DNA from: Aporhodopirellula rubra | Lineage (GTDB): Bacteria > Planctomycetota > Planctomycetia > Pirellulales > Pirellulaceae | Direction of reading: 5' to 3' | Length of the DNA: 64,000 nucleotides | Assembly (NCBI RefSeq): GCF_014192335.1 | Contig: NZ_JACHXU010000025.1 | Span: 1 to 64,000 of the forward strand | In this document: one piece after another, positions 1-64,000 of the stretch | How positions within the stretch are numbered: position 1 is the stretch's first letter | Layout: every line of letters begins with the position of its first letter | Notes under the pieces: model-generated | The model's input: the letters and a program-made list of their open reading frames with translations, nothing else | Database searches by the model: none | What the model was told of the DNA's origin: nothing | Made by a program: the position numbers and the translations under genes

Positions 1-3000
1 GGTTCAGAAATCCCTGATCCTGACGCGACTGGCTCGATCGATTACACGAGCACGAACAACCGTTCGGAACCGAAACAGATGACGTTGACGACCCGTTCGG
101 TCAACGATGCTCCGCGGTTTGATTTTAATGATAGTGTGTTCATCCTTGAACGAGATGACCTCGCGGTACGGAGTATCACCAATTGGGCGAGCGACATTTT
201 GCCGAGCGAATCGACGGCATTGGATGAGCTGGCCACGCAAGGTGTGCGTTTTGAACTGCAGGCGGGTTTGTCAAATATTCCAGCCGGACTGTTCGAAACC
301 GCTCCCGCGGTTACCGAGGCCGGAACGCTGCTGCTGACGACTTCGGTCGATGCAGTTGGTACCGCAACGCTCGTGTTTAATGTGTTGGATTACTCGCTCT
401 CAGGCGAAGCCGGGTTTGTATCCAAGTTTGTGCAGGTCACAACGACCGTGCACGTGCAACCGGTTAACGACGCACCGCGTTTGAATCCACAGTTTGTTCC
501 AACGCCGGTTGATAATTCCGCGAGTGTGGATGATCGTTACCGTGTTGAATCGGACGGGACTTTGGTCATCACGATGACGGAAGACAATCAGATCAATGGT
601 GGTGGAACGTATCGAATCTATCTCGAGCGAGACAGCAGCACGGAACGTCCTGGATTGTTGGATCTGTTCGTGAGCGGACCGAGTGATGAAATCAATGGCG
701 GACAAAATGTCGTTGGCAATCCGACCACGACCGCGATCGCTCAGTCTCTGCAACTGACCAACTTCCCCGCGACGACCACGCAGGGTGGAACGCTCGTGCG
801 TGGTGTTGAACCGGGTGTCGACGGTCGTGAGTATCTCGACTATACCCCGCGATCGCATCAGAATATCAATACCGTCGGCAACGACTTGTTCTTGTATACG
901 GTCCAAGACGACGGGCAAACGTATACTCTGGGGTCGACCAGTTTTGAGTCCGGAGTACTTCAGAGCAATCCGTTGAGCTCAATGGGACGAGTTCGGTTGG
1001 TTCTCAATCCGGTCAATGATGCTCCTCAGTTCACAATTGATCCGGCTCGAGTGGACGGTAGTGGCAACGTGACCGTCACGGTGACGGAGGGAGCACCGGC
1101 GGGTGTGACGTTTAATCTCATTGCGAACCGCGCCGCGGGACCTGCAACGGCCACCGACGAGACGGATCCCGTCAATGGACAAACGGTGACTTACCACATT
1201 ACTCCGGACCCTGCCGTCGACTATCCAGGCGTGTTCACCACACCGCCTTCGGTCGATGCTCTCGGACGTTTGACATTCGCAGCCGGCGCCGAGATTTCCG
1301 GCAACTTTGTCTTTAACATCTTTGCGATGGACAATGGTGCGAATGATCCGACCGGACGTGGCGACATTAATACCTCGGCATTGGTTCCGTTTACGATCTC
1401 GATCACTCCGGTGAACGACCCGCCTGAAGTCAAAGCGGGTGAAGATGGAATCGTGTCCGATACGATCGCCGAGGAAGGTTCGACCACCATCACCGAATCG
1501 GAGTTGTTGGCGGAATTCCAAGGTGGACCAACCGCACCGGCGGGCAGTGGCGCGATCGACGAGTCGACCCAAGGACTCGTCATCTTCTCGGGACTGCCTA
1601 CCGTTGGTGGACCCGCGTTGACGACGACCGGCGGTGGTACGATCACGCGTACCGGTTCGACGTTCACGTACACGCCAGCCCTGAATTTCGCGGGCGTGGA
1701 TACGGTGGTTTATCAAATCAGCGATACCGCGACTCCGGATTCTCCGAATGTTCCGGGGACTTGGTTGATCAACGTGACTCCGGTCAACGACGCACCTGAC
1801 CTCGGTTCGCTCGACCTGATGGTTGGGTTGCCTGAGGACATCGGGGCCGTTCGTATCGACGATTGGTTTGCAGGTGTGACGGTTGGACCTGCCGGAGATT
1901 CGTCGGGTGCCGGACGCGCCAACGACGAGATCGATGGTTTGGGAGCGATCCCGGCACAGTCGTTCGATTCGATTACGATTCGACCGGTTGCGACCGATGA
2001 TCGTTATCGCGATCTGTTCCAGTTCACCGATGGTGATCTCGACTCGGTTGTTCGATTGGAAGGCAACACACTCGTCTTCGATGTACTGCCGGGTGCGGCG
2101 GGCGTGGCAACGTTTGAAGTGACCGTCACCGATGATGGTGCCAATGACGCACCGAACGTCGGCGTGGCGAGCACGATCTTGACGATCACCATTGATTCCT
2201 CAAACGATGTGCCGTCCTTTGATGTCGTTGGGGATAATCCGATCACGGTGGTCGAAGGCGACCCGCTTTACATCGAGAATTGGGCCGACAACGTTTCGGC
2301 GGGAGACACCGGGCAGACGTCTCGCTTTATCGTGAACGTCCCCGCCGGTGACGAGGACTTGTTCGAGGTTCTGCCGACAATCGATGCGACCGGTGAAATC
2401 ACATTCCAGTTCAAGGAAGACGCCAACGGTAGTACCGTGTTGGGAGTCTCCCTGACCGATGACGCGGATCCAAATGACGGTCAGTTGTTGACCAGCGATG
2501 GATTGCCTGCGTTGACGTCACCGGAAGTCCTGCTGACGATCAGCATCACTCCGGTCAACGACGCGCCGATTGCGAACGACAATAATTTCACGACGACGGA
2601 AGACAACCTCCTTACGTTCACGGTGAATGATCTGCTCGGCAATGATACCGACATCGACGTCGGTGATAGTTTGACGTTGGTGCAAACGGGAACGTTGATC
2701 ACGGAACTCGGAGCCACGGTCAACATCAATTCGACGGGCGGTTTGATCACCTACAATCCGCTCGGAGCATCCGAGATTCAGAAACTGCGTCCGGGAACCT
2801 CGGTCGTCGATTCGTTCCAATATCAGGTCAGTGATTCGGAGGGCGAGTTGAGTAATTTTGCAACCGTCCGTTTGACGATTTCCGGTGCGAACGATGCTCC
2901 GATCTTGGGCGACGACGTGATCGGTTTCACTTACGAAGAAAACGCCTCGGGTGCACCGATTGCCAAGTCCGTGACGATCCCAGGTAACTCCATCTTCGAT

Positions 3001-4023
3001 AACGATTTCGATATCGATGAAGGCGAAACGATCCAACCGTTGACGTTCACGGTAACGATCCAGCCGCAGTACGGTGAACTTCGACAAGACGCTGTGACGG
3101 GCGAAGTGACCTACCTGCCGGGCGCAAACTTCTTGACCGAAGGCAACCGCCAAGACAGCTTTGAGTACACGCTCAATGATGCCGGCGGAATCGTCTCGGG
3201 CCAACCGAGTGCTCCGGCGACCGTTCACATCGTTACCCGACCCACACCGACGGTCGATCCGATTCGAACCGGTACGTTTAACAACGCGAGCGGTACGGGA
3301 ACGGCGGTTGTTGACCTCGATAACTTGTTCGTTTCGGTCGATGGGCTCGATCTCGCCAAGACGGTGATCAAGATCAATGGCCAAAACGGTGTTGCGGTCA
3401 TCAACGCGGCCGGGCAATTGGTATACACGCCGAACCCCGGTCACACTGGCGAAGACACCGTAACGATCGAGGTCGAAGACGTTAACGGAGTGAAGAGCGG
3501 TGATGTCGTTGTTCAGTTCAACACGACGAGTAATGAGCGTACGAACCCGAGCGAGCCGACGGACGTGAATCGCAATGGATTCGTAACCGCACTCGACGCT
3601 CTGATGATCATCAACCTGTTGAACAGCGGGCTCGGTGGCACCTCAGGCGGTATCCCGATCTCGGCGATTCCCGCAGGCGACGACAGTTACTACGACGTCA
3701 ACGATGACGGCTTCGTGACGGAGGTCGACGCACTACGGGTGATCAACGCCTTGAATGCTCAGGACGCAGGTCTGGCCGGCAGTGAGCCGATCGCACCGCA
3801 AGCGTTGGGAGCGGATGACGCGGTGGCAGCCACGACGGGCGTCGCCGCAACGGTATCGTCCGTTGAGTCGGGCGGATCGAAGGTTGTCGGTGGATCCGAG
3901 TTTGATGGCGAGAGCGATCTGCTCGACTTGATTGCGATCGATGCCGCCGGTGGCGGATCGGATTCGGATGGCGACGGATCACTCGAAGCGAACTTGGATG
4001 CCGCGATCGCCGATCTGTTTTAA
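1..4023 (+). CDS. Giant secreted cadherin-like (tandem-95) repeat protein with C-terminal dockerin, 5'-truncated
   Basis: The reading frame is open from base 1, so the gene starts outside the window; 1340 codons are visible. Eight copies of a VNDAP-type domain-boundary motif occur near 100, 461, 1007, 1409, 1781, 2199, 2551 and 2887, marking tandem cadherin-like/tandem-95 beta-sandwich domains of about 110-180 residues. Bases 3550-3780 encode two dockerin type I calcium-binding helices (DVNRNGFVTALDAL and DVNDDGFVTEVDAL). An acidic Gly/Ser/Asp-rich tail ends in DLF. Such proteins in planctomycetes are very large, exported and probably cell-surface adhesins or scaffold components. The N-terminus and any signal sequence cannot be seen. 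The function in adhesion is inferred from the family. A strong terminator follows the stop codon. Confidence 0.93.
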   Translation, partial: GSEIPDPDATGSIDYTSTNNRSEPKQMTLTTRSVNDAPRFDFNDSVFILERDDLAVRSITNWASDILPSESTALDELATQGVRFELQAGLSNIPAGLFETAPAVTEAGTLLLTTSVDAVGTATLVFNVLDYSLSGEAGFVSKFVQVTTTVHVQPVNDAPRLNPQFVPTPVDNSASVDDRYRVESDGTLVITMTEDNQINGGGTYRIYLERDSSTERPGLLDLFVSGPSDEINGGQNVVGNPTTTAIAQSLQLTNFPATTTQGGTLVRGVEPGVDGREYLDYTPRSHQNINTVGNDLFLYTVQDDGQTYTLGSTSFESGVLQSNPLSSMGRVRLVLNPVNDAPQFTIDPARVDGSGNVTVTVTEGAPAGVTFNLIANRAAGPATATDETDPVNGQTVTYHITPDPAVDYPGVFTTPPSVDALGRLTFAAGAEISGNFVFNIFAMDNGANDPTGRGDINTSALVPFTISITPVNDPPEVKAGEDGIVSDTIAEEGSTTITESELLAEFQGGPTAPAGSGAIDESTQGLVIFSGLPTVGGPALTTTGGGTITRTGSTFTYTPALNFAGVDTVVYQISDTATPDSPNVPGTWLINVTPVNDAPDLGSLDLMVGLPEDIGAVRIDDWFAGVTVGPAGDSSGAGRANDEIDGLGAIPAQSFDSITIRPVATDDRYRDLFQFTDGDLDSVVRLEGNTLVFDVLPGAAGVATFEVTVTDDGANDAPNVGVASTILTITIDSSNDVPSFDVVGDNPITVVEGDPLYIENWADNVSAGDTGQTSRFIVNVPAGDEDLFEVLPTIDATGEITFQFKEDANGSTVLGVSLTDDADPNDGQLLTSDGLPALTSPEVLLTISITPVNDAPIANDNNFTTTEDNLLTFTVNDLLGNDTDIDVGDSLTLVQTGTLITELGATVNINSTGGLITYNPLGASEIQKLRPGTSVVDSFQYQVSDSEGELSNFATVRLTISGANDAPILGDDVIGFTYEENASGAPIAKSVTIPGNSIFDNDFDIDEGETIQPLTFTVTIQPQYGELRQDAVTGEVTYLPGANFLTEGNRQDSFEYTLNDAGGIVSGQPSAPATVHIVTRPTPTVDPIRTGTFNNASGTGTAVVDLDNLFVSVDGLDLAKTVIKINGQNGVAVINAAGQLVYTPNPGHTGEDTVTIEVEDVNGVKSGDVVVQFNTTSNERTNPSEPTDVNRNGFVTALDALMIINLLNSGLGGTSGGIPISAIPAGDDSYYDVNDDGFVTEVDALRVINALNAQDAGLAGSEPIAPQALGADDAVAATTGVAATVSSVESGGSKVVGGSEFDGESDLLDLIAIDAAGGGSDSDGDGSLEANLDAAIADLF

Positions 4024-4087
4024 GATCACGACCTGGTGAGGCTGCCGGATACGTAGAAGCGATTCACGTAGGCGGCCATCAACGACA

Positions 4088-4128
4088 ACACCCCCTCGGC
4101 TTTGTAAAAACCGAGGGGGTGTTTTTTT
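4088..4128 (+). terminator. Intrinsic terminator of the giant cadherin-like gene
   Basis: A perfect 12-bp stem (ACACCCCCTCGG at 4088-4099 with CCGAGGGGGTGT at 4111-4122) closes an 11-nt loop and runs into seven T residues (4122-4128). The T tract is on the + side only, so it ends the upstream gene and not the convergent sigma-factor gene. Confidence 0.95.
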
Positions 4129-4188
4129 GTGTTTACGGTGAACGAACGGGGACGCCCGATGGGACACGCTTCTTCCGAACGATCGGTA

Positions 4189-4854
4189 CTAAACGGCTTG
4201 GCAAACCGCGACCTCCCGAACGGGAAGGTGCATCGGTACCGTCGTCGGGAAGTCCGACCGCATGGTTTCGGCGAGTCGTTTTCGTGCGGTGTGCAACCGT
4301 CGTTTGATCGTTCCGACGGGAGCGTCGAATCGATCACTCATTTCGATCAACGATTGTCCTTGCAGGTAGAACGCCCGCAAAGTTTGTTGATCCATGTCAC
4401 CGAGGCGAGTCAAACCGACCCGAACGGCGTCGTCACGTTCTTGGGCTTCGGCCGCCGTTTGTGGCGATGCGTCATCGGCGCAGGTGGCTTCCAGAGTTTC
4501 TGGATCGCACGCCACCGACAACCGACCACGTGTCACGCGGTTGATGGCCATGCGGTGAACGATTTGTCGCAACCATCCGCCGAATGCTTCCGGGACTCGC
4601 AACTGATCGACCTTCTGCATCGCTTGGATGAAAACGTCTTGAGCGAGTTCTTCGGCTTCGTGAGCGTTTCGGACCCGTTGCATTGCCAATGCGACGATGG
4701 CAGGCCGGTATCGTTCGAACAGTTCACCGAACGCATCGCGGTCGCCCGCTTGCGCTTTGACAACGAGTTGAGCGACCGTCAATGGAGCATCGTCCACGAC
4801 GGTGTTAATCGGCAAGATGGAGGTTTGTGATTTCGTATCGAGGGTAATCGTCAT
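4189..4854 (-). CDS. ECF-type RNA polymerase sigma factor
   Basis: A 221-residue sigma-70 family protein. Region 2 follows the start (AGDRDAFGELFERYRP, then the EAEELAQDVFIQAM core-binding helix). Region 4 is a helix-turn-helix near residues 145-205 (MSDRFDAPVGTIKRRLHTAR). There is no region 1 or 3, as expected of ECF factors. I chose ATG 4854 because GGGGAGGA stands 7-8 bases upstream; an in-frame upstream codon at 4890 lacks such a site. No anti-sigma gene is adjacent, so the signal it answers to is unknown. A 10-bp direct repeat lies upstream and may be its promoter or operator. It is convergent with the cadherin-like gene. Confidence 0.9.
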   Translation of the reverse strand: MTITLDTKSQTSILPINTVVDDAPLTVAQLVVKAQAGDRDAFGELFERYRPAIVALAMQRVRNAHEAEELAQDVFIQAMQKVDQLRVPEAFGGWLRQIVHRMAINRVTRGRLSVACDPETLEATCADDASPQTAAEAQERDDAVRVGLTRLGDMDQQTLRAFYLQGQSLIEMSDRFDAPVGTIKRRLHTARKRLAETMRSDFPTTVPMHLPVREVAVCQAV

Positions 4855-4889
4855 GATGGGTTCCTCCCCAGAGGCGGCGGGGCGTTCCA

Positions 4890-4920
4890 ATTTTTCAAAC
4901 TGCCAGTGAGATTTTTCAAA
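4890..4920 (-). promoter_or_regulatory. Twin 10-bp direct repeat upstream of the sigma-factor gene
   Basis: ATTTTTCAAA occurs at 4890-4899 and again at 4911-4920 (TTTGAAAAAT on the coding strand). The copies are exactly 21 bp apart, two helical turns, and begin 36 bases upstream of the sigma-factor start. The arrangement suggests two protein-binding sites on one face of the helix. No binding protein can be named. Confidence 0.45.
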
Positions 4921-5021
4921 GATTCGTTTCAGGAATCGCGATCGACTCAGGCGAAAATCTTCACATGCTTGCTAGGGATGTCTCGCTATCGGTGCCCTCA
5001 ATCTGCCTTCGTGGGTGAAGC

Positions 5022-5419
5022 GACTGGTTAACAGTCACTGGGCCTGAAGGTAGCGATTTGGGGGCGCCGGATAGGCTGACGGGCCTAGCGGGCTGTGCGA
5101 ATTTCGTCTTGGTTGACCGACGCGGAATCAGCGGTTGGAACGATCAAGAGAGGCTGCGAGGAGGCAGCGTCGATCATGTTCGGGCCGATGAAATCGATCG
5201 AGTCAAAGAGCGCGGGTTCGGTTGGTCAGGCGTTAGCCTGCCGGGTTGAAACCCGTGCCTGCTGAATTCGCCGGTTTCGCGGTGGATGTCACCGAATGAC
5301 CTTTGAATTCCATCGATTGGGGATGTCCCCAACATCGCGACTGTGACGGACACGTTAGGTCCGTCCCACGCGAGAACGCTGAATGTTTCTCGCGTCCTAT
5401 GGCGGCAGCGGTACTGCCG
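5022..5419. repeat. Dense array of nine unrelated short hairpins
   Basis: Within 400 bases there are nine near-adjacent perfect inverted repeats: 5022-5036, 5072-5087, 5227-5240, 5242-5255, 5280-5294, 5317-5332, 5346-5364, 5368-5395 and 5403-5419. Stems are 5-9 bp and loops mostly 2-10 bases. The stem sequences differ from each other, so this is neither a CRISPR array nor a simple tandem repeat. The best are TTGGGGA-TG-TCCCCAA and ACGCGAGAA-N10-TTCTCGCGT. It could be a structured RNA or a cluster of dispersed palindromic elements. It overlaps the 3' half of a small minus-strand ORF. Confidence 0.6.
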
Positions 5420-5613
5420 ACACTGGCATACAGAGGCTTCCTAAACAGCTCGGGGCGTTCGGAATGATGGACCATATAGGCCCGCCAGACCGCGTCCGCG
5501 AGTCTCTCGGTAAGGACTGCGACGCGTGTCACCATTCCGTCGAAACCATTGCACAAGATGCCGCTGACGCGGGTCGCACGAATGACATTCAGTTTGGAAA
5601 TCAGAGTTCGCAT
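5233..5613 (-). CDS. Hypothetical small protein, doubtful
   Basis: A 126-codon ORF with ATG 5613 preceded by GGGAGGA at 5-base spacing, which is its best support. I recognise no domain. The first 60 residues have an ordinary composition (for example MRTLISKLNV and LTERLADAVWRAYM). The last 60 are Ser/Thr/Gly/Pro-rich and coincide with the hairpin array, so the true gene may have been shortened or its 3' end replaced. A 7-bp hairpin (5626-5644) sits just upstream of the ribosome site. There are no paralogues or partners in the window. It could equally be non-coding. Confidence 0.35.
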   Translation of the reverse strand: MRTLISKLNVIRATRVSGILCNGFDGMVTRVAVLTERLADAVWRAYMVHHSERPELFRKPLYASVGSTAAAIGREKHSAFSRGTDLTCPSQSRCWGHPQSMEFKGHSVTSTAKPANSAGTGFNPAG

Positions 5614-6005
5614 CGGATCCTCCCGGCACCATTTCGGATGGTGCGGTTTTGGAGCACAAATTGGAAATTTACCTCACGCGGCTTTGCATCGTTTGCCAAG
5701 CCACCCCCTAAAAAGGGCCGTCGGTGAGATGTTGAATTAGAAGACTATTTCAGCAGAAGGTTCGCGCGGCTACCAGGAAAACTTGTAAAATTCTCAAATA
5801 TGTTTTCGTCCCGTGCGGCCTAATCACGCTAAAACCAATGAAAACGCGGTGTTTGACGAGTTTGGCTCGGTTCGCACGCGATTGAGGGATCAGCACGGTT
5901 ATGGTGCGGATATTTGGGGCGGTGAGGAGTTTTCCGGCGGACGAAGCGAACCCGCTCAAGCCAAAATGGGCGTCAAAGATTGAGCGAGATTGGAAGGAGG
6001 CAGGT
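5614..6005. other. Gene-free stretch between the small ORF and comF
   Basis: It holds the perfect hairpin GCACCAT-TTCGG-ATGGTGC at 5626-5644 and an AT-richer section around 5730-5850 that may carry the comF promoter. The comF frame stays open back to ATG 5901, but I prefer the TTG at 6006. Nothing else is recognisable. Confidence 0.5.
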
Positions 6006-7034
6006 TTGATCAGCAGGAGCACGACGACGTCGAATTTTCTTTCGCATTCCTGGGAATCGGTCGCTCCGTTGGTTTTCCCGCCGGTGTGCGTGCTGTGCGG
6101 AGACGCGACCGAGCCGACTCCTGCGATCGGCGGAGAGGTCGCTGGCGAATCATCGCAACGCCGCCGTTTTCCTCAACGACAATATGAGACGTTCTGCCGA
6201 ACCTGCGAAACGTCATTGATTCAATCCTCGCCGATGATGCGAACGGCATGTGAGGAGTGTGGATGGCCCCGAGGCGCCCGCACGCCGCGAGCCGGTTCGG
6301 TTGGCTCGGGAGCGGAGTCGAGCCTTGATGAGAATTTCGCAATGTGGGGTGAGGGGGGACGTGGAGATGACGTTTTACCCTGTGCCCGGTGTCATGCGAG
6401 GAAGACGCCGCACCGATTCAACCGAATCACGCCGTTGTACCGTTATCACGATGCCGCGCGGGATGCGGTCGTGGCGGCGAAATATCCCCATAATTCCGTG
6501 GTTGCCCGCGAATTGGCGATCCGGTTGGCGGTTCGTTGTCTCGAACGTTGGACTGATTTGGTTGCCGAACAGGAGGCGGTGCTTTCGGGTGGAAAGAGTC
6601 GTCGCGGCTGGTCGCTCTCGGGGATTAATCCGCTGCGTGACGGGAATCGGCTGAATCAGGCAGGCGACGGTCCAATGATCACGAGCGTGCCGAGCCCCTG
6701 GATTCGCCAGGTCCGTCGGGGGGGCAGCGGAACGCGGTTGCTTTCGCAGTACACTGCCCTGCATCTGGGGCTGCCCTACGTGTCCCTACTGCGGACGTGC
6801 CGGCAAATCTCCAAACAGGCGTTGCTTGACGATGATGGGCGACGGGCCAATGTCAGCGGCGCCTTTCGTGTCTGCAGGGGATCGGACAAAAAAATATCGG
6901 GTCGCGAGGTCATTCTGGTCGATGACGTGATGACCACGGGAGCCACGGCGGATGAGATCGCAGGGGTGTTGCTGGACGCGGGAGCGAGCAAAGTCTCACT
7001 TGCCGTCGTGGCAATGGCCTTGCGTGAAAACTAA
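6006..7034 (+). CDS. ComF family phosphoribosyltransferase-like protein
   Basis: The N-terminal half has several CxxC pairs (CVLCG, CRTC, CEECG, CARCH) typical of the ComF zinc-binding region. The C-terminal half is a type I phosphoribosyltransferase fold with the PRPP-binding loop VILVDDVMTTGAT near the end. ComF proteins help single-stranded DNA uptake or processing in naturally competent bacteria; the exact reaction is not settled. At about 342 residues it is longer than the usual 220-250, because of Gly/Arg-rich inserts in the zinc region. I chose TTG 6006 because AAGGAGG ends 5 bases before it, giving a short leader ahead of the first Cys pair; ATG 5901 is an alternative. No other competence genes are adjacent. 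Confidence 0.85.
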   Translation: MISRSTTTSNFLSHSWESVAPLVFPPVCVLCGDATEPTPAIGGEVAGESSQRRRFPQRQYETFCRTCETSLIQSSPMMRTACEECGWPRGARTPRAGSVGSGAESSLDENFAMWGEGGRGDDVLPCARCHARKTPHRFNRITPLYRYHDAARDAVVAAKYPHNSVVARELAIRLAVRCLERWTDLVAEQEAVLSGGKSRRGWSLSGINPLRDGNRLNQAGDGPMITSVPSPWIRQVRRGGSGTRLLSQYTALHLGLPYVSLLRTCRQISKQALLDDDGRRANVSGAFRVCRGSDKKISGREVILVDDVMTTGATADEIAGVLLDAGASKVSLAVVAMALREN

Positions 7035-7086
7035 AAAAGCGGAAATTCGAGCTAACCGTGCCGACTTTGTCGGCGTTATCGCTTTT
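7035..7086 (+). terminator. Possible terminator after comF
   Basis: Outer arms AAAAGCG (7035-7041) and CGCTTTT (7080-7086) enclose a perfect inner stem GCCGAC-TTT-GTCGGC (7060-7074). The T run is short and the middle of the structure is unpaired, so termination is plausible but not certain. Confidence 0.35.
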
Positions 7087-7226
7087 ACATCCGTATTCAC
7101 GTGCTACAGTTTTCCAGATGGCCAAATAGTGGGGTGGTCCGGACCGTTTGATCCCGGATCTCTTCTCCACCCCGATTTGACCGCGAATTCTATTCACCAC
7201 CGAGCCACCCCCTCCCGGCTGACTCC

Positions 7227-8279
7227 ATGACGAAACCTCACGACCCGCCCACAAACGGCGAATCGCACTCTACCGAGGCATCGGAAGAGGCGCTGCTGGT
7301 TGCCGCGCCGCCAACGGCGATGGGCGGCGCTCGGCGTGCGGTGCTTCGTGGACTCGGCGTCGTCCTGCCACCGCTGTTGACGATTGTGGTGTTGATTTGG
7401 GCATGGAACGCGATCGAAAACTACGTGTTGGCTCCGGTCGAGTCGGGCATCCGCCAAACACTCGTGTGGAGCCTCGCGGATATCCGTGAGACCGTTCCTC
7501 AGGGAGCACTGCGGGACCCGTTGCCGGAATTCAAGGACGCCAACAATAACAAGGGTCGTGGCTTCACCTATCAAGGTCTGTACTACGTTCCTGACCCGAC
7601 GGGCCGCCGATTCCTGCCGGGCTACGTCGTTCAAGAAGTCGATAACGAGATCGGTGAGTTCGGCCTCGGCGCGGTCGCACCTAATTCGGCGGCGGCGTAT
7701 TGGGACCGCTATGTGCAATTGAGATACATGCCGCGTTCGGTCGTGGTGCCGGTCTTCTTGATTGTATTTTTGTCGTTGTTGTACTTCCTCGGACGTTTGT
7801 TTGCCGGTGGGATCGGACGATGGTTCTTAAGCACCTTCGACGCGACGATTCTGCGTATCCCGATTGTCAATAAGGTTTACGGCAGTGTTAAACAGATTAC
7901 CGATTTCGCATTCGATGATCGGCAAATTGAGTTCAACCGTGTCGTCGCGATTCAGTATCCACGCGAAGGCATTTGGTCGCTCGGGTTTGTGACCGGAAAC
8001 AGCATGCGAGAAATTTCGGAAGCCGCGGGCGAACCGATGCTCAGCGTTCTGATGCCGACCAGTCCGATGCCGATGACCGGGTTCACGGTCACGGTCCGGC
8101 GTAGCGAAGCGATCGATTTGGACCTGACGATTGATGAAGCGATTCAGTTCGTGGTCAGTTGCGGGGTGGTTGTTCCGCCTCAACAACGCGTTGATGTACC
8201 CACCAAAGAATTGGCAGGCAAACCCGTCGTCAACGGAGCCAGCGTGAACGCCGGCATGGCCACACGCCAACCTCAATAA
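7227..8279 (+). CDS. DUF502 family integral membrane protein
   Basis: A 350-residue protein. The N-terminus is hydrophilic, a membrane segment lies around residues 45-65 (VVLPPLLTIVVLIWAW), and a second long one around 170-190 (VVVPVFLIVFLSLLYFLG). These are followed by the DUF502 core (IPIVNKVYGSVKQITDF; FVTGNSM; VLMPTSPMPMTGF). DUF502 proteins occur in many bacteria and in plants, but no biochemical role is established. About 120 residues between the two membrane segments form an unusual insert carrying a YYVPDPTGRRFLPGYV-like stretch. The DNA upstream to comF is short, so co-transcription is possible unless the 7035-7086 hairpin stops it. The start is ATG 7227, without a clear SD. Confidence 0.85.
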   Translation: MTKPHDPPTNGESHSTEASEEALLVAAPPTAMGGARRAVLRGLGVVLPPLLTIVVLIWAWNAIENYVLAPVESGIRQTLVWSLADIRETVPQGALRDPLPEFKDANNNKGRGFTYQGLYYVPDPTGRRFLPGYVVQEVDNEIGEFGLGAVAPNSAAAYWDRYVQLRYMPRSVVVPVFLIVFLSLLYFLGRLFAGGIGRWFLSTFDATILRIPIVNKVYGSVKQITDFAFDDRQIEFNRVVAIQYPREGIWSLGFVTGNSMREISEAAGEPMLSVLMPTSPMPMTGFTVTVRRSEAIDLDLTIDEAIQFVVSCGVVVPPQQRVDVPTKELAGKPVVNGASVNAGMATRQPQ

Positions 8280-8378
8280 ACCGCTCGTTTGATCGAAACG
8301 TTGGACGCCGAGTGGTTGGTTTGATCTTTGTTTGTTTGAGCGAGGCTCGATTGGCGTGACTCGTTCGATCGCCGCAAG

Positions 8379-9383
8379 CTAGATCGCGGTGACCCGTTGC
8401 ACTCGGTGATTGTTGCTGTCGAGGACATGCACTCGACCGGACGAATCGATCACGATTCCCCAAGGTTGATACAACTGCCCCGGTTCGTGGCCGGGTGATC
8501 CCCAAATGCCGAGGCACACTCCGTCTTCGGTAAAACGTTGGAGACGTTGGTTGCCGTATTCGCACACCACGATGGAGCCGTCACGATCGACGGCGAGGTC
8601 ATACGGGTAATGCAGTTGTCCCGGCGCCGTGCCCTCGGTTCCCCATTGCCCGATCATTTGCGGCGTTTGGTGAGCGAGGTCGTATCGGACGATGCGATGG
8701 TTGCACGCGTCGGCGATCCATAATGTCTGGCCATCAACGACGAGACTTTGTGGACGAAGGAATCGGCCGGGGGCTTCGCCGGTTCCACCCCATGAGGCAA
8801 CGAATTGCCCGTCAGGGGAGAACTTCTGGATTCGATCGGACGCGCCGTACTCGCCGACGTACACATTGCCTTCGGCATCGCAAACGGCATCGGTGACGAA
8901 CGCAAATTCGCCATCAGCCGATCCGCTCTTGCCGCCGATCTGTTGATCGGTTTTTAATTCGCCATCGGGATCGAACACCAGCATTCGGTAGTAATGCGTG
9001 TCGGCAACGAGTAACCGTGGCGTCGTTGGATTCTCGGGGCGGCTATCGAACGACAGTCCTGTCGGACGCCCGTTGGCGGTGTCGGGAACTTTCCATGTTC
9101 GAAGATGGGTGCCATCGACATCGAAAACTTGGATACGGCCGGTCGTGTCCACGATGTACAACTGGTCGTCGGGATCGATCGTGATCGCGCGTGGTTTGAG
9201 AAAACGTCCGTCGCTGAGCCCTCGACGTCCCCACACGTGGTCGACAGGGCTGGGGCCGCCCGTCGCGACGCAACCACTCGCTGACATCACCAACGGAGCC
9301 GATACGGCCGCAGCCAGCATCGCCAAGCACTTTCGGCGGTCGGGACATTCTTCGCGTACTGGATCGGCTTTACTCATCGACAT
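8379..9383 (-). CDS. NHL-repeat beta-propeller lipoprotein
   Basis: A 334-residue exported protein. The N-terminus has basic residues (ECPDRRKC), a hydrophobic stretch and a Cys in SASGC, suggesting a lipoprotein signal. The adjacent double Arg leaves Tat export possible. The rest is a series of about six NHL repeats (for example GRFLKPRAITIDPDDQLYIV, LFVADTHYYRM-type and HYPYDLAVDRDGSIVV blades), each with a proline-led entry and a D-x-x-N/G-x-R-hydrophobic end. NHL propellers bind proteins or small ligands; no enzyme residues are evident. It is divergent from the YrdC-fusion gene, with 56 bp between starts, and convergent with the DUF502 gene. Confidence 0.88.
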   Translation of the reverse strand: MSMSKADPVREECPDRRKCLAMLAAAVSAPLVMSASGCVATGGPSPVDHVWGRRGLSDGRFLKPRAITIDPDDQLYIVDTTGRIQVFDVDGTHLRTWKVPDTANGRPTGLSFDSRPENPTTPRLLVADTHYYRMLVFDPDGELKTDQQIGGKSGSADGEFAFVTDAVCDAEGNVYVGEYGASDRIQKFSPDGQFVASWGGTGEAPGRFLRPQSLVVDGQTLWIADACNHRIVRYDLAHQTPQMIGQWGTEGTAPGQLHYPYDLAVDRDGSIVVCEYGNQRLQRFTEDGVCLGIWGSPGHEPGQLYQPWGIVIDSSGRVHVLDSNNHRVQRVTAI

Positions 9384-9439
9384 AGGATAACCGACCGGCT
9401 CCTACCGACCGAGCCGAACCGAAAAAGTTCATTTCAAAA

Positions 9440-10807
9440 ATGAGCTGTCCGCATTTTTGCCTCCTGCCAAACCCGCGAATGATCTACGACCTGCAGCAAA
9501 CCGACGACCCCCGAGATATCGTCCACCGCAGCGTCCAGGCACTCGTCGAAGGTGACGTGATCGGGTTGCCGAGCGAAACGGTCTATGGGGTAGTCGCGAG
9601 TGCGTTGTGTCCCGAAGCGGTGGAGCGTGTTGCGGCGATGGTTGACGCCGCCAATAAGTATGCAGGAAAAGAGCAAAAGTCTGAAAAAACGGCCGATTCG
9701 AGCGGCAGCGGAAAGGGCGTGATCACGCCTGGGCAGGTCGCACTTTGTCTACGCAGCAGTGACGCGGCGGGGGATTATCTCGTTCCGCGGACGAAACTGG
9801 CACGTCGGCTGAGCGAACGCTGCTTCCCGGGCCCGCTGACGCTGATTTCGCCCTGTGACGGCGGAATTTCGGCGGTGGGTATGTTGCCGCGATCCGTCTT
9901 GGCGATTCTGCAGCGGTTTGCCGGAAACGGGCTGGACGGGGAGCAGGACGGCGATCTCGAGGCGGAGCCGCAACCGGATTCCATGACCGACATCGCGTTT
10001 CGGGTCTCCAATCACCGGCTGCTCAGCCACATCCATCGATATTTATCGGCACCGTTGGTGTGGGGAGAATTTTCGACTCCGGGGGGGGACGCGATTTCCA
10101 CTGCGGAGCAACTGGACACTCATCTTGCGACAGTGATGGGTGACAATCCGTTACCGGTCCTGCTCGACGACGGTGTCAGTCGCTATGGTGGGGCAGGTAC
10201 GATTGTTCGAGTGTCAGGAAATTCTTGGCATATCCTTCGCGAAGGGGTAATCCAGCGAGCCGCCATGAACCAGTTTGTCAAACCAGTGATCGTGATCGTG
10301 TGTACCGGCAATACGTGCCGAAGCCCGATGGCGGAAACTCTCTTGCGCGACCTTCTGCACCGCCGGTTTGGCCGCGAAGACGTCGCTCGGGTGCTGTCCG
10401 CTGGTGTGGCCGCCCAACGAGGCAGTGGGGCGAGCCCGCAGTCGGTCGAGGTGATGGGGCGGCGAGGATTGGACCTGACGGGGCACTGCAGCCAACCGCT
10501 CGACGATCCCCTGATGTCGATGGCAGATCTCGTGCTGACGCTCACCCGAAGGCACCGAGACGCGATCCTGGCGGCGTGGCCGAACCGAAAAGACCGAATT
10601 TTCACCCTTCGTCGTGACGGGGGGGATGTCAGTGACCCTGTCGGCATGCCCGTGGACGTCTACGAGCAGTGTGCGGACCAGATTCGCGACGAGTTGGAGA
10701 AGTGGCTCGACGCATTAGATGACGATTTTTTCCCAAAAACATCTGACACTGAATCTCTCGAGGGCCATAATGGGCCCGACAGCATGGACGAAACGAGCAA
10801 TTCCTGA
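9440..10807 (+). CDS. YrdC/Sua5-like domain fused to low-molecular-weight protein phosphatase (YwlE-like)
   Basis: A 455-residue two-domain fusion. Residues ~25-275 have the YrdC/Sua5 fold outline (GLPSETVYGVVASA, FPGPLTLISP). However, the KGRP and SAN motifs normally needed to make threonylcarbamoyl-AMP are not visible; a charged Lys/Ser/Gly-rich insert stands at the first and WGEFSTPGG at the second. Residues ~282-440 are a complete LMW phosphatase: the P-loop CTGNTCRSPM (Cys 288) and the late general acid in DVSDPVG. The Thr before the second Cys is the residue that makes B. subtilis YwlE an arginine phosphatase. Start ATG 9440 or the in-frame ATG 9479; neither has a strong SD. rpiB follows, as ywlC/ywlE/ywlF lie together in Bacillus. 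Confidence 0.88.
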   Translation: MSCPHFCLLPNPRMIYDLQQTDDPRDIVHRSVQALVEGDVIGLPSETVYGVVASALCPEAVERVAAMVDAANKYAGKEQKSEKTADSSGSGKGVITPGQVALCLRSSDAAGDYLVPRTKLARRLSERCFPGPLTLISPCDGGISAVGMLPRSVLAILQRFAGNGLDGEQDGDLEAEPQPDSMTDIAFRVSNHRLLSHIHRYLSAPLVWGEFSTPGGDAISTAEQLDTHLATVMGDNPLPVLLDDGVSRYGGAGTIVRVSGNSWHILREGVIQRAAMNQFVKPVIVIVCTGNTCRSPMAETLLRDLLHRRFGREDVARVLSAGVAAQRGSGASPQSVEVMGRRGLDLTGHCSQPLDDPLMSMADLVLTLTRRHRDAILAAWPNRKDRIFTLRRDGGDVSDPVGMPVDVYEQCADQIRDELEKWLDALDDDFFPKTSDTESLEGHNGPDSMDETSNS

Positions 10808-10818
10808 GGAGGATTATT

Positions 10819-11331
10819 TTGAGAGTTGGGATAGCAAGCGATCACCGCGGGGTGCATATCAAGGCGAGATTGCTGCAAACATTGACATCGGCAGGTTTCG
10901 AGGTCTCCGACGAGGGAACCGATTCGGCGGAACCGGTCGACTACCCAGATTACGCGATGAAAGTGGCCGGGCGGATTTCCGAGGGCGATCTCGATCGCGG
11001 GATTTTGATCTGTGGCACCGGGATCGGTATGTCAATCGTCGCCAACAAATTTCCAGGTGTCCGGGCCGCGCTGTGCTACGACGAGGTCATGGTCGAGATT
11101 TCTCGGCGGCATAATGACGTCAATGTTTTGTGTCTTCCCGGCGACTTGATCGGGGAGCGTCCGATCGATGATCTCGTGCTGATGTGGCTGCGAACCGAAT
11201 TCGAAGCCGGTCGACACGGGACCCGAGTCGACAAAATTTCGACCCTCGAATCGACCGTAAACACGTCGGGGGACCGTTCGGCGAACTGCACGCCAGCGCC
11301 CGATGCATCCGTTTCCTCTCGTGCGTCCTGA
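10819..11331 (+). CDS. rpiB: RpiB/LacAB-type sugar-phosphate isomerase (ribose-5-phosphate isomerase B)
   Basis: A 170-residue cytoplasmic protein with the RpiB signature: IASDHRG near the N-terminus, the catalytic Cys in LICGTGIGMSIVANK, and the conserved RAALCYD and SRRHNDVNVLCLPG segments. It interconverts ribose 5-phosphate and ribulose 5-phosphate in the pentose phosphate pathway. The family is usually about 145-150 residues; the extra ~25 C-terminal residues are Ser/Thr-rich and look non-essential. The start is TTG 10819, fixed by GAGGAGGA 5 bases before it; the SD overlaps the stop of the preceding gene, so the two are translationally linked. holB starts 18 bases after its stop. Confidence 0.93.
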   Translation: MRVGIASDHRGVHIKARLLQTLTSAGFEVSDEGTDSAEPVDYPDYAMKVAGRISEGDLDRGILICGTGIGMSIVANKFPGVRAALCYDEVMVEISRRHNDVNVLCLPGDLIGERPIDDLVLMWLRTEFEAGRHGTRVDKISTLESTVNTSGDRSANCTPAPDASVSSRAS

Positions 11332-11349
11332 GCTGGGGCATCGACCGTC

Positions 11350-12432
11350 TTGGCATCTCCTCGCATTGAATCTCACGCGTTCCCCCGGTCCTGGGACGAG
11401 TTGATCGGACACGAACGGATCCGCGCCGCCGTTTCGACCGCCATCGGAAAACGGCGGCTCGGCGGCAGTTTGCTGTTTGTCGGACCGCCCGGCGTCGGCA
11501 AGACATCCGCCGCGTTGTTGCTCGCACAGACGGTGCTCTGCCGACGCAACTCATCGTCGGACATGAACCCGTGTGGCCAGTGTCCTGACTGTGCTCAGGT
11601 CCGCGCGGCCACTCATCCGGATTTGATCCAGGTTGCCAAACCGACGGACCGTACCCTCATCCCACTCGAGGCGTTGATTGGTCCCGTGGAAGCCCGATTG
11701 CAACAAGGGTTCTGCCACGACGTGCATTTGCGACCGATGCAAGGTGAACGCAAAGTCGCGATCTTGCACGATGCCGATTTCCTCAACGAAGAAGGCGCGA
11801 ACTGTCTTCTGAAAACGCTCGAAGAACCCCCGTCCGACGCGGTCATCATCCTGATCGGAACCAGCGAGCAGCGACAATTGCCGACAATCCGATCACGATG
11901 CCAGACGATGCGTTTCAACAGCCCGGTCGGGGCCGAGGGTCGCGAGTTATTGCGTGGCCATTTGGAGCGATTGACCGAGGAAGGACAAACGCCTCGCACC
12001 TTCAGTGACGAGACGCTCGACGAGGCGATCGAATTGGCAGCCGGAGATATGCAAGTGGCGACCCGTTTGGCCAGTGGGCAGAGCGGTGAGATTCGTGGCA
12101 AGCTGCTCGCTCAACTCGACACACCGGTTCCCGATCCGGTCATCGTCGCCCGCTGCATCAACGATCATCTCAACGAGATCAGTAAGAAAGAGGCTCCGCT
12201 GCGAAGAGCGGCGCTGCGAGATCTGTGTTCGATCGCGGTGCAGCATTACCGGAGCAAGTTGCGATTGGCGGCTCGCCAAGGACAATTCGACAACGATTGT
12301 GCTCAACGTCTCGACCGGACCCTTCGCGTTTTTCGCGAGATCGACCGGAGTGCGAACCTGAGCACCCTCATCGATTGTTACGCCGCGGATCTCACTCTCG
12401 CGACAACCGGTGACCGCGGAGCGATCGGCTAA
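11350..12432 (+). CDS. holB: DNA polymerase III delta' subunit (clamp-loader ATPase-like)
   Basis: A 360-residue AAA+ protein with Walker A GPPGVGKTSA (residues ~42-51), a zinc-binding Cys cluster (Cys 63, then CGQCPDC), and the DnaX/HolB signature for handling the sensor loop (HDADFLNEEGANCLLKTLEEPP), followed by GTSEQRQLPTIRSRCQ. The last third is the variable collar region. It is part of the clamp loader that places the sliding clamp on DNA. The likely start is TTG 11350, since no ATG lies upstream of the AAA+ domain in frame; the SD is weak. It is the third gene of a compact + strand run after the YrdC fusion and rpiB. DnaX itself is excluded by the length and missing C-terminus. Confidence 0.88.
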   Translation: MASPRIESHAFPRSWDELIGHERIRAAVSTAIGKRRLGGSLLFVGPPGVGKTSAALLLAQTVLCRRNSSSDMNPCGQCPDCAQVRAATHPDLIQVAKPTDRTLIPLEALIGPVEARLQQGFCHDVHLRPMQGERKVAILHDADFLNEEGANCLLKTLEEPPSDAVIILIGTSEQRQLPTIRSRCQTMRFNSPVGAEGRELLRGHLERLTEEGQTPRTFSDETLDEAIELAAGDMQVATRLASGQSGEIRGKLLAQLDTPVPDPVIVARCINDHLNEISKKEAPLRRAALRDLCSIAVQHYRSKLRLAARQGQFDNDCAQRLDRTLRVFREIDRSANLSTLIDCYAADLTLATTGDRGAIG

Positions 12433-12448
12433 CGCGTTTCGAGCGATC

Positions 12449-12471
12449 AACGCGATAACGCGATAACGCGA
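12449..12471. repeat. Short tandem repeat AACGCGAT x ~2.9
   Basis: Three consecutive copies of AACGCGAT (the last one short by one base) fill the gap between the convergent holB and HD-domain genes. No function is evident. Confidence 0.7.
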
Positions 12472-12487
12472 CCGAGCTCGGACGAGG

Positions 12488-13945
12488 TTAGGCGATCTCA
12501 TCTTCCATCGCATTGACCGCTTCGATTAACCAATCCTGCATCGATGCATGGGAGTTCTCATTGCGGCGACGCAGTTCGTTTCGCACGTCTTCGGGGACAA
12601 ACACACGAACCCGTTTGACGTGATTGTCGAATTGGCGGTTTGCGAGCACCGAGGCAACCGGTGAGACATCGCCGAGCGCCATCACGTCGCCGTTCCTGCC
12701 GACGACATCAATGTTGATATCGACTTCGAGCTTAACTGGAGGTGCGTCGATCAGCACGAGCGCCGGGTCGACATCGCGTCCGATCACGCGGCTGATCGAT
12801 TGAGCTAATTGCCGCGAACAGGCTACCAACCACCAGTACGGACGCCGTGCGAGCATCGAGTGGACTTCTTTGCCCGATTCGACATTGAATTCAGCGGCCC
12901 GCTTAAACAACCCGCGTGTCGAGCCGAACAGACCTTCGGCGAGTTGGGCACACGCGTTAGACGACAGTGATGCGGCGTTTACATCGAACGAACGCTTCGC
13001 TGATTCTCGGAGCCGTTCGATCCATTCGGCTTCCGATAGGTTTGACCACGTTGAGGTGTCTAGCGTGGCGGGGTTTGAATTTGCATTGATTTCGTGTCGC
13101 AGTGAAAACAGTGTCCGCTGCAACATCGCGGTCGCGGCGCGAACCGTGTGATGCCAATACACTTCGCTGAACATGACGTAACGTCCGAACACCATCATTT
13201 CGGCCGCAGTTCGTCCCTTCTCACCGATCGCGAGTTTGGGTTCGCGGGGGTGAACACAAAGAGACGATACGATTCGTTCGGCGTCAAAATTCCTGCCGTA
13301 GGGAACGCCCGCGTGAAGGCTGTCGCGTTGTAGATAATCGAGTTTGTCGATGTCGATCGGGCCACTCAAGCAACTCGCGTAAAACGACACGTCCGATTGA
13401 GAGAGCTGGCAACCGGTGCGTTGTTTCATCGACTTTGGTCGCAAAATCGACATCACGTCGTCGGCGTTACAGGTCCAATCGTCGTCGAGGCAACTGGCAA
13501 TTTCCGAGTGACGCAAGATCGAATCAACGCGATCCTCATGCTTGATCGGTGACCCGCCTGGCGAGTCCGTTTCACGTCGCGAGAAGTCACCCATGTCTTC
13601 GATCGGGTGGCAGAACGGCCAATGTCCCGCATCGTGCACCAACGCCGCAACGAGGAACGCTTCTTGGGCGACCTCGTTCATCGGGCGATCCAACGACGCG
13701 AGGTGATCGAGTAACCGTAGCCCGTTGGCGTAGACGCCGAGTGAATGTTCCAGACGGCTGTGTGTTGCCCCCGGATAAACGAGCGACACCAGACCGAGCT
13801 GACTGATTGCCGCCAAGTGGCGAATCGGCGAGGTGTCCACGATTCGGCGGACGCGCTGCGTCATCGGCACATCCATTGACGGCGGGATGCGAACGCGCGA
13901 TGCCCCTCGTCGAAGGGCGGTGATTTCCGGGAGAGTACTGCTCAC
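12488..13945 (-). CDS. HD-superfamily phosphohydrolase (dGTPase/YdhJ-like)
   Basis: A 485-residue cytoplasmic protein. The N-terminal third has the HD metal-binding motifs: SRLEHSLGVY (first His), then LVHDAGHWPFCHPIEDM (the HD pair plus a downstream His), and DKLDYLQRD (last Asp). This arrangement matches the SAMHD1/YdhJ/EF1143-type phosphohydrolases that act on (d)NTPs, although the substrate cannot be read from sequence. The C-terminal ~170 residues are not recognisable; they end with a charged segment (RVFVPEDVRNELRRR). It overlaps the upstream zinc-ribbon gene by 4 bases (ATGA), so the two are co-transcribed. Confidence 0.87.
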   Translation of the reverse strand: MSSTLPEITALRRGASRVRIPPSMDVPMTQRVRRIVDTSPIRHLAAISQLGLVSLVYPGATHSRLEHSLGVYANGLRLLDHLASLDRPMNEVAQEAFLVAALVHDAGHWPFCHPIEDMGDFSRRETDSPGGSPIKHEDRVDSILRHSEIASCLDDDWTCNADDVMSILRPKSMKQRTGCQLSQSDVSFYASCLSGPIDIDKLDYLQRDSLHAGVPYGRNFDAERIVSSLCVHPREPKLAIGEKGRTAAEMMVFGRYVMFSEVYWHHTVRAATAMLQRTLFSLRHEINANSNPATLDTSTWSNLSEAEWIERLRESAKRSFDVNAASLSSNACAQLAEGLFGSTRGLFKRAAEFNVESGKEVHSMLARRPYWWLVACSRQLAQSISRVIGRDVDPALVLIDAPPVKLEVDINIDVVGRNGDVMALGDVSPVASVLANRQFDNHVKRVRVFVPEDVRNELRRRNENSHASMQDWLIEAVNAMEDEIA

Positions 13946-14667
13946 CGGATCAGGCTCGTCAGCATCGCAAACCGGTCCGGTGGTTCGGCACCGGCCAACG
14001 TGACGCCCGCCACCAACGCCAAAATGATCACGACGGCGAAGTAGAACCCAGCGTGCGTCAAGCCGTTAGGGAATTCGAGCTCGAAACACGCGACCGACGC
14101 GAATGCCCCGAGAACCACCATCACGCAAAACGTGATTCCCGCAATCGTCCATGACATTTCAATCGGTGAATCCAGTTCGAACACATACGCGGGGACGAAC
14201 GCGTAAATGATCCACGTTGCCGCAAACAGAGCCGAACAAATCAGCACGCGGTTGCGAAGTTCAATGCCGGTGTACGGTGCCAATTCCCGATCGTGGACAA
14301 AACTGTATCCGATTCTGGTCAACGGAGGCGCCAATAAAATCACGCCGAGAATTTGTGCCCAAAGCGGTGTGCCGCCGGTGAAACGAAAACCGAGTGCAAT
14401 GGCGAACAGCCCGACGACGCAACCGACCGCGATGAACAACATCCGGTTGGTCAACTCGGGGTCTTTTGCGGTGATCGGTTTTAGGACGCTGCGGCCCTGC
14501 GAATCCTTGGGTGAATCGTCGACGGGAGCATGGACGACGACCTGTTCACTGAGTTCAGGAACCTTGATTGTTTTTTTGCACGCCGGGCATGGCCCCGATT
14601 TGCCCGCGAACTTATCGCTGACTTGAAACCGTTTGTAGCAATGCGGGCAGGTGACTTGAATCGACAT
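13942..14667 (-). CDS. Zinc-ribbon membrane protein, function unknown
   Basis: A 241-residue protein. The N-terminus is a zinc ribbon of a type common in planctomycetes (CPHCYKRF, then CPACKK at ~20 residues). A polar linker of about 50 residues is followed by six hydrophobic segments (for example MLFIAVGCVVGLFAIALG and FYFAVVIILALVAG). The start is ATG 14667, because the zinc ribbon begins at once; the frame stays open upstream to 14784 but encodes unremarkable sequence. It precedes the HD phosphohydrolase with a 4-base overlap. No enzymatic motif is seen. Confidence 0.82.
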   Translation of the reverse strand: MSIQVTCPHCYKRFQVSDKFAGKSGPCPACKKTIKVPELSEQVVVHAPVDDSPKDSQGRSVLKPITAKDPELTNRMLFIAVGCVVGLFAIALGFRFTGGTPLWAQILGVILLAPPLTRIGYSFVHDRELAPYTGIELRNRVLICSALFAATWIIYAFVPAYVFELDSPIEMSWTIAGITFCVMVVLGAFASVACFELEFPNGLTHAGFYFAVVIILALVAGVTLAGAEPPDRFAMLTSLIR

Positions 14668-14853
14668 CGCGACTCGCAGGGCGGAAGAGATGAAAAGAGA
14701 TGGGCAGGCGAGTGGTCGGTTCGACCCTCGGGTGTCCCAGCAGTTTAACTCAACGAATCCTGTTCGTCGCCGGGCTTGCGTCATCGCCTATCATCATCCA
14801 ATGATATCATCAGAGCCTCCGCAATTCCCCGTCTACCCCAGGGTGACAACAGG

Positions 14854-17217
14854 GTGACTGAATCCTCCCCGCCGAATTCCCCCCAAAAACCTGAGCCGGA
14901 TCGCACCGAGGACCAGGGTGCGATCGGCCAAGCGGCGGCTCGTCGGTTGTCAATGCAGGCGACGATGCCTCCTGCCGACGTTCCGGGCGTCCGGGTTGAG
15001 CGATTTCTGGGGGCCGGTGCGTTCGGCCAAGTTTGGATCGGTCGCGATCTCAATACCGGCCGCGGTGTCGCGGTGAAGTTCTATCTGCATCGCAGCGGCG
15101 TGAATTGGTCGCTGCTGTCGCGTGAGGTAAAGAACCTCGTTCAGTTGTCCGCAAACCGACACGTCGTGCAGGTGCTCGAGGTCGGTTGGGATGCCGACCC
15201 GCCGTATTACGTGATGGAACTCGTCGAAGGCGGTTCGCTCGAAGAGATGCTGCTGCAACGCGGCCGTCTACCGGTCAGCGAAGCGGTCGAGCTGTTTCAA
15301 AAGATCTGCGTCGGGCTGAATCATTGTCACGGAAAAGGCGTTTTGCACTGCGACGTTAAGCCAGCCAACATCCTGCTCGCCGCCGACAACGAACCGAGGT
15401 TGGCCGACTTCGGGCAGAGTCGGATGTCGCACGATCAGACGCCCGCGATGGGAACGCTGTTTTACATGGCACCCGAACAAGCTGATCTGAACTCCACACC
15501 CGACAGTCGGTGGGACGTGTATGCCGCCGGCGCGTTGTTGTACCGGATGCTTGCCGGTAATGCACCGCATCGCGATCAATCGCTGCTCTCGCAACTCGAT
15601 ACAGCAGGATCCTTGCCAGGACGACTGGCCCGTTATCGCGAAGCCATCGCCGCGGCGCCCTCCGCAGTCGATTCGCTGTCGCGTCGTGGTATCGACCGAC
15701 CGCTGCGCCGGATCCTCGAAAAGTCGTTGCAGGTCGATCCAAAAAAACGTTACGCCAACATGCAACAGGTGCTCGGCGACCTGCAACAGCGTGAAGACAA
15801 ACAACGTCGTCGCCCATTAATGTTGTTGGGAATTGTTGGCCCGATTTTGTTGCTCTTGGCGACATGTGTTTTCGCCATTCGCAGTATCAACCGCGCCACC
15901 GAAGCCGCCACCACGGCCCTTCGCACCGAAGCGTTCGGCAGTAATCAACTCGCCGCACGGTTTGCCGCGCAAACACTCGAGACGGAGATCGAACGATACT
16001 TCCAGTTGACCGAAAGCGAAGCCAGACGCGATGGCTTCGAAAAGCTGTTGCGGGAAACGTTGAGCGACCCGGTCATGGAATCGTCGTTGGAAGAGATCGC
16101 GTCTTCGGAAACACCGGAAGCGGCTCTTGAAAAAACGGACGCTCGTGAAGCGATTCTTGATTCGCCCGTACGCGAAAAGCTCAACGCCTACCTCGAGCGG
16201 CGATTACGGATCTACACCTCCGAACAAGGGTTGTCGACTCATCGCCAACGACTCGCCTCGCTGTTTGTCGTCGACTCTTCGGGAACGATTTTTTCAATCG
16301 CCTACGGAAGGCCTGTCGCGCGGGAACAAAATAGTGCCGGTCGGAACTACGCCTACCGTGCGTATTTCAACGGGGAACGAGATTACTCGCCCGGTGAGCT
16401 GACCATCTCGAGTGTTTCGCCGTTGCAGAAGACGCATTTGTCATCCGCGTTCCAGAGTACCGCGACGGGGTTATGGAAGATCGCGATCAGCACTCCCGTA
16501 CGATTGAATCCCGAGACGGCGCCGGGCAAAGTGGATGCGGTGTTCGTGGCGACGATCAATCTCGGCGACTTTGAATTGCTGCGTGAAAACGGTGCGGCAC
16601 CCAACGGACGGTCGGGAAGCCAAGTGGCAGTCTTGGTCGAAGCTCGCAAGGGCCAATTGCGTGGCACTGTTTTGCAGCACCCGTTGATGGATGAACAGCA
16701 ACGTCAGGGTGTCACGTTGTCAGAAGAACGTTATCAGGTGGCACCCGAACTCATCGAGGAATTGCTCGAAGGTGGCGATGTCGATTACCGAGATCCGATG
16801 GCCTCGGCTGCGTGTGGGCAATCGTACGCCGGGCAGTGGATCGCTGCGATGCAGCCAGTCACTTTACCCGACGCCCCGAGCCAATCTGCGGTCGCTCAAG
16901 AAGACGATGACGAAATGGCGTTGTCCCCTTTGTCGGACGAGCAAAACGAGGTGGAAGGGAATCGCAAACCGAAACGATCCACGGACCTGCTCGTGCTCGT
17001 TCAATACCGTTTGTCCGAGGTGCTCGGTCCCGTTGGACAACTCCGCAGTTCGCTGTTTCGCGAAGGGCTCGCCGCGATCGCCTCGATCCTGCTGGTCACG
17101 TTTGTGTTGTGGTGGGTGGTGCGACGTATCGGTGACGATGACACAACCGGCGGTCAACTCGGCGGTGAAGAAAGTGAAAAGACGCCCAACGATGTCGAAA
17201 CCATGACGGTTGCCTAA
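14854..17217 (+). CDS. Transmembrane serine/threonine protein kinase with Cache-like extracellular sensor
   Basis: A Hanks-type kinase occupies the first ~310 residues: Gly loop GAGAFGQVW, VAIK-type Lys in GVAVKFY, the catalytic loop HCDVKPANILL, DFGQSR and APEQ. The HRD Arg is Cys, so it is a non-RD kinase. One membrane helix follows (LLGIVGPILLLLATCVFAI). Then come about 390 extracytoplasmic residues resembling a double Cache domain (YRAYFNGERDY, LSSAFQSTATGLWKIAISTPV), a second helix (AIASILLVTFVLWWVV) and a short cytoplasmic tail. A ligand-controlled kinase is inferred. I chose GTG 14854; TTG 14776 is also in frame and neither has a good SD. It is divergent from the zinc-ribbon gene. Confidence 0.88.
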   Translation: MTESSPPNSPQKPEPDRTEDQGAIGQAAARRLSMQATMPPADVPGVRVERFLGAGAFGQVWIGRDLNTGRGVAVKFYLHRSGVNWSLLSREVKNLVQLSANRHVVQVLEVGWDADPPYYVMELVEGGSLEEMLLQRGRLPVSEAVELFQKICVGLNHCHGKGVLHCDVKPANILLAADNEPRLADFGQSRMSHDQTPAMGTLFYMAPEQADLNSTPDSRWDVYAAGALLYRMLAGNAPHRDQSLLSQLDTAGSLPGRLARYREAIAAAPSAVDSLSRRGIDRPLRRILEKSLQVDPKKRYANMQQVLGDLQQREDKQRRRPLMLLGIVGPILLLLATCVFAIRSINRATEAATTALRTEAFGSNQLAARFAAQTLETEIERYFQLTESEARRDGFEKLLRETLSDPVMESSLEEIASSETPEAALEKTDAREAILDSPVREKLNAYLERRLRIYTSEQGLSTHRQRLASLFVVDSSGTIFSIAYGRPVAREQNSAGRNYAYRAYFNGERDYSPGELTISSVSPLQKTHLSSAFQSTATGLWKIAISTPVRLNPETAPGKVDAVFVATINLGDFELLRENGAAPNGRSGSQVAVLVEARKGQLRGTVLQHPLMDEQQRQGVTLSEERYQVAPELIEELLEGGDVDYRDPMASAACGQSYAGQWIAAMQPVTLPDAPSQSAVAQEDDDEMALSPLSDEQNEVEGNRKPKRSTDLLVLVQYRLSEVLGPVGQLRSSLFREGLAAIASILLVTFVLWWVVRRIGDDDTTGGQLGGEESEKTPNDVETMTVA

Positions 17218-17363
17218 CTCATTCAAATTGAGAGTTGCCCGTTCACAAACGCTGAATCCACCAGATTGCATTCCCCTGAGGTTGGGCGGCATCTTTTGCG
17301 GAGATGCGTTGACATGCACTCCGACGTAGACGATCGATACTGTGTGGCAGTAAATCGTCGCAG

Positions 17364-18391
17364 TTAATAGCTGTGTGGGTCGAGTTTTACCTTGCCTCGG
17401 AAAATCCAGTAGATGATTACGGTGTAGCTGAGTACGCAGGGAATTCCGATTCCCGCGATGATCAGCATCGTTTGGAGAGTGTTGCGACTGCTGCGTGCGT
17501 TCTGCAACGTGACGCTGTAGGCGGGATCGATGGTTGATAGCATGAAGTTGGGAAAAATCTCGACGCTGAACAAAGTCGCCAACGCTAGGATTACCATCGA
17601 TGAACTGAAGAACGCGTAGCCCGGGCGTCCCCAATGCATCGCGCGCGGAATGTTGAGAACCGCGAGTGCGTTGAGCACCGGAACGATCCACAACCAGGGG
17701 TGAGCGGACAGGTTTTCGGTCGCATGAGGTACATGCCACCATGTCGCCAGTGTCACGACGAGATACAGGCCGGCGAAGACGAAAAACAACGGCGTAATCA
17801 CGCGGCGCACCCGAGTTTGTAGCTCGTCTTCGGTTTTCAAATAGAGATAGATCGCGCCGTGCAACGCGAACAGCGAAACCGTCAAACCACCCACTAACAA
17901 TGGGTACCAATAAACTTGGCTAAGAAGGCTGCCTTCGTACCGGTACTTCGGACCCAGTTCCATGCCCGCCATCACGTTACCGCCGGCGATGCCGAGCAAC
18001 AGTGCTGCGGTGAACGAGGAGAGAAAAAACGCCCAGTCCCAGAGGCGACGCCATGTTGAGCTTTTGACCTTTGATCGAAATTCCAGACTCACCGCGCGTC
18101 CGATCAAGCACGTCAGCAGCAAAAAGAACGCCGTGTAGAAACTGCTGAATACCGTCGCATAGGCCACAGGAAAGGCTGCGAACAGTGCTCCGCCGAAGGT
18201 CACCAACCATACCTCGTTTCCGTCCCACAAGGGGCCGATCGAATTCATCACGAGGCGTCGCTCGTGATCGTCCTTGGCGATGAACGGATGCAGAATGCCG
18301 ACACCCAAATCAAATCCGTCGAGGATCGCGTAACCGCACAGCAACACGCCGAGCAACCCAAACCAGATCAACGTTAGTAATTCGTAGCTCA

Positions 18392-18392
<1 letters not shown>
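17364..18392 (-). CDS. cydB: Cytochrome bd-type ubiquinol oxidase subunit II
   Basis: A 342-residue membrane protein with about nine hydrophobic helices and the CydB N-terminal signature (WFGLLGVLLCGYAILDGFDLG, quoted here in part: GYAILDGFDLG), then NSIGPLWDGNEVWLV. Together with CydA it forms the cytochrome bd oxidase, which reduces oxygen to water at high affinity without pumping protons. The start is ATG 18392, overlapping the cydA stop by one base (TGATG), a sign of translational coupling. The upstream in-frame extension lies inside cydA and is not real. No small CydX subunit was found after it; the 146 bases to the kinase gene carry none. Confidence 0.95.
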
Positions 18393-19861
<1,469 letters not shown>

Positions 19862-19901
19862 TGCCTGTTCCCTTCCGAGTCGGTGACGAGAAGATGGGTT
19901 G

Positions 19902-20639
19902 CTATTCGGGTTTGCGGAATCGCAAGAGATAGTTTTCTTCGAACGCGTCAACGTTCACTTCATCGATGAACTGAAATCCCGCCAGTTTGATCTCGTCACA
20001 GAATACTTCTTTCCCCGCTCGGACGTGTCCCAAAATGAAGTCTCGTGACTTGCCGGGGATCCGGTTGAAGTCGATCAAGATTAGACGCCCGCCTGGTTTC
20101 ACGGCGCGGTAGATCGATGCCAACGATGCGGATGGTTGTTCAAAGTGGTGGTAGGTATCACAGATGAACACCAGGTCGACCGATTCGGTTGGCATTCGGA
20201 TTGAGACATCCGTGCCGAGTACGGGAGTGAGGTTTTCGATCCCATCGGCCGAAGCACGAGCAGCGATGTGTTGAAGAAAGTTGGGCGAGATATCAACGCT
20301 GTACACCCAACCATCCCATCCCGTCGTGCGAGCGAACAGGCGACTGTAGAAACCGGTGCCCGCGCCGACGTCGGCGATCCGTTCGCCGGATTTGATTGCA
20401 CACGCGTCTAGGACGGCATCACGTGCCGCGTACACCTCGCGGCTTTCGACTTCGAATCGTGCCAGCCACTCGTCAACGTTGAGTTCGGGATCTTTGAATT
20501 TATCATTGATGCCTGCCGGGACGATCGTGGGCGATTTATCTTGACCGACGGCGTGTTGTGGTGCGGCCAGCGCCCACGTGATCGCGAGCATCGGTAGGAG
20601 AGCGACGCGATACTGGATGCCAAATCGATGTTTCTTCAT
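19902..20639 (-). CDS. Exported class I SAM-dependent methyltransferase-like protein
   Basis: A 245-residue protein that begins with a clear signal peptide (basic MKKHRF, hydrophobic [16 protein letters not shown], then a cleavage-like AVGQ). It is followed by a complete Rossmann methyltransferase: motif [16 protein letters not shown], the acidic strand-2 residue in [19 protein letters not shown] and [15 protein letters not shown] is normally cytoplasmic, so export of such an enzyme is odd. Planctomycetes do carry several such proteins, but the substrate is unknown. ATG 20642 is an alternative, one codon upstream. It lies between the HxlR gene (63-base gap) and cydA (40-base gap). Confidence 0.85.
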
Positions 20640-20702
20640 CACGTTAGTTGGTTCTTATAGGTGAACGGGTTCGATGGGGCCGATGCACGCGATCGGCGAT
20701 AC

Positions 20703-21017
20703 TCAGTCCTGACCTTCGGCTTGAAGGCGATCGACTTCATCGAGAAGTCTCGAGAAACGCTTCCCGAAATCGGTTAATTCGTATTCAACACGGGGCGGCA
20801 CTTCGGGGAAACTTGTCTTTTGCAGGATTCCGAAACGGACGAGTTTGACCAACCGTTCATTAAGAACCTTCGTCGTTAATCCATCGGCCGATCGCACCAA
20901 TTCGCCGGGTCGATTCACTCCACTTCGAACTTCCGCGAGGATGTGCAGTGTCCATTTGCATCCCAACACGTTTTGCAGAATCGTGGCCACGTCGATGGAC
21001 TGAGAAGATTCACTCAA
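20703..21017 (-). CDS. HxlR-family winged-helix transcriptional regulator
   Basis: A 104-residue protein with the HxlR fold: ILQNVLGCKWTLHIL, RPGELVRS, LTTKVLNERLVKL (recognition helix), GILQKTSFPEVPPRVEYELT (wing) and FGKRF. Several HxlR proteins (YodB, CatR, HypR) sense oxidants or quinones by Cys; here a Cys stands in the LGCKW segment where most members have Gly-Lys or Gly-Arg. I chose TTG 21017, as GGGAG lies 7 bases upstream and it gives a typical N-terminus; GTG 21050 is the alternative and would overlap the operator. Two inverted repeats lie just upstream, between it and the divergent mini-thioredoxin gene. Confidence 0.9.
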   Translation of the reverse strand: MSESSQSIDVATILQNVLGCKWTLHILAEVRSGVNRPGELVRSADGLTTKVLNERLVKLVRFGILQKTSFPEVPPRVEYELTDFGKRFSRLLDEVDRLQAEGQD

Positions 21018-21043
21018 AAAAATACTCCCGCATTTCCAAATTG

Positions 21044-21076
21044 TTACCACTCGGTAAGTAGGGTACCGAAAGGTAA
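21044..21076. promoter_or_regulatory. Tandem inverted-repeat operator between HxlR and mini-thioredoxin genes
   Basis: TTACC-ACTC-GGTAA (21044-21057) and GTACC-GAAA-GGTAA (21063-21076) share the form KTACC-N4-GGTAA. Their centres are 19 bp apart, and GGTAAGT is repeated in both. The location in a divergent gap beside a regulator gene makes binding by the HxlR protein the simplest reading. Confidence 0.65.
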
Positions 21077-21169
21077 GTGCTAGTCCATGACGTTTTTACA
21101 TCTAGATTTTGAGTCCTCACGCGTCCGCTAACGAGGGCGGGCGGACTCAATTCGAAAAGGAAAAAAACG

Positions 21170-21406
21170 ATGAAAACGCAAGCACGATTCTATCACGCGG
21201 GGTGTCCCGTCTGCATTAGCGCGGAACAAACTGTCGCAGGCGCGCTCGACCCGGCGAGGTTCGATGTCGAGGTGGTGCATCTCGGCCAATCGACGCAGCG
21301 GCTTGTGGAAGCGGAAGCCGCAGGAGTCCAATCGGTACCGGCATTGGTGATCGATCAACAGGTCTTTCATATCAACCACGGTGCGGATTTGTCGGCTTTG
21401 AAATAG
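21170..21406 (+). CDS. Small thioredoxin-like redox protein (CPVC)
   Basis: A 78-residue cytoplasmic protein with a redox motif near the N-terminus (ARFYHAGCPVCISAE) and a cis-proline in GVQSVPALVIDQQVF, as in thioredoxin and glutaredoxin folds. The motif CPVC is unlike thioredoxin CGPC or glutaredoxin CPYC and resembles small archaeal-type glutaredoxins. It presumably exchanges disulfides with a protein or metal partner. AAAGGAAAA precedes ATG 21170. It is divergent from the HxlR regulator, with the tandem operator in between, and ends 1 base before the RND pump stop. Confidence 0.85.
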   Translation: MKTQARFYHAGCPVCISAEQTVAGALDPARFDVEVVHLGQSTQRLVEAEAAGVQSVPALVIDQQVFHINHGADLSALK

Positions 21407-21407
21407 C

Positions 21408-24400
21408 TCAATGCGTCGGCTGTGTGGAGCCTTCTTTGTTTTGGTACAGCAGCCAGTAGGCTGCTGGGATGACAACCAACGTGAAGCCCGTTGATGTCAG
21501 AATGCCGAAGATGATCGCCCACGCGAGTCCTGAGAAAACGGGATCCAGCGTGATGACCCAGTTTGCCAATAAGGTTGTGCCCGCGGTCAATAGAATCGGT
21601 CGGGTTCGTACGGCGACCGATCGGATGATGCATTCACGCAAGTCGTGCCCTTCGGCTTGAGCGAGGTGAATGAAGTCGATGAGCACGACCGAGTTGCGAA
21701 CCACGATACCCGCCAATGTGATCATTCCGATCATGGCTGTCGCGGTGAAGAAAACCGGGTTGGGGTGTCCGCCAATCGGTTTGTCGGTGAGCACGTTCAA
21801 TAACCAGAAACCTGGCATGATTCCGATCATGGTTAACGGGATCGCCAACATGATCAGGACAGGAAGGATCCGCGACCCGGTTTGGAACATTAGGATCACG
21901 AAGATGCCGAGCAGGGCGGCACCGAATGCAATCCCAAGATCCCGGAACACGTCGAGGGTGATATCCCATTCGCCTTCGCCCGACCATACAACCGAGTACC
22001 CTTCGGGAACGGTCCACGGCACACCGCCACCCATCAACAACCATGACCTCTGCGACAGTGGGATGATCGAGGGGGTGGGCTTCGTAAGAGATTTCTCGGT
22101 CGCGGTCGTGTCGGAGACGCCGTCGATTCGGTCAAACTGCATGTCCATGATCGCGTCAGCCGGTGGACGACCGGCGACTTCGGCGTAGACGTAAACGACT
22201 CGTTTGAGATTTTTGTGATAGATCGTTTTGTCTTCCACCGCCGAGCGAAACTCGCCTAACGATCCGAGTTGGACGATCTGACCGCTGTCGCCCTGGACGT
22301 AAATTTCTTCGAGGTTATCGAGTGCGGAACGATTCTCCGGTGGCAACCTCAATTCCACCCACAACGGTTCGACCTCGTTGGGCAAGTGCAGCACCGTCGC
22401 TTGGCTTCCGCTTAGTACCGCAGCAACGGTGTCGGCAATCGTTTTGGTAGAGATTCCAGACAGAGCGGCCTTGGGTTTGTCGGTGTCGAAGATGTATCGC
22501 ACTTGGTCGTCTTCGGCACTCACGTCCAGGTCGACCAGTCCCGGTTCGACAGCCATCCGATTTCGAACTCGTCTCGCTAACGCAATCTGTTCGTCGTAGC
22601 GGCCTTCGGGCGGTCCGTAGACTTCGGCCGTGATCGATGCCAGAACCGGAGGCCCGGGAGGGACCTCGACGAGTTTGACGTTGGCACCCATCGATTCGGC
22701 AAGGGCGGTGATGTCATTGCGAATCCGTAATATCAACTCATGGGATTGCTGGACTCGATGATCTTTGTCGACCAGATTGACGCGAATGTCGGCGACATGA
22801 TTGCCTTGACGCAGAAAGTAGTGACGCACGAGGCCGTTGAAATCGATGGGTGACCCCAACCCCACGAAGATTTCGTAGTCTTTCACTTCCGAAAGTCCGC
22901 CGATGTACGTCCCGAGACGCCGAGCGACGGCGTCGGTGCGTTCGAGCGTCGTGCTCTCGGGCATGTCGATGACGACCTGGAATTCGTTCTTATTGTCGTA
23001 GGGCAGCATCTTGACGGGGACCATTCTCAGCATCGGTAGCAGCATCGCCGCGACCAGCAGAATGCCGATGCCGACCAACACACCCCAGGCGGCTGCGCGA
23101 CCTCGTAGAATCGGCGACAGGACGAGCCTCGATAACCGATAAAGTGGTGTTCGGGTGAGGTCGTATTCGTCCGATTCCGAGTGTGAGTCGTTGAGTTGTT
23201 TGAGCGAAACCATCGCCAACCACGGCGTGATGACAAACGCGACCAGCGTCGAAATCGTCACGGTCAGAGGAACGTTTAATGCCATCGGTCCCATATAAGG
23301 ACCCATCATTCCCGTGATGAACGCGAGCGGTAGGAAGCTCGCGATGATGGCCAGGGTCGACAACAGCAACGCGGGGCGAACTTCTTGAACGGCACGCAAA
23401 ACTGATTGACGTGGCGGCAATATTTTCATCGTGAAATAGCGAGCGATGTTTTCAACATCAGTGATCGGATCGTCAACGAGCAGGCCGAGAGAAAGGATGA
23501 GGGCGAACATGGTCACGCGGTTGATCGAATAGCCCACCATCAGATTGATAAATAGCGTGAGGCTGTAACAAACCGGGATCGCTAAGGCGATCACGAGTGC
23601 AGGACGCCATCCCATCGTCAGGCCGATCAATCCGATCACCGTCAGTACCGCCACGACGAGTCCTTCAACCAATTCGTTGACCTTGTCGTTGGCCGTTTCG
23701 CCATAGTCACGCGTGATGCGGTATTGCACACCGGACGGCAGGTGCGAGGCGGCGAGTTGTTGCATTTTCGCGTCAACCGCTTCGGCGACGTGAACCGCGT
23801 TGGTGCCTTTGCGTTTGGCAACGGAAATGTTTACTGCTGGGAAGTTTTCTGCGACCGAACGAGAGGCATCGGGTCGCGGTGTCTCGTCGGCCGGGCCAAA
23901 GCCGATCCAACTGTAGCTTTCCGCTTCCGCAGGTCCGTCGACCACGGTGGCGACGTTCTTCAGGTAGACCGGTCGGCTGCCGTTGACGCCGACCACGATT
24001 TCGTTCAGGTCGGCAACGCCCCGGATGAACGTGCCCGTCTCGACGTTAAAGGATTGGTTTTGTTGTTCAAAGCTTCCGTTACGACGCGTCACGTTGCTGA
24101 GTTGCAACGCGTTGGCGATTTGCAACGGTGACGTTTGATGAGCCGCCATACGCTGCGCGTCGAGCTGAACGTTGATTCGGCGAGGCCGTCCGCCGATCAC
24201 TTCGACGCGGTTGGTGTTTGGGATCGACTGCAGTTCGTGTTGCAGTTCTTCGGCGATCCGTCGCAGTTCGTGGTCGCCGTAGCGATCGGTTTGTTCGGAC
24301 CACAACGTCGCGATCACGATCGGAACGTCGTCCACTTCAATCGGCTTGACCACCCAAGACTCAACGGCTGGTGGGATCGAGTCGGTCGAAGAGTTGATTT

Positions 24401-24758
24401 TGTTATAGAGTTTGACCAGCGAGTCTTCGCGATCTTCGCCGACGTAGAACCGTACGGTCACAATGCTCGAACCGGGACGCGACATTGAATAAACGTATTC
24501 AACACCGTCGATCTGGTAGAGCAGTTTTTCGATCCGGTCGGTGACCTGCCGCTCGACTTCCCAAGCGGACAAACCGGGAGCATTGATCATCACGTCGGCC
24601 ATCGGCACAACGATTTGTGGTTCCTCTTCACGAGGCGTCAGTACCAACGCAGCGGCGCCCAACATCAGCGATAAAGCGATCAGCATGATTGCGACGTCGC
24701 CACGCAGGAAGACTTCGACGATGCGAGTCAGGATCGGCGATTGATCTTGTTGGTCCAT
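21408..24758 (-). CDS. RND efflux pump inner-membrane transporter (AcrB/HAE or CusA-like)
   Basis: A 1116-residue transporter: the first helix starts at once (VAIMLIALSLMLGAAALVL), a porter domain follows, and helices 2-6 include the proton-relay motif LLVDDPITDVEN with both Asp residues. A second porter/docking region and a final helix bundle (FFTATAMIGMITLAGIVVRN) complete it. It moves substrates from the periplasm out, using the proton gradient. The substrate is not evident, and the Met residues typical of Cu/Ag pumps are not obvious. The start ATG 24758 gives a normal N-terminus; the frame is open upstream to 24839. The adaptor gene is 184 bases upstream on the same strand. No outer-membrane factor is in the window. 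Confidence 0.93.
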   Translation of the reverse strand: MDQQDQSPILTRIVEVFLRGDVAIMLIALSLMLGAAALVLTPREEEPQIVVPMADVMINAPGLSAWEVERQVTDRIEKLLYQIDGVEYVYSMSRPGSSIVTVRFYVGEDREDSLVKLYNKINSSTDSIPPAVESWVVKPIEVDDVPIVIATLWSEQTDRYGDHELRRIAEELQHELQSIPNTNRVEVIGGRPRRINVQLDAQRMAAHQTSPLQIANALQLSNVTRRNGSFEQQNQSFNVETGTFIRGVADLNEIVVGVNGSRPVYLKNVATVVDGPAEAESYSWIGFGPADETPRPDASRSVAENFPAVNISVAKRKGTNAVHVAEAVDAKMQQLAASHLPSGVQYRITRDYGETANDKVNELVEGLVVAVLTVIGLIGLTMGWRPALVIALAIPVCYSLTLFINLMVGYSINRVTMFALILSLGLLVDDPITDVENIARYFTMKILPPRQSVLRAVQEVRPALLLSTLAIIASFLPLAFITGMMGPYMGPMALNVPLTVTISTLVAFVITPWLAMVSLKQLNDSHSESDEYDLTRTPLYRLSRLVLSPILRGRAAAWGVLVGIGILLVAAMLLPMLRMVPVKMLPYDNKNEFQVVIDMPESTTLERTDAVARRLGTYIGGLSEVKDYEIFVGLGSPIDFNGLVRHYFLRQGNHVADIRVNLVDKDHRVQQSHELILRIRNDITALAESMGANVKLVEVPPGPPVLASITAEVYGPPEGRYDEQIALARRVRNRMAVEPGLVDLDVSAEDDQVRYIFDTDKPKAALSGISTKTIADTVAAVLSGSQATVLHLPNEVEPLWVELRLPPENRSALDNLEEIYVQGDSGQIVQLGSLGEFRSAVEDKTIYHKNLKRVVYVYAEVAGRPPADAIMDMQFDRIDGVSDTTATEKSLTKPTPSIIPLSQRSWLLMGGGVPWTVPEGYSVVWSGEGEWDITLDVFRDLGIAFGAALLGIFVILMFQTGSRILPVLIMLAIPLTMIGIMPGFWLLNVLTDKPIGGHPNPVFFTATAMIGMITLAGIVVRNSVVLIDFIHLAQAEGHDLRECIIRSVAVRTRPILLTAGTTLLANWVITLDPVFSGLAWAIIFGILTSTGFTLVVIPAAYWLLYQNKEGSTQPTH

Positions 24759-24942
24759 CGGTTCAGACGCCTCGATGCAGTTGGTTTGGTGATCAGTCCG
24801 GGACGTGGTGGGGCGGCGGGGCGTTTGCAGTGTATGCACCGCGGTGTGAAAGTCGATGCCGCGATTCAGGCTCTCCCTCGTTGATCACGGTGTACGTTCG
24901 GGATGAATTGTGTTGATGCAAATGATGGAATGTTTGGGGGAA

Positions 24943-26052
24943 CTATTCGTTAGAGACGTCGGCCGGTTGATGCAGGACCACGCGTTCGCCAACGTCGACT
25001 CCGCTGAGTACTTCTTGTCGACCAGGCATTCCGAGTTGTCCGCTCTTGATCAAACGACGTTCGATGTTGTTGTCCGGTAGCACGACGTCGACGAACTCGA
25101 GTTGTCCGATCTTGACGACGGCATCGGATGCGAGGCACAGGTGGCGTCGTTCTCCCGCGGGAACGAGCAATCGTCCGAACATTCCCTCGTAAAGATCGTC
25201 GGATTTCGGCACGCTGGCTTTGACCAGAAACGAGCGACTCGGAGCGTCGGCTTGGGGAACGATCTCATCGACGATTGCCGGAAATGTACGATCCAGCGCA
25301 TCGACATGCACGTTCAGTTCGTCACCGGCGTGCAATTTGACCGCGAGGTGTTCCATGACCGGGGCTTCCAAACGCAACGACGTTGAGTCGTAGAGTGTCA
25401 GGATCGGCTGCCCCGGTTGTGCGATGTCGCCGGGTTCGGCGGTACGGTCGACGATCCGTCCCCTCTTTGCCGCGACGATCGTGGTGTAGGACAGCATGAC
25501 TTCTGCTTCACGGACCGCCTGCTTCGTTTTCGCTTCATCGGCGATCGTGACTTGAAGGTCGCGGCTCGCGTTGTCGAAGTCCGAACGCGAGGCGGCATTC
25601 TGTTTGACCAACGTTTGCATTCGCGTGAATTGTTTTTCGGCTTGCTCGCGGTTCGCCGTAGCCGCTTCGAGAGCCCGGTTGGCCTGCGCCAATCGGCTTT
25701 GGTATTCCTTGTCGTCGAGACGAATCAGGACCTGACCTTTGTCGACTTCGTCACCCGCGGAGACCGTGATTTGGTCGATCGTCGCCAGTAACTTCGAGCT
25801 GACGATCATTCGGCTAGACGCCTTGAGTGTGCCGACGGCTTCCTCGACATAGGATTTTTCGACTTCGTGCACGACGTCGGTGGGTTGGTCGGTGAGTTCG
25901 GTTCCGCTCGCTAGCGTCCATCCGGGCTCGATCTTGCTTTCGAACATTCCCGACAGCCACGCGATCGAGCCGACCAGCACGACCATGGCGACGACGATCG
26001 AAATCAATCGCACGCTGTGGCGAAGCCAATTTTGCAAAGATTTGATTTTCAT
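24943..26052 (-). CDS. RND efflux periplasmic adaptor (membrane fusion protein)
   Basis: A 369-residue HlyD/AcrA-like adaptor: an N-terminal membrane anchor (LISIVVAMVVLVGSIAWL), one lipoyl half (TIDQITVSAGDEVDKGQVLIRLD), a helical hairpin coiled coil of about 70 residues (QANRALEAATANREQAEKQF in part), the second lipoyl half (IVAAKRGRIVDRTAEPGDIA), then beta-barrel and membrane-proximal domains. It couples the inner-membrane pump to an outer-membrane channel. It is the first gene of the pump operon. A near-consensus promoter with an operator lies about 160 bases upstream. Confidence 0.93.
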   Translation of the reverse strand: MKIKSLQNWLRHSVRLISIVVAMVVLVGSIAWLSGMFESKIEPGWTLASGTELTDQPTDVVHEVEKSYVEEAVGTLKASSRMIVSSKLLATIDQITVSAGDEVDKGQVLIRLDDKEYQSRLAQANRALEAATANREQAEKQFTRMQTLVKQNAASRSDFDNASRDLQVTIADEAKTKQAVREAEVMLSYTTIVAAKRGRIVDRTAEPGDIAQPGQPILTLYDSTSLRLEAPVMEHLAVKLHAGDELNVHVDALDRTFPAIVDEIVPQADAPSRSFLVKASVPKSDDLYEGMFGRLLVPAGERRHLCLASDAVVKIGQLEFVDVVLPDNNIERRLIKSGQLGMPGRQEVLSGVDVGERVVLHQPADVSNE

Positions 26053-26211
26053 CGCCTGTCACCTGTTGATGGTTCGGTGCGTCGTTATGTCGCGTGGTTG
26101 CGATGCTTTTCGGCAAAAAGACGGCGACTTTCGGTGGCTGTTTTCGATCGAAGTTTCCCGTTTTCAGTGTGGGAAACCTCTGCAGAGACAAGCAATCACA
26201 CCGCTCCCGAA

Positions 26212-26239
26212 ATTGTATCGTCAACTCACGATATGTCAA
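26212..26239 (-). promoter_or_regulatory. Sigma-70-type promoter of the RND operon
   Basis: On the minus strand, TTGACA (26239-26234) and TACAAT (26217-26212) are separated by 16 bases: a perfect -35 and a 5-of-6 match to the -10. Transcription would start near 26205, leaving about a 150-base leader before the adaptor gene. Confidence 0.75.
26216..26233. promoter_or_regulatory. Operator palindrome between -35 and -10 of the RND promoter
   Basis: TATCGT-N6-ACGATA fills the promoter spacer and touches the -10 element, the standard position for a repressor that blocks polymerase. The regulator gene is not adjacent and is unidentified. Confidence 0.65.
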
Positions 26240-26357
26240 TTTAATAAACCGTGGGTGATAGGCGGCGTTGATGCGATTGGAGGCCGAAGCGACAAGGACA
26301 CGTTGCGGGGAATCAGTGGTGCCACATTCGATCGGCTTGATGCTCGATCATGGTTGC

Positions 26358-27731
26358 TCAAACGCCGATGCCGTCGGTCGTGGCCCAGTATCCGCCTCGG
26401 CTATGATCGAACGTGGGTTTCGTCCCGCGGGCCGATTCATCGAATCCCGCGTCGATGGACCAAACTTGATGGCCGCCGACGTAGGTCCTTACCGGCCAAC
26501 CGGTCAATGTTTCGCCGTCCCAGGGGCTCCATCGGTTCTTGGTGTGTTGTTCCGCGTCGCGGATGGTTCGGGATTCGTTTAAGTCAACGAGCACTAGATC
26601 GGCGTCGTATCCTTCGGCAATTCGTCCCTTGGCGGTCATTCCCCAAACCCGAGCGGGGGCGTCGCTCATCCAGTGTGCGATTTGAACAACGTTGACTTTG
26701 CCGTGATGAGCTTGGTTGAGCATCAACGCGAGTGAGTTTTCCACGGCGGGCAGACCTGACGGACTGTTCGGGTAAGGTTGTGCCTTTTCGTCGAGCGTGT
26801 GAGGCGCGTGGTCGGTCGCGATCACTTGCACGACGTCGTCGAGCAACGCCTGCCACAGACCCGCGTTGTCGGCGCTCGATTTGATCGACGGGTTCATCTG
26901 AATCCGACTGCCCAGCCGAGCGTAGTCATCGACGTTGAAGAAGAGATGGTGTGGGCACACTTCTGCGGTGAGGTAAGGCGAAGGATCGGCCAAGTACACC
27001 AGCTCGGCCGCGGTCGACACGTGCAGCACATGGAATCGGTGTTTGTGACGCCGCGCCAAATCAGTCGCTCGTTCCGTTGCGATCATCGCGGCTTTTTCGT
27101 CGCGGATGCGCGAGTGGTCGGCGATGTCGTTGGTCCCGCGATAGCGTTCGGTGTTTGCGCGTACCGTGGTTTCATCTTCGCAGTGCGAACAGATCGGCAG
27201 CGTCGTCTCACCAAAAATCCGCTCGAGTGCTTCTTGTTCGTCAACGAGCAGGTTTCCGGTGCTGCTGCCGATGAAGATTTTGATTCCTGGGACGTCCGTC
27301 GCCTTCGCCAGTTCGGCAACGTTGTCAGGCGTGGCGCCGATGTAGAAACCAAAGTTGACTAGCGACTTTTCCGCCGCGAGTCGTTCTTTGGCGCGAACGC
27401 CTTCGATCGTGATCGCGGGCGGTTTCGTGTTGGGCATTTCGAGAAACGAGGTCACACCTCCGGCGGCACACGCATGACTCGCCGTCGAGAGGTCTTCCTT
27501 GTGCGTCAGGCCTGGCTCACGGAAGTGGACTTGGTCATCGATCACACCGGGCAAAAGATGTAGTCCCGACGCGTCGATCGCATCGTCGCAGGATGCGGTA
27601 TCCGACGCATCGACGTCGAGGATGCGTCCTTCGCCCAACAGCACGTTTCCGATACGAACTTCACCAGAGGCGGAACGCAGCCCGTCACCGGGCAGGACAA
27701 TGGACGCGTTGCGAATGAGGGTGCGAGGCAT
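26358..27731 (-). CDS. pyrC: Dihydroorotase
   Basis: A 457-residue amidohydrolase: metal motif [18 protein letters not shown] (Gln 67 where most members have the first His of HxH, His 69 kept), FLEMPNT, the probable carboxylated Lys in [19 protein letters not shown] and FHVLHVSTA (His ligands), and IATDHAPHT (Asp). It closes carbamoyl aspartate to dihydroorotate in pyrimidine synthesis. The DQVHFREPG form is, as I recall it, shared with Bacteroidetes-type dihydroorotases. It is not next to other pyr genes. Hydantoinase or allantoinase is possible but less likely given the FREPG and TDHAPH motifs. Confidence 0.88.
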
Positions 27732-27799
27732 GAGCGAAGTTTCCAGCGGTTGAGAAAACCGCGTAGCTTATCCGAACTGCCCACCCGTGATCAATCGAG

Positions 27800-28594
27800 C
27801 TACCGACCGGCGGCCCAAACCATTCCGCGAACGAGCATCGCGAGGTAGGTTTCGTCTTCGAAGGTTTCTCGCGAGTGACCGTATGTCGTTCCGAAGACGC
27901 GCGCGTCACCGTATTGGTTGGTCCACACAACGGGATGCCATTGATCGGTGACTTGGCTCTTCGATTTTGCCAAGACGGTTGTGTTCGGCCAGACCTTTTC
28001 GATCACGTAGAGTTCGTCCATCGGCGTGGCGTAGGGTTCAGGAAATTCACGCATCACGGAATGTTCCGCGTTAACGACTTCGACCCCGTAGTGCGCCTGG
28101 TGTTCGTGCCGGCGGCTCGTCACGCCTAGGAATTCCCGCCAATCGTCGATTTTCGCATCGCGGTAGGTGTGCATCGCGCAGTGAATGACGACGGCGGGGA
28201 CGCCTTTCTGATGCGCAGTCGTGATTTTTCGGATGTATTCGGGCGTTGTGGTTGATGCGAAGCATTCGTTGTGGACGACGACATCGAAACCGCTGGCCCA
28301 GTCAGGGTTGTCGTAGAAGTCGATCTCCGCATCGGTTCCCTTGCCGCCTTCGGAGACGACGGTCCACACGATTTTTACCCCCGCTTTTTCCGCAGCCAAT
28401 TGCAGTGATTTTGACTGGAAGTCGTAGTCGTGGCAGCAACCACTCGTGATCAACAGAACGTTGATGGGGGCGTTATCGGAGGTTGTCGGTTCGTCGCCTC
28501 GAACGAGGCTCGGCAGAAGGCATAGCGAAAGAACCAGTGCGAGTGACGTGTTTGCGAGACGACGGAGGGCAAAAGGACGGAGGGATGGCATCAT
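27800..28594 (-). CDS. Secreted ThuA-domain protein
   Basis: A 264-residue protein with a signal peptide (RRLANTSLALVLSLCLLPSL, then VRGDE). A ThuA-like class I glutamine amidotransferase fold follows: INVLLITSGCCHDYDFQS, FDVVVHNECFA, AVVIHCAMHTYR, and WTNQYGDARVFGTTYGH near the end. ThuA domains occur in sugar-metabolism clusters (trehalose utilisation) and are numerous in planctomycetes, where their substrate is unknown. It lies 68 bases upstream of the dihydroorotase gene on the same strand. Confidence 0.88.
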   Translation of the reverse strand: MMPSLRPFALRRLANTSLALVLSLCLLPSLVRGDEPTTSDNAPINVLLITSGCCHDYDFQSKSLQLAAEKAGVKIVWTVVSEGGKGTDAEIDFYDNPDWASGFDVVVHNECFASTTTPEYIRKITTAHQKGVPAVVIHCAMHTYRDAKIDDWREFLGVTSRRHEHQAHYGVEVVNAEHSVMREFPEPYATPMDELYVIEKVWPNTTVLAKSKSQVTDQWHPVVWTNQYGDARVFGTTYGHSRETFEDETYLAMLVRGMVWAAGR

Positions 28595-28770
28595 CGTTGA
28601 GGGATCGCAGAATGGAGGGAGCGGGGTGGGGGCAGTGAACGTAGGGCCGGGTGTGTGATTTTAATACAGGGCCAGCAATCAGTTTATCGTCAGAATCTCA
28701 CTGCGGCGAATTTATCGAAAACCGATTGGTGTTCTTTGTGTTGGGAAGGGAGTTTGCCGGGCGCGATGGG

Positions 28771-28805
28771 GCAAAAGAAAACCGAAGTCCCGTGTGGGAC
28801 TTCGG
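28771..28805 (-). terminator. Intrinsic terminator of the DUF4912 gene
   Basis: A perfect 10-bp stem CCGAAGTCCC-GTGT-GGGACTTCGG (28782-28805) is followed on the minus strand by TTTTCTTTT (28781-28773). It lies about 70 bases past the stop of the minus-strand gene. Confidence 0.85.
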
Positions 28806-28875
28806 CATGCTCGTGTTGATGTTACTCCGAACCGTTCGCGTCGTGGAAGAATCGCGAGGTTCGAGGGGCGAAGAC

Positions 28876-30309
28876 CTAGTTGTTTTCTTGCAGTTCGACG
28901 GTGTCCATCACTTTGGTGTTCCGCTCGACAGCCAGCACCGTGGTGCGTTGGCGAAGTCCGTCGCGGGTTTCCGCCGTGATCGGTAGGACTTGGCGTTTGT
29001 CAGGGAAATCCAAGCGGACGGTGAAGGCACCGTCTTTCTGCAGTTTGACGGGATGACCGGAAACCATCACCGAAGCGGTGGGGTCGGTTTTTCCGAAGAC
29101 GATCAGCTCGGCTTCGACATCCAATCGCAGTTTCGATTGGCGTAACAGCGACGGGTCGCCTGTCATGCTGCCCGAGTCGGCGGGGTGTGGCATGCGGCGT
29201 TGCAGGCGATCTTCGAACGCGTCGCGAAGTTCGCCGCTGCCCGATTCGAGTCCACCGCTGAGGGCGTAGATTCGTTCGTAGTCTTCGGCGATGTCCTGCC
29301 AGTGTTCGTCGAGGCGTTCGCAGTCGCCCGGAACAGGGGTTTCGACCACGTTGCTGCGGCACAGGCAGTGGAATTCGCCATTGTCGGCGAGGTAACCGAT
29401 TGCGACGCGGTAACGCGATGGTGGGTCTTGGACGTCGATGTACCACGTGCTCACGCCACCATGAACCGCGATATCGCGGCTGACGGTTTCGGCGCGGTTG
29501 CTCGACACATCCCCGACGCTCAGCAGTCGAACGGTGGGAACGGCCGTGTGCCATCGTTCGGCCAACGCGGATTGAGCACGTTGCACGCTGCTTTGCGTGA
29601 TTTCCCAGCTCGCTTGCAACCAAAACGAATCACGAACCAGCAACACGATCCGGTCGCGGTGTGGCGTGTTGGTGCGATGACGTTCGGCGCCATCGGTCAC
29701 GGCGGATCCGGCGACGAGCGTGCTGGTCGAGAGGTCTTTACGTTTCTGAATCAATTCACGCCGGCGTCGCATTTCGGCTCGAATGCGGAGCGTTTTGGCG
29801 GAAACCTTGGGTTCGCTCAGTTCGGGCAACGGCACATCGTTGCGGGAGCTGGTTTTGCGGGTTTTGGTCCGTCCGGTCGATTTGCTCGAGCTTCCCGAGG
29901 AGGAAGCTGCCCCGGAAAGGGCACTGGTTGTGACGGTCGGTTTTTTGAGTTTTTTGGAAGAGTCAGCCTTGCTCGCTGAGGCCGGTGTGGCGCGTTTGGT
30001 CGTTGAACCCGACGTGCTTCGGCGGCTGATGACGTCGCCACCGCGTTTTGATTTAGTTGCGGGCGTTGCGTCGCTTGCCGCGTCTTTCTTTGCCGCGGCG
30101 ACTTGGCGGCGAAGACGACGTTGGATTTTGGTGATCTCGCTGACCAAATCATCCTTCCGCATCGAGTGCCAGCCTGCGATACCGTAGTTCTTTGCCAGCT
30201 CGGCAAGTTCCCGGCGTGTTTGAGAACTGAGGTCTGCGTTGGTGATCATGGAGGATTCCTCGTCAGTTCGACCTGAAACCGGGCTCAGGGCTTGTGCAAA
30301 AGTTGTCAT
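28876..30309 (-). CDS. Rho-N/SAP-like and DUF4912 domain protein
   Basis: A 477-residue protein. Near residues 25-65 is a Rho N-terminal/SAP-like helical motif (QTRRELAELAKNYGIAGWHS, then MRKDDLVSEI). About 120 residues of Lys/Ser/Thr/Ala-rich linker follow. From residue ~220 there is a DUF4912 domain (DRIVLLVRDSFWLQASWEIT, WYIDVQDP, YRVAIGYLADNGEFHCLCRS) and then a C-terminal beta-rich part (ASVMVSGHPVKLQKDGAFTVRL). The basic linker and the Rho-N motif suggest nucleic-acid binding; the role is unknown. ATG 30309 (GGGAGGG upstream) and ATG 30249 (GAGGA upstream) are both credible starts. A terminator follows. Confidence 0.85.
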   Translation of the reverse strand: MTTFAQALSPVSGRTDEESSMITNADLSSQTRRELAELAKNYGIAGWHSMRKDDLVSEITKIQRRLRRQVAAAKKDAASDATPATKSKRGGDVISRRSTSGSTTKRATPASASKADSSKKLKKPTVTTSALSGAASSSGSSSKSTGRTKTRKTSSRNDVPLPELSEPKVSAKTLRIRAEMRRRRELIQKRKDLSTSTLVAGSAVTDGAERHRTNTPHRDRIVLLVRDSFWLQASWEITQSSVQRAQSALAERWHTAVPTVRLLSVGDVSSNRAETVSRDIAVHGGVSTWYIDVQDPPSRYRVAIGYLADNGEFHCLCRSNVVETPVPGDCERLDEHWQDIAEDYERIYALSGGLESGSGELRDAFEDRLQRRMPHPADSGSMTGDPSLLRQSKLRLDVEAELIVFGKTDPTASVMVSGHPVKLQKDGAFTVRLDFPDKRQVLPITAETRDGLRQRTTVLAVERNTKVMDTVELQENN

Positions 30310-30559
30310 GCAGGAAACCCTCCCATTGGGGCGACCGACCTCAAATACCAGGATTGTCCCGAAAGGATCCGGTAAAGGGGGAATTCACTGCCAAAGCATT
30401 ATGGCAAGGGACCACCAATGGTTCTAGGGCTAGGTGATTAAATTGTACATTTCGGTCCAAAAAGTGTTGTTAGCAACGTTCCAAAACCGATTTTTCCCGT
30501 AATCTCAACCTAGACACGCTAGTCGCAAACGCCAGCTTTTTTTTTGAGGATCCGCCCGA

Positions 30560-30961
30560 ATGCCAAGCGAGCCGGACGAAGACAAGTCCGAACCTGAACA
30601 GAACCACCCTGACGGGGACACTGCGCCAGATGGAAACGCTCAGGCGAGCGGGGCGAACATCCACGAGGCGGGCGATGGCCGCCATCGGCGCGGTGCGGGC
30701 GATGGCCAAACGAACACTTCGGTGCCCCGCCTTGTGCCCCGCGCGATGCCGCCGCAGACAGCCGGCGAACGTCACGCTCTGATGCACCTCGCGTCGGCCG
30801 GGTTTGAGTTGGCGAGCTTCTCGTTGATTCTCGGTGGGGCCGGTTACGGCGTCGATCACTGGCTCGGTAACTCAACGCCCTACTTCGCCATCGCGGGGTT
30901 GCTGCTCGGCTTTTCGCTCGGGTTTTATCGATTGATCGTTCTCGCCAGCAAAATGGGCTGA
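30560..30961 (+). CDS. AtpZ/AtpI-like small membrane protein
   Basis: A 133-residue protein. The first ~70 residues are hydrophilic (Asp/Glu/Gly-rich, then basic). Two membrane helices with the AtpZ pattern follow (FELASFSLILGGAGYGVDHWLG; PYFAIAGLLLGFSLGFYRL). AtpZ and AtpI assist F-type ATP synthase, as an ion channel or in c-ring assembly. No atp genes are near, so it stands alone here. It is 215 bases upstream of pilT on the same strand. Confidence 0.8.
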   Translation: MPSEPDEDKSEPEQNHPDGDTAPDGNAQASGANIHEAGDGRHRRGAGDGQTNTSVPRLVPRAMPPQTAGERHALMHLASAGFELASFSLILGGAGYGVDHWLGNSTPYFAIAGLLLGFSLGFYRLIVLASKMG

Positions 30962-31176
30962 ACCATTCGGTGCCCGTTTGACGATCGTGCACCTTTGGAG
31001 ACGATGCGGGCATTTCGGACTCACCTTCGGCGCTTGCGAGCGAGGGCGGCGTCCAGGACGCTGGAGCGGCTTTCTGAGCAGGGTGCCTCCTACTTTCCCC
31101 TCGCAGTCCTCCTACAATCAACTAAAGTAGCACGTCTTCTCTCTTTCGCCCCCTTTCGTCGGGTCATACGTAAAAC

Positions 31177-32382
31177 ATGTCACACGGAAAACCTGCCAAA
31201 GCGGCCCCTGCTGGGCCGGCTCGCGATATGTCTGCCGATGCGGTCGCCGCTCGATTAAAGAGTTCGCTGCTTCAAGAAAAGAGGGAACTCGAGGTCGACA
31301 AGATTTTCCGCGCGTTGGTCAAACTCGAGGGCTCTGACCTTCACATGAAAGTCGGCCAGCCACCGATGGTCCGTGTTGGTGGTGAACTCAAGCCTCTCAA
31401 CCGAGGCCCGATTGATGCCGAAGAGATGGTCCGGCTGCTGTTGCCGATGATGGATGAACGTAACCTGATCATTTTCGAGGAAGAGGGCGGTGCCGACTTC
31501 TCATACCAATGTCAGGTCGACGATGTGCGTTGGCGGTTCCGGATCAACATGCTCAAGTCGCTCGGCAACATCGGATTGGTGGCTCGTCGAATCAGTAACT
31601 TCATTCCTGACTTTCGTGGCCTGTTTTTGCCCGATTCGATCGAAAATCTATGTCACTATGAACAGGGCATGGTGCTGCTCGCGGGGGTGACGGGGTCGGG
31701 GAAAAGTACCACGATCGGTTCGATGCTGAATTACATCAACAGCATCTATCGCAAACACATCCTGACGCTCGAAGATCCGATCGAATTCATTTTTACCGAA
31801 GACAAATCGCTGATTAACCAGCGAGAGATCGGCCAGGACGTGGTTGATTTCTCGGTCGGAATGAAACACGCGGTGCGGGAAGACCCCGACATCATCCTGG
31901 TCGGTGAGCTTCGCGATGAGGAGACGTTCATGACGGCGATTCACGCGGCCGAGACCGGTCACCTCGTGTTCGGTACCATTCACGCGGCGAGTGCGTCGAC
32001 CTGCATCGGGCGGATCCTCGACCTTTTTCCCGAGGAAATGCACCGCGCGATTCGCGGGGCAATCGCGATGAATATGAAAGGGATCGTGGCTCAGAAATTG
32101 CTTCGCAGTATCCGCCCGGGGGTCTCTCGTGTGCCGACCTGCGAAGTGATGACGTTCACCCCGATGATTCGTAAGCTCGTTCTCGAGGGGCATGACAGTA
32201 AACTGCCCGACGCGATTCGGATCGGTGCCGAGGACGGCATGCAAGACTTCACCATGAGTTTGAAACAACTGATTGACGACGACCTGATCGATCGTCCGAC
32301 GGCATTCGCTGTCGCTCCAAACAAAGACGCACTGAAGATGTCGCTCAAGGGCATCGATGTCAAAGCTCCAGGGATTATCTAA
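31177..32382 (+). CDS. pilT: PilT-type twitching ATPase
   Basis: A 401-residue secretion-type ATPase. An N-terminal PAS-like domain (KLEGSDLHMKVGQPPMVRVG) precedes a RecA fold with Walker A GVTGSGKSTTIG, the Asp box TLEDPIEFIF, Walker B DPDIILVGELRDEET and the His box GHLVFGTIHA. It powers retraction of type IV pili, or a related machine. About 35 extra N-terminal residues precede the usual start. The stop codon is followed immediately by the GTG of the GspE-like gene, so the two are co-expressed. A prepilin peptidase gene is at 46.5 kb; no pilins were recognised. Confidence 0.92.
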   Translation: MSHGKPAKAAPAGPARDMSADAVAARLKSSLLQEKRELEVDKIFRALVKLEGSDLHMKVGQPPMVRVGGELKPLNRGPIDAEEMVRLLLPMMDERNLIIFEEEGGADFSYQCQVDDVRWRFRINMLKSLGNIGLVARRISNFIPDFRGLFLPDSIENLCHYEQGMVLLAGVTGSGKSTTIGSMLNYINSIYRKHILTLEDPIEFIFTEDKSLINQREIGQDVVDFSVGMKHAVREDPDIILVGELRDEETFMTAIHAAETGHLVFGTIHAASASTCIGRILDLFPEEMHRAIRGAIAMNMKGIVAQKLLRSIRPGVSRVPTCEVMTFTPMIRKLVLEGHDSKLPDAIRIGAEDGMQDFTMSLKQLIDDDLIDRPTAFAVAPNKDALKMSLKGIDVKAPGII

Positions 32383-33723
32383 GTGGCACAGGCACCCGAA
32401 GAAATTCAACTATGGCAAACCGTGGCTCCCGTGGAATTCGTTCCGCATGTGGAGTCACGTACCGACGCGCAAGCATTGTTGATCACGACGCGGCAAGGCG
32501 CCGGTTACCTCATCGTGGCTGGGCAATTGGGGCATGCGATTCAGTCGCGGGCGACCCGCATGCTGCTGGACTTTTCGCAAAACGCGACTGCGATTCGATA
32601 TCAGATCGACGGTAACTGGGAACAACTCCCGCCGCTCGATCGCGAGTCCGGCGACGCGATGCTGTACGCGCTGAAGCAGCTCTGTCTGATGAACCCGGCC
32701 GATCGCCGTGGTGCCCAAAAAGGGGCCATGGGATTGAAGGTCAACAAAGACAAGTTCGAGTTGACCGTTCAGTCGCAGGGCGTTCCGACGGGTGAACGCG
32801 TGATTTGCCGGATCGATGCGGAGAAGGTGCCCTTCAGCAATCTCAGTGACATGGGCATGCGAGACAAAATGATCGAGCAGTTCAAGGAGCAGCTCAACGG
32901 GCACGGTAACGTTGTCTTGATCTCGGCCAAGAAGAGCGAAGGCGTCACGACACTTTGGAACGTGGCAATCCACGCCGCCGACCGTTTGATTCGTGACTTC
33001 CAATCGTTTGAACCAGCCGAAGCGCCGGAGCCGGAAATCATTAACATCACCTCGAACTTCTTCGGTGGTGATACGGGTAAAACGGAACTCGAAGTCGTGC
33101 AGCGGATGGTGCTGCGGGAGCCCGACGTGCTCCTGTTCCCGAACCCTCCTGAAGCGGAGTCCTTGCAAGTTTGCATGGAAAAGGTTTTCGAAGAAGACCG
33201 TCAGGTGATCCACCGTGCCGCGGGCGAAAGTGCGATCGAAGTCCTGCTGACTTTTGTGGGGCGATACCCCGAATCGCGCAAAATGATCGCGGAAAAACTC
33301 GGTGCTGTGTTGCACCAGCGCTTGATACGGCGGTTATGCGAGAACTGCAAGGTCGGCTTCGAACCGCCGCCGCAACTGCTCGCTCAACTCGGGATTCCCG
33401 CCGGGCGTGTGCCGGTCATGTATCAGCCTTTCATTCCGCCACCGATTGAAGAACAGGTCGATGAGAACGGCCGGCCCGCTCCAATCACGCCTTGTCACAT
33501 TTGTGGCGGCCGTGGTTATTTCGGACGGATCGGCGTGTTCGAGATGCTGCGGCCTGGACCGCAGTTCCGTGAGGCGTTGGCCAAGACCAGCGATGCGAGT
33601 CAGTTGTTCGCGATCGCGCGGGCAGAGGGCCATCGCGGGATCCAGGCCGAAGCCGTTCTGTCGGTTGCTCGGGGTCTGACCAGCATCGACGAACTCAAGC
33701 GAGTGTTTTCTAGACGCGGCTGA
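32383..33723 (+). CDS. GspE/PilB-like protein with a degenerate ATPase site
   Basis: A 446-residue protein that aligns in outline with secretion ATPases. The Walker A position reads LISAKKSEGVTTLWN (no GKT/S) and the Walker B position EPDVLLFPNPPEAESL (no catalytic Glu-Arg-Asp). The C-terminal zinc pairs typical of GspE are kept (CENCK and CHICGGRGYFGRIGVFEML). It is probably a non-hydrolysing partner or regulator of the PilT encoded directly before it; GTG 32383 abuts the pilT stop with no gap. The last 14 bases overlap the convergent epimerase gene. True loss of activity would need testing. Confidence 0.82.
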   Translation: MAQAPEEIQLWQTVAPVEFVPHVESRTDAQALLITTRQGAGYLIVAGQLGHAIQSRATRMLLDFSQNATAIRYQIDGNWEQLPPLDRESGDAMLYALKQLCLMNPADRRGAQKGAMGLKVNKDKFELTVQSQGVPTGERVICRIDAEKVPFSNLSDMGMRDKMIEQFKEQLNGHGNVVLISAKKSEGVTTLWNVAIHAADRLIRDFQSFEPAEAPEPEIINITSNFFGGDTGKTELEVVQRMVLREPDVLLFPNPPEAESLQVCMEKVFEEDRQVIHRAAGESAIEVLLTFVGRYPESRKMIAEKLGAVLHQRLIRRLCENCKVGFEPPPQLLAQLGIPAGRVPVMYQPFIPPPIEEQVDENGRPAPITPCHICGGRGYFGRIGVFEMLRPGPQFREALAKTSDASQLFAIARAEGHRGIQAEAVLSVARGLTSIDELKRVFSRRG

Positions 33724-34693
33724 GTGCGGCGAGCCCGTCGTCCATGGAGACCGTGGGGCGATAACCCAGTCGCTCTTTCGCGGCGGTGATGTCGAAGTAG
33801 TGGTCTTTGGCTAGCTGCGCGGCGACAAAACGCGTCATCGGCGGTTCTTCGCGGCGCCGCAGTGTTTTGTAGACGGTTTCGCACGTTGCCCCGATCGCGT
33901 AGGCAGACCGGTAAGAAATGTGCCGTGTCGGAGGTGGGGCATCAAATTTTTGGCACAGGCGAGAGATCCATTCCCAACACAGAACGGGTTCGTCTTGCGC
34001 GATGAAGTAGGACCGCCCCGCAGCGGAGTCTGGGTTATCGGAAAGTGCGGTCGTTGCACTCACATGGGCCGCCGCAGCATTGGTGACATGCACCGTGTCG
34101 ATTCGATTCTGTCCGTCGCCGATGATCCGTAGGCGGCCCGAACGGGCGCGGTCGAGCAGGCGTGGCAGGAGGTGTGGGTCGTCGTCGCCCCAGATCAAAT
34201 GCGGACGCAGTGAAACCGTGCGAAGACCGCCGGGGGTGTCCGCGGCGATCACCTCACGCTCGGCGATCGCCTTCGTCTGTGGGTAATAGCAGAGCCACTT
34301 TTCCGGATACCCGACCGACTCGTCGATGCCGCTTTGGTGTCCGCCGGCAAACGTCACGCTCGGGCTGCTCGTGTAGATGCACTGCGTTGCACCGGAGGAT
34401 TTGCAGGCGGCGAGCACGTTGCGGGTTGCGACCACGTTGTTTACGTAGAAGTGTTTCCACGGTCCCCAGACGCCCGCAACTGCCGCGGTGTGGATGACTG
34501 CGTCGACGTCCCTGATCGTTCGCTCCACGTAGGCTTTATCGGAGAGGTCACCGCGGTGATGTTGCATCCCACGACGTACGAGGTCTGGCGTTTCGCGTCG
34601 CGACAGACCGACGACTTCATCGCCTCGGTCGATCAATTGACGAACGATTTCGCTGCCTAGAAAACCGCTGCAACCGGTGACGAGGATTCGCAT
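33710..34693 (-). CDS. NAD-dependent epimerase/dehydratase family protein (3-beta-HSD-like)
   Basis: A 327-residue extended short-chain dehydrogenase with the nucleotide loop VTGCSGFLGSEIV at the N-terminus, DAVIHTAAVAGVWG, catalytic Tyr and Lys in YYPQTKAIAE, and LRPHLIWGDDDPHLLPRL. The last is typical of 3-beta-hydroxysteroid dehydrogenase/isomerase-like members that act on sterol or isoprenoid substrates. The real substrate is unknown. It starts 3 bases after the MFS pump stop, so the two form an operon. Confidence 0.88.
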   Translation of the reverse strand: MRILVTGCSGFLGSEIVRQLIDRGDEVVGLSRRETPDLVRRGMQHHRGDLSDKAYVERTIRDVDAVIHTAAVAGVWGPWKHFYVNNVVATRNVLAACKSSGATQCIYTSSPSVTFAGGHQSGIDESVGYPEKWLCYYPQTKAIAEREVIAADTPGGLRTVSLRPHLIWGDDDPHLLPRLLDRARSGRLRIIGDGQNRIDTVHVTNAAAAHVSATTALSDNPDSAAGRSYFIAQDEPVLCWEWISRLCQKFDAPPPTRHISYRSAYAIGATCETVYKTLRRREEPPMTRFVAAQLAKDHYFDITAAKERLGYRPTVSMDDGLAALSRV

Positions 34694-34696
34694 GGG

Positions 34697-35995
34697 TCAG
34701 TTGGCGGGTTCTTGGGTAGCGGGAATCGCAGGCCCTTCGGCCGATACCTTGGCCGGGAATCGTTTCAGGACGCGATAAAGAATGCACAACGCGATGAGTA
34801 GCAGGAAGGATCCGAACACGAACGGGGCACCCGCGAACGGTTCGCCGTTGTAGCGAAACGGCGTGTTTTCGTGTGTGAAGTATCGGAACAGGCCCGCCGT
34901 GAAGATCAGTGGCGCGAGAATGTTGGTGAGGCTCAGCAGCGAAGTCAGCGCCCCCTGAACGCGTCCTTGTTCGGCTGGGTCGACGGTGCTGGTGATCAGG
35001 CTTTGGATCGCGGGCCCGGACAGGCCGCTGAGTGAGCCAAAGATGATGATGCACGGGATCATCCATCCGTTGGTCGCTAGGCCGTAAAATAGAAACGAAA
35101 CACACGAGACGGTCATCGCCATCATCACGGTTCGTCGTTCACCAAATCGGCGGATTACGGGGCGAACCATTCCGCCCTGAACGACCACCGCCATCAACCC
35201 CACCAACGCGAGCATCCATCCGTTGGTTTGTTCCTCCCATCCGAAGCGGAATCCCATCGACAGCACCCAAACGTTTTCGAGTCCGCGTTGTGCGAGCGAG
35301 CTGAAGACAAACGCGGCGGCGAGCCCGAGGACCATCGGGTAGGCACGCAGTCGCGTGATTGTTCCGAATGGGTTCATGCTGCGAAGTGTGATCGTGGAGC
35401 TGCGTTTCTCCGGTGGCAGCGATTCCGGCAAGATGAAGTAGCCGTAGAGCCAATTGACCAGCGACAAACCCGCCGCGGCAAAGAACGGCAACCGCAATGA
35501 GATCCCGCCGAGGAGACCGCCGAGCGCCGGGCCAATGATAAAACCGAGGCCGAACATCATCCCGACCAACCCGAAATTCCTCGCCCGGTTTTCGCTCGTC
35601 GAGATGTCTGCGATGTACGCGTTGCTGGTCGAAAAGCTCGCTCCCATTACACCGGCGATAAACCGTCCGAGGAACAGCCAGCTGACGGACGTCGCCAGCC
35701 CCGTGATGATGAAGTCGATGCCGAGGCCAAACAGCGAACCAAGGATCACAGGACGGCGACCGAATCGGTCCGAGAGTGCACCCAATACCGGGGCAAAGAA
35801 AAACTGCATCAGCGAAAACGTCGCTGCGATGATTCCGACGTACCACCCCGCCATCGACTCGTCCCCGCCGACGAACTCCTTCACCAATTCCGGCAATACC
35901 GGAATGATGATCCCGATCGCCAGGATGTCGATGAATAGCGTCAACAGGATGAACGCCATCGCCGCAGCGTGTTTCTGATGCGGGGGCGTGATCAA
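34697..35995 (-). CDS. MFS drug transporter, TetA-like
   Basis: A 432-residue membrane protein with 12 predicted helices and the MFS loop motif GALSDRFGRRPV between helices 2 and 3. Its segments are like TetA-type proton/drug antiporters (IDILAIGIIIPVLPELVKEF; GRFIAGVMGASFSTSNAYIAD; GMMFGLGFIIGPALGGLLGG). Export of a drug or metabolite is inferred; tetracycline itself is not implied. It lies just upstream of the epimerase gene with a 3-base gap. No regulator is adjacent. Confidence 0.9.
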   Translation of the reverse strand: MITPPHQKHAAAMAFILLTLFIDILAIGIIIPVLPELVKEFVGGDESMAGWYVGIIAATFSLMQFFFAPVLGALSDRFGRRPVILGSLFGLGIDFIITGLATSVSWLFLGRFIAGVMGASFSTSNAYIADISTSENRARNFGLVGMMFGLGFIIGPALGGLLGGISLRLPFFAAAGLSLVNWLYGYFILPESLPPEKRSSTITLRSMNPFGTITRLRAYPMVLGLAAAFVFSSLAQRGLENVWVLSMGFRFGWEEQTNGWMLALVGLMAVVVQGGMVRPVIRRFGERRTVMMAMTVSCVSFLFYGLATNGWMIPCIIIFGSLSGLSGPAIQSLITSTVDPAEQGRVQGALTSLLSLTNILAPLIFTAGLFRYFTHENTPFRYNGEPFAGAPFVFGSFLLLIALCILYRVLKRFPAKVSAEGPAIPATQEPAN

Positions 35996-36295
35996 AACGG
36001 AAGACTCTTGTGGGGGAACGGATCGGCAGGAGCCCTAGATTAGCCCAGACGATTTTTTTTCACAGGGTGGGAGCAAGATGCACTCGCCTAGGTGGCGGGC
36101 GCGTGACGCGATCGCGTTTTCAGACCGCGGTTGGCTGCGAAGCCGAGTTGGGTCGCTCGGCAGTTGGGTCGCTAGGCAATGCCCGCGGCAGATTGGGCCG
36201 CGTCGTGAGGCTGCCGTCTCGGCGTCTTGATCCCGACGCGTGACGCCATCTTATTGCGTGTCGCTGTTTTCATGCCGCAGTCCTGCCGCGTGAGG
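35996..36295. other. Gene-free stretch between MFS gene and lepA
   Basis: Three hundred GC-rich bases. A 16-bp imperfect tandem duplication (AGTTGGGTCGCTCGGC then AGTTGGGTCGCTAGGC, 36146-36177) and a run of T at 36053-36060 are all that stand out. Confidence 0.5.
36146..36177. repeat. 16-bp tandem duplication with one mismatch
   Basis: Two adjacent 16-base units differ only by C/A at position 12. This is probably a recent slippage event in non-coding DNA. Confidence 0.8.
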
Positions 36296-38092
36296 TTATT
36301 TTTTGTCCGCGCGGAGGACGGAAACGAACGCTTTTTGCGGAATGTTAACGCTGCCAAATTGTTTCATTTTGGCTTTGCCCTTCCGCTGCTTTTCGAGCAG
36401 TTTTTTCTTCCGCGAAATGTCACCGCCATAGCACTTCGCCGTCACGTCTTTGCGAACCGCTTGGATGGTCGAGCGGGCGATCACGGTCCCGCCGATGGCA
36501 CCTTGGATCGGGATTTTAAATTGGTGACGCGGGATCTCTTCGGCGAGTTGTTCGCAGTAGTGCAGAGCCCGGGCACGCGATTTTTCGCGGTGGACGAGGT
36601 ACGCCAGCGCGTCGACGGGTTCTTTGTTAACCAAAATATCGACTTTGACGATGTCGGTTTTACGGTACTCGATCGGCACGTAGTCGAACGATCCGTATCC
36701 GCGGGTGATCATCTTCAGCTTGCCATAGAAGTCGAAGAGGACTTCGCCCAGCGGCATCTCGCTGACCACTTCGACGCGGCCGGCCGAGAGGTAGTTCATC
36801 GTTTGGCTTTCGCTGCGGTGTTCGCGGCACAGTTCCATGACCGAGCCGACGAATTCCTCAGGCGTGAGGATCTGGGCTTTGATGTACGGTTCGCTGGCCG
36901 AGTCGATGGTCGACGGGTCGGGCCAATAGCTCGGGTTGTCGATGTCGATGGTCGAACCGTCCTTCAGCGTCAGTTTGTATTTCACCGACGGGGCTGAGAT
37001 GACCAGCCCGATGTCAAATTCTCGCTGCAGCCGCTCCTGAATGACGTCGAGGTGCAACAGTCCGAGGAAGCCGCATCGGAACCCAAAACCGAGAGCCGCC
37101 GACGAGTCCTTCTCGTATGTCAACGCGGCATCATTGATCGAGAGTTTCTCGAGTGCTTTGGTGAGGTCTTGGTATTCGTCGGTGCTCATCGGGTAGACCG
37201 ATGAAAAGACGACTTGTCGAGCGGGTTGGTAGCCGGGGATCGGTTCGGAGGCGGGGCGGTTCGCCGACGTGATCGTGTCGCCGATCTCGATGTCCTGGAC
37301 GCTCTTGACGCCGGCGACGATGTAGCCGACTTCGCCCGCGGTGAGCTGTTTCTTCGGGACGAGTTTGAATTGGTTGTATCCGAGCTCGTCGACCAGGAAG
37401 TCGCGATCGGCGTGCATGAAGTGAATCGTGTCTTTCGGCTTCAGGGTCCCCTCCATGACACGGCACTGCAGAATCACGCCGCGATACTTGTCGAAGAAAG
37501 CGTCAAAAATCAGTGCCTTCAACGGGGCCTCGGGATCGCCTTTGGGAGGCGGCAGGTGTGTGGCGATGCCTTCGAGAACGTCTTCGATGCCCTGCCCGGT
37601 TTTGGCCGATACAGGAATCGCCGCGAACGGGTCCAGTCCGAGGTCGGAGTCAATCTCTTCACGCACGCGATCGACGTCGGCCGCCGGCAGGTCAATTTTG
37701 TTGATCACCGGCAATAGTTCGAGGTCGTATTCGAGAGCCAGGTAAAGGTTGGCGACCGTTTGAGCTTCGACACCCTGGGAGGCATCGACAACCATCAGGG
37801 CACCCTCGCAGGCCATCAGTGAGCGGCGGACTTCGTGGGAAAAATCCACGTGGCCGGGCGTGTCGATCAAGTTGAATTGATATTCCTGACCATCTTTGGC
37901 CGTGTACGTCAGCGTGACGGTGTTGCTTTTGATCGTAATCCCACGTTCACGCTCGATGTCCATCGAATCGAGCATCTGGTCGTGGAACTCACGCTGGGTC
38001 ACTCCCCCGCAGGCTTGGATCAAGCGATCCGCGAGCGTCGATTTGCCGTGGTCGATGTGGGCGATAATGCAAAAGTTCCGAATGTGTTTCAT
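36296..38092 (-). CDS. lepA: Elongation factor 4 (back-translocating GTPase)
   Basis: A 598-residue GTPase with G1 AHIDHGKSTLADRL, G3 DTPGHVDF, G4 NKIDLPAAD and the LepA-specific C-terminal region (DYVPIEYRKTDIVKVDILVN; ending KQFGSVNIPQKAFVSVLR). It binds ribosomes and helps recover stalled or mistranslocated complexes. The start is ATG 38092, matching the usual MKHIRNF-like N-terminus; the in-frame extension to 38224 is not supported. There is no SD. Confidence 0.97.
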   Translation of the reverse strand: MKHIRNFCIIAHIDHGKSTLADRLIQACGGVTQREFHDQMLDSMDIERERGITIKSNTVTLTYTAKDGQEYQFNLIDTPGHVDFSHEVRRSLMACEGALMVVDASQGVEAQTVANLYLALEYDLELLPVINKIDLPAADVDRVREEIDSDLGLDPFAAIPVSAKTGQGIEDVLEGIATHLPPPKGDPEAPLKALIFDAFFDKYRGVILQCRVMEGTLKPKDTIHFMHADRDFLVDELGYNQFKLVPKKQLTAGEVGYIVAGVKSVQDIEIGDTITSANRPASEPIPGYQPARQVVFSSVYPMSTDEYQDLTKALEKLSINDAALTYEKDSSAALGFGFRCGFLGLLHLDVIQERLQREFDIGLVISAPSVKYKLTLKDGSTIDIDNPSYWPDPSTIDSASEPYIKAQILTPEEFVGSVMELCREHRSESQTMNYLSAGRVEVVSEMPLGEVLFDFYGKLKMITRGYGSFDYVPIEYRKTDIVKVDILVNKEPVDALAYLVHREKSRARALHYCEQLAEEIPRHQFKIPIQGAIGGTVIARSTIQAVRKDVTAKCYGGDISRKKKLLEKQRKGKAKMKQFGSVNIPQKAFVSVLRADKK

Positions 38093-38554
38093 ACGTCGGG
38101 GTTTGATGAATAAGGAGATAACCGTGCGAAAGCCGATCGACAGGTGAATCCTATCCAATCCGGTTTCCGGTGGCCATTGCCAAACCCGTACGAACAGCAA
38201 CCAACCGCAACCCGGCGGCGTCACATACTGTCCTCCGCATACCGGATTCTTCGCTCGTCACACTCCGTTCGGCCACTCTCGCCCCCCGGGCTCGCTCGGT
38301 CCCCCCTGCTCTCGCACTCCCCTCACGACCGCCCTCGCCGGTTTCCCGCTCACGCACTCTCGAGGTTTGCCTCTCACGCCCCTCCATCCCCACCTTGTCG
38401 TCGTTTCATAATGGGATTACCGCTGATCCGGACACGGCAGCCCTTGAACTCAAAGGCATTTGTCGCGTACTATCTGCGATTCGAAATACCGATCACTTCG
38501 CGTTCTCAGCTGAGCGACGCGCCCCTATCAGCCCATTTTTTTGTGTAAACAGTC
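38093..38554. other. Divergent region lepA/rpmE with a pyrimidine-rich tract
   Basis: The 462 bases must hold both promoters. From about 38240 to 38400 the + strand is strikingly C/T-rich (many runs of C with few A), which would give the rpmE mRNA a pyrimidine-rich leader. An ORF across it (38144-38548) is Pro/Arg/Ser-rich and not credible. Confidence 0.6.
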
Positions 38555-38803
38555 ATGAAAGACGGCATCCACCCGAATTATCAAGAGACCACCGTCACGT
38601 GTGGTTGTGGAAACACCTTCCAAACGCGAAGCGTTCGGCCAGAGCTCAAAATCGACATTTGCAGCGATTGTCACCCGTTCTATACCGGCAAACTGAAATA
38701 CGTCGACACCGCAGGGCGGATCGATAAGTTCCAGAAGAAATTTGCCGCCGGTACCTATGGCAGTTTGCAAAAGCCGAAAAAGGCTAAGAAAGCCACCAAA
38801 TGA
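38555..38803 (+). CDS. rpmE: Ribosomal protein L31 (zinc-binding form)
   Basis: An 82-residue protein: [17 protein letters not shown], then [20 protein letters not shown] and a Lys-rich tail. The CxC plus CxxC pattern makes it the zinc-containing (C+) type. It is a structural protein of the 50S subunit. It overlaps prfA by 4 bases (ATGA), the common rpmE-prfA-prmC arrangement. Confidence 0.97.
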
Positions 38804-39882
38804 GCGGATCAATCCGCGACAATCTCGAAGAAAAGCTAGCGCGATTTCTGAAACTCGAACGCGACATGTCCGACCCGGATGTGCTCGGCGATGGTGCTCG
38901 CATGAGTGCGACCGCTCGCGAGCATGGTGGGTTGGCCAAAGTCGTGGGCAAGTACCGCGAATTCAAACGGCTCAGCGAAGAGATCCAGGACTGCCAGGAA
39001 ATGGCAGAGGCGACCGACGATTTCGAAGAACGCGAAATGGCCGAGGCCGAGATCAAATCGCTGCGAGCGCAGCGTGAATCTCTCTGGGAGGATTTGCTGA
39101 CCTACACCGTCGGCGGTGATGATTCACACCGAACCCGTTGCGTGATGGAAATCCGCGCCGGCACCGGTGGGGACGAGGCCGCCCTGTTCGCTCGTGACCT
39201 CTTCGAAATGTATCGTCGGCACGCGGAACAAGTCGGTTGGAAGACCGAAGTGATGGACGCCAGCCCGACGGAAATGGGCGGATTCAAAGAAATCATGCTG
39301 ACGGTGGAAGGCGAAAACGTCTTTCGCGACCTGCAGTACGAATCCGGTGGCCATCGCGTCCAACGTGTGCCGGAGACCGAAACCCAAGGTCGCGTTCATA
39401 CCTCGGCTGCGACCGTCGCGGTCATGCCCGAACCCGAAGATGTGGAAGTTAACCTGAAAGGGGATGACTACCGCGTCGATAAGTTCTGCGCCAGTGGACC
39501 CGGTGGCCAGCACGTTAATAAAACGGAATCGGCGATCCGGTTGACTCACTACGAAACCGGAATCGTTGTCCAGTGCCAGGATGAGAAGAGCCAGCACAAG
39601 AACCTGGCCAAAGCTCTCCGTGTTCTCAAAGCTCGCATCTATGAAAAGAAGCGGGAAGAAGAGAACGCCAAACAAGCCGAGGCACGCAAGGGATTGATCG
39701 GATCGGGCGATCGGAGTCAACGGATCCGGACCTACAACTTCCCGCAGAACCGTCTGACTGATCACCGCATTAACCTGACCTTGTACAAGCTCGATCAAAT
39801 TATTGGTGGCGATCTGAATCCTGTCACCGAAGCCCTCATTGAATATGATCGCGATCAGCTTCGCGGCGACATGATCGACTGA
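38800..39882 (+). CDS. prfA: Peptide chain release factor 1
   Basis: A 360-residue class I release factor with stop-codon recognition motif PxT as PET in [12 protein letters not shown] and the catalytic loop [25 protein letters not shown] follows near the C-terminus. It reads UAA and UAG and triggers peptide release. It overlaps rpmE; prmC, whose product methylates the GGQ Gln, follows after 46 bases. Confidence 0.97.
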
Positions 39883-39928
39883 GACTGATCGAGGGAATTT
39901 CTATTTTTCGGCAACGGATGCGCTCGTC

Positions 39929-40825
39929 ATGACTACTCCCAGCACCGAACCGTGGACCGTGCTGCGGTTGTTGCAGTGGACTGCTGATTTCTTCAAATCA
40001 CGCGGCAGTGAATCGCCTCGTTTGGACGCGGAAATCCTGCTCGCCCACGCTCGTGATTGCGAGCGGATCGAGCTGTACACCGCGTTCGCTGAAGTCCCCA
40101 CTGACGAACAACGAATCGCGTTTCGCGAACTCGTCCGTCGTCGCGGTGAAGGCGCGCCGGTCGCTCAGTTGGTCGGGTTTCGTGAATTCTATTCGATCCC
40201 CATCCGCGTAGACGAAAACGTCCTCGTTCCTCGCCCGGAAACCGAGCATCTCGTCGTCGAGGCGATTGATCAGGCGAAGTTGCTCGCAACTTCTATCCAA
40301 GATCGACCGCTGCGAATCCTCGATATCGGAACAGGCAGCGGAGCGATCGCGATCGCCATTGCCAAGAACCTTCCTGAGGCGGAAGTAACGGCCGTCGACG
40401 TGTCTCTGCCTGCGCTAGACATCGCCCGGTGGAACGTCGAAAAACTCGGTCTCACCGAACGGATCACTCTCCTGCAGAGCGATCTTTTTGATTCGATCGA
40501 TGAAGGGGCGAAATTCGATGTGATCTGCAGCAACCCGCCTTACATCAGTCAGAGCGAGTACGACGAATTGCCCGCGACGGTCCGCGAGCACGAACCACGT
40601 GGTGCGCTGTTGTCTGGTGATAAGGGGACAGAGATTATCGAACGGATCCTCTCCGACGCTCCCGCACGGCTCTCTCCCGGTGGTCGCTTGATTCTCGAGT
40701 ACAGCCCGATGATCGCGGACGCGTGCAAAGCGATGGCGGAAGCCACGGGGCAGTACGGCGAGATCAAACGGATTCGTGACCTCGCCGGTTTGCAGCGAAC
40801 GCTCTCGCTCGGATTGAAGGCCTAG
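39929..40825 (+). CDS. prmC: Release factor glutamine methyltransferase
   Basis: A 298-residue SAM methyltransferase with an N-terminal helical substrate domain (EILLAHARDCERIELY), SAM motif DIGTGSGAIAIAIAK and the catalytic SNPPYIS. It methylates the Gln of the GGQ loop in release factors, which fits its place right after prfA. Confidence 0.96.
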   Translation: MTTPSTEPWTVLRLLQWTADFFKSRGSESPRLDAEILLAHARDCERIELYTAFAEVPTDEQRIAFRELVRRRGEGAPVAQLVGFREFYSIPIRVDENVLVPRPETEHLVVEAIDQAKLLATSIQDRPLRILDIGTGSGAIAIAIAKNLPEAEVTAVDVSLPALDIARWNVEKLGLTERITLLQSDLFDSIDEGAKFDVICSNPPYISQSEYDELPATVREHEPRGALLSGDKGTEIIERILSDAPARLSPGGRLILEYSPMIADACKAMAEATGQYGEIKRIRDLAGLQRTLSLGLKA

Positions 40826-40836
40826 CCTCCTCTCGA

Positions 40837-42348
40837 TTACACCGCAACCATCGATGGCGATTGCGAGGTTTCTTGCTCGGTCACGCCGCTCAGCAGATGG
40901 CGGACAACATCCGGGGCGGAGTAGGCCGTTGCCGTCGCTGACGGAAGGAACTGAAGGATCGTCTCGACGTCATCGCCGCACGTGACGATGGCAGGTTCAG
41001 TGGTGCCGTCACGGCGAGTCTGTGCCAACCCAATGTTGGCAACCAATCCGTTGCAGACGCATTTGCGTCCTTCGCAGTGTGCCAGCTCACCTCCCTTGGC
41101 GACGTAACTTTGCGTGGGTTCGCCGGGACATCGCCATCCGGTCTTTCCATCGGGTCTGCGGTACGCCTGACGTAGGAAGCCAAGGTCGCAAACGCGGCGG
41201 CGCTGTTGATAGACGGCGTCTTCGGACACCGTGCCTTCCATTTGCAACACCTTAAACGGGAATCCGGTGGGGGAAGCCAACGGGTCGGTCACCACGTCGA
41301 GCGTTCCGGATTTGCAGCGTTGGATGACTTCCGTTTTGATCGAGCCGAGTAAGCCTGATTCATTGCTGAACGCGAACGCGGTACCAACTTGAACACCGGA
41401 GGCACCGGTCTCAAGTGCTTGCCGCACCGCTTCAGGCGTTCCGTATGAGCCAGCCAGCCAGAACGGCAGCCCGATTGCCTCAATCGCTTTGAGGTCCACG
41501 GCGTCGCGTTTTCCGTAGATCGGTTCTCCGCGTTCGTTGAGTTGCATTTTGCCTCGAGGTGGCGCGTTGTGCCCGCCCGCGGAAGCACCTTCCACGATGA
41601 ACCCGTCGACACGTCCGTTGGAGCGTTTGGCCAGCATACTCGCCAGGGTTGCGGAGCTGACGATCGCGAGGAATCGAGGGCGGTTGAGCCATGGGATTTC
41701 TCCGCCGCCGAACTCCATCGGATCAAAAGTGGTGACGACCGGTTCGTCGGTCGGTGCGTCGAGTACATACAGGGGATATTCGACCGATTGTCCTTCGGCG
41801 AGACGATCGAGCACGCCTGGGATATGACGTGGGATCCCCGCGCCCATCAAGACATAGTCAACACCCGCGAGCATGGCGCCGAAGAGAGACGCGAGTGTGG
41901 GTGTTTGGATCTTCTCGAGAAAGTTTACTCCCACCAAACCGTCGTGGTCTTCCTTGGCGAGAAACACTTCGACGAAGTTCGCAGCAACGACCAATTCCAA
42001 TTGAGCTTGCGTGGGTTTTTCCGAAACGACAGGGGTGGCCGCAAAGGGCGCGTCTGTTGCCTTACCGCCTTCAATGAAATAGCGGTCGACAATCCGCTTT
42101 GCCATCGCCGGGTATGGGAACTCCGAAAGGGCATGACGCATTTTTCCATCGGCGTCACCCAATTGCAGTCGGCGAACGAGAACGGTATCCATCGCCGTTC
42201 CCGACACGACACCCATTTGGCCGGTGAGCGCGACCGAGCGAGCCAGGCGCCAATCCGATACGGCGACTCCCATTCCGCCCTGGATGATGGTGGGAGTTCG
42301 GTGAGTCGCTTCAGACGCGGCGGCGGGTGAGAATTCCGTGTGTGACAT
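40837..42348 (-). CDS. Nitronate monooxygenase-like flavoprotein with Cys-rich C-terminus
   Basis: A 503-residue FMN TIM barrel with IIQGGMGVAVSDWRLA at the start, VDYVLMGAGIP, GFIVEGASAGGH and GLPFWLAGSYGTPEAVRQAL followed by GASGVQVGTAFA (phosphate-binding end). Members include 2-nitropropane dioxygenases and the PfaD-like enoyl reductases of polyketide synthases. The last ~120 residues add five Cys (about 386, 407, 422, 426, 428) in RVCDLGF, RCPGEP and HCEGRKCVCNG, which could bind a metal or an Fe-S cluster. No polyketide genes are near. The substrate is unknown. Confidence 0.85.
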   Translation of the reverse strand: MSHTEFSPAAASEATHRTPTIIQGGMGVAVSDWRLARSVALTGQMGVVSGTAMDTVLVRRLQLGDADGKMRHALSEFPYPAMAKRIVDRYFIEGGKATDAPFAATPVVSEKPTQAQLELVVAANFVEVFLAKEDHDGLVGVNFLEKIQTPTLASLFGAMLAGVDYVLMGAGIPRHIPGVLDRLAEGQSVEYPLYVLDAPTDEPVVTTFDPMEFGGGEIPWLNRPRFLAIVSSATLASMLAKRSNGRVDGFIVEGASAGGHNAPPRGKMQLNERGEPIYGKRDAVDLKAIEAIGLPFWLAGSYGTPEAVRQALETGASGVQVGTAFAFSNESGLLGSIKTEVIQRCKSGTLDVVTDPLASPTGFPFKVLQMEGTVSEDAVYQQRRRVCDLGFLRQAYRRPDGKTGWRCPGEPTQSYVAKGGELAHCEGRKCVCNGLVANIGLAQTRRDGTTEPAIVTCGDDVETILQFLPSATATAYSAPDVVRHLLSGVTEQETSQSPSMVAV

Positions 42349-42753
42349 TGTGCAATGTTCCTTGCGTTGGTGAGTGCGATACCACGCCGCGCCGAGATTC
42401 TTCGATTGCGATCAGGCTGCGATCGATATCGCAGCCGCCGGCCAATCACTCGCGAGGCGTTCTGCCGTAAGTCTACGAGTGTCTTGTCGTCTGTCGTCTG
42501 CGCGCCGCGTCAACGCAGTGTAAATGTTCTGTGACGGAAGCTTGCGTGTTTCAAAAAGCCCGTGTTTTCAGGGGTGAGCAGGCTCCGCGATCGCCCGCCT
42601 GGGACAATTGACCGCGTTCGTTTCTCTCGCAAATGAACGTTCGTGAAAGAGATGTTTTTCTACCACCGCCGCGATATTTCGCTAGAATCGATGGGAACCT
42701 TGAGTCGGTCGAGCACGGACCGATTGCATTGCGTACTTTGGGGGATTTGGGTG
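42349..42753. other. Divergent region between NMO and VWA genes
   Basis: About 400 bases with promoters presumed for both directions. The VWA frame is open back to 42643 but reads as non-coding there. I see no clear operator. Confidence 0.4.
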
Positions 42754-44094
42754 ATGGGCAAGTGGTTTGTGATGGCCAGCTTTGTGTTGGCCTTCGGATG
42801 GGGGCACGCGCCGACGCACGGAGCGGAAAAGGGAATCGAAACGGCCGCCCAGCGGCGGATGTCGCGATTGATAACCGGTCGCAGTGAACCCGCACGGCTG
42901 AAGACTGTGGCGATGTTACGGCTACAGCCCGATCTGTTGCACCAAAATCTCGACGTTGTCGTCGATGCGACGCGTGAACTGCTGCAGCAGCACGGGGCGG
43001 ACGAAGATGAGGACAACGATAAAATGTTCGTGGCCGATCGCGTGCCGGTTCCCGAGAGCATCAGCCAATTGCTCGCTGTACTCGGTGGCAGTCCGAGTTC
43101 TGATGCGCACGGCGTTGTTATCGAAGCGATGGGGCATCCCGATGAACGCATCTCGATGATCGCGATGGATGTTGCCGGTCAGTGCGAAATCAACGCGGCA
43201 GTGGAAGGCCTGCAAGATCAAATCATGCGTTCCGAGTTCGAAAAGCAATACGCGTATCGCTTCGCGTTGGTGCGTGCGATGGCGCAGTTGCATTGTCCGC
43301 GAAGTGTCGAGTTACTTCATAAACTACAGAAGCAACTCCAGGGACAACTCCGTCACGAAATTACCAATCGATTGGAAACGGTTGATTTGCGGGATTTCGG
43401 TGGCGATCGTGAGGCCTATGCGAACTACTGCAAAGAGCATCCCGCGGAATCAATGATTCGTCCGGTCAGTTTTGTGGCGGAGGAGGTGGAGCCCGAAGTG
43501 CCCGGTCGGTTGACGTTGCAGGACGTGGCATCGGAATCGACCGGTGGGCTGAAGTTGAGCAAGAGCCACTACTACGGTATTGATCTCAACGCGGGACGCA
43601 TGTTGTTTGTGATCGACCGTTCCGGCAGTATGAAGAACGTGGCACGGTACGAGACACGGTTGCAGAGTGCGAAGCGTGAGTTGATTCGAGTGATCGAGGG
43701 ACTGTCTCCAGATGCGGAATTCTCGATCATGTTGTTCGACACTTACATTCAAGCATGGAAAAAGGATTTGTTGCCTGCATCCGATGACAATAAACGGCAA
43801 GCGATTGCGTTTGTTGAGCGGATTGCGCTGGGTGACAAGACGAACACGCATGGAGTCTTGTCAGACGCGTTGAGTTTTCACGACCAGCTCGAAGTCGTGT
43901 TTGTGCTCACCGATGGTCAGCCGACGTTTGGGAAAGTCATGCGTCCCGACGCGATCCTTCAAGACATTGTGGGACGCAATCGGATGCGGCACTTGAAGTT
44001 CCACACGATCGGTGTTGGCGTCAGTCCGATGACGGGTGAGTTTCTGAAGACATTGGCTGAGCAAACCGGCGGTGAATTTCGCGAAGTGGAATGA
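42754..44094 (+). CDS. Exported von Willebrand A domain protein
   Basis: About 446 residues. From ATG 42754 the N-terminus reads as a signal peptide (GKWFVMASFVLAFGWG, cleavage near THGA). The middle is alpha-helical with HEAT-like character (RISMIAMDVAGQCEINAAVE). The C-terminal ~190 residues form a VWA domain: MIDAS motif FVIDRSGSMKN, later Thr in DKTNTHG and FVLTDGQPTFGK. It probably mediates metal-dependent protein contacts at the cell envelope. The frame is open upstream to 42643, but the signal peptide supports 42754. Confidence 0.8.
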   Translation: MGKWFVMASFVLAFGWGHAPTHGAEKGIETAAQRRMSRLITGRSEPARLKTVAMLRLQPDLLHQNLDVVVDATRELLQQHGADEDEDNDKMFVADRVPVPESISQLLAVLGGSPSSDAHGVVIEAMGHPDERISMIAMDVAGQCEINAAVEGLQDQIMRSEFEKQYAYRFALVRAMAQLHCPRSVELLHKLQKQLQGQLRHEITNRLETVDLRDFGGDREAYANYCKEHPAESMIRPVSFVAEEVEPEVPGRLTLQDVASESTGGLKLSKSHYYGIDLNAGRMLFVIDRSGSMKNVARYETRLQSAKRELIRVIEGLSPDAEFSIMLFDTYIQAWKKDLLPASDDNKRQAIAFVERIALGDKTNTHGVLSDALSFHDQLEVVFVLTDGQPTFGKVMRPDAILQDIVGRNRMRHLKFHTIGVGVSPMTGEFLKTLAEQTGGEFREVE

Positions 44095-44278
44095 TCGCGT
44101 CAGGCTTTTGCGAAGTCGCCTTCATTTCGCTGTCGCTGCCGCCGCGAGATCGTGGACCACGTTCGAGAGAGCGTAACTACCCATCAAGAAGCAACGTCGC
44201 TCGCAGAACTGCTCCTGCGATCACAATGCATTTTAAGCGGGCTGCGTAGCCGGTTCGAAATGCACAGCGTCAATCCGG

Positions 44279-44617
44279 TTACGCCAACGCCATTTCATTG
44301 GTGTAGAGTTCCAGCATCTGGCTCTGTACTTTCACAGCGCGTAGCAGCGTCCACAGTTGGTCGGGTCGAAATTGAATCGGTTCGTCGCCGAAGAGTTGAT
44401 CGAGTTCATCGACCACGGCGGCGTACTGATCGGTTGCTGCTTCGAAGCGGAAGCTTGCATGCTGCCACGCGGCCATTCGCTTCTGCGAATCCGCGAGTTG
44501 CTCGGCGCTATCTTCCGCGTTGAGCAGGATGAGGCACAGACGTGCGATCTCGATCGCCGGGAGGTCCGGTCGTTCGCGACTGAGATGTTCGGCAAGCTCA
44601 TGACATTTCATACGCAA
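44279..44617 (-). CDS. Small helical hypothetical protein
   Basis: A 112-residue, mostly helical, acidic protein (for example MKCHELAEHLSRERPD and AATDQYAAVVDELDQLFGDE). There is no recognisable domain. It lies on the same strand as tsaE, 88 bases downstream. The amino-acid composition is that of a real globular protein; ATG 44611 is an alternative start. Confidence 0.65.
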   Translation of the reverse strand: MRMKCHELAEHLSRERPDLPAIEIARLCLILLNAEDSAEQLADSQKRMAAWQHASFRFEAATDQYAAVVDELDQLFGDEPIQFRPDQLWTLLRAVKVQSQMLELYTNEMALA

Positions 44618-44705
44618 ACCTAGGTCGCGTTCGCTCTGAGGCCAGTCTGGCCCTCTGATTTTTGAGCGTTCCTGTCGACTTTCGCGGCCAAGGCAGCGGC
44701 TGAGT

Positions 44706-45329
44706 TCACGCTGGTTCGATCGTGCCGGTAAAACCGATTCGGTTCAGTTGGGTTTGAACCTCATCCAACCAGCGGAGATGTTCTCGGCCGGTCACTCGAA
44801 ATTCGATCTCGCGATATGAGGCATCGTGTTCGCTGCCTACGTTTGATTCCGTGATGCTGGTCGCTTCAGAGGAAGCGAGAATTTCCGTTTGATCCGTCAC
44901 GCCAATCTGAACCCAAATCGTATCGGAGGGCATGGCCTCTTTGAATCGATCCGCCCATTCGATGAGGGTCCAATCACCGGGAGTTTCCCAGAGTTCATCA
45001 ATGCCGAGTTCCCATAACTCGTCTTCGTCGGTAATTCGATACCAGTCGAGATGATGAAGACGCTGCGGTGCCTGCGGAGAATCCGCCTGATCGGCACACT
45101 GGTAACTCTTTAGCAGCGTGAAGGTGGGGCTGGTGACCTCAGACGGGTCAACGCCACATGCCCTGGCAATCTCTTGGCACAGCCGAGTTTTTCCGGCGCC
45201 GAGTGTGCCAACGAATCCGAAACAGCGTGGTGGGGCTGGTTGCTGCGTCAACGTGACGCAGCGTTCCGCCGCAATCAAAGCGTCGGCTAACTGGGCAATT
45301 TGCTCGATGCCGACGCCTGACAAACGCAT
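44706..45329 (-). CDS. tsaE: tRNA t6A biosynthesis ATPase TsaE
   Basis: A 207-residue P-loop protein: GFVGTLGAGKTRLCQEIA, SPTFTLLKSY, HLDWYRI and LIEWADRF are the TsaE signature. It drives the TsaBD complex that completes N6-threonylcarbamoyladenosine on tRNA. The extra ~55 C-terminal residues (Ser/Glu-rich then basic) are unusual. tsaB and tsaD are not in the window; the only YrdC-like partner, at 9.4 kb, looks degenerate. Confidence 0.92.
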   Translation of the reverse strand: MRLSGVGIEQIAQLADALIAAERCVTLTQQPAPPRCFGFVGTLGAGKTRLCQEIARACGVDPSEVTSPTFTLLKSYQCADQADSPQAPQRLHHLDWYRITDEDELWELGIDELWETPGDWTLIEWADRFKEAMPSDTIWVQIGVTDQTEILASSEATSITESNVGSEHDASYREIEFRVTGREHLRWLDEVQTQLNRIGFTGTIEPA

Positions 45330-45339
45330 GTTTTCAAAA

Positions 45340-45534
45340 CTACGGGGTTTCGCTGCCCGTGGTCATGTTGTCCGAAGGAACTTCGGTGACCGCAGTGGTG
45401 TTGTCGCTGACTTCAGCAGGAGCGTCGGTGCTGATGTCCACGTCGTCGCCCTTCGGCGCTGCTGGTGGTGGGCATCCGACCGTTGTTGTCAAAAGAGCCA
45501 ACGCGAAAACGCTGTAAGTGATTCTCTTGGTCAT
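45340..45534 (-). CDS. Small lipoprotein
   Basis: A 64-residue lipoprotein: signal MTKRITYSVFALALLTTTVG followed by the lipobox Cys and a Pro-rich, then acidic Thr/Ser tail (mature part of about 44 residues). GAGAGA precedes ATG 45534. Such short lipoproteins are common in planctomycetes; no function is known. It is 10 bases upstream of tsaE on the same strand. A perfect palindrome lies about 95 bases upstream. Confidence 0.75.
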   Translation of the reverse strand: MTKRITYSVFALALLTTTVGCPPPAAPKGDDVDISTDAPAEVSDNTTAVTEVPSDNMTTGSETP

Positions 45535-45626
45535 GGGATTCTCTCGTACTTCAAAAGGGAGGTGTTGAAGGAACTGCGAGGCAATGGGCAACGCCAGTGA
45601 GCCAAGCATCCACGTCGAATATTAAG

Positions 45627-45645
45627 ATTAACAGAGTCTGTTAAT
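45627..45645. promoter_or_regulatory. 19-bp perfect palindrome
   Basis: ATTAACAG-AGT-CTGTTAAT lies in the divergent gap between the small lipoprotein gene and the exported protein at 45833. It is followed by TTTT on the + strand, but no gene ends there, so an operator is likelier than a terminator. Confidence 0.5.
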
Positions 45646-45832
45646 TTTGCACCCACCGGTCAAATTTTCTTGTGACTTTCTGAATTGAAATGCCCGCAAA
45701 GTCTACGTGTTGAGAACGACTGGTATCATTGTGGCAGGTGGGACGGGAAATCCAACGGTGTCCCTTCACCGGTGAGGAGGAGTCAGACGATACGTCGAGC
45801 GTACTGGACAACTTCTATCGGGTTTCATTGTG

Positions 45833-46354
45833 ATGAATAATCGTCTGTATTTGGTTCGGCCAACACAGCTGTGGGTTGGTGCTCTCGTGATTTCTTGTTG
45901 TTCGTTCTCCGCGACAGCGGGTGTGAACGCTCAAGGGCTTGATGATCTCTTCGCTCGTCCCGCGGATACGCAGTACGAGATGTCGGATGAGGAAAGCAGT
46001 AACGATTATGCGGCGCCTACGGGTTATCTTTCTCGTCCCTCGACCATCCCCGCATCAACGCGAACTGGTACAACGATGCGGCCTCGCAGCGGTGATCCGG
46101 TTGTGCCGAGTCCATCGGACCTGCGATTGGAGAACACCTCGGGTTCACACATGGAACCGTACAAGCCGACCGCGATGGAGCTTCGCCAAGCTCGGGCACT
46201 TGAAGAAACGCGTGCACGGATCGCTCGCCTCGAAGCGGCACGTTGGGGACTGCGTCCGACATTGCGACCAACGTGGGCAGCGGACCCGATGACCTCGAGT
46301 CGGTACCCAACGGGACCGCGGTACGTTGTTCCGTTCTATGTCTTGGTTCCCTGA
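45833..46354 (+). CDS. Exported hypothetical protein
   Basis: A 173-residue protein with a signal peptide (LWVGALVISCCSFSATAG, cleavage near VNAQ). The central part is disordered and Ser/Thr/Pro-rich. A helical segment (RQARALEETRARIARLEAAR) precedes a Pro/Arg/Tyr tail ending in FYVLVP. No domain is recognised. ATG 45833 or GTG 45830 can start it. It stands alone, convergent with the prepilin peptidase gene. Confidence 0.75.
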   Translation: MNNRLYLVRPTQLWVGALVISCCSFSATAGVNAQGLDDLFARPADTQYEMSDEESSNDYAAPTGYLSRPSTIPASTRTGTTMRPRSGDPVVPSPSDLRLENTSGSHMEPYKPTAMELRQARALEETRARIARLEAARWGLRPTLRPTWAADPMTSSRYPTGPRYVVPFYVLVP

Positions 46355-46471
46355 ATCATTTTGTCTCTTGATTCCGCCTTCAACGGTTTGGAATGGCTTC
46401 GCCTTTGCGTTGCACGTTGGCGTGAGTTCATGTTGAAGGCGATGTCGGGGTTCGTTTACTTCGGACACCCG

Positions 46472-47776
46472 TTAGGCGTAGAGTCGCTGTTTGATCCATC
46501 GCGAAATCATCAGCATTCCGCCGAGTAGCCCTAGCAAGACGAGTCCAAGCCACAGCAACAGATCGCCCATCAACGCGATCGTTGTTCTCAAACGGGCATT
46601 GTAGACTTCGTCCCAAAAGATCAGCGTGAGGACCGTGCCTGCACACAAATAGGGCCCGAACGGCGTCGCACGGTCACGCGTCGTTAAGAATTGCACGATG
46701 ACGATCGCAATCGCCGCCAACGGTGCTAAGAAAAACGCAGCGATCGAAGCTTGCCAGCCGACGTAGCCGCCGATCATTGCCATCAGCGTCACGTCGCCAA
46801 ATCCCATTGCTTCCATCTGCATCGCCCAACTGCCGACCAATCGGATCGACCAGACGATGCCGCCGCCGACCGCCAGTCCGAGTAGCGAACTGGCCAATCC
46901 CAGCCAGTGGACGCCACTGATTTGATAAACGATCGATATCGATACCATTCCGATGATCCAGATCCCGGCCAGTATCTTCCAGCTCGGGTGGCGTATTAGT
47001 CTCGCGAGGAAATACTCAACTGCTTTGGCAACGCCGTGGCGCATGATCACGCGTCGATCCGCGAGTGCGAAACACCACACCGTCCATATGCAGAGACATG
47101 TCAGCAGTCCACCGCCGGACATCCAACTCGGGTTCAAACCGATAGGGTGTTGCAACGTCACGGGGGCGATGCCTCCCGCCAATTGTCCGGGCATGAAAAC
47201 GAATGGCGTGATCGATGCCAGAACTAACGCCAAAATCGTGCCCGGAATCGTGATCGCGTCGGGGATCGTGCGCTCGTCGAAATCAATGAAGGTTGCGGCA
47301 ACCATCATGGCCAACAAAATCGCATGAACAAAAAACAATAGCGTCATCCATGGGGCGAACGACGTAATCACGGGGGCCGGCATTCCAGTTGGCAGCAATT
47401 GGCCTGCTAACCAGAAATGATGCATGACCGGCAGCGCGATCGCGAGCCCGAGTTCAATCAACATCGGCCGCACCCAGAACCCGGGTCCATGGAGCGTCGA
47501 TTCCCGTCGCATGCGTAGCCATCCCAACAGGGGAACGCGATCGAGGAACGATCGCGGTGGCAGCGTCTCGGCGAGGACGCGGTGTTCGTCGTCCCTTTTC
47601 CAGTCTCCGAGCCGAACCCAAGGCGAGATCGGACGCGGATACCAGCACCACGTGGTGATCACATGATTCGCGACCGCACCCAATAAAACGCCCAGGATTG
47701 CCAGCACAACGAGCATCAACGGTTGAGGAAGGCTCAGCCAAGCGGCGATGAGAGCGTCGAAGGGGCCAAGATTCAT
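46472..47776 (-). CDS. Prepilin peptidase, A24 family, Cys-less and enlarged
   Basis: A 434-residue membrane aspartyl protease with both catalytic Asp motifs: ATFIDFDERTIPD and EAMGFGDVTLMAMIGGYVG. It cleaves (and in classic members N-methylates) type IV pilin-like signal peptides. The N-terminal cytoplasmic loop (RSFLDRVPLLGWLRMRRES) keeps the PLLGWL outline but lacks all the zinc-binding Cys pairs of PilD. About 150 extra residues with membrane segments separate the two Asp motifs. It may process the pseudopilins used with the PilT pair at 31 kb. Confidence 0.88.
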   Translation of the reverse strand: MNLGPFDALIAAWLSLPQPLMLVVLAILGVLLGAVANHVITTWCWYPRPISPWVRLGDWKRDDEHRVLAETLPPRSFLDRVPLLGWLRMRRESTLHGPGFWVRPMLIELGLAIALPVMHHFWLAGQLLPTGMPAPVITSFAPWMTLLFFVHAILLAMMVAATFIDFDERTIPDAITIPGTILALVLASITPFVFMPGQLAGGIAPVTLQHPIGLNPSWMSGGGLLTCLCIWTVWCFALADRRVIMRHGVAKAVEYFLARLIRHPSWKILAGIWIIGMVSISIVYQISGVHWLGLASSLLGLAVGGGIVWSIRLVGSWAMQMEAMGFGDVTLMAMIGGYVGWQASIAAFFLAPLAAIAIVIVQFLTTRDRATPFGPYLCAGTVLTLIFWDEVYNARLRTTIALMGDLLLWLGLVLLGLLGGMLMISRWIKQRLYA

Positions 47777-48214
47777 AGATCAAATACGGTGTGCAAAAGA
47801 AATTTCGAGGGGCTGGCGGCGTCACCACCATTCTCTCGGCAGACTATCAATCTCGACACGATGCGGACCCTCGGTCGATGCGTCGCGGTGAGTTCGTCGG
47901 TAACGAAGGTTAACGTATTGAGCGGCTTCGAGAAATATCGCCGTGAATGAGCGGTATTCGATCTTCCGTGGTCGGCGGCAACCAATTGACGCAACCCCCA
48001 AAGTCCGCCCGCGTCTCTGGCTGTCGTAGCCTTCGTGTCCCCCGCCTCCGGCGACGTCGAAAGCTCAGACGTTGTGCCCTGCATCGATTTTCACCCTTCG
48101 TATCACGGCCTCACGCAACCAAATGAGTCTGTTTTCTGGTTACCACACCCGGTTCAAAACCGACTAAAATTCAAGGTCTGTTCCCCCTGCCCTCCCCTTC
48201 CCCCTTCCCCACCC
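47777..48214. other. Gene-free divergent region with pyrimidine tract before sulfatase
   Basis: The 438 bases separate divergent genes. The last ~34 bases before the sulfatase start (48181-48214) are almost only C and T, so the gene has no SD. Confidence 0.6.
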
Positions 48215-49681
48215 ATGAAACGAATCCTTCCTGTTCTCTGCCTCGCGATCGTCTCCACTCTGAGTCTCTCTGCCGCCGAGAAGAAGCCGAACATTCTGTT
48301 CATCCTCGTCGACGATCAATCTCCATTCGATTTGAAGGCTTACGATCCGAACTCGATTTGCGACACACCGACAATCGACCGTCTCGCCGCGGAAGGGGTC
48401 GTTTTCGATAGTGCCTATCAGATGGGATCTTTTTCTGGCGCCGTTTGCACGCCGTCGCGGCACATGATCATGACCGGGCGAACGGTCTGGCATTTGCCGA
48501 ACTGGAACAAAAGCCAAAACTGTCCCGAGGACATTCTCGACAACGTGATGGCGGAAGTCTTTAACCGAGCGGGTTACGACACGATGCGAACCTGTAAGAA
48601 AGGCAACAGTTACGCGAGCGCCAATTCAAAATTCACCGTCGTGCATGACGCGACCAAACGCGGCGGCACCGAAGAGTCTGGAAGTGCCTGGCACGGCAAG
48701 CAGGTTCTCGATTATCTCGCAAAACGCGAGTCCTCAAACGACAGTGACCCTTTTTTGATCTATTTCGGTTTCTCGCACCCGCATGACACTCGAGACGGCA
48801 CACCTGAGTTGCTCGCCAAGTACGGAGCCGTCAATCACAAAGACAAAAAATCCCTGCCGGCGCTCAATCCAAAACAACCTCCACTGCCGGTGAACTATCT
48901 CCCTGAGCACCCCTTCCATCACGGTCATCCCGGGTTGCGTGACGAGACTTCCGTTTCTGGGGTTTGGGAGCGACGAGACGAAGCGACCATCCGCAACGAA
49001 CTCGGCCGTGAATTCGCGTGCAACGAAAACATCGACCGACAAATTAACAAAGTGCTCGCCAAGCTCGAAGCGATGGGCGAACTCGAGAATACTTTTGTCA
49101 TCTACACGGCCGACCACGGTATGGCGATCGGACGCCACGGATTGCAAGGCAAACAAAATCTTTACCAGCACACGTGGCGTGTGCCCTACATCGTCAAAGG
49201 ACCCGGCATCAAACCCGGGCGTGTCCAGGGAAACAATTATCTGCTCGACACACTGCCGACGATCTGTGATCTCGCGGGCGTTGAAATTCCTGATTCGGTC
49301 GAAGGTATCAGTCTCAAACCGGTCATCTATGGCCAAAAACAAACGGTGCGTGACACCTTGTATGGAACCTATTCCGGTGGCACCAAGCCCGGTATCCGTG
49401 CGGTCAAAAAGGGCGATTGGAAGCTGATCAAGTGGGATGTGTTGGACGGGAAAGTCCGCGAAACGCAGCTCTTTAATCTCGCCGAAAATCCGAACGAGTT
49501 CCTCACAGAGGATCTTGCCGAAGATCCCGCGTACGCCGACAAACTCGCCGAGATGGAAGTTCTTCTGCTCGACGAAATGCGTCGTGTCGATGACCCGTAC
49601 CGTCTCTGGAATCAACCCCAAGACGAAGCTCAGCCGATTGCGGTGAAAACGCCACGCAAGAAGAAGACAGTCGCCAACTGA
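48215..49681 (+). CDS. Secreted formylglycine-dependent sulfatase
   Basis: A 488-residue protein with a signal peptide (KRILPVLCLAIVSTLSLSA). It has the sulfatase metal motif NILFILVDDQSP, the active-site signature VCTPSRHMIMTGR (Cys to become formylglycine), and TADHGMAIGRHGLQGKQN. It hydrolyses sulfate esters, probably of algal polysaccharides in the periplasm or outside; it may be a choline-sulfatase/iduronate-sulfatase-like type. The start ATG 48215 gives the signal peptide; the open frame to 48035 is upstream non-coding. A second sulfatase follows 128 bases later. Confidence 0.94.
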   Translation: MKRILPVLCLAIVSTLSLSAAEKKPNILFILVDDQSPFDLKAYDPNSICDTPTIDRLAAEGVVFDSAYQMGSFSGAVCTPSRHMIMTGRTVWHLPNWNKSQNCPEDILDNVMAEVFNRAGYDTMRTCKKGNSYASANSKFTVVHDATKRGGTEESGSAWHGKQVLDYLAKRESSNDSDPFLIYFGFSHPHDTRDGTPELLAKYGAVNHKDKKSLPALNPKQPPLPVNYLPEHPFHHGHPGLRDETSVSGVWERRDEATIRNELGREFACNENIDRQINKVLAKLEAMGELENTFVIYTADHGMAIGRHGLQGKQNLYQHTWRVPYIVKGPGIKPGRVQGNNYLLDTLPTICDLAGVEIPDSVEGISLKPVIYGQKQTVRDTLYGTYSGGTKPGIRAVKKGDWKLIKWDVLDGKVRETQLFNLAENPNEFLTEDLAEDPAYADKLAEMEVLLLDEMRRVDDPYRLWNQPQDEAQPIAVKTPRKKKTVAN

Positions 49682-49809
49682 TCCGCGACGCATCGGTTTT
49701 TAATATGCGAGTGCGCAGTCGACGGGATCACAGTCGGCTGTGCATTCGCGGACGCGAACTCACGCGAAACACCAACCCAACCTTTCTCCCCGCACGATCG
49801 TTGCCCGTT

Positions 49810-51291
49810 ATGAAATCACTTCTTTTGCTCTGTGTCCTCGCGATGAGTCCGCTCTCGGTCGCGGCCGAACCACCCAACATCGTTTACATCATTTGCGATG
49901 ATCTCGGATATGGGGACGTTCACTGTCTCGCTCCGGAAACATGCAAAATCCCCACGCCTCATGCCGACCGTTTGGCCGCGCAAGGCATGATTTTTACCGA
50001 CGCACATGGTGGTTCATCGGTGTGCACTCCGACACGGTATGGCATCATGACGGGGCGTTACAGTTGGCGTACACCGTTGCAAAAAGGCGTTGTTACCGGG
50101 TTTGCACCGAACCTGATCGCGGAAGATCGACCGACCGTGGCGAGTGTTCTGAAGACGCAAGGCTACACGACTGGAATCGTCGGTAAGTGGCATCTGAACT
50201 TTCAGTACGCTGATCCCCAGTCCGGCGAAATCTACTCACGCAAAAAGTATAAAAAGCCACCGGTTGGTGCGATGATTCCAGACGGTCCGCTGCAACGTGG
50301 GTTTGATTACTTCCATGGATTTCATCACGCACGCGACATGGAAGCCGTGATCGAGAACGACCGCGTCATCGAGCATGACGCGGTCGTCAACATGTTGCCT
50401 CGCTTGACCGAGAAAGCCGCCGCGTGGATCGATTCGCAAGCTCAGAAAGATCAGCCGTTCTTTCTCTATGTGCCGCTCGGTTCACCCCACACTCCGATCG
50501 TGCCGACCGATCAATGGAAGGGCAAAAGCGGGTTAGGTGATTACGGTGACTTCGTCATGCAAACCGACCACGCCGTCGGTGAGATTACTGCGGCCCTTGA
50601 GCGAAATGGTATGGCCGACAACACGCTCGTGATCTTTACCAGTGACAACGGTTGTTCGAAAGCCGCCGGCATTCCCAAACTTGCTGGGCAAGGACATATC
50701 GTGTCGGCGCATCTTCGCGGTTCGAAGGCTGATCTGTGGGACGGAGGCCACCGGATCCCGTTCATCGTCCGCTGGCCAGGTAAAGTCGCGGCGGGGTCGC
50801 AGAACAACAGCCTCATCTGTTTGACGGATCTACTCGCGACGACGTGCGAAATCCTTCGCATCGATATGCCGTCGGGCAGTGGCGAGGACAGTGTCAGTTT
50901 CCTGCCGGCGTTGTCCGGTGATCCGATTCTGTCGACCCGAAATGGAGTCATTCATCATTCTTTCAGTGGGCATTTCGCATATCGTCAAGGCAAATGGAAG
51001 CTGCTGCTCGCCAGAGCGTCCGGTGGATGGAGTGCGCCAAACGAAGCCAATGCGCCCGCCGGTTCACCGATCGCGCAGCTCTATGACATGGATGCCGATA
51101 TCGGTGAGCAACACAATCTTTACACCGAGAAACCCGAGGTCGCTGCTCAACTATTGAAACTTCTCGAGCAAGACGTTAATCGAGGTCGAAGTACCCAAGG
51201 TGAACCGTCCCAGAACGATACGTCTGACATCGTGTTGTGGAAAAGCGAAAACAAAAAGCAAAACGCAGCCAAGCGAAAGAAAAAAGACTAA
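49810..51291 (+). CDS. Secreted arylsulfatase-type sulfatase
   Basis: A 493-residue protein with a signal peptide (KSLLLLCVLAMSPLSVAA), NIVYIICDDLGYGDVHC, the active-site signature VCTPTRYGIMTGRY (Cys to formylglycine), GKWHLNF, and TSDNGCSKAAG. It belongs to the arylsulfatase A/GALNS-like group (S1). The C-terminus is Lys-rich. It is paired with the preceding sulfatase on the same strand; the modifying enzyme FGE is not in the window. Upstream in-frame codons to 49705 do not look coding. Confidence 0.94.
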   Translation: MKSLLLLCVLAMSPLSVAAEPPNIVYIICDDLGYGDVHCLAPETCKIPTPHADRLAAQGMIFTDAHGGSSVCTPTRYGIMTGRYSWRTPLQKGVVTGFAPNLIAEDRPTVASVLKTQGYTTGIVGKWHLNFQYADPQSGEIYSRKKYKKPPVGAMIPDGPLQRGFDYFHGFHHARDMEAVIENDRVIEHDAVVNMLPRLTEKAAAWIDSQAQKDQPFFLYVPLGSPHTPIVPTDQWKGKSGLGDYGDFVMQTDHAVGEITAALERNGMADNTLVIFTSDNGCSKAAGIPKLAGQGHIVSAHLRGSKADLWDGGHRIPFIVRWPGKVAAGSQNNSLICLTDLLATTCEILRIDMPSGSGEDSVSFLPALSGDPILSTRNGVIHHSFSGHFAYRQGKWKLLLARASGGWSAPNEANAPAGSPIAQLYDMDADIGEQHNLYTEKPEVAAQLLKLLEQDVNRGRSTQGEPSQNDTSDIVLWKSENKKQNAAKRKKKD

Positions 51292-51517
51292 CGCTTGCGA
51301 GGGATCGGTCGCATGTTCCCTGCCATACGTACCCGATACGTCCAAATCCGAATCACGCATCAGGTGATCATGATGTGGACGAGTCTCTCCACGATTCAGC
51401 TGCTTGATCACTCCCTGCCGTCTCTCCCGCAGCGACGGCAAGACGTGCCCTTCACTGTAGCGGGATTTGTTCGAATTCAGTTTCGCGAAGCCTGGCGAAA
51501 CCTGTTTGGAAATTGCT

Positions 51518-51715
51518 TCAACCCCGTCCGCCTTCGCAGCAGGTTTCGCAAATTCGGTGGCACGCCGTGCATTGCAGTTTGCCACGGATGTCGATCAGAT
51601 GGCCGCCGCATACCGGGCAGGCGGGTGCCGATGTGCATGCACGCGGAGAGGTGCTGGGTTGACGCTCGAGCTCGGTGAGCGGCTTCTTTGGCGGTGGTGC
51701 GTGATCGTTTGACAT
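51518..51715 (-). CDS. Small zinc-ribbon protein
   Basis: A 65-residue protein. The N-terminal half is Pro-rich and polar. The second half holds CPVCGGHLIDIRGKLQC, then CHRIC and CC, consistent with a zinc ribbon of a type found in small planctomycete proteins. AGAGGT lies right before ATG 51715. No partner is identified. The Cys spacing is the best argument that it is real. Confidence 0.55.
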   Translation of the reverse strand: MSNDHAPPPKKPLTELERQPSTSPRACTSAPACPVCGGHLIDIRGKLQCTACHRICETCCEGGRG

Positions 51716-52041
51716 GACCTCTGTTTACTGAATTCTCGCTACGCTCACAATCGGGGCGTGCCTAAGCAGATACTTTTGTTTTTGAGAATTCGCTGGACCC
51801 AAGAATTCCTTCAACGTTTTTTCTTTGCGTAAACGTGGCACTTTGGACGTCTGCACGTTGGCTCTCGTGTGCCGGACGGGGGAAATGTTTGAGGTGAAAT
51901 TTGATTTGCCGCGTGACGTTCATCGGGGGGATTCGTACTTGAGTAGTAAGCCGACTTCGCAGGCATCGTGACCCATCCTCATCACGATTTGCGAATTTGG
52001 TTTCTCTTCTCTGTCCCCACGCACAAAGCATAGGTGATGCC
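51716..52041. other. Gene-free stretch before the peroxidase gene
   Basis: About 325 bases, presumably with promoters for the small zinc protein and the peroxidase. Nothing distinctive is seen. Confidence 0.4.
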
Positions 52042-54342
52042 ATGTCAGCCGTTTGGAATCGCTGGATCGGTCGCTCTCGTTCGAATTCTTCCACCAGCCG
52101 CAAACGTAAAACACAGAACCGGAGGTTGCGACCAGAATCTCTCGAAGCACGCCAATTGCTCGCGGCAAATATCTTTCACAACGAAGCGATGCCCGAGGAT
52201 GTCAATGAAGACGGGATCGTTTCCGCGGTCGATGCGCTGACCATTATCAATCAAATCAACACGCAGACAGCGGAGGGGCAATCGATCGACGGCGGAGGTT
52301 TGCAGGCTCGCGGGCGTGGGCGGATGACGGACGTTAACAACGATGGTCGTGACTCAGCTCTCGATGCCCTGATGGTGATCAACCGGCTCAACCGCGAGCA
52401 AGGCCGTTTCGATCCCCCGTCACAGCAACCTGGGTCGGGGCAACTTCCAGGAGATGGGCGAAACCAGGGAGACGACCGACCCGGTGAAGACACACCTGCG
52501 GATGAAACGGAGGTGCGTTCGATCGATGGCACCGGCAACAACCTCGAGAACACAGAACTCGGTGCCGCCAACACGGCTTTGTTGCGGGTTGCCGACAACG
52601 ACTACGCAGATGGAATATCGGAACCTGGTGGCGAGGATCGGCCGAGCGCACGTGAAATCAGCAACACGCTATCGGCCGCCGATCCCGAGGGGACCAGCAG
52701 CGAGCGTGACTTGAGTTCGTTCGTCTTCATGTGGGGGCAATTTCTCGATCACGACATCGATTTGTCTCTCGAACCCGAAGACGATGCCGACGCGGAGTCC
52801 TTTGACATTGAGGTTCCCACCGGCGATCCCTTGTTTGATCCCTTTGTAACGGGTGAAGTAACGATTCACCTGACGCGTTCTGAAATCGCCGAAGGCACTG
52901 GCACTTCCGTCGAGAATCCCGCTGAACAGGTCAATGCGATTACCGCTTGGATCGACGGTTCGCAGGTCTATGGCAGTTCCGAAGACGTGGCGAATTCGCT
53001 GCGTGAGTTCGAAGGCGGGCGTATGCTGATCACCGAAGACGGGCTGGTGCCCACGGACGAGAACGGCAGTTTGCTCGCCGGCGATATTCGCGCCGCGGAA
53101 AACATCGGTCTGACATCAATGCACGCACTTTTTCTGCGTGAACATAACCGCCTCGCGGACGAAATCGCTGCTGATAATCCGGATCTGACCGATGAAGAGA
53201 TCTATCAGCAAGCACGTGAGATTGTGATCGCCGAGTTGCAGTCAATTACCTACAACGAGTTCCTGCCGGCGCTATTGGGTGAGGACGCATTAGACAGCTA
53301 CAGCGGTTATGACTCGAGCGTGGATCCTTCGATCGCGAACGAATTCTCGACCGCCGCGTTCCGGTTCGGGCACACGACGTTGAATGACACCCTTGGTTTT
53401 TATGGCAACGACGGATTGGATGTTCAAGACGCCGTTTCATTGGCGCAAGCGTTCTTCAACTCGTCCATGCTAGAGGAGACCGGGATCGATTCGATCTTGA
53501 AGGCAGGGGCGTCAACCTTGTCTCAGGAAACGGATTTGGAAGTCGTTGATAGTTTGCGGAACTTCCTGTTCGGTGCCCCTGGTTCGGGCGGACTCGATCT
53601 CGTTTCGCTGAATATTCAGCGTGGCCGCGATCATGGGCTCGCTGACTTCAATTCCGTGCGTGAGGCGTATGGTTTGGAAACATTTGATTCCTTCGCCGAA
53701 ATCACGAGCGACGTTGAGTTGCAGGAAAAACTCGAGACACTCTACGGTGATGTGAACAACATCGATCTTTGGGTGGGGTTGCTCGCTGAGGATCATGCCG
53801 CCGGCAGTTCATTGGGCGAAACGGCGACAACGATCATCGCTGATCAATTCGAACGATTGCGTGACGGTGATCGGTTCTATTATGAGAATACGTTCTCAGG
53901 CAGCGAACTCAGAGAGATCGAGAACACCACACTGGCGGATGTCATTGAACGCAATACGAACAACGAATCGTTGCAATCCAATGTGTTCTTCTTCACGCCT
54001 ACGATTGCGGGAACCGTGACGTCCGATCAAGTCGTGGCTCAGCAGGCCACCAATCAAAATCGCAACAACCGACGTAGTGGAAGTCCGAGCGACAACGAAA
54101 CGACCAATGTTGCGATGGAAGGAATGGAGATGGAACTGCTCGACAGTGACGGCAACGTGGTGGCTACCGCGGTGACGGATAGCGATGGTCGGTATGAATT
54201 TGATTCCTTCGATCGAACGGGCGTGTATTCGATTCGAATGGCGTCGTCCGATGTCGATGTCCTCGGTGAAGAAACGATTGAGGTGCTCGTCAGCAGCGGC
54301 GACGTTCATCTCGACACGATGGATTTCAAAGTGAGCGTTTAG
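52042..54342 (+). CDS. Exported animal-type heme peroxidase with N-terminal dockerin
   Basis: A 766-residue protein. The N-terminus is basic, then LRPESLEARQLLAA, the planctomycete export-type motif. Next come two dockerin calcium helices (DVNEDGIVSAVDALTIINQI; DVNNDGRDSALDALMVINRL). From residue ~170 there is a peroxinectin/myeloperoxidase-like domain: GNNLENTELG, distal His in WGQFLDHDIDL, SQVYGSS, FLREHNRLAD, proximal His in FRFGHTTLND, and RGRDHGLADFN. The last ~100 residues are an SdrD/CNA-B-like domain (DSDGNVVATAVTDSDGRYEF). It would oxidise halides or phenols outside the cell. ATG 52042 has AGGTGA 5 bases upstream. Confidence 0.93.
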   Translation: MSAVWNRWIGRSRSNSSTSRKRKTQNRRLRPESLEARQLLAANIFHNEAMPEDVNEDGIVSAVDALTIINQINTQTAEGQSIDGGGLQARGRGRMTDVNNDGRDSALDALMVINRLNREQGRFDPPSQQPGSGQLPGDGRNQGDDRPGEDTPADETEVRSIDGTGNNLENTELGAANTALLRVADNDYADGISEPGGEDRPSAREISNTLSAADPEGTSSERDLSSFVFMWGQFLDHDIDLSLEPEDDADAESFDIEVPTGDPLFDPFVTGEVTIHLTRSEIAEGTGTSVENPAEQVNAITAWIDGSQVYGSSEDVANSLREFEGGRMLITEDGLVPTDENGSLLAGDIRAAENIGLTSMHALFLREHNRLADEIAADNPDLTDEEIYQQAREIVIAELQSITYNEFLPALLGEDALDSYSGYDSSVDPSIANEFSTAAFRFGHTTLNDTLGFYGNDGLDVQDAVSLAQAFFNSSMLEETGIDSILKAGASTLSQETDLEVVDSLRNFLFGAPGSGGLDLVSLNIQRGRDHGLADFNSVREAYGLETFDSFAEITSDVELQEKLETLYGDVNNIDLWVGLLAEDHAAGSSLGETATTIIADQFERLRDGDRFYYENTFSGSELREIENTTLADVIERNTNNESLQSNVFFFTPTIAGTVTSDQVVAQQATNQNRNNRRSGSPSDNETTNVAMEGMEMELLDSDGNVVATAVTDSDGRYEFDSFDRTGVYSIRMASSDVDVLGEETIEVLVSSGDVHLDTMDFKVSV

Positions 54343-54356
54343 GCTGCAGGGCGTGG

Positions 54357-54376
54357 CGTCGTCATGGATGACGACG
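54357..54376 (+). terminator. Hairpin after the peroxidase gene, no U tract
   Basis: CGTCGTCAT-GG-ATGACGACG is a perfect 9-bp stem 14 bases past the stop codon. It lacks a following T run, so it may only protect the mRNA end. Confidence 0.35.
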
Positions 54377-54644
54377 GGTGCTTCTCAAGAATCTCGCGAG
54401 ATATGCCGGTGGTGCTGCCATCGGCATTCGTCGTTTTGAGGATGACGGCTTCTGCGCGAGGCAAACGTTCGGCGTGTTGGTGTGGCGCATCTGCACGCTG
54501 CAACGGTCCGTTGTTTCGATTCGTGTTCTCATGCGATTCGTGACGTTCTGCGTGTCGTGGGTGTGACGTTTGACGCGGGAAATCGTCCTCTCATCAGAGA
54601 TGCGTTCGCTTTTCCAACTCTTCTTACTTCTCTGGCGATTTGTG
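54377..54644. other. Gene-free stretch after the peroxidase
   Basis: This is the first part of the 678-base gap between the peroxidase and the LETRRVLAA protein. No credible coding sequence is seen in it. Confidence 0.4.
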
Positions 54645-54926
54645 ATGTCCCTGAAAACTCAACCGAATCACTCCGGCGTTCCCCCGCAACGTGGCCGGTG
54701 CGATGACGAATACGTTGTGGCATGTGACGATTGGTTCGCCTCTTTGGGGTCGGGGATCGATCCGGTGGATGTCGAGCCGTTAGACAGCGATGTTTTGTGG
54801 CCTGAGAATGCTCTCGCGAGGCTCGATCAGTCGTTGGCGCTGTTCTGCAATGACGACTCCTCCGTCGATTGCGAACGCGTGCCGGCTAGGAGTCAACATG
54901 AGCGATTGAAACCATTTGGTGTGTGA
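54645..54926 (+). CDS. Possible small acidic protein
   Basis: A 93-codon ORF from ATG 54645 (frame open from 54570). The sequence is acidic with a plausible globular core ([38 protein letters not shown]). There is no SD and no recognised domain. It lies upstream of the LETRRVLAA protein on the same strand. It may be spurious. Confidence 0.35.
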
Positions 54927-55020
54927 CAAAGGGCGGCGTGGTTCGGACTCTAGAAAGAGATACCATCCACCACGCAATCCGTGGTCCACAACTCATTCCC
55001 CTCATCGAAGGACCTCAGCT

Positions 55021-56235
55021 ATGAAACGTAGAATGACTCGACGCCGGTTGCGCGGAATTGAAGGCCTTGAAACAAGGCGTGTTCTGGCGGCTGCGATTTC
55101 GGTTGTTGACGGTTCCTTGTTGGTTGAAGGTGACGCCGAAGGGGAGATCGCGATCGTCGACCTCGGTGATGGGACGCTGCAGGTGACCGAGAGTGGTGCG
55201 GGCACCGACGGTGGGGATTTGGTCGAGGTCGTGGAAGGGGTCAGTGATGACATTCTGATTCACCTCGACCCGAGTGGCGTCGGGGCGGACGACGCCGTTT
55301 CGATCGACTTGTCGGCAAACTCGGTCACCGTTGACTCGATCTTCGCCGCCCTCGGGAGCGGTCGCAACACCGTTAGTCTCGATGGCGGAACGATCTCAGG
55401 TGATCTGGTGGTCGCGACCGAAGAGGGCAACGACGCCGTGGTGATCGGAGGAGAAGCCACCGTGCAAGGAAACGTCGAGGCCGTTCTTGGTGAGGGTGAC
55501 AACACTCTCGCTGTCGACGGTGATATTGAGGGGGATCTCGCCGCATGGAATGGCAACGGAGACGATTCGATCGCCATCGGTGTGCAGTCCGAGATCGGTG
55601 GCGACGTGCGAATCGGCTTGGGTGATGGCGAGAATTTCGTTGACGTTGCGGGCCAGATTGCGGGCGATTTGAACCTTCGCGGCGGCGTTGATGACGACAC
55701 GCTCACCGTCCTCGCGGAAGCAATCGTTGCAGGGAATGTTAATGCGTCGTTGGGTGATGGCGAAAATACGGCCACCATCGACGGTGCCGTGGAAGGCGAA
55801 TTGATCGGCTCTGAGTTCGCAGACGAGGAAAGCTCGGAGGCTGCCTGCGACGACAGCCTCGGAAGCGATATGGGCGCAGGGCTAGCCGCCGGTGAGAACT
55901 TGATCGGTTTCCACGGTCGACCTGAACCCGGCATGCGAAATGAAGAACTCGAAAGTGGCGAGTGCAGTCACGCCGACGGCGAGACGACGGATGAAAGTGA
56001 TGCGGGAAGCGACGTCGCCAGCGATGGCGAAACGGACTCGCTGGATGAAACCGACTCGGTCGACGAAACGGTCGAAAACGCTTCGTTTTTGATCAGCACC
56101 AGCGACGAAGACGAACTCGATGACGACACGATCGTTTCGGTTGAAACCAGTCTCGGCCTCACTGATCAAGCCACGCGTGACGAAACCGGACGACGCCATG
56201 GGCGTTCAGGAAACGCGCGAACCAAACAATGCTAG
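55021..56235 (+). CDS. Exported Gly/Asp-rich beta-repeat protein with acidic tail
   Basis: A 404-residue protein. The basic N-terminus ([12 protein letters not shown]) leads into LETRRVLAA, the same export-type motif as in the peroxidase. Residues ~40-265 are repeats of about 20-40 residues with GDGENxxxIxGxIxGDL-like units and GxGxD turns, suggesting a beta-solenoid or RTX-like calcium-binding fold. The remainder is very acidic (Asp/Glu/Ser-rich). No known family is recognised. GAAGGA precedes ATG 55021 by about 9 bases. It is followed at 56 bases by an EF-hand protein. Confidence 0.8.
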
Positions 56236-56290
56236 AAGATTCGATGTTGATTAACCCATTACCCATTTGGATGCTTTAAGGAATTTCGCC

Positions 56291-56680
56291 ATGAGAAAAT
56301 CACTCGTCGCCACTTTCGTTTTGGTCGTCGCCATGACAGTACTGTTGCCCGTGCAAGCCCAACGTCCACCACGCGGTGGCGGCCCAATGGGACCGCAACC
56401 GGCGCAGGCTGCCAGCGACATGACGGCGGATCAGGCCTCGCTTCGATCTGCACAATTGGCCAGCCAAGCGGAAGCTGCAACCGTTACGATGCCGACGATC
56501 GAGGAACTCGCGGTGATGATGTTAGCGAACTACGACGCTGACGAGAGCGGGACGCTCGATCAAACCGAATTGCAAAACGCACTCGTGGCGTTACGGACGA
56601 TGATGCAAAGGCAAACGACACGAACCACCACCAACGCGGCACGAATCCAGGCCAACGCCCTCCGAGTCCGAACGCGTTGA
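56291..56680 (+). CDS. Small exported EF-hand protein
   Basis: A 129-residue protein with a signal peptide (RKSLVATFVLVVAMTVLLPV, cleavage near QAQ) and a Pro/Gly/Gln-rich section. One clear EF-hand loop sits in a helix pair (YDADESGTLDQTELQNAL), followed by a Thr/Arg/Asn-rich tail. It probably binds calcium outside the cytoplasm. AAGGA lies upstream of ATG 56291. It ends a run of three exported calcium-binding-type proteins. Confidence 0.8.
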   Translation: MRKSLVATFVLVVAMTVLLPVQAQRPPRGGGPMGPQPAQAASDMTADQASLRSAQLASQAEAATVTMPTIEELAVMMLANYDADESGTLDQTELQNALVALRTMMQRQTTRTTTNAARIQANALRVRTR

Positions 56681-57029
56681 GAGGGAGTCGCTTTTAGTCT
56701 ACAAGGCGGCGATGGATGAGAGCTTGGCGACAGGCCAAGACGTTTTATTCACGGTTCCAACGCGGACGACAGGACGTAACCTAATGACGCGTGTCATGCC
56801 TTCGGTACTTGTGGTGTCGGAGGGTGGTTTGCACCATGGACTTACGTCCATGGCTAAGGCTTGTCGTGCCGTTGACGCTGGTGTGGGTGAGGTGGCCTGG
56901 TTTTTGGGGGCCACGCGAGTCCTTTGCATACGTCGCATCAATCGGACTCGTTACCTCGTCCTCTATCAGGAAATTGAGTTGTCACAGACCACTAGGCGGC
57001 CGACCGCCAGTCTGAGGAGAACGGATCGT
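56681..57029. other. Hairpin-containing gene-free stretch
   Basis: It lies between the EF-hand gene and nrdB. It holds the hairpin cluster listed at 56784-56950 and no credible gene; a 154-codon ORF here runs antisense into nrdB. Confidence 0.55.
56784..56950. repeat. Cluster of four hairpins
   Basis: Inverted repeats: ATGAC-GCGT-GTCAT (56784-56797), CCATGGAC-TTAC-GTCCATGG (56834-56853, perfect 8 bp), GTGGCC/GGCCAC (56892-56914), CGAGTCC/GGACTCG (56916-56950). It resembles the array at 5.0-5.4 kb in density, not in sequence. Confidence 0.55.
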
Positions 57030-58076
57030 TCAGTCCCAGTTCAGGCTGCCTGCGGATTGGTATTCCGTGACTCGGGTTTCAAAGAAGTTTTTCTCTTTTG
57101 CCAAATCCATCGTTTCGCTCATCCACGGAAACGGATTTTGCGATTCATATTGCTTGGCCAATCCGATGCGTTCTAGACGGCGGTCGGCGATATATTGGAC
57201 GTAGTCGCGGAACATCGATTCGTTGAGCCCTAAAATTCCACCGGGCAAACAATCGGCAGCGTACTCGATTTCTAACTCGACCGCTTGTTTGACTCGATCG
57301 ATCATCGCGACCTGGAATTCTTCGGTCCACAAGCCGGGGTTCTCGCTTTTGATGCCGTTGATCAGGTCGATGCCAAAGTTCAGGTGAATGGTTTCGTCGC
57401 GAAGGATGTACTGAAATTGTTCTCCGATCCCGGTCATCAAGTTCCGCCGGTGAAAGGACAGCATCATCACGAATCCCGTGTAGAAGAACACGCCTTCCAT
57501 GATTAGGTAATAACCGATCAAGTTTTTGAGAAACGTTTGTGCTCCTTCGTCCGTCGATGTGGTGAAGTTGGGATCGAGCACCTCAGCGGTGAGTTCGGTT
57601 TCAAACGCATCTTTGCGGGCAATCGAGGGGACTTCGTGGTACATGTTGAAGACTTCTCCTTCGTCGAGCCCAAGACTATCGACAACATAAAGAAACGTAT
57701 GCGAATGAACCGCCTCTTCAAACGCTTGACGTAACAGATACTGGCGGCATTCCGCATTGGTGACGTGTTTGAAAATCGCTAGCACAAGGTTGTTACCGAC
57801 TAAACTTTCAGCGGTCGAAAAAAAGCCGAGGTTCCGCATGATGACGTGGCGTTCGGGATCCGACAGTCGATCACTTCGCCACGTTTCGATGTCCTTGGTC
57901 ATCGGGACTTCCGTCGGCATCCAGTGGTTGGCGCATCCGTTTTGGTAATGCTCCCACGCCCAGTGATACTTGAGTGGCATGAGTTGATTGACGTCGACTT
58001 GGTTGCAGTTGATCAGTCGTTTTTGGGCGGCGGAAAATCGTTTGCTGGAAATTGCTGGGGTGGTTTGGTTGGTCAT
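57030..58076 (-). CDS. nrdB: Ribonucleotide reductase small subunit, class Ic type (Mn/Fe, Phe at radical site)
   Basis: A 348-residue ferritin-like R2 protein. Ligand positions: Glu 90 (STAESLV), Glu 121 and His 124 ([10 protein letters not shown]), Glu 194 (LIMEGVFF), Glu 228 and His 231 ([10 protein letters not shown]). The residue four after His 124 is Phe 128, not the radical Tyr. The first ligand is Glu, not Asp. This pattern, and segments such as [13 protein letters not shown] and GYYLIMEG, match the Chlamydia trachomatis R2, which uses a Mn(IV)/Fe(III) cofactor in place of a tyrosyl radical. Trp 52, Tyr 223 and Tyr 339 of its radical path are also kept. It forms an operon with nrdA. 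Confidence 0.96.
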
Positions 58077-58079
58077 CGT

Positions 58080-58361
58080 TTACATTCTCGGGTCGGTTGG
58101 GATCGGACAGGTCGACCGCGAACGAAGCCACACAGCCAGTGATAGCCGCGTGGGCAGTAGTTCGGGCCCGGATAAAAGTTCATCGTGTGCGGAAAGATGG
58201 GTCGCGAGAAAAGGGCCCTCTCGCGACGGTAAGTCGAACCCGCCTGCATCGGTCAAGACGATCAGACTTCCGTTGGGTTCGACCCGCTGCCAAGAACGGG
58301 CGATACCCGGCGTGTGCGTCAAGCTAAACGCCCGTTCGATCCAGTGGCTGTAGAATCGCAT
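58080..58361 (-). CDS. Small ORF between nrdA and nrdB
   Basis: A 93-codon ORF that fills the 300-base gap almost exactly: it begins 16 bases after the nrdA stop and ends 3 bases before the nrdB start, on the same strand. The composition is that of a soluble protein (SLIVLTDAGGFDLPSREG, LATHLSAHDELLSGPELLPT). No domain is recognised and the SD is weak. Its fit between two tightly linked genes favours a real gene. Confidence 0.5.
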   Translation of the reverse strand: MRFYSHWIERAFSLTHTPGIARSWQRVEPNGSLIVLTDAGGFDLPSREGPFLATHLSAHDELLSGPELLPTRLSLAVWLRSRSTCPIPTDPRM

Positions 58362-58376
58362 CGTGATCAGGCGACC

Positions 58377-61268
58377 TTACTGGCACGCTTCGCAATCAGG
58401 ATTGTTGACGTCACAAACCTGGGCGGGTTGTCGTTCGTGGGTGATCAAGTCAACATCGCTGCGGTCGATGCGAATTCCACTCGACTCACTCTGCGACTTC
58501 ATCCAGCGTGGTTGGATACCAAACCGATTCACATCTACGGTCGACTTTTCGACTTGGGTCGCCGCGAGCGAACGCAAGTAGTACGTCGTCTTGAGCCCCT
58601 TTTGCCATGCGGCCTGGTACATCGCGTCAATCGCTTTGCCACTCGGTGCGGAAAGGTACAAGTTCAGCGATTGTCCCTGGTCGATCCACTTTTGGCGACG
58701 AGCCGCGGCGGCAATCAACCATTGCGGTTCGATTTCAAACGCTGTGGCGAACAACCGACGGAGATGCTCGGGCATGATTGCGATCTCTCCTACCGCGCCG
58801 TCGTAGTACTTCAGTGCATCAACCATCTCGGCGTTCCAAAGCGAGTGTTCTTTGAGACAGTTGACCAAGGCCGTATTCACTTGAGTGAACTCACCCGACA
58901 GATTGCTCTTCGAGTAGAGCTGTTTGTAGGTCGGTTCGATCGACTGTGTTACACCGACGATCGTCGAAATGGTCGCCGTCGGTGCGATCGCTAAACAGTT
59001 GCTGTTTCGCATTCCGTTCTGGGCGATGGACTCACGTACAATGTTCCAATCGAGGGTGTTGCCTCGGTCGACATCGATCGGCTCACCGCGATGCTCAGCC
59101 AACAGATCGATCGTGTCGATCGGCAACAAACCGCAATCCCATTTGGATCCGGTGTAGGACTGATACTTGCCACGTTGTTTGGCCAGTTCGCTCGAAGCGA
59201 GGATCGCGAAATAGCTGATCGCTTCCATGCTCGTGTCGGCGAACGCGACCGCATCATCGCTCGCGTAGGGCATGCCCATTTTGTGTAAAGCGTCTTGAAA
59301 ACCCATCAGCCCCAAGCCGACCGGCCGATGACGTAGGTTCGCGTTGCGTGCTTCGGGAGTTGGGTAGAAATTGATGTCGATCACGTTGTCGAGCATTCTC
59401 ATCGCGATCTGTATCGTGTGTCGAAGTAACTCATGATCGAGCTGGCCGTCGACGATGTGAGCGCCGAGGTTGATCGAGCCCAAGTTGCAAACCGCGGTTT
59501 CCTCGGGACTCGTGTTGAGCAGAATCTCAGTACAAAGATTGCTGCTGTGAACAACACCGGCATGATCCTGGGGTGAACGAACGTTGGAGGGATCTTTGAA
59601 TGTCACCCAAGGGTGTCCGGTCTCGAACAGTCGCGTCAGCATCTTTCGCCATAGATCCGTTGCAGCAACGGTTCGATGCAGCCGCAGTTTTTCTTCTTTG
59701 GCATCCGATTCGTACTGCTCGTAGCGTGTCTTGAAATCGATTCCATAGGTGTCATGCAAATCCGGCACTTCGTCAGGACTAAAGAGTGTCCACGAGCCGC
59801 CGTCGCGAACCCGTTGCATGAACAAATCCGGAATCCACGCAGCGGTGTGCATGTCGTGCGTTCGTCGTCGATCGTCGCCGGTATTCTTTCGCAGGTCGAG
59901 GAATTCTTCAAAGTCCAGGTGCCACGGTTCCATGTAGGCGCACACGGCGCCCTTGCGCTTGCCGCCTTGGTTTACCGCGACGGCGGCGTCGTTGACGATT
60001 TTGAGGAACGGAATGACGCCTTGGCTTTTGCCGTTGGTGCCTTTGATCCGGGCTCCAGTCGCACGGATGTTCGTCCAGTCATTGCCGAGCCCGCCTGCCC
60101 ACTTCGACAACACCGCATTGTCACCGACCGATTTGAAGATGTGTTCCAAGTCATCTTGGACCGTGGTCAGATAACAACTGCTCAATTGCGGATTTTGCGT
60201 TCCCGAGTTGAACAGCGTCGGCGTGGCGGTCGTGTAGCGGAAACTCGACAGCAATTCATAAAACTCGATTGCCCGGCCTTCGCGATCGTCGGTTTCAGCA
60301 AGAGCCAGTCCCATCGCGACTCGCATCCAAAAATACTGCGGCGTTTCAATTCGTCGCCCGTCTTTATGAAGCAAGTATCGATCGTAGATAGTTTGCAATC
60401 CCAGATACTGAAACTGCGTGTCGCGCTCAGGCGACAATGCATCTGACAACCGCCGGAGGTCAAAGTCACGCAGTTCTTCCGACAATCGATCGCAGCGAAT
60501 TCCCTCGATGATGTAGTGTTCGAATTGTTCGTGATAGACGGATTTAAAATCATCGGAAAACGGGGATTTGCCGAGTGATTGTTGGTAGATGATCCATCGC
60601 TGCAGCTGCGCCGCGAGGGCATCGTATGCCGGGTCTCGCTCGATGCGACTGCGGGATGAGAGCACGAGGGCGCGAGTAATATCGCTGGGCGTCATCCCAT
60701 CAAATGCGCCGCGAATCACTTCGGCGATGATTTCGCTCGCGTCGATTTCGGGCAAGTGAGATTCGGGGCAACGCTCTAGGAAACGGACCAGACGATCAGG
60801 GTCAAACGGCACCCTCACGCCGGGTTCCAGCTCAACTTCGATACGGTTGGTGTTGGGCACCGCATCAATGCTGTCGAGCCCATGAACTTCTCCGCGAACT
60901 GCCCGGATGCGGGCGTGTTCGGTGCGATACAAGATATAGCGGCGGGCGACGCGGAAATGCTGTCGCTGCATCAATCCGATTTCAACGACGTCTTGAATCT
61001 GCTCGACGTTGATGGAGCCCCCTGGGCTTATCGAATCTCCCGAACTGATCGATTCGGCGAGTTCGGTCACTTGATCGATGATCGCCTCGATATCGCAATG
61101 GATCTCGGGTGGCAACGGTTGAGACTCTTCCAATGGCATCTCCGCCCGGAACGCTTTTTGGATCGCTAGTTGAATCCGCTCGCGGTCAAATTCAGATTCA
61201 CGTCCATCTCGTTTGCACACCATCCATGTGGAAGAAAGTGTGGATGTTTGTTCGGCCGTCCAACCCAT
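58377..61268 (-). CDS. nrdA: Ribonucleotide reductase large subunit
   Basis: A 963-residue R1. An N-terminal ATP-cone ([20 protein letters not shown]) is followed by a second cone-like region ([20 protein letters not shown]). The catalytic barrel has [11 protein letters not shown] and the finger-loop motif [16 protein letters not shown], then [18 protein letters not shown] and the radical-path Tyr pair TTYYLRS. A redox Cys tail ends in DCEACQ. Extended N-termini with extra ATP-cones also occur in chlamydial R1. ATG 61268 is the likely start; the frame is open to 61355. A cobalamin riboswitch lies 260 bases upstream in the leader. Confidence 0.95.
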
Positions 61269-61528
61269 GCCAATGTTTCCTATGATTGCGCACGCACCTC
61301 GCGAGTTCAACTTTGCAGGGCGATGCATCGGTTCGGCGGGTTCGCACAACAGCACACAACGGTGTTAACGGACAGTCGTCGTACAGTTAACGGGCTTGCT
61401 GGTGGTGCGGCGAACCGGCGTTTCATTGGTCAGCAAATCGCAGTCGATGCACAGTCGTATCGCACGAACCGGCATGAAGAAATTCGCTGCAACGTCCGCC
61501 CCAATCCGAGAGGGCACTCAACGTCTAT
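61269..61528 (-). other. Leader between the riboswitch and nrdA
   Basis: About 260 bases of 5' leader. I find no clear terminator hairpin with a U tract, so control may act on translation or via Rho. Nothing else is seen. Confidence 0.45.
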
Positions 61529-61734
61529 TTCGTGGTAGGTCTTCTGACTTACTGCCGTCCGATTTCCCGACCTTCTCGCCGAAATTTCTCGGCAATGGCC
61601 TTTCAAAAGAGAAAGGGAAATACGTTTCGGATGCCGTAGCACCCGGGGCAGTTCACAGCGGCTGGACCATCCCGGAATTTCACCGGAGTTCCCTGTTCAC
61701 CTGCTCACAAGAATTGCTAGCAAGTCACCACGAA
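61529..61734 (-). promoter_or_regulatory. Cobalamin riboswitch upstream of nrdA
   Basis: On the minus strand the conserved core is plain: GGTGAA with the AATTCCGG region, then CCAGCCGCTGTGAACTG, and the B12-box end GGCAGTAAGTCAGAAGACC. A closing helix P1 pairs TTCGTGGT (61734-61727) with ACCACGAA (61536-61529), eight perfect bases. The total is 206 bases. Adenosylcobalamin binding would repress the class I nrd genes, as known for class Ia nrd in Streptomyces. Confidence 0.93.
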
Positions 61735-61823
61735 CGGGCGAAGTATTGATTAACCGACGCGGATTGTCAACGCGAAGTCGACGAAGTTTGATTTCGGGCA
61801 AAGCAAGCTGAATCGGGTCTGCT

Positions 61824-62300
61824 TCAGATTCCGCCGGTGCTGGTCTCCGCCGGTTGCAGAAACCGTAAATGATGCGCCGCGTGGCAGGTGTGGATTCGTT
61901 CGATCATTTCGCGTGATTGTTGGCCGAACGCGGGGTGCGGTGCGTAGTCACCGGCGTGCGCGTGGAAACGCTCGACACTCGCCACAAAGCGTTCCACTTC
62001 CGCCGCGTCGTCCACCTCCGCGGGCGGAACAAACATCGATGCCGTGCGAATGCCGCGAGGCGAATCATCGCTGAGTACTTTCGGTAAAAGCAGCCGACGC
62101 ATTACCGGACGCATGAATGCGAACAACGACATCCATTTGGGATAACCGTCCACACTCGGGTCTTGCACCAAAATCAAATGACGGCAAATTTGACCGAGCG
62201 ACCAATTGCCTTGACGCGTGTAACCGCTGCGCAGTAACTCGCGGGTCTCGGCAACGGCACCGTCTAAGTCATCGAATTGTAGTATTCGTAGCTCGCTCAT
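61824..62300 (-). CDS. DUF1569 (DinB-like) protein
   Basis: A 158-residue helical-bundle protein with the DUF1569 pattern: GNWSLGQICRHLILVQD near the N-terminus and HTCHAAHHLRFLQP at the end. The three spaced His suggest a metal site as in DinB/YfiT proteins, which are thiol-transferase or hydrolase-like. It overlaps the upstream oxidoreductase by 4 bases (ATGA), so they form an operon. Its substrate is unknown. Confidence 0.85.
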   Translation of the reverse strand: MSELRILQFDDLDGAVAETRELLRSGYTRQGNWSLGQICRHLILVQDPSVDGYPKWMSLFAFMRPVMRRLLLPKVLSDDSPRGIRTASMFVPPAEVDDAAEVERFVASVERFHAHAGDYAPHPAFGQQSREMIERIHTCHAAHHLRFLQPAETSTGGI

Positions 62301-63304
62301 GAGTTTGGTTCATTCTGTGTTTGCGGCGATGATGCATCGAGGACTCGAACCACCACTTTTCCTTTGACGTGTCCCGTTTCAATATGACCAATCGCGTCCG
62401 GCGTTTCGGAAAGCGTGTAAGTTCGATCGATGAGCGGACGCACTTGAGCCGCTTCGACGAACGTCATGAGCGCGTTCAAATCATCGCGATTGGGAACCGA
62501 AAGGTATCGTCGCAGGTTCTGCTTAATCATTGGCGACAACAACAGCGGCTTGATCAAACGGACGAACATTGCCAGACCTTTCGCGCCCGTCCCGCTGTTG
62601 AGAATCAGCATCCCGTTGGGCTTCAGTACACGACGGCAATCTGAAAGCGAGCGGTTTTCGATGTTGTCAAAAATGACATCGTAGTGCGGTTCGCCTAACG
62701 TGAAATCCTCTCGGTCGTAAGCGATCACATGATCCGCACCGAGCGCGCGAACCGTATGGGAGTTTGCTTCACTGCAGACACCCGTCACGACGGCGCCGTA
62801 TGTTTTGGCAATCTGCACGGCAAAGCTCCCGACACCACCGGAGGCTCCGTTGACGAGGAGATGCTGGCCCGATTGCAGTTTGGCAACATCGCGGAGTGCG
62901 TGCAGCGCGGCGAGACCGGACGTCGGCATCGCGGCAGCGTCGAGAAAGGAAACATTTGCGGGTTTTGCCGCGAGTGTGCTTTCGTTGACCGCAACAAACT
63001 CAGCACACGAACCGAAGCAGGTTCCGAACACCTCATCACCGGTTTGAAACCGCGTTACTTTTTTGCCCGTCGCTTCGACCGTCCCCGCCACGTCGAAACC
63101 AGGGACACCGTATTTAGGTTTGAAAAGTCCCGTCGCGACCCGCATCAGCAACGGAGTTCCGCGAACGCCGAAGCTATCACCGACGTGCAGTCCGGCGGCG
63201 TGAACTCGCACGAGGACCTCGTCCTCCTTGATCTGCGGTTTCGCGATATCGGTGACGCGAAGGTCATCAGGCGAACCATATTTCTCCTGATAAACCGCTT
63301 TCAT
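62297..63304 (-). CDS. MDR-family NADPH-dependent oxidoreductase (quinone reductase/zinc-less alcohol dehydrogenase)
   Basis: A 335-residue protein: MKAVYQEKYGSPDDLRV, a GroES-like domain, PGFDVAGTVEATG, VNGASGGVGSFAVQIAKTYGA (NADP loop) and VRALGADHVIAYD. The catalytic zinc ligands of alcohol dehydrogenases are missing, as in quinone oxidoreductases. The start ATG 63304 is typical (MKA); the frame is open to 63409. It is translationally coupled to the DUF1569 gene. It is divergent from a TetR gene, with two operators between, so it is probably induced by the ligand of that regulator. Confidence 0.9.
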   Translation of the reverse strand: MKAVYQEKYGSPDDLRVTDIAKPQIKEDEVLVRVHAAGLHVGDSFGVRGTPLLMRVATGLFKPKYGVPGFDVAGTVEATGKKVTRFQTGDEVFGTCFGSCAEFVAVNESTLAAKPANVSFLDAAAMPTSGLAALHALRDVAKLQSGQHLLVNGASGGVGSFAVQIAKTYGAVVTGVCSEANSHTVRALGADHVIAYDREDFTLGEPHYDVIFDNIENRSLSDCRRVLKPNGMLILNSGTGAKGLAMFVRLIKPLLLSPMIKQNLRRYLSVPNRDDLNALMTFVEAAQVRPLIDRTYTLSETPDAIGHIETGHVKGKVVVRVLDASSPQTQNEPNS

Positions 63305-63439
63305 CGTTTGCTCTTTGGATTGCCGCGTTGGATGTTCTGCTCGCGAGAATTCGTTATCGCGATAACCGGAGGGTTGGACGTGCTGAGGGGCGAGAACGGA
63401 GGGGCTCATGAGATTTCCCGGCCGCGGGTGGCGATTGAG

Positions 63440-63488
63440 ACTTGCGCTGTAAGTTGCACTATCGCGATGTTATGCTTACGCTGTAAGT
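63440..63488. promoter_or_regulatory. Two TetR-type operators in the divergent gap
   Basis: ACTTGC-GCT-GTAAGT (63440-63454) and GCTTAC-GCT-GTAAGT (63474-63488) share one 15-bp pattern, ACTTRCGCTGTAAGT-like, with centres 34 bp apart. The inner CTTAC-GCT-GTAAG of the second is a perfect palindrome. They lie 136 bases and 50 bases from the two flanking genes, as expected of a divergent repressor circuit. Confidence 0.75.
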
Positions 63489-63537
63489 GAGTCAAGTTCG
63501 AAACGTCATTTCAGGCCCGCCGCCAAGAGGAGAGTGC

Positions 63538-64000
63538 ATGGCAAAAGCCAAAAAGCCAGTAAAACGCCGGGCCGCGTTGACGAAGGATCGTGTCTTGAAC
63601 GCGGCCGTCAAGCTTGCCGATACGGGAGGGATTGATTCATTGTCGATGCGGAAACTCGCCTCTCGGTTGCGGGTCGAAGCCATGTCGCTGTACAACCACG
63701 TCGCCAACAAGGATGAGATTCTCGACGGCATCGTCGACAAGATCGTGAGCGAAATTGAGGTGCCCACGGTTGGCGGGGATTGGCGTGTCGAAATGCACCG
63801 TCGCTCGAGGTCGGCTCATGAAGTTTTAATGCGGCACCCGTGGGCAACGATGCTGATTGTGTCGCGAGCCAACATCGGCCCGCACATGTTGCACTTTGTC
63901 GACTCGACAATCGGATGTCTGATCGAAGCCGGGTTCTCCTACACGACCGCCGATCATGCGTGGAACGCGATCGACAGTTACGTGCACGGTTTCACACTCC
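63538..64000 (+). CDS. TetR/AcrR-family regulator, 3'-truncated by the window end
   Basis: The gene runs off the window; 154 codons are visible. The start is ATG 63538 after AAGAGGAGAG. The basic N-terminus (MAKAKKPVKRRAA) leads into the TetR helix-turn-helix: VKLADTGGIDSLSMRKLASR, then LRVEAMSLYNHVANKDEILD. The ligand domain begins with the HPWATMLIVSRANIGP segment, typical of the TetR_C C-terminal family. It probably represses the divergent oxidoreductase operon and itself through the operators at 63440-63488. Confidence 0.93.
   Translation, partial: MAKAKKPVKRRAALTKDRVLNAAVKLADTGGIDSLSMRKLASRLRVEAMSLYNHVANKDEILDGIVDKIVSEIEVPTVGGDWRVEMHRRSRSAHEVLMRHPWATMLIVSRANIGPHMLHFVDSTIGCLIEAGFSYTTADHAWNAIDSYVHGFTL

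Follow-up and report, generated by a model that had tools for sequence, protein, structure and literature searches.

A putative cobalamin riboswitch ahead of a class Ic ribonucleotide reductase operon in Aporhodopirellula rubra and related Planctomycetota

Organization of the nrdA-nrdB locus and its aptamer

The window (the whole stretch of Aporhodopirellula rubra DNA that was analysed, 64 kb in length) carries an nrdA-(93-aa ORF)-nrdB operon on its minus strand. The product of nrdA (58377..61268) is the large subunit of a class I ribonucleotide reductase (RNR) with an ATP cone and matches the NF005544 family with 1388 bits (cut-off 965). Its likeliest start is the ATG at 61268, with AGGA located 9 bases ahead; the GTG of the longest ORF, farther upstream, is the less likely choice. 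The protein start given by the ATG, MGWT, is also used in the nrdA genes of Rhodopirellula solitaria and one further genome (G025). The 93-aa ORF (58080..58361, minus strand) has no match in Pfam or NCBIfam; its counterpart in R. baltica encodes 94 aa (L183, around 7130-7414). The third gene, nrdB (57030..58076, minus strand), encodes a small subunit that is closest by alignment to the Chlamydia trachomatis R2 protein 1SYY (579 bits), and the position of the radical Tyr is occupied by Phe128, which aligns with Phe127 of C. trachomatis. Thus, judged by its sequence, NrdB is a class Ic, Chlamydia-type R2, for which a Mn/Fe cofactor is predicted. Both the class I operon, with its genes real and co-oriented, and the class Ic small subunit had been proposed in a first-pass annotation of this DNA, and both hold.

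The same annotation had placed a complete B12-riboswitch core with an 8-bp P1, oriented into nrdA, ahead of the operon and had suggested searching the window with the Rfam cobalamin model. This search (cmscan, Rfam 15) returned a full-length match to RF00174 (Cobalamin, model positions 1-189 of 189) at 61517-61747 on the minus strand, which scored 75.9 bits, well above the gathering score of 31.5 (E 6.3e-17), and was the sole Rfam match anywhere in the window. The aptamer lies upstream of nrdAB, on the same strand, and points into nrdA. Its P1 strands, UUCGUGGU (61727-61734) and ACCACGAA (61529-61536), form exactly 8 base pairs, and the span originally given for the element, 61529-61734, runs exactly from P1 to P1, so that the description of the core, the helix and the orientation is borne out. 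The B12 box AAGUCAGAAGACCUACC lies at 61534..61550 (minus strand), and its AGACCUACC portion was found again in nearly all riboswitches of the same type. The P5/L5 hairpin CCGGUGAAAUUCCGG (61672..61686, minus strand) is a candidate kissing partner of L13. The aptamer is predicted to bind a corrinoid. Some variation was seen among related aptamers: in one genome (L014 411-687, G025), the L5 loop contains a short extra hairpin-like insertion; in another (G021:C2:175381-175766), two cobalamin matches are adjacent, the second below the cut-off, which is possibly a tandem riboswitch; and in MAG RI_55 (L175 5334-5505), a second cobalamin riboswitch-like match lies ~3 kb downstream of the one preceding nrdA.

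Features flanking the aptamer

A scan of 61200-61900 for promoters revealed one site, beside the aptamer: a sigma-70-like TTGACA-17-AATACT at 61742..61770 on the minus strand, with 10 of 12 matches. From this promoter-like site, a transcript would start near P1. All 12 nrdA riboswitches that were compared have a TTGAC hexamer at -22/-23 relative to the aptamer match.

Directly past P1, at 61491..61525 (minus strand), lie the P13/L13 hairpin and an outer helix, GACGUU-GAG-UGCCCU-CUCGGAUU-GGGGCG-GACGUU. P13 has 6 pairs and an 8-base loop, and the outer helix has 6 pairs and a 3-4 base bulge. Across 23 sequences, 97.1% of the cells of the two helices were paired, and changes on both sides occurred in 7 of the 12 pairs, a count reached by none of 500 shuffles; in the window and in a second locus of the same genome (contig C37) the bulge has 3 bases, and the outer helix is one column off register in this count. 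The covariation of P13 spans genera, and hairpins resembling it are found after most of the family's cobalamin aptamers, regardless of the downstream gene. Most sequences have complementary L5 and L13, but loops re-paired at random did equally well, the loops being too conserved, and the L5-L13 contact received no support from covariation, nor was P5/L5-L13 pairing singled out. A kissing contact between the two loops is proposed as a putative feature.

The remaining leader (61269..61490, minus strand) includes a Shine-Dalgarno AGGA at 61278-61281, and the nrdA start codon lies ~248 bases beyond the aptamer. The lack of a clear terminator in the leader, pointed out in the first-pass annotation, was seen again in our scan of the minus strand over 61200-61900, which found no terminator-like site. 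Past P13, the leader sequence is not conserved among relatives, and its predicted folding was no better structured than that of shuffled sequences. The distance from aptamer to start codon is ~170-450 bases in nrdA riboswitches; in riboswitches preceding TonB-receptor genes, the aptamer ends only ~5-50 bases ahead of the start codon, a spacing that fits translational control at those loci. NrdR is encoded in the window's genome; the NrdR-box pattern had no site in the leader and one chance-level site at 60927.

NrdJ and the distribution of the riboswitch among relatives

Is there a B12-dependent enzyme for such a switch to favour? The genome to which the window belongs (8.5 Mb, 75 contigs, ~100% complete) was searched with protein families to judge gene presence and absence. 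On contig C1, it encodes a class II NrdJ of 1051 aa (NF005122, 1427 bits, cut-off 859) with the Pfam class II N-terminal and TSCPD domains; this is the one other RNR besides NrdAB, and a class II enzyme had indeed been predicted from the window. The family searches did not find CobS and gave only a sub-threshold match for CobJ/CbiH, so cobalamin is probably imported. By these two marker families, the genome apparently lacks a detectable full de novo cobalamin pathway.

Two overlapping samples of relatives were examined. Class I nrdA was present in 34 of the 100 genomes of the family sample, and a cobalamin riboswitch was located ahead of it in 12 (10 directly; in G086 and G025, other genes intervene). 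All 12 possess nrdJ, the second RNR of G081 being in pieces. Another four genomes carry nrdA and nrdJ without a riboswitch ahead of nrdA, in two the second RNR is a different one, and among the 16 genomes with nrdA only, none has a riboswitch ahead of it. The second sample comprised 50 genomes reached via NrdA in GTDB species; 20 had the riboswitch before nrdA, directly or a few genes upstream, and nrdJ was found in all 20 (in three as fragments only). The carriers include Aporhodopirellula aestuarii, R. solitaria, R. baltica BR-MGV, strain K23_9, Planctomycetales bacterium 10988 and Schlesneria MAGs. Among the 30 genomes without the riboswitch, in most of which the scan covered 2.5 kb upstream of nrdA, nrdJ was clear in two, both Blastopirellula, and doubtful in two more.

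With kinship ignored, the association of riboswitch and nrdJ gave a Fisher p of 5e-12, or 2e-10 if the two doubtful fragments are counted. In the NrdA tree, however, the carriers form one clade plus two distant MAGs; four independent changes were counted, and not one of them ran against expectation (sign test p 0.125). The association is thus not significant after correction for kinship, as it largely reflects one clade, and the data are suggestive of correlated evolution of riboswitch and nrdJ. Genomes with nrdA and nrdJ but no riboswitch near nrdA include G018, G080, G047 and G093, in addition to Blastopirellula. In two of these (L063 of G018, L056 of G080), a cobalamin riboswitch precedes a MetE-like gene (B12-independent methionine synthase, by eye), which follows the same isozyme logic as at nrdA.

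A predicted OFF switch for the class Ic enzyme

Taken together, these data make it highly probable that the cobalamin riboswitch is an OFF switch for the class Ic nrdA-(93-aa ORF)-nrdB operon. Transcription would begin at the aptamer. When cobalamin is plentiful, the aptamer would bind its ligand, most likely adenosylcobalamin, as this is the cofactor of NrdJ, and the bound form would stabilize P13 through the L5-L13 contact. By analogy with known nrd systems, we infer that cobalamin represses nrdA; lowered nrdAB would then leave the B12-dependent NrdJ to supply deoxynucleotides, and when imported B12 is short, nrdAB would be expressed and DNA synthesis would continue without B12. Since no intrinsic terminator was found, shut-off across the ~220 further leader bases would most likely be Rho-dependent or exerted by long-range translational control.

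The long leader, non-conserved past P13 and with no recognised expression platform, could also belong to a degenerate, non-regulating aptamer bypassed by a second promoter, a reading with which the presence of NrdR in the genome also agrees. We regard this as very unlikely: the core, P1 and P13 are intact, P13 covaries across genera, the only promoter in the scanned interval lies at the aptamer, and the leader contains no NrdR box, the site at 60927 being at chance level. An opposite sign of control, in which plentiful cobalamin raises nrdAB, has a precedent in the activating cobalamin riboswitch of cobT in A. halodurans (PMC10653944), but that switch works by mutual exclusion of P13 and a terminator, which was not seen here; moreover, physiologically there would be little point in B12 turning on a B12-free enzyme, and the nrd riboswitches known so far turn expression off, so that this reading is scarcely credible.

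It is also conceivable that the OFF switch acts through an upstream ORF, with P13 hiding the ribosome site of a UUG-start uORF just past the hairpin. In nrdA riboswitches of the same type, a TTG lies 6 bases past the GGGG (or GAGG) of P13, and a role for uORFs in modulating B12 riboswitch genes has been described in Mycobacterium tuberculosis (PMC11260477). The TTG, however, shares bases with the last part of the covarying outer helix, and relatives in which this helix differs in sequence (L068, L069, L085, L086) have lost it; the predicted uORFs range from 2 to hundreds of codons. As the TTG is tied to the covarying helix, a uORF starting from it was rejected as the main reading, and we consider it highly improbable.

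Relation to known systems

The circuit itself is known. The nrdABS operon of Streptomyces coelicolor has a cobalamin riboswitch through which adenosylcobalamin represses (Borovok et al. 2006, as cited in PMC4991794). S. coelicolor resembles the window in having a cobalamin aptamer before a class I RNR operon and a class II NrdJ in the same organism. The Streptomyces analogy originally drawn for this locus is apt, and it fits the finding that relatives with the riboswitch also have nrdJ. The two differ in that S. coelicolor belongs to the actinobacteria and its nrdAB is class Ia and accompanied by a regulator gene, nrdS, whereas the window comes from the Planctomycetota and has a class Ic enzyme and a 93-aa ORF; in addition, no de novo B12 pathway was detected here, and repression is a prediction. 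Cutibacterium (Propionibacterium) acnes likewise has riboswitches before its B12-independent RNRs, nrdAB and nrdDG, with nrdJ elsewhere, and much of the nrdAB transcription ends ahead of the first gene; unlike at the window, an NrdR box lies across the promoter of nrdAB, and B12 synthesis genes are expressed (PMC3848588).

The metE riboswitches of M. tuberculosis (PMC11260477) and P. megaterium (PMC10653944) control a different gene but follow the logic proposed here, in which B12 shuts off the B12-independent isozyme, and also have P13/L13 between aptamer and gene; P. megaterium metE has an intrinsic terminator, whereas none was seen at the window. Among planctomycetes, the B12 requirement reportedly varies with the RNR carried: Planctopirus limnophila is reported to rely on NrdJ and to need B12, whereas strains with NrdAB do not (PMC12639061, PMC10509075). 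In species with both enzymes, control of the B12-free RNR by a riboswitch would explain how one or the other is chosen. No paper linking this circuit with Planctomycetota or a class Ic RNR was found in the literature consulted, which is weak evidence, the papers being mostly non-subscription ones. New here are the phylum, the class Ic enzyme, the conservation and the candidate B12-scavenging neighbours, and the Streptomyces circuit would thus extend to Planctomycetota and to a manganese/iron RNR.

A possible link with B12 scavenging

In R. baltica BR-MGV, a whole-genome search located the riboswitch on the strand of nrdA, ~3.6 kb ahead of the gene. The order there and in G118 and G025, all on one strand, is riboswitch, PEP-CTERM, DUF1289-DUF1559, DUF4465 PEP-CTERM and then nrdA, with a DUF6580 membrane protein just before nrdA in two of the three; the first reading frame after the riboswitch of R. 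baltica BR-MGV was not found in one piece from its start, and the domains of the G118 proteins were assigned from their resemblance to those of G025. DUF4465 proteins bind B12 (PMC13398666), and structurally solved relatives were found. Cobalamin riboswitches also precede DUF4465 genes at the B12 loci of Bacteroides thetaiotaomicron that carry BtuG, BtuH and BtuJ (PMC8941943, PMC13398666), but the planctomycete proteins differ in their PEP-CTERM anchors, in their DUF1559/DUF1289 neighbours and, in some species, in their position ahead of nrdA. The window's own genome has PEP-CTERM, DUF1559-like and DUF4465 genes under a separate riboswitch on contig C37.

The riboswitch-preceded DUF1559/PEP-CTERM/DUF4465 genes are likely an uncharacterised planctomycete set for B12 acquisition, and the regulon points to candidate B12-uptake genes. 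There is about an even chance, in our estimate, that in Pirellulaceae a single cobalamin-riboswitch regulon joins B12 scavenging (DUF4465, partner PEP-CTERM, DUF1289-DUF1559 pseudopilin-like and DUF6580 proteins) with B12-free synthesis of DNA precursors. In an aptamer tree of low resolution, the window aptamer groups with other nrdA aptamers, amid those of DUF1559/PEP-CTERM operons. It is possible that the window's riboswitch-nrdA unit arose from such an operon once the intervening genes were lost. Across the family, most cobalamin riboswitches (L039 on contig C37 and L040 on contig C13 of the window's genome, and L043-L102) precede DUF1559 pseudopilin-like genes (~38 loci) and PEP-CTERM genes, some with DUF4465.
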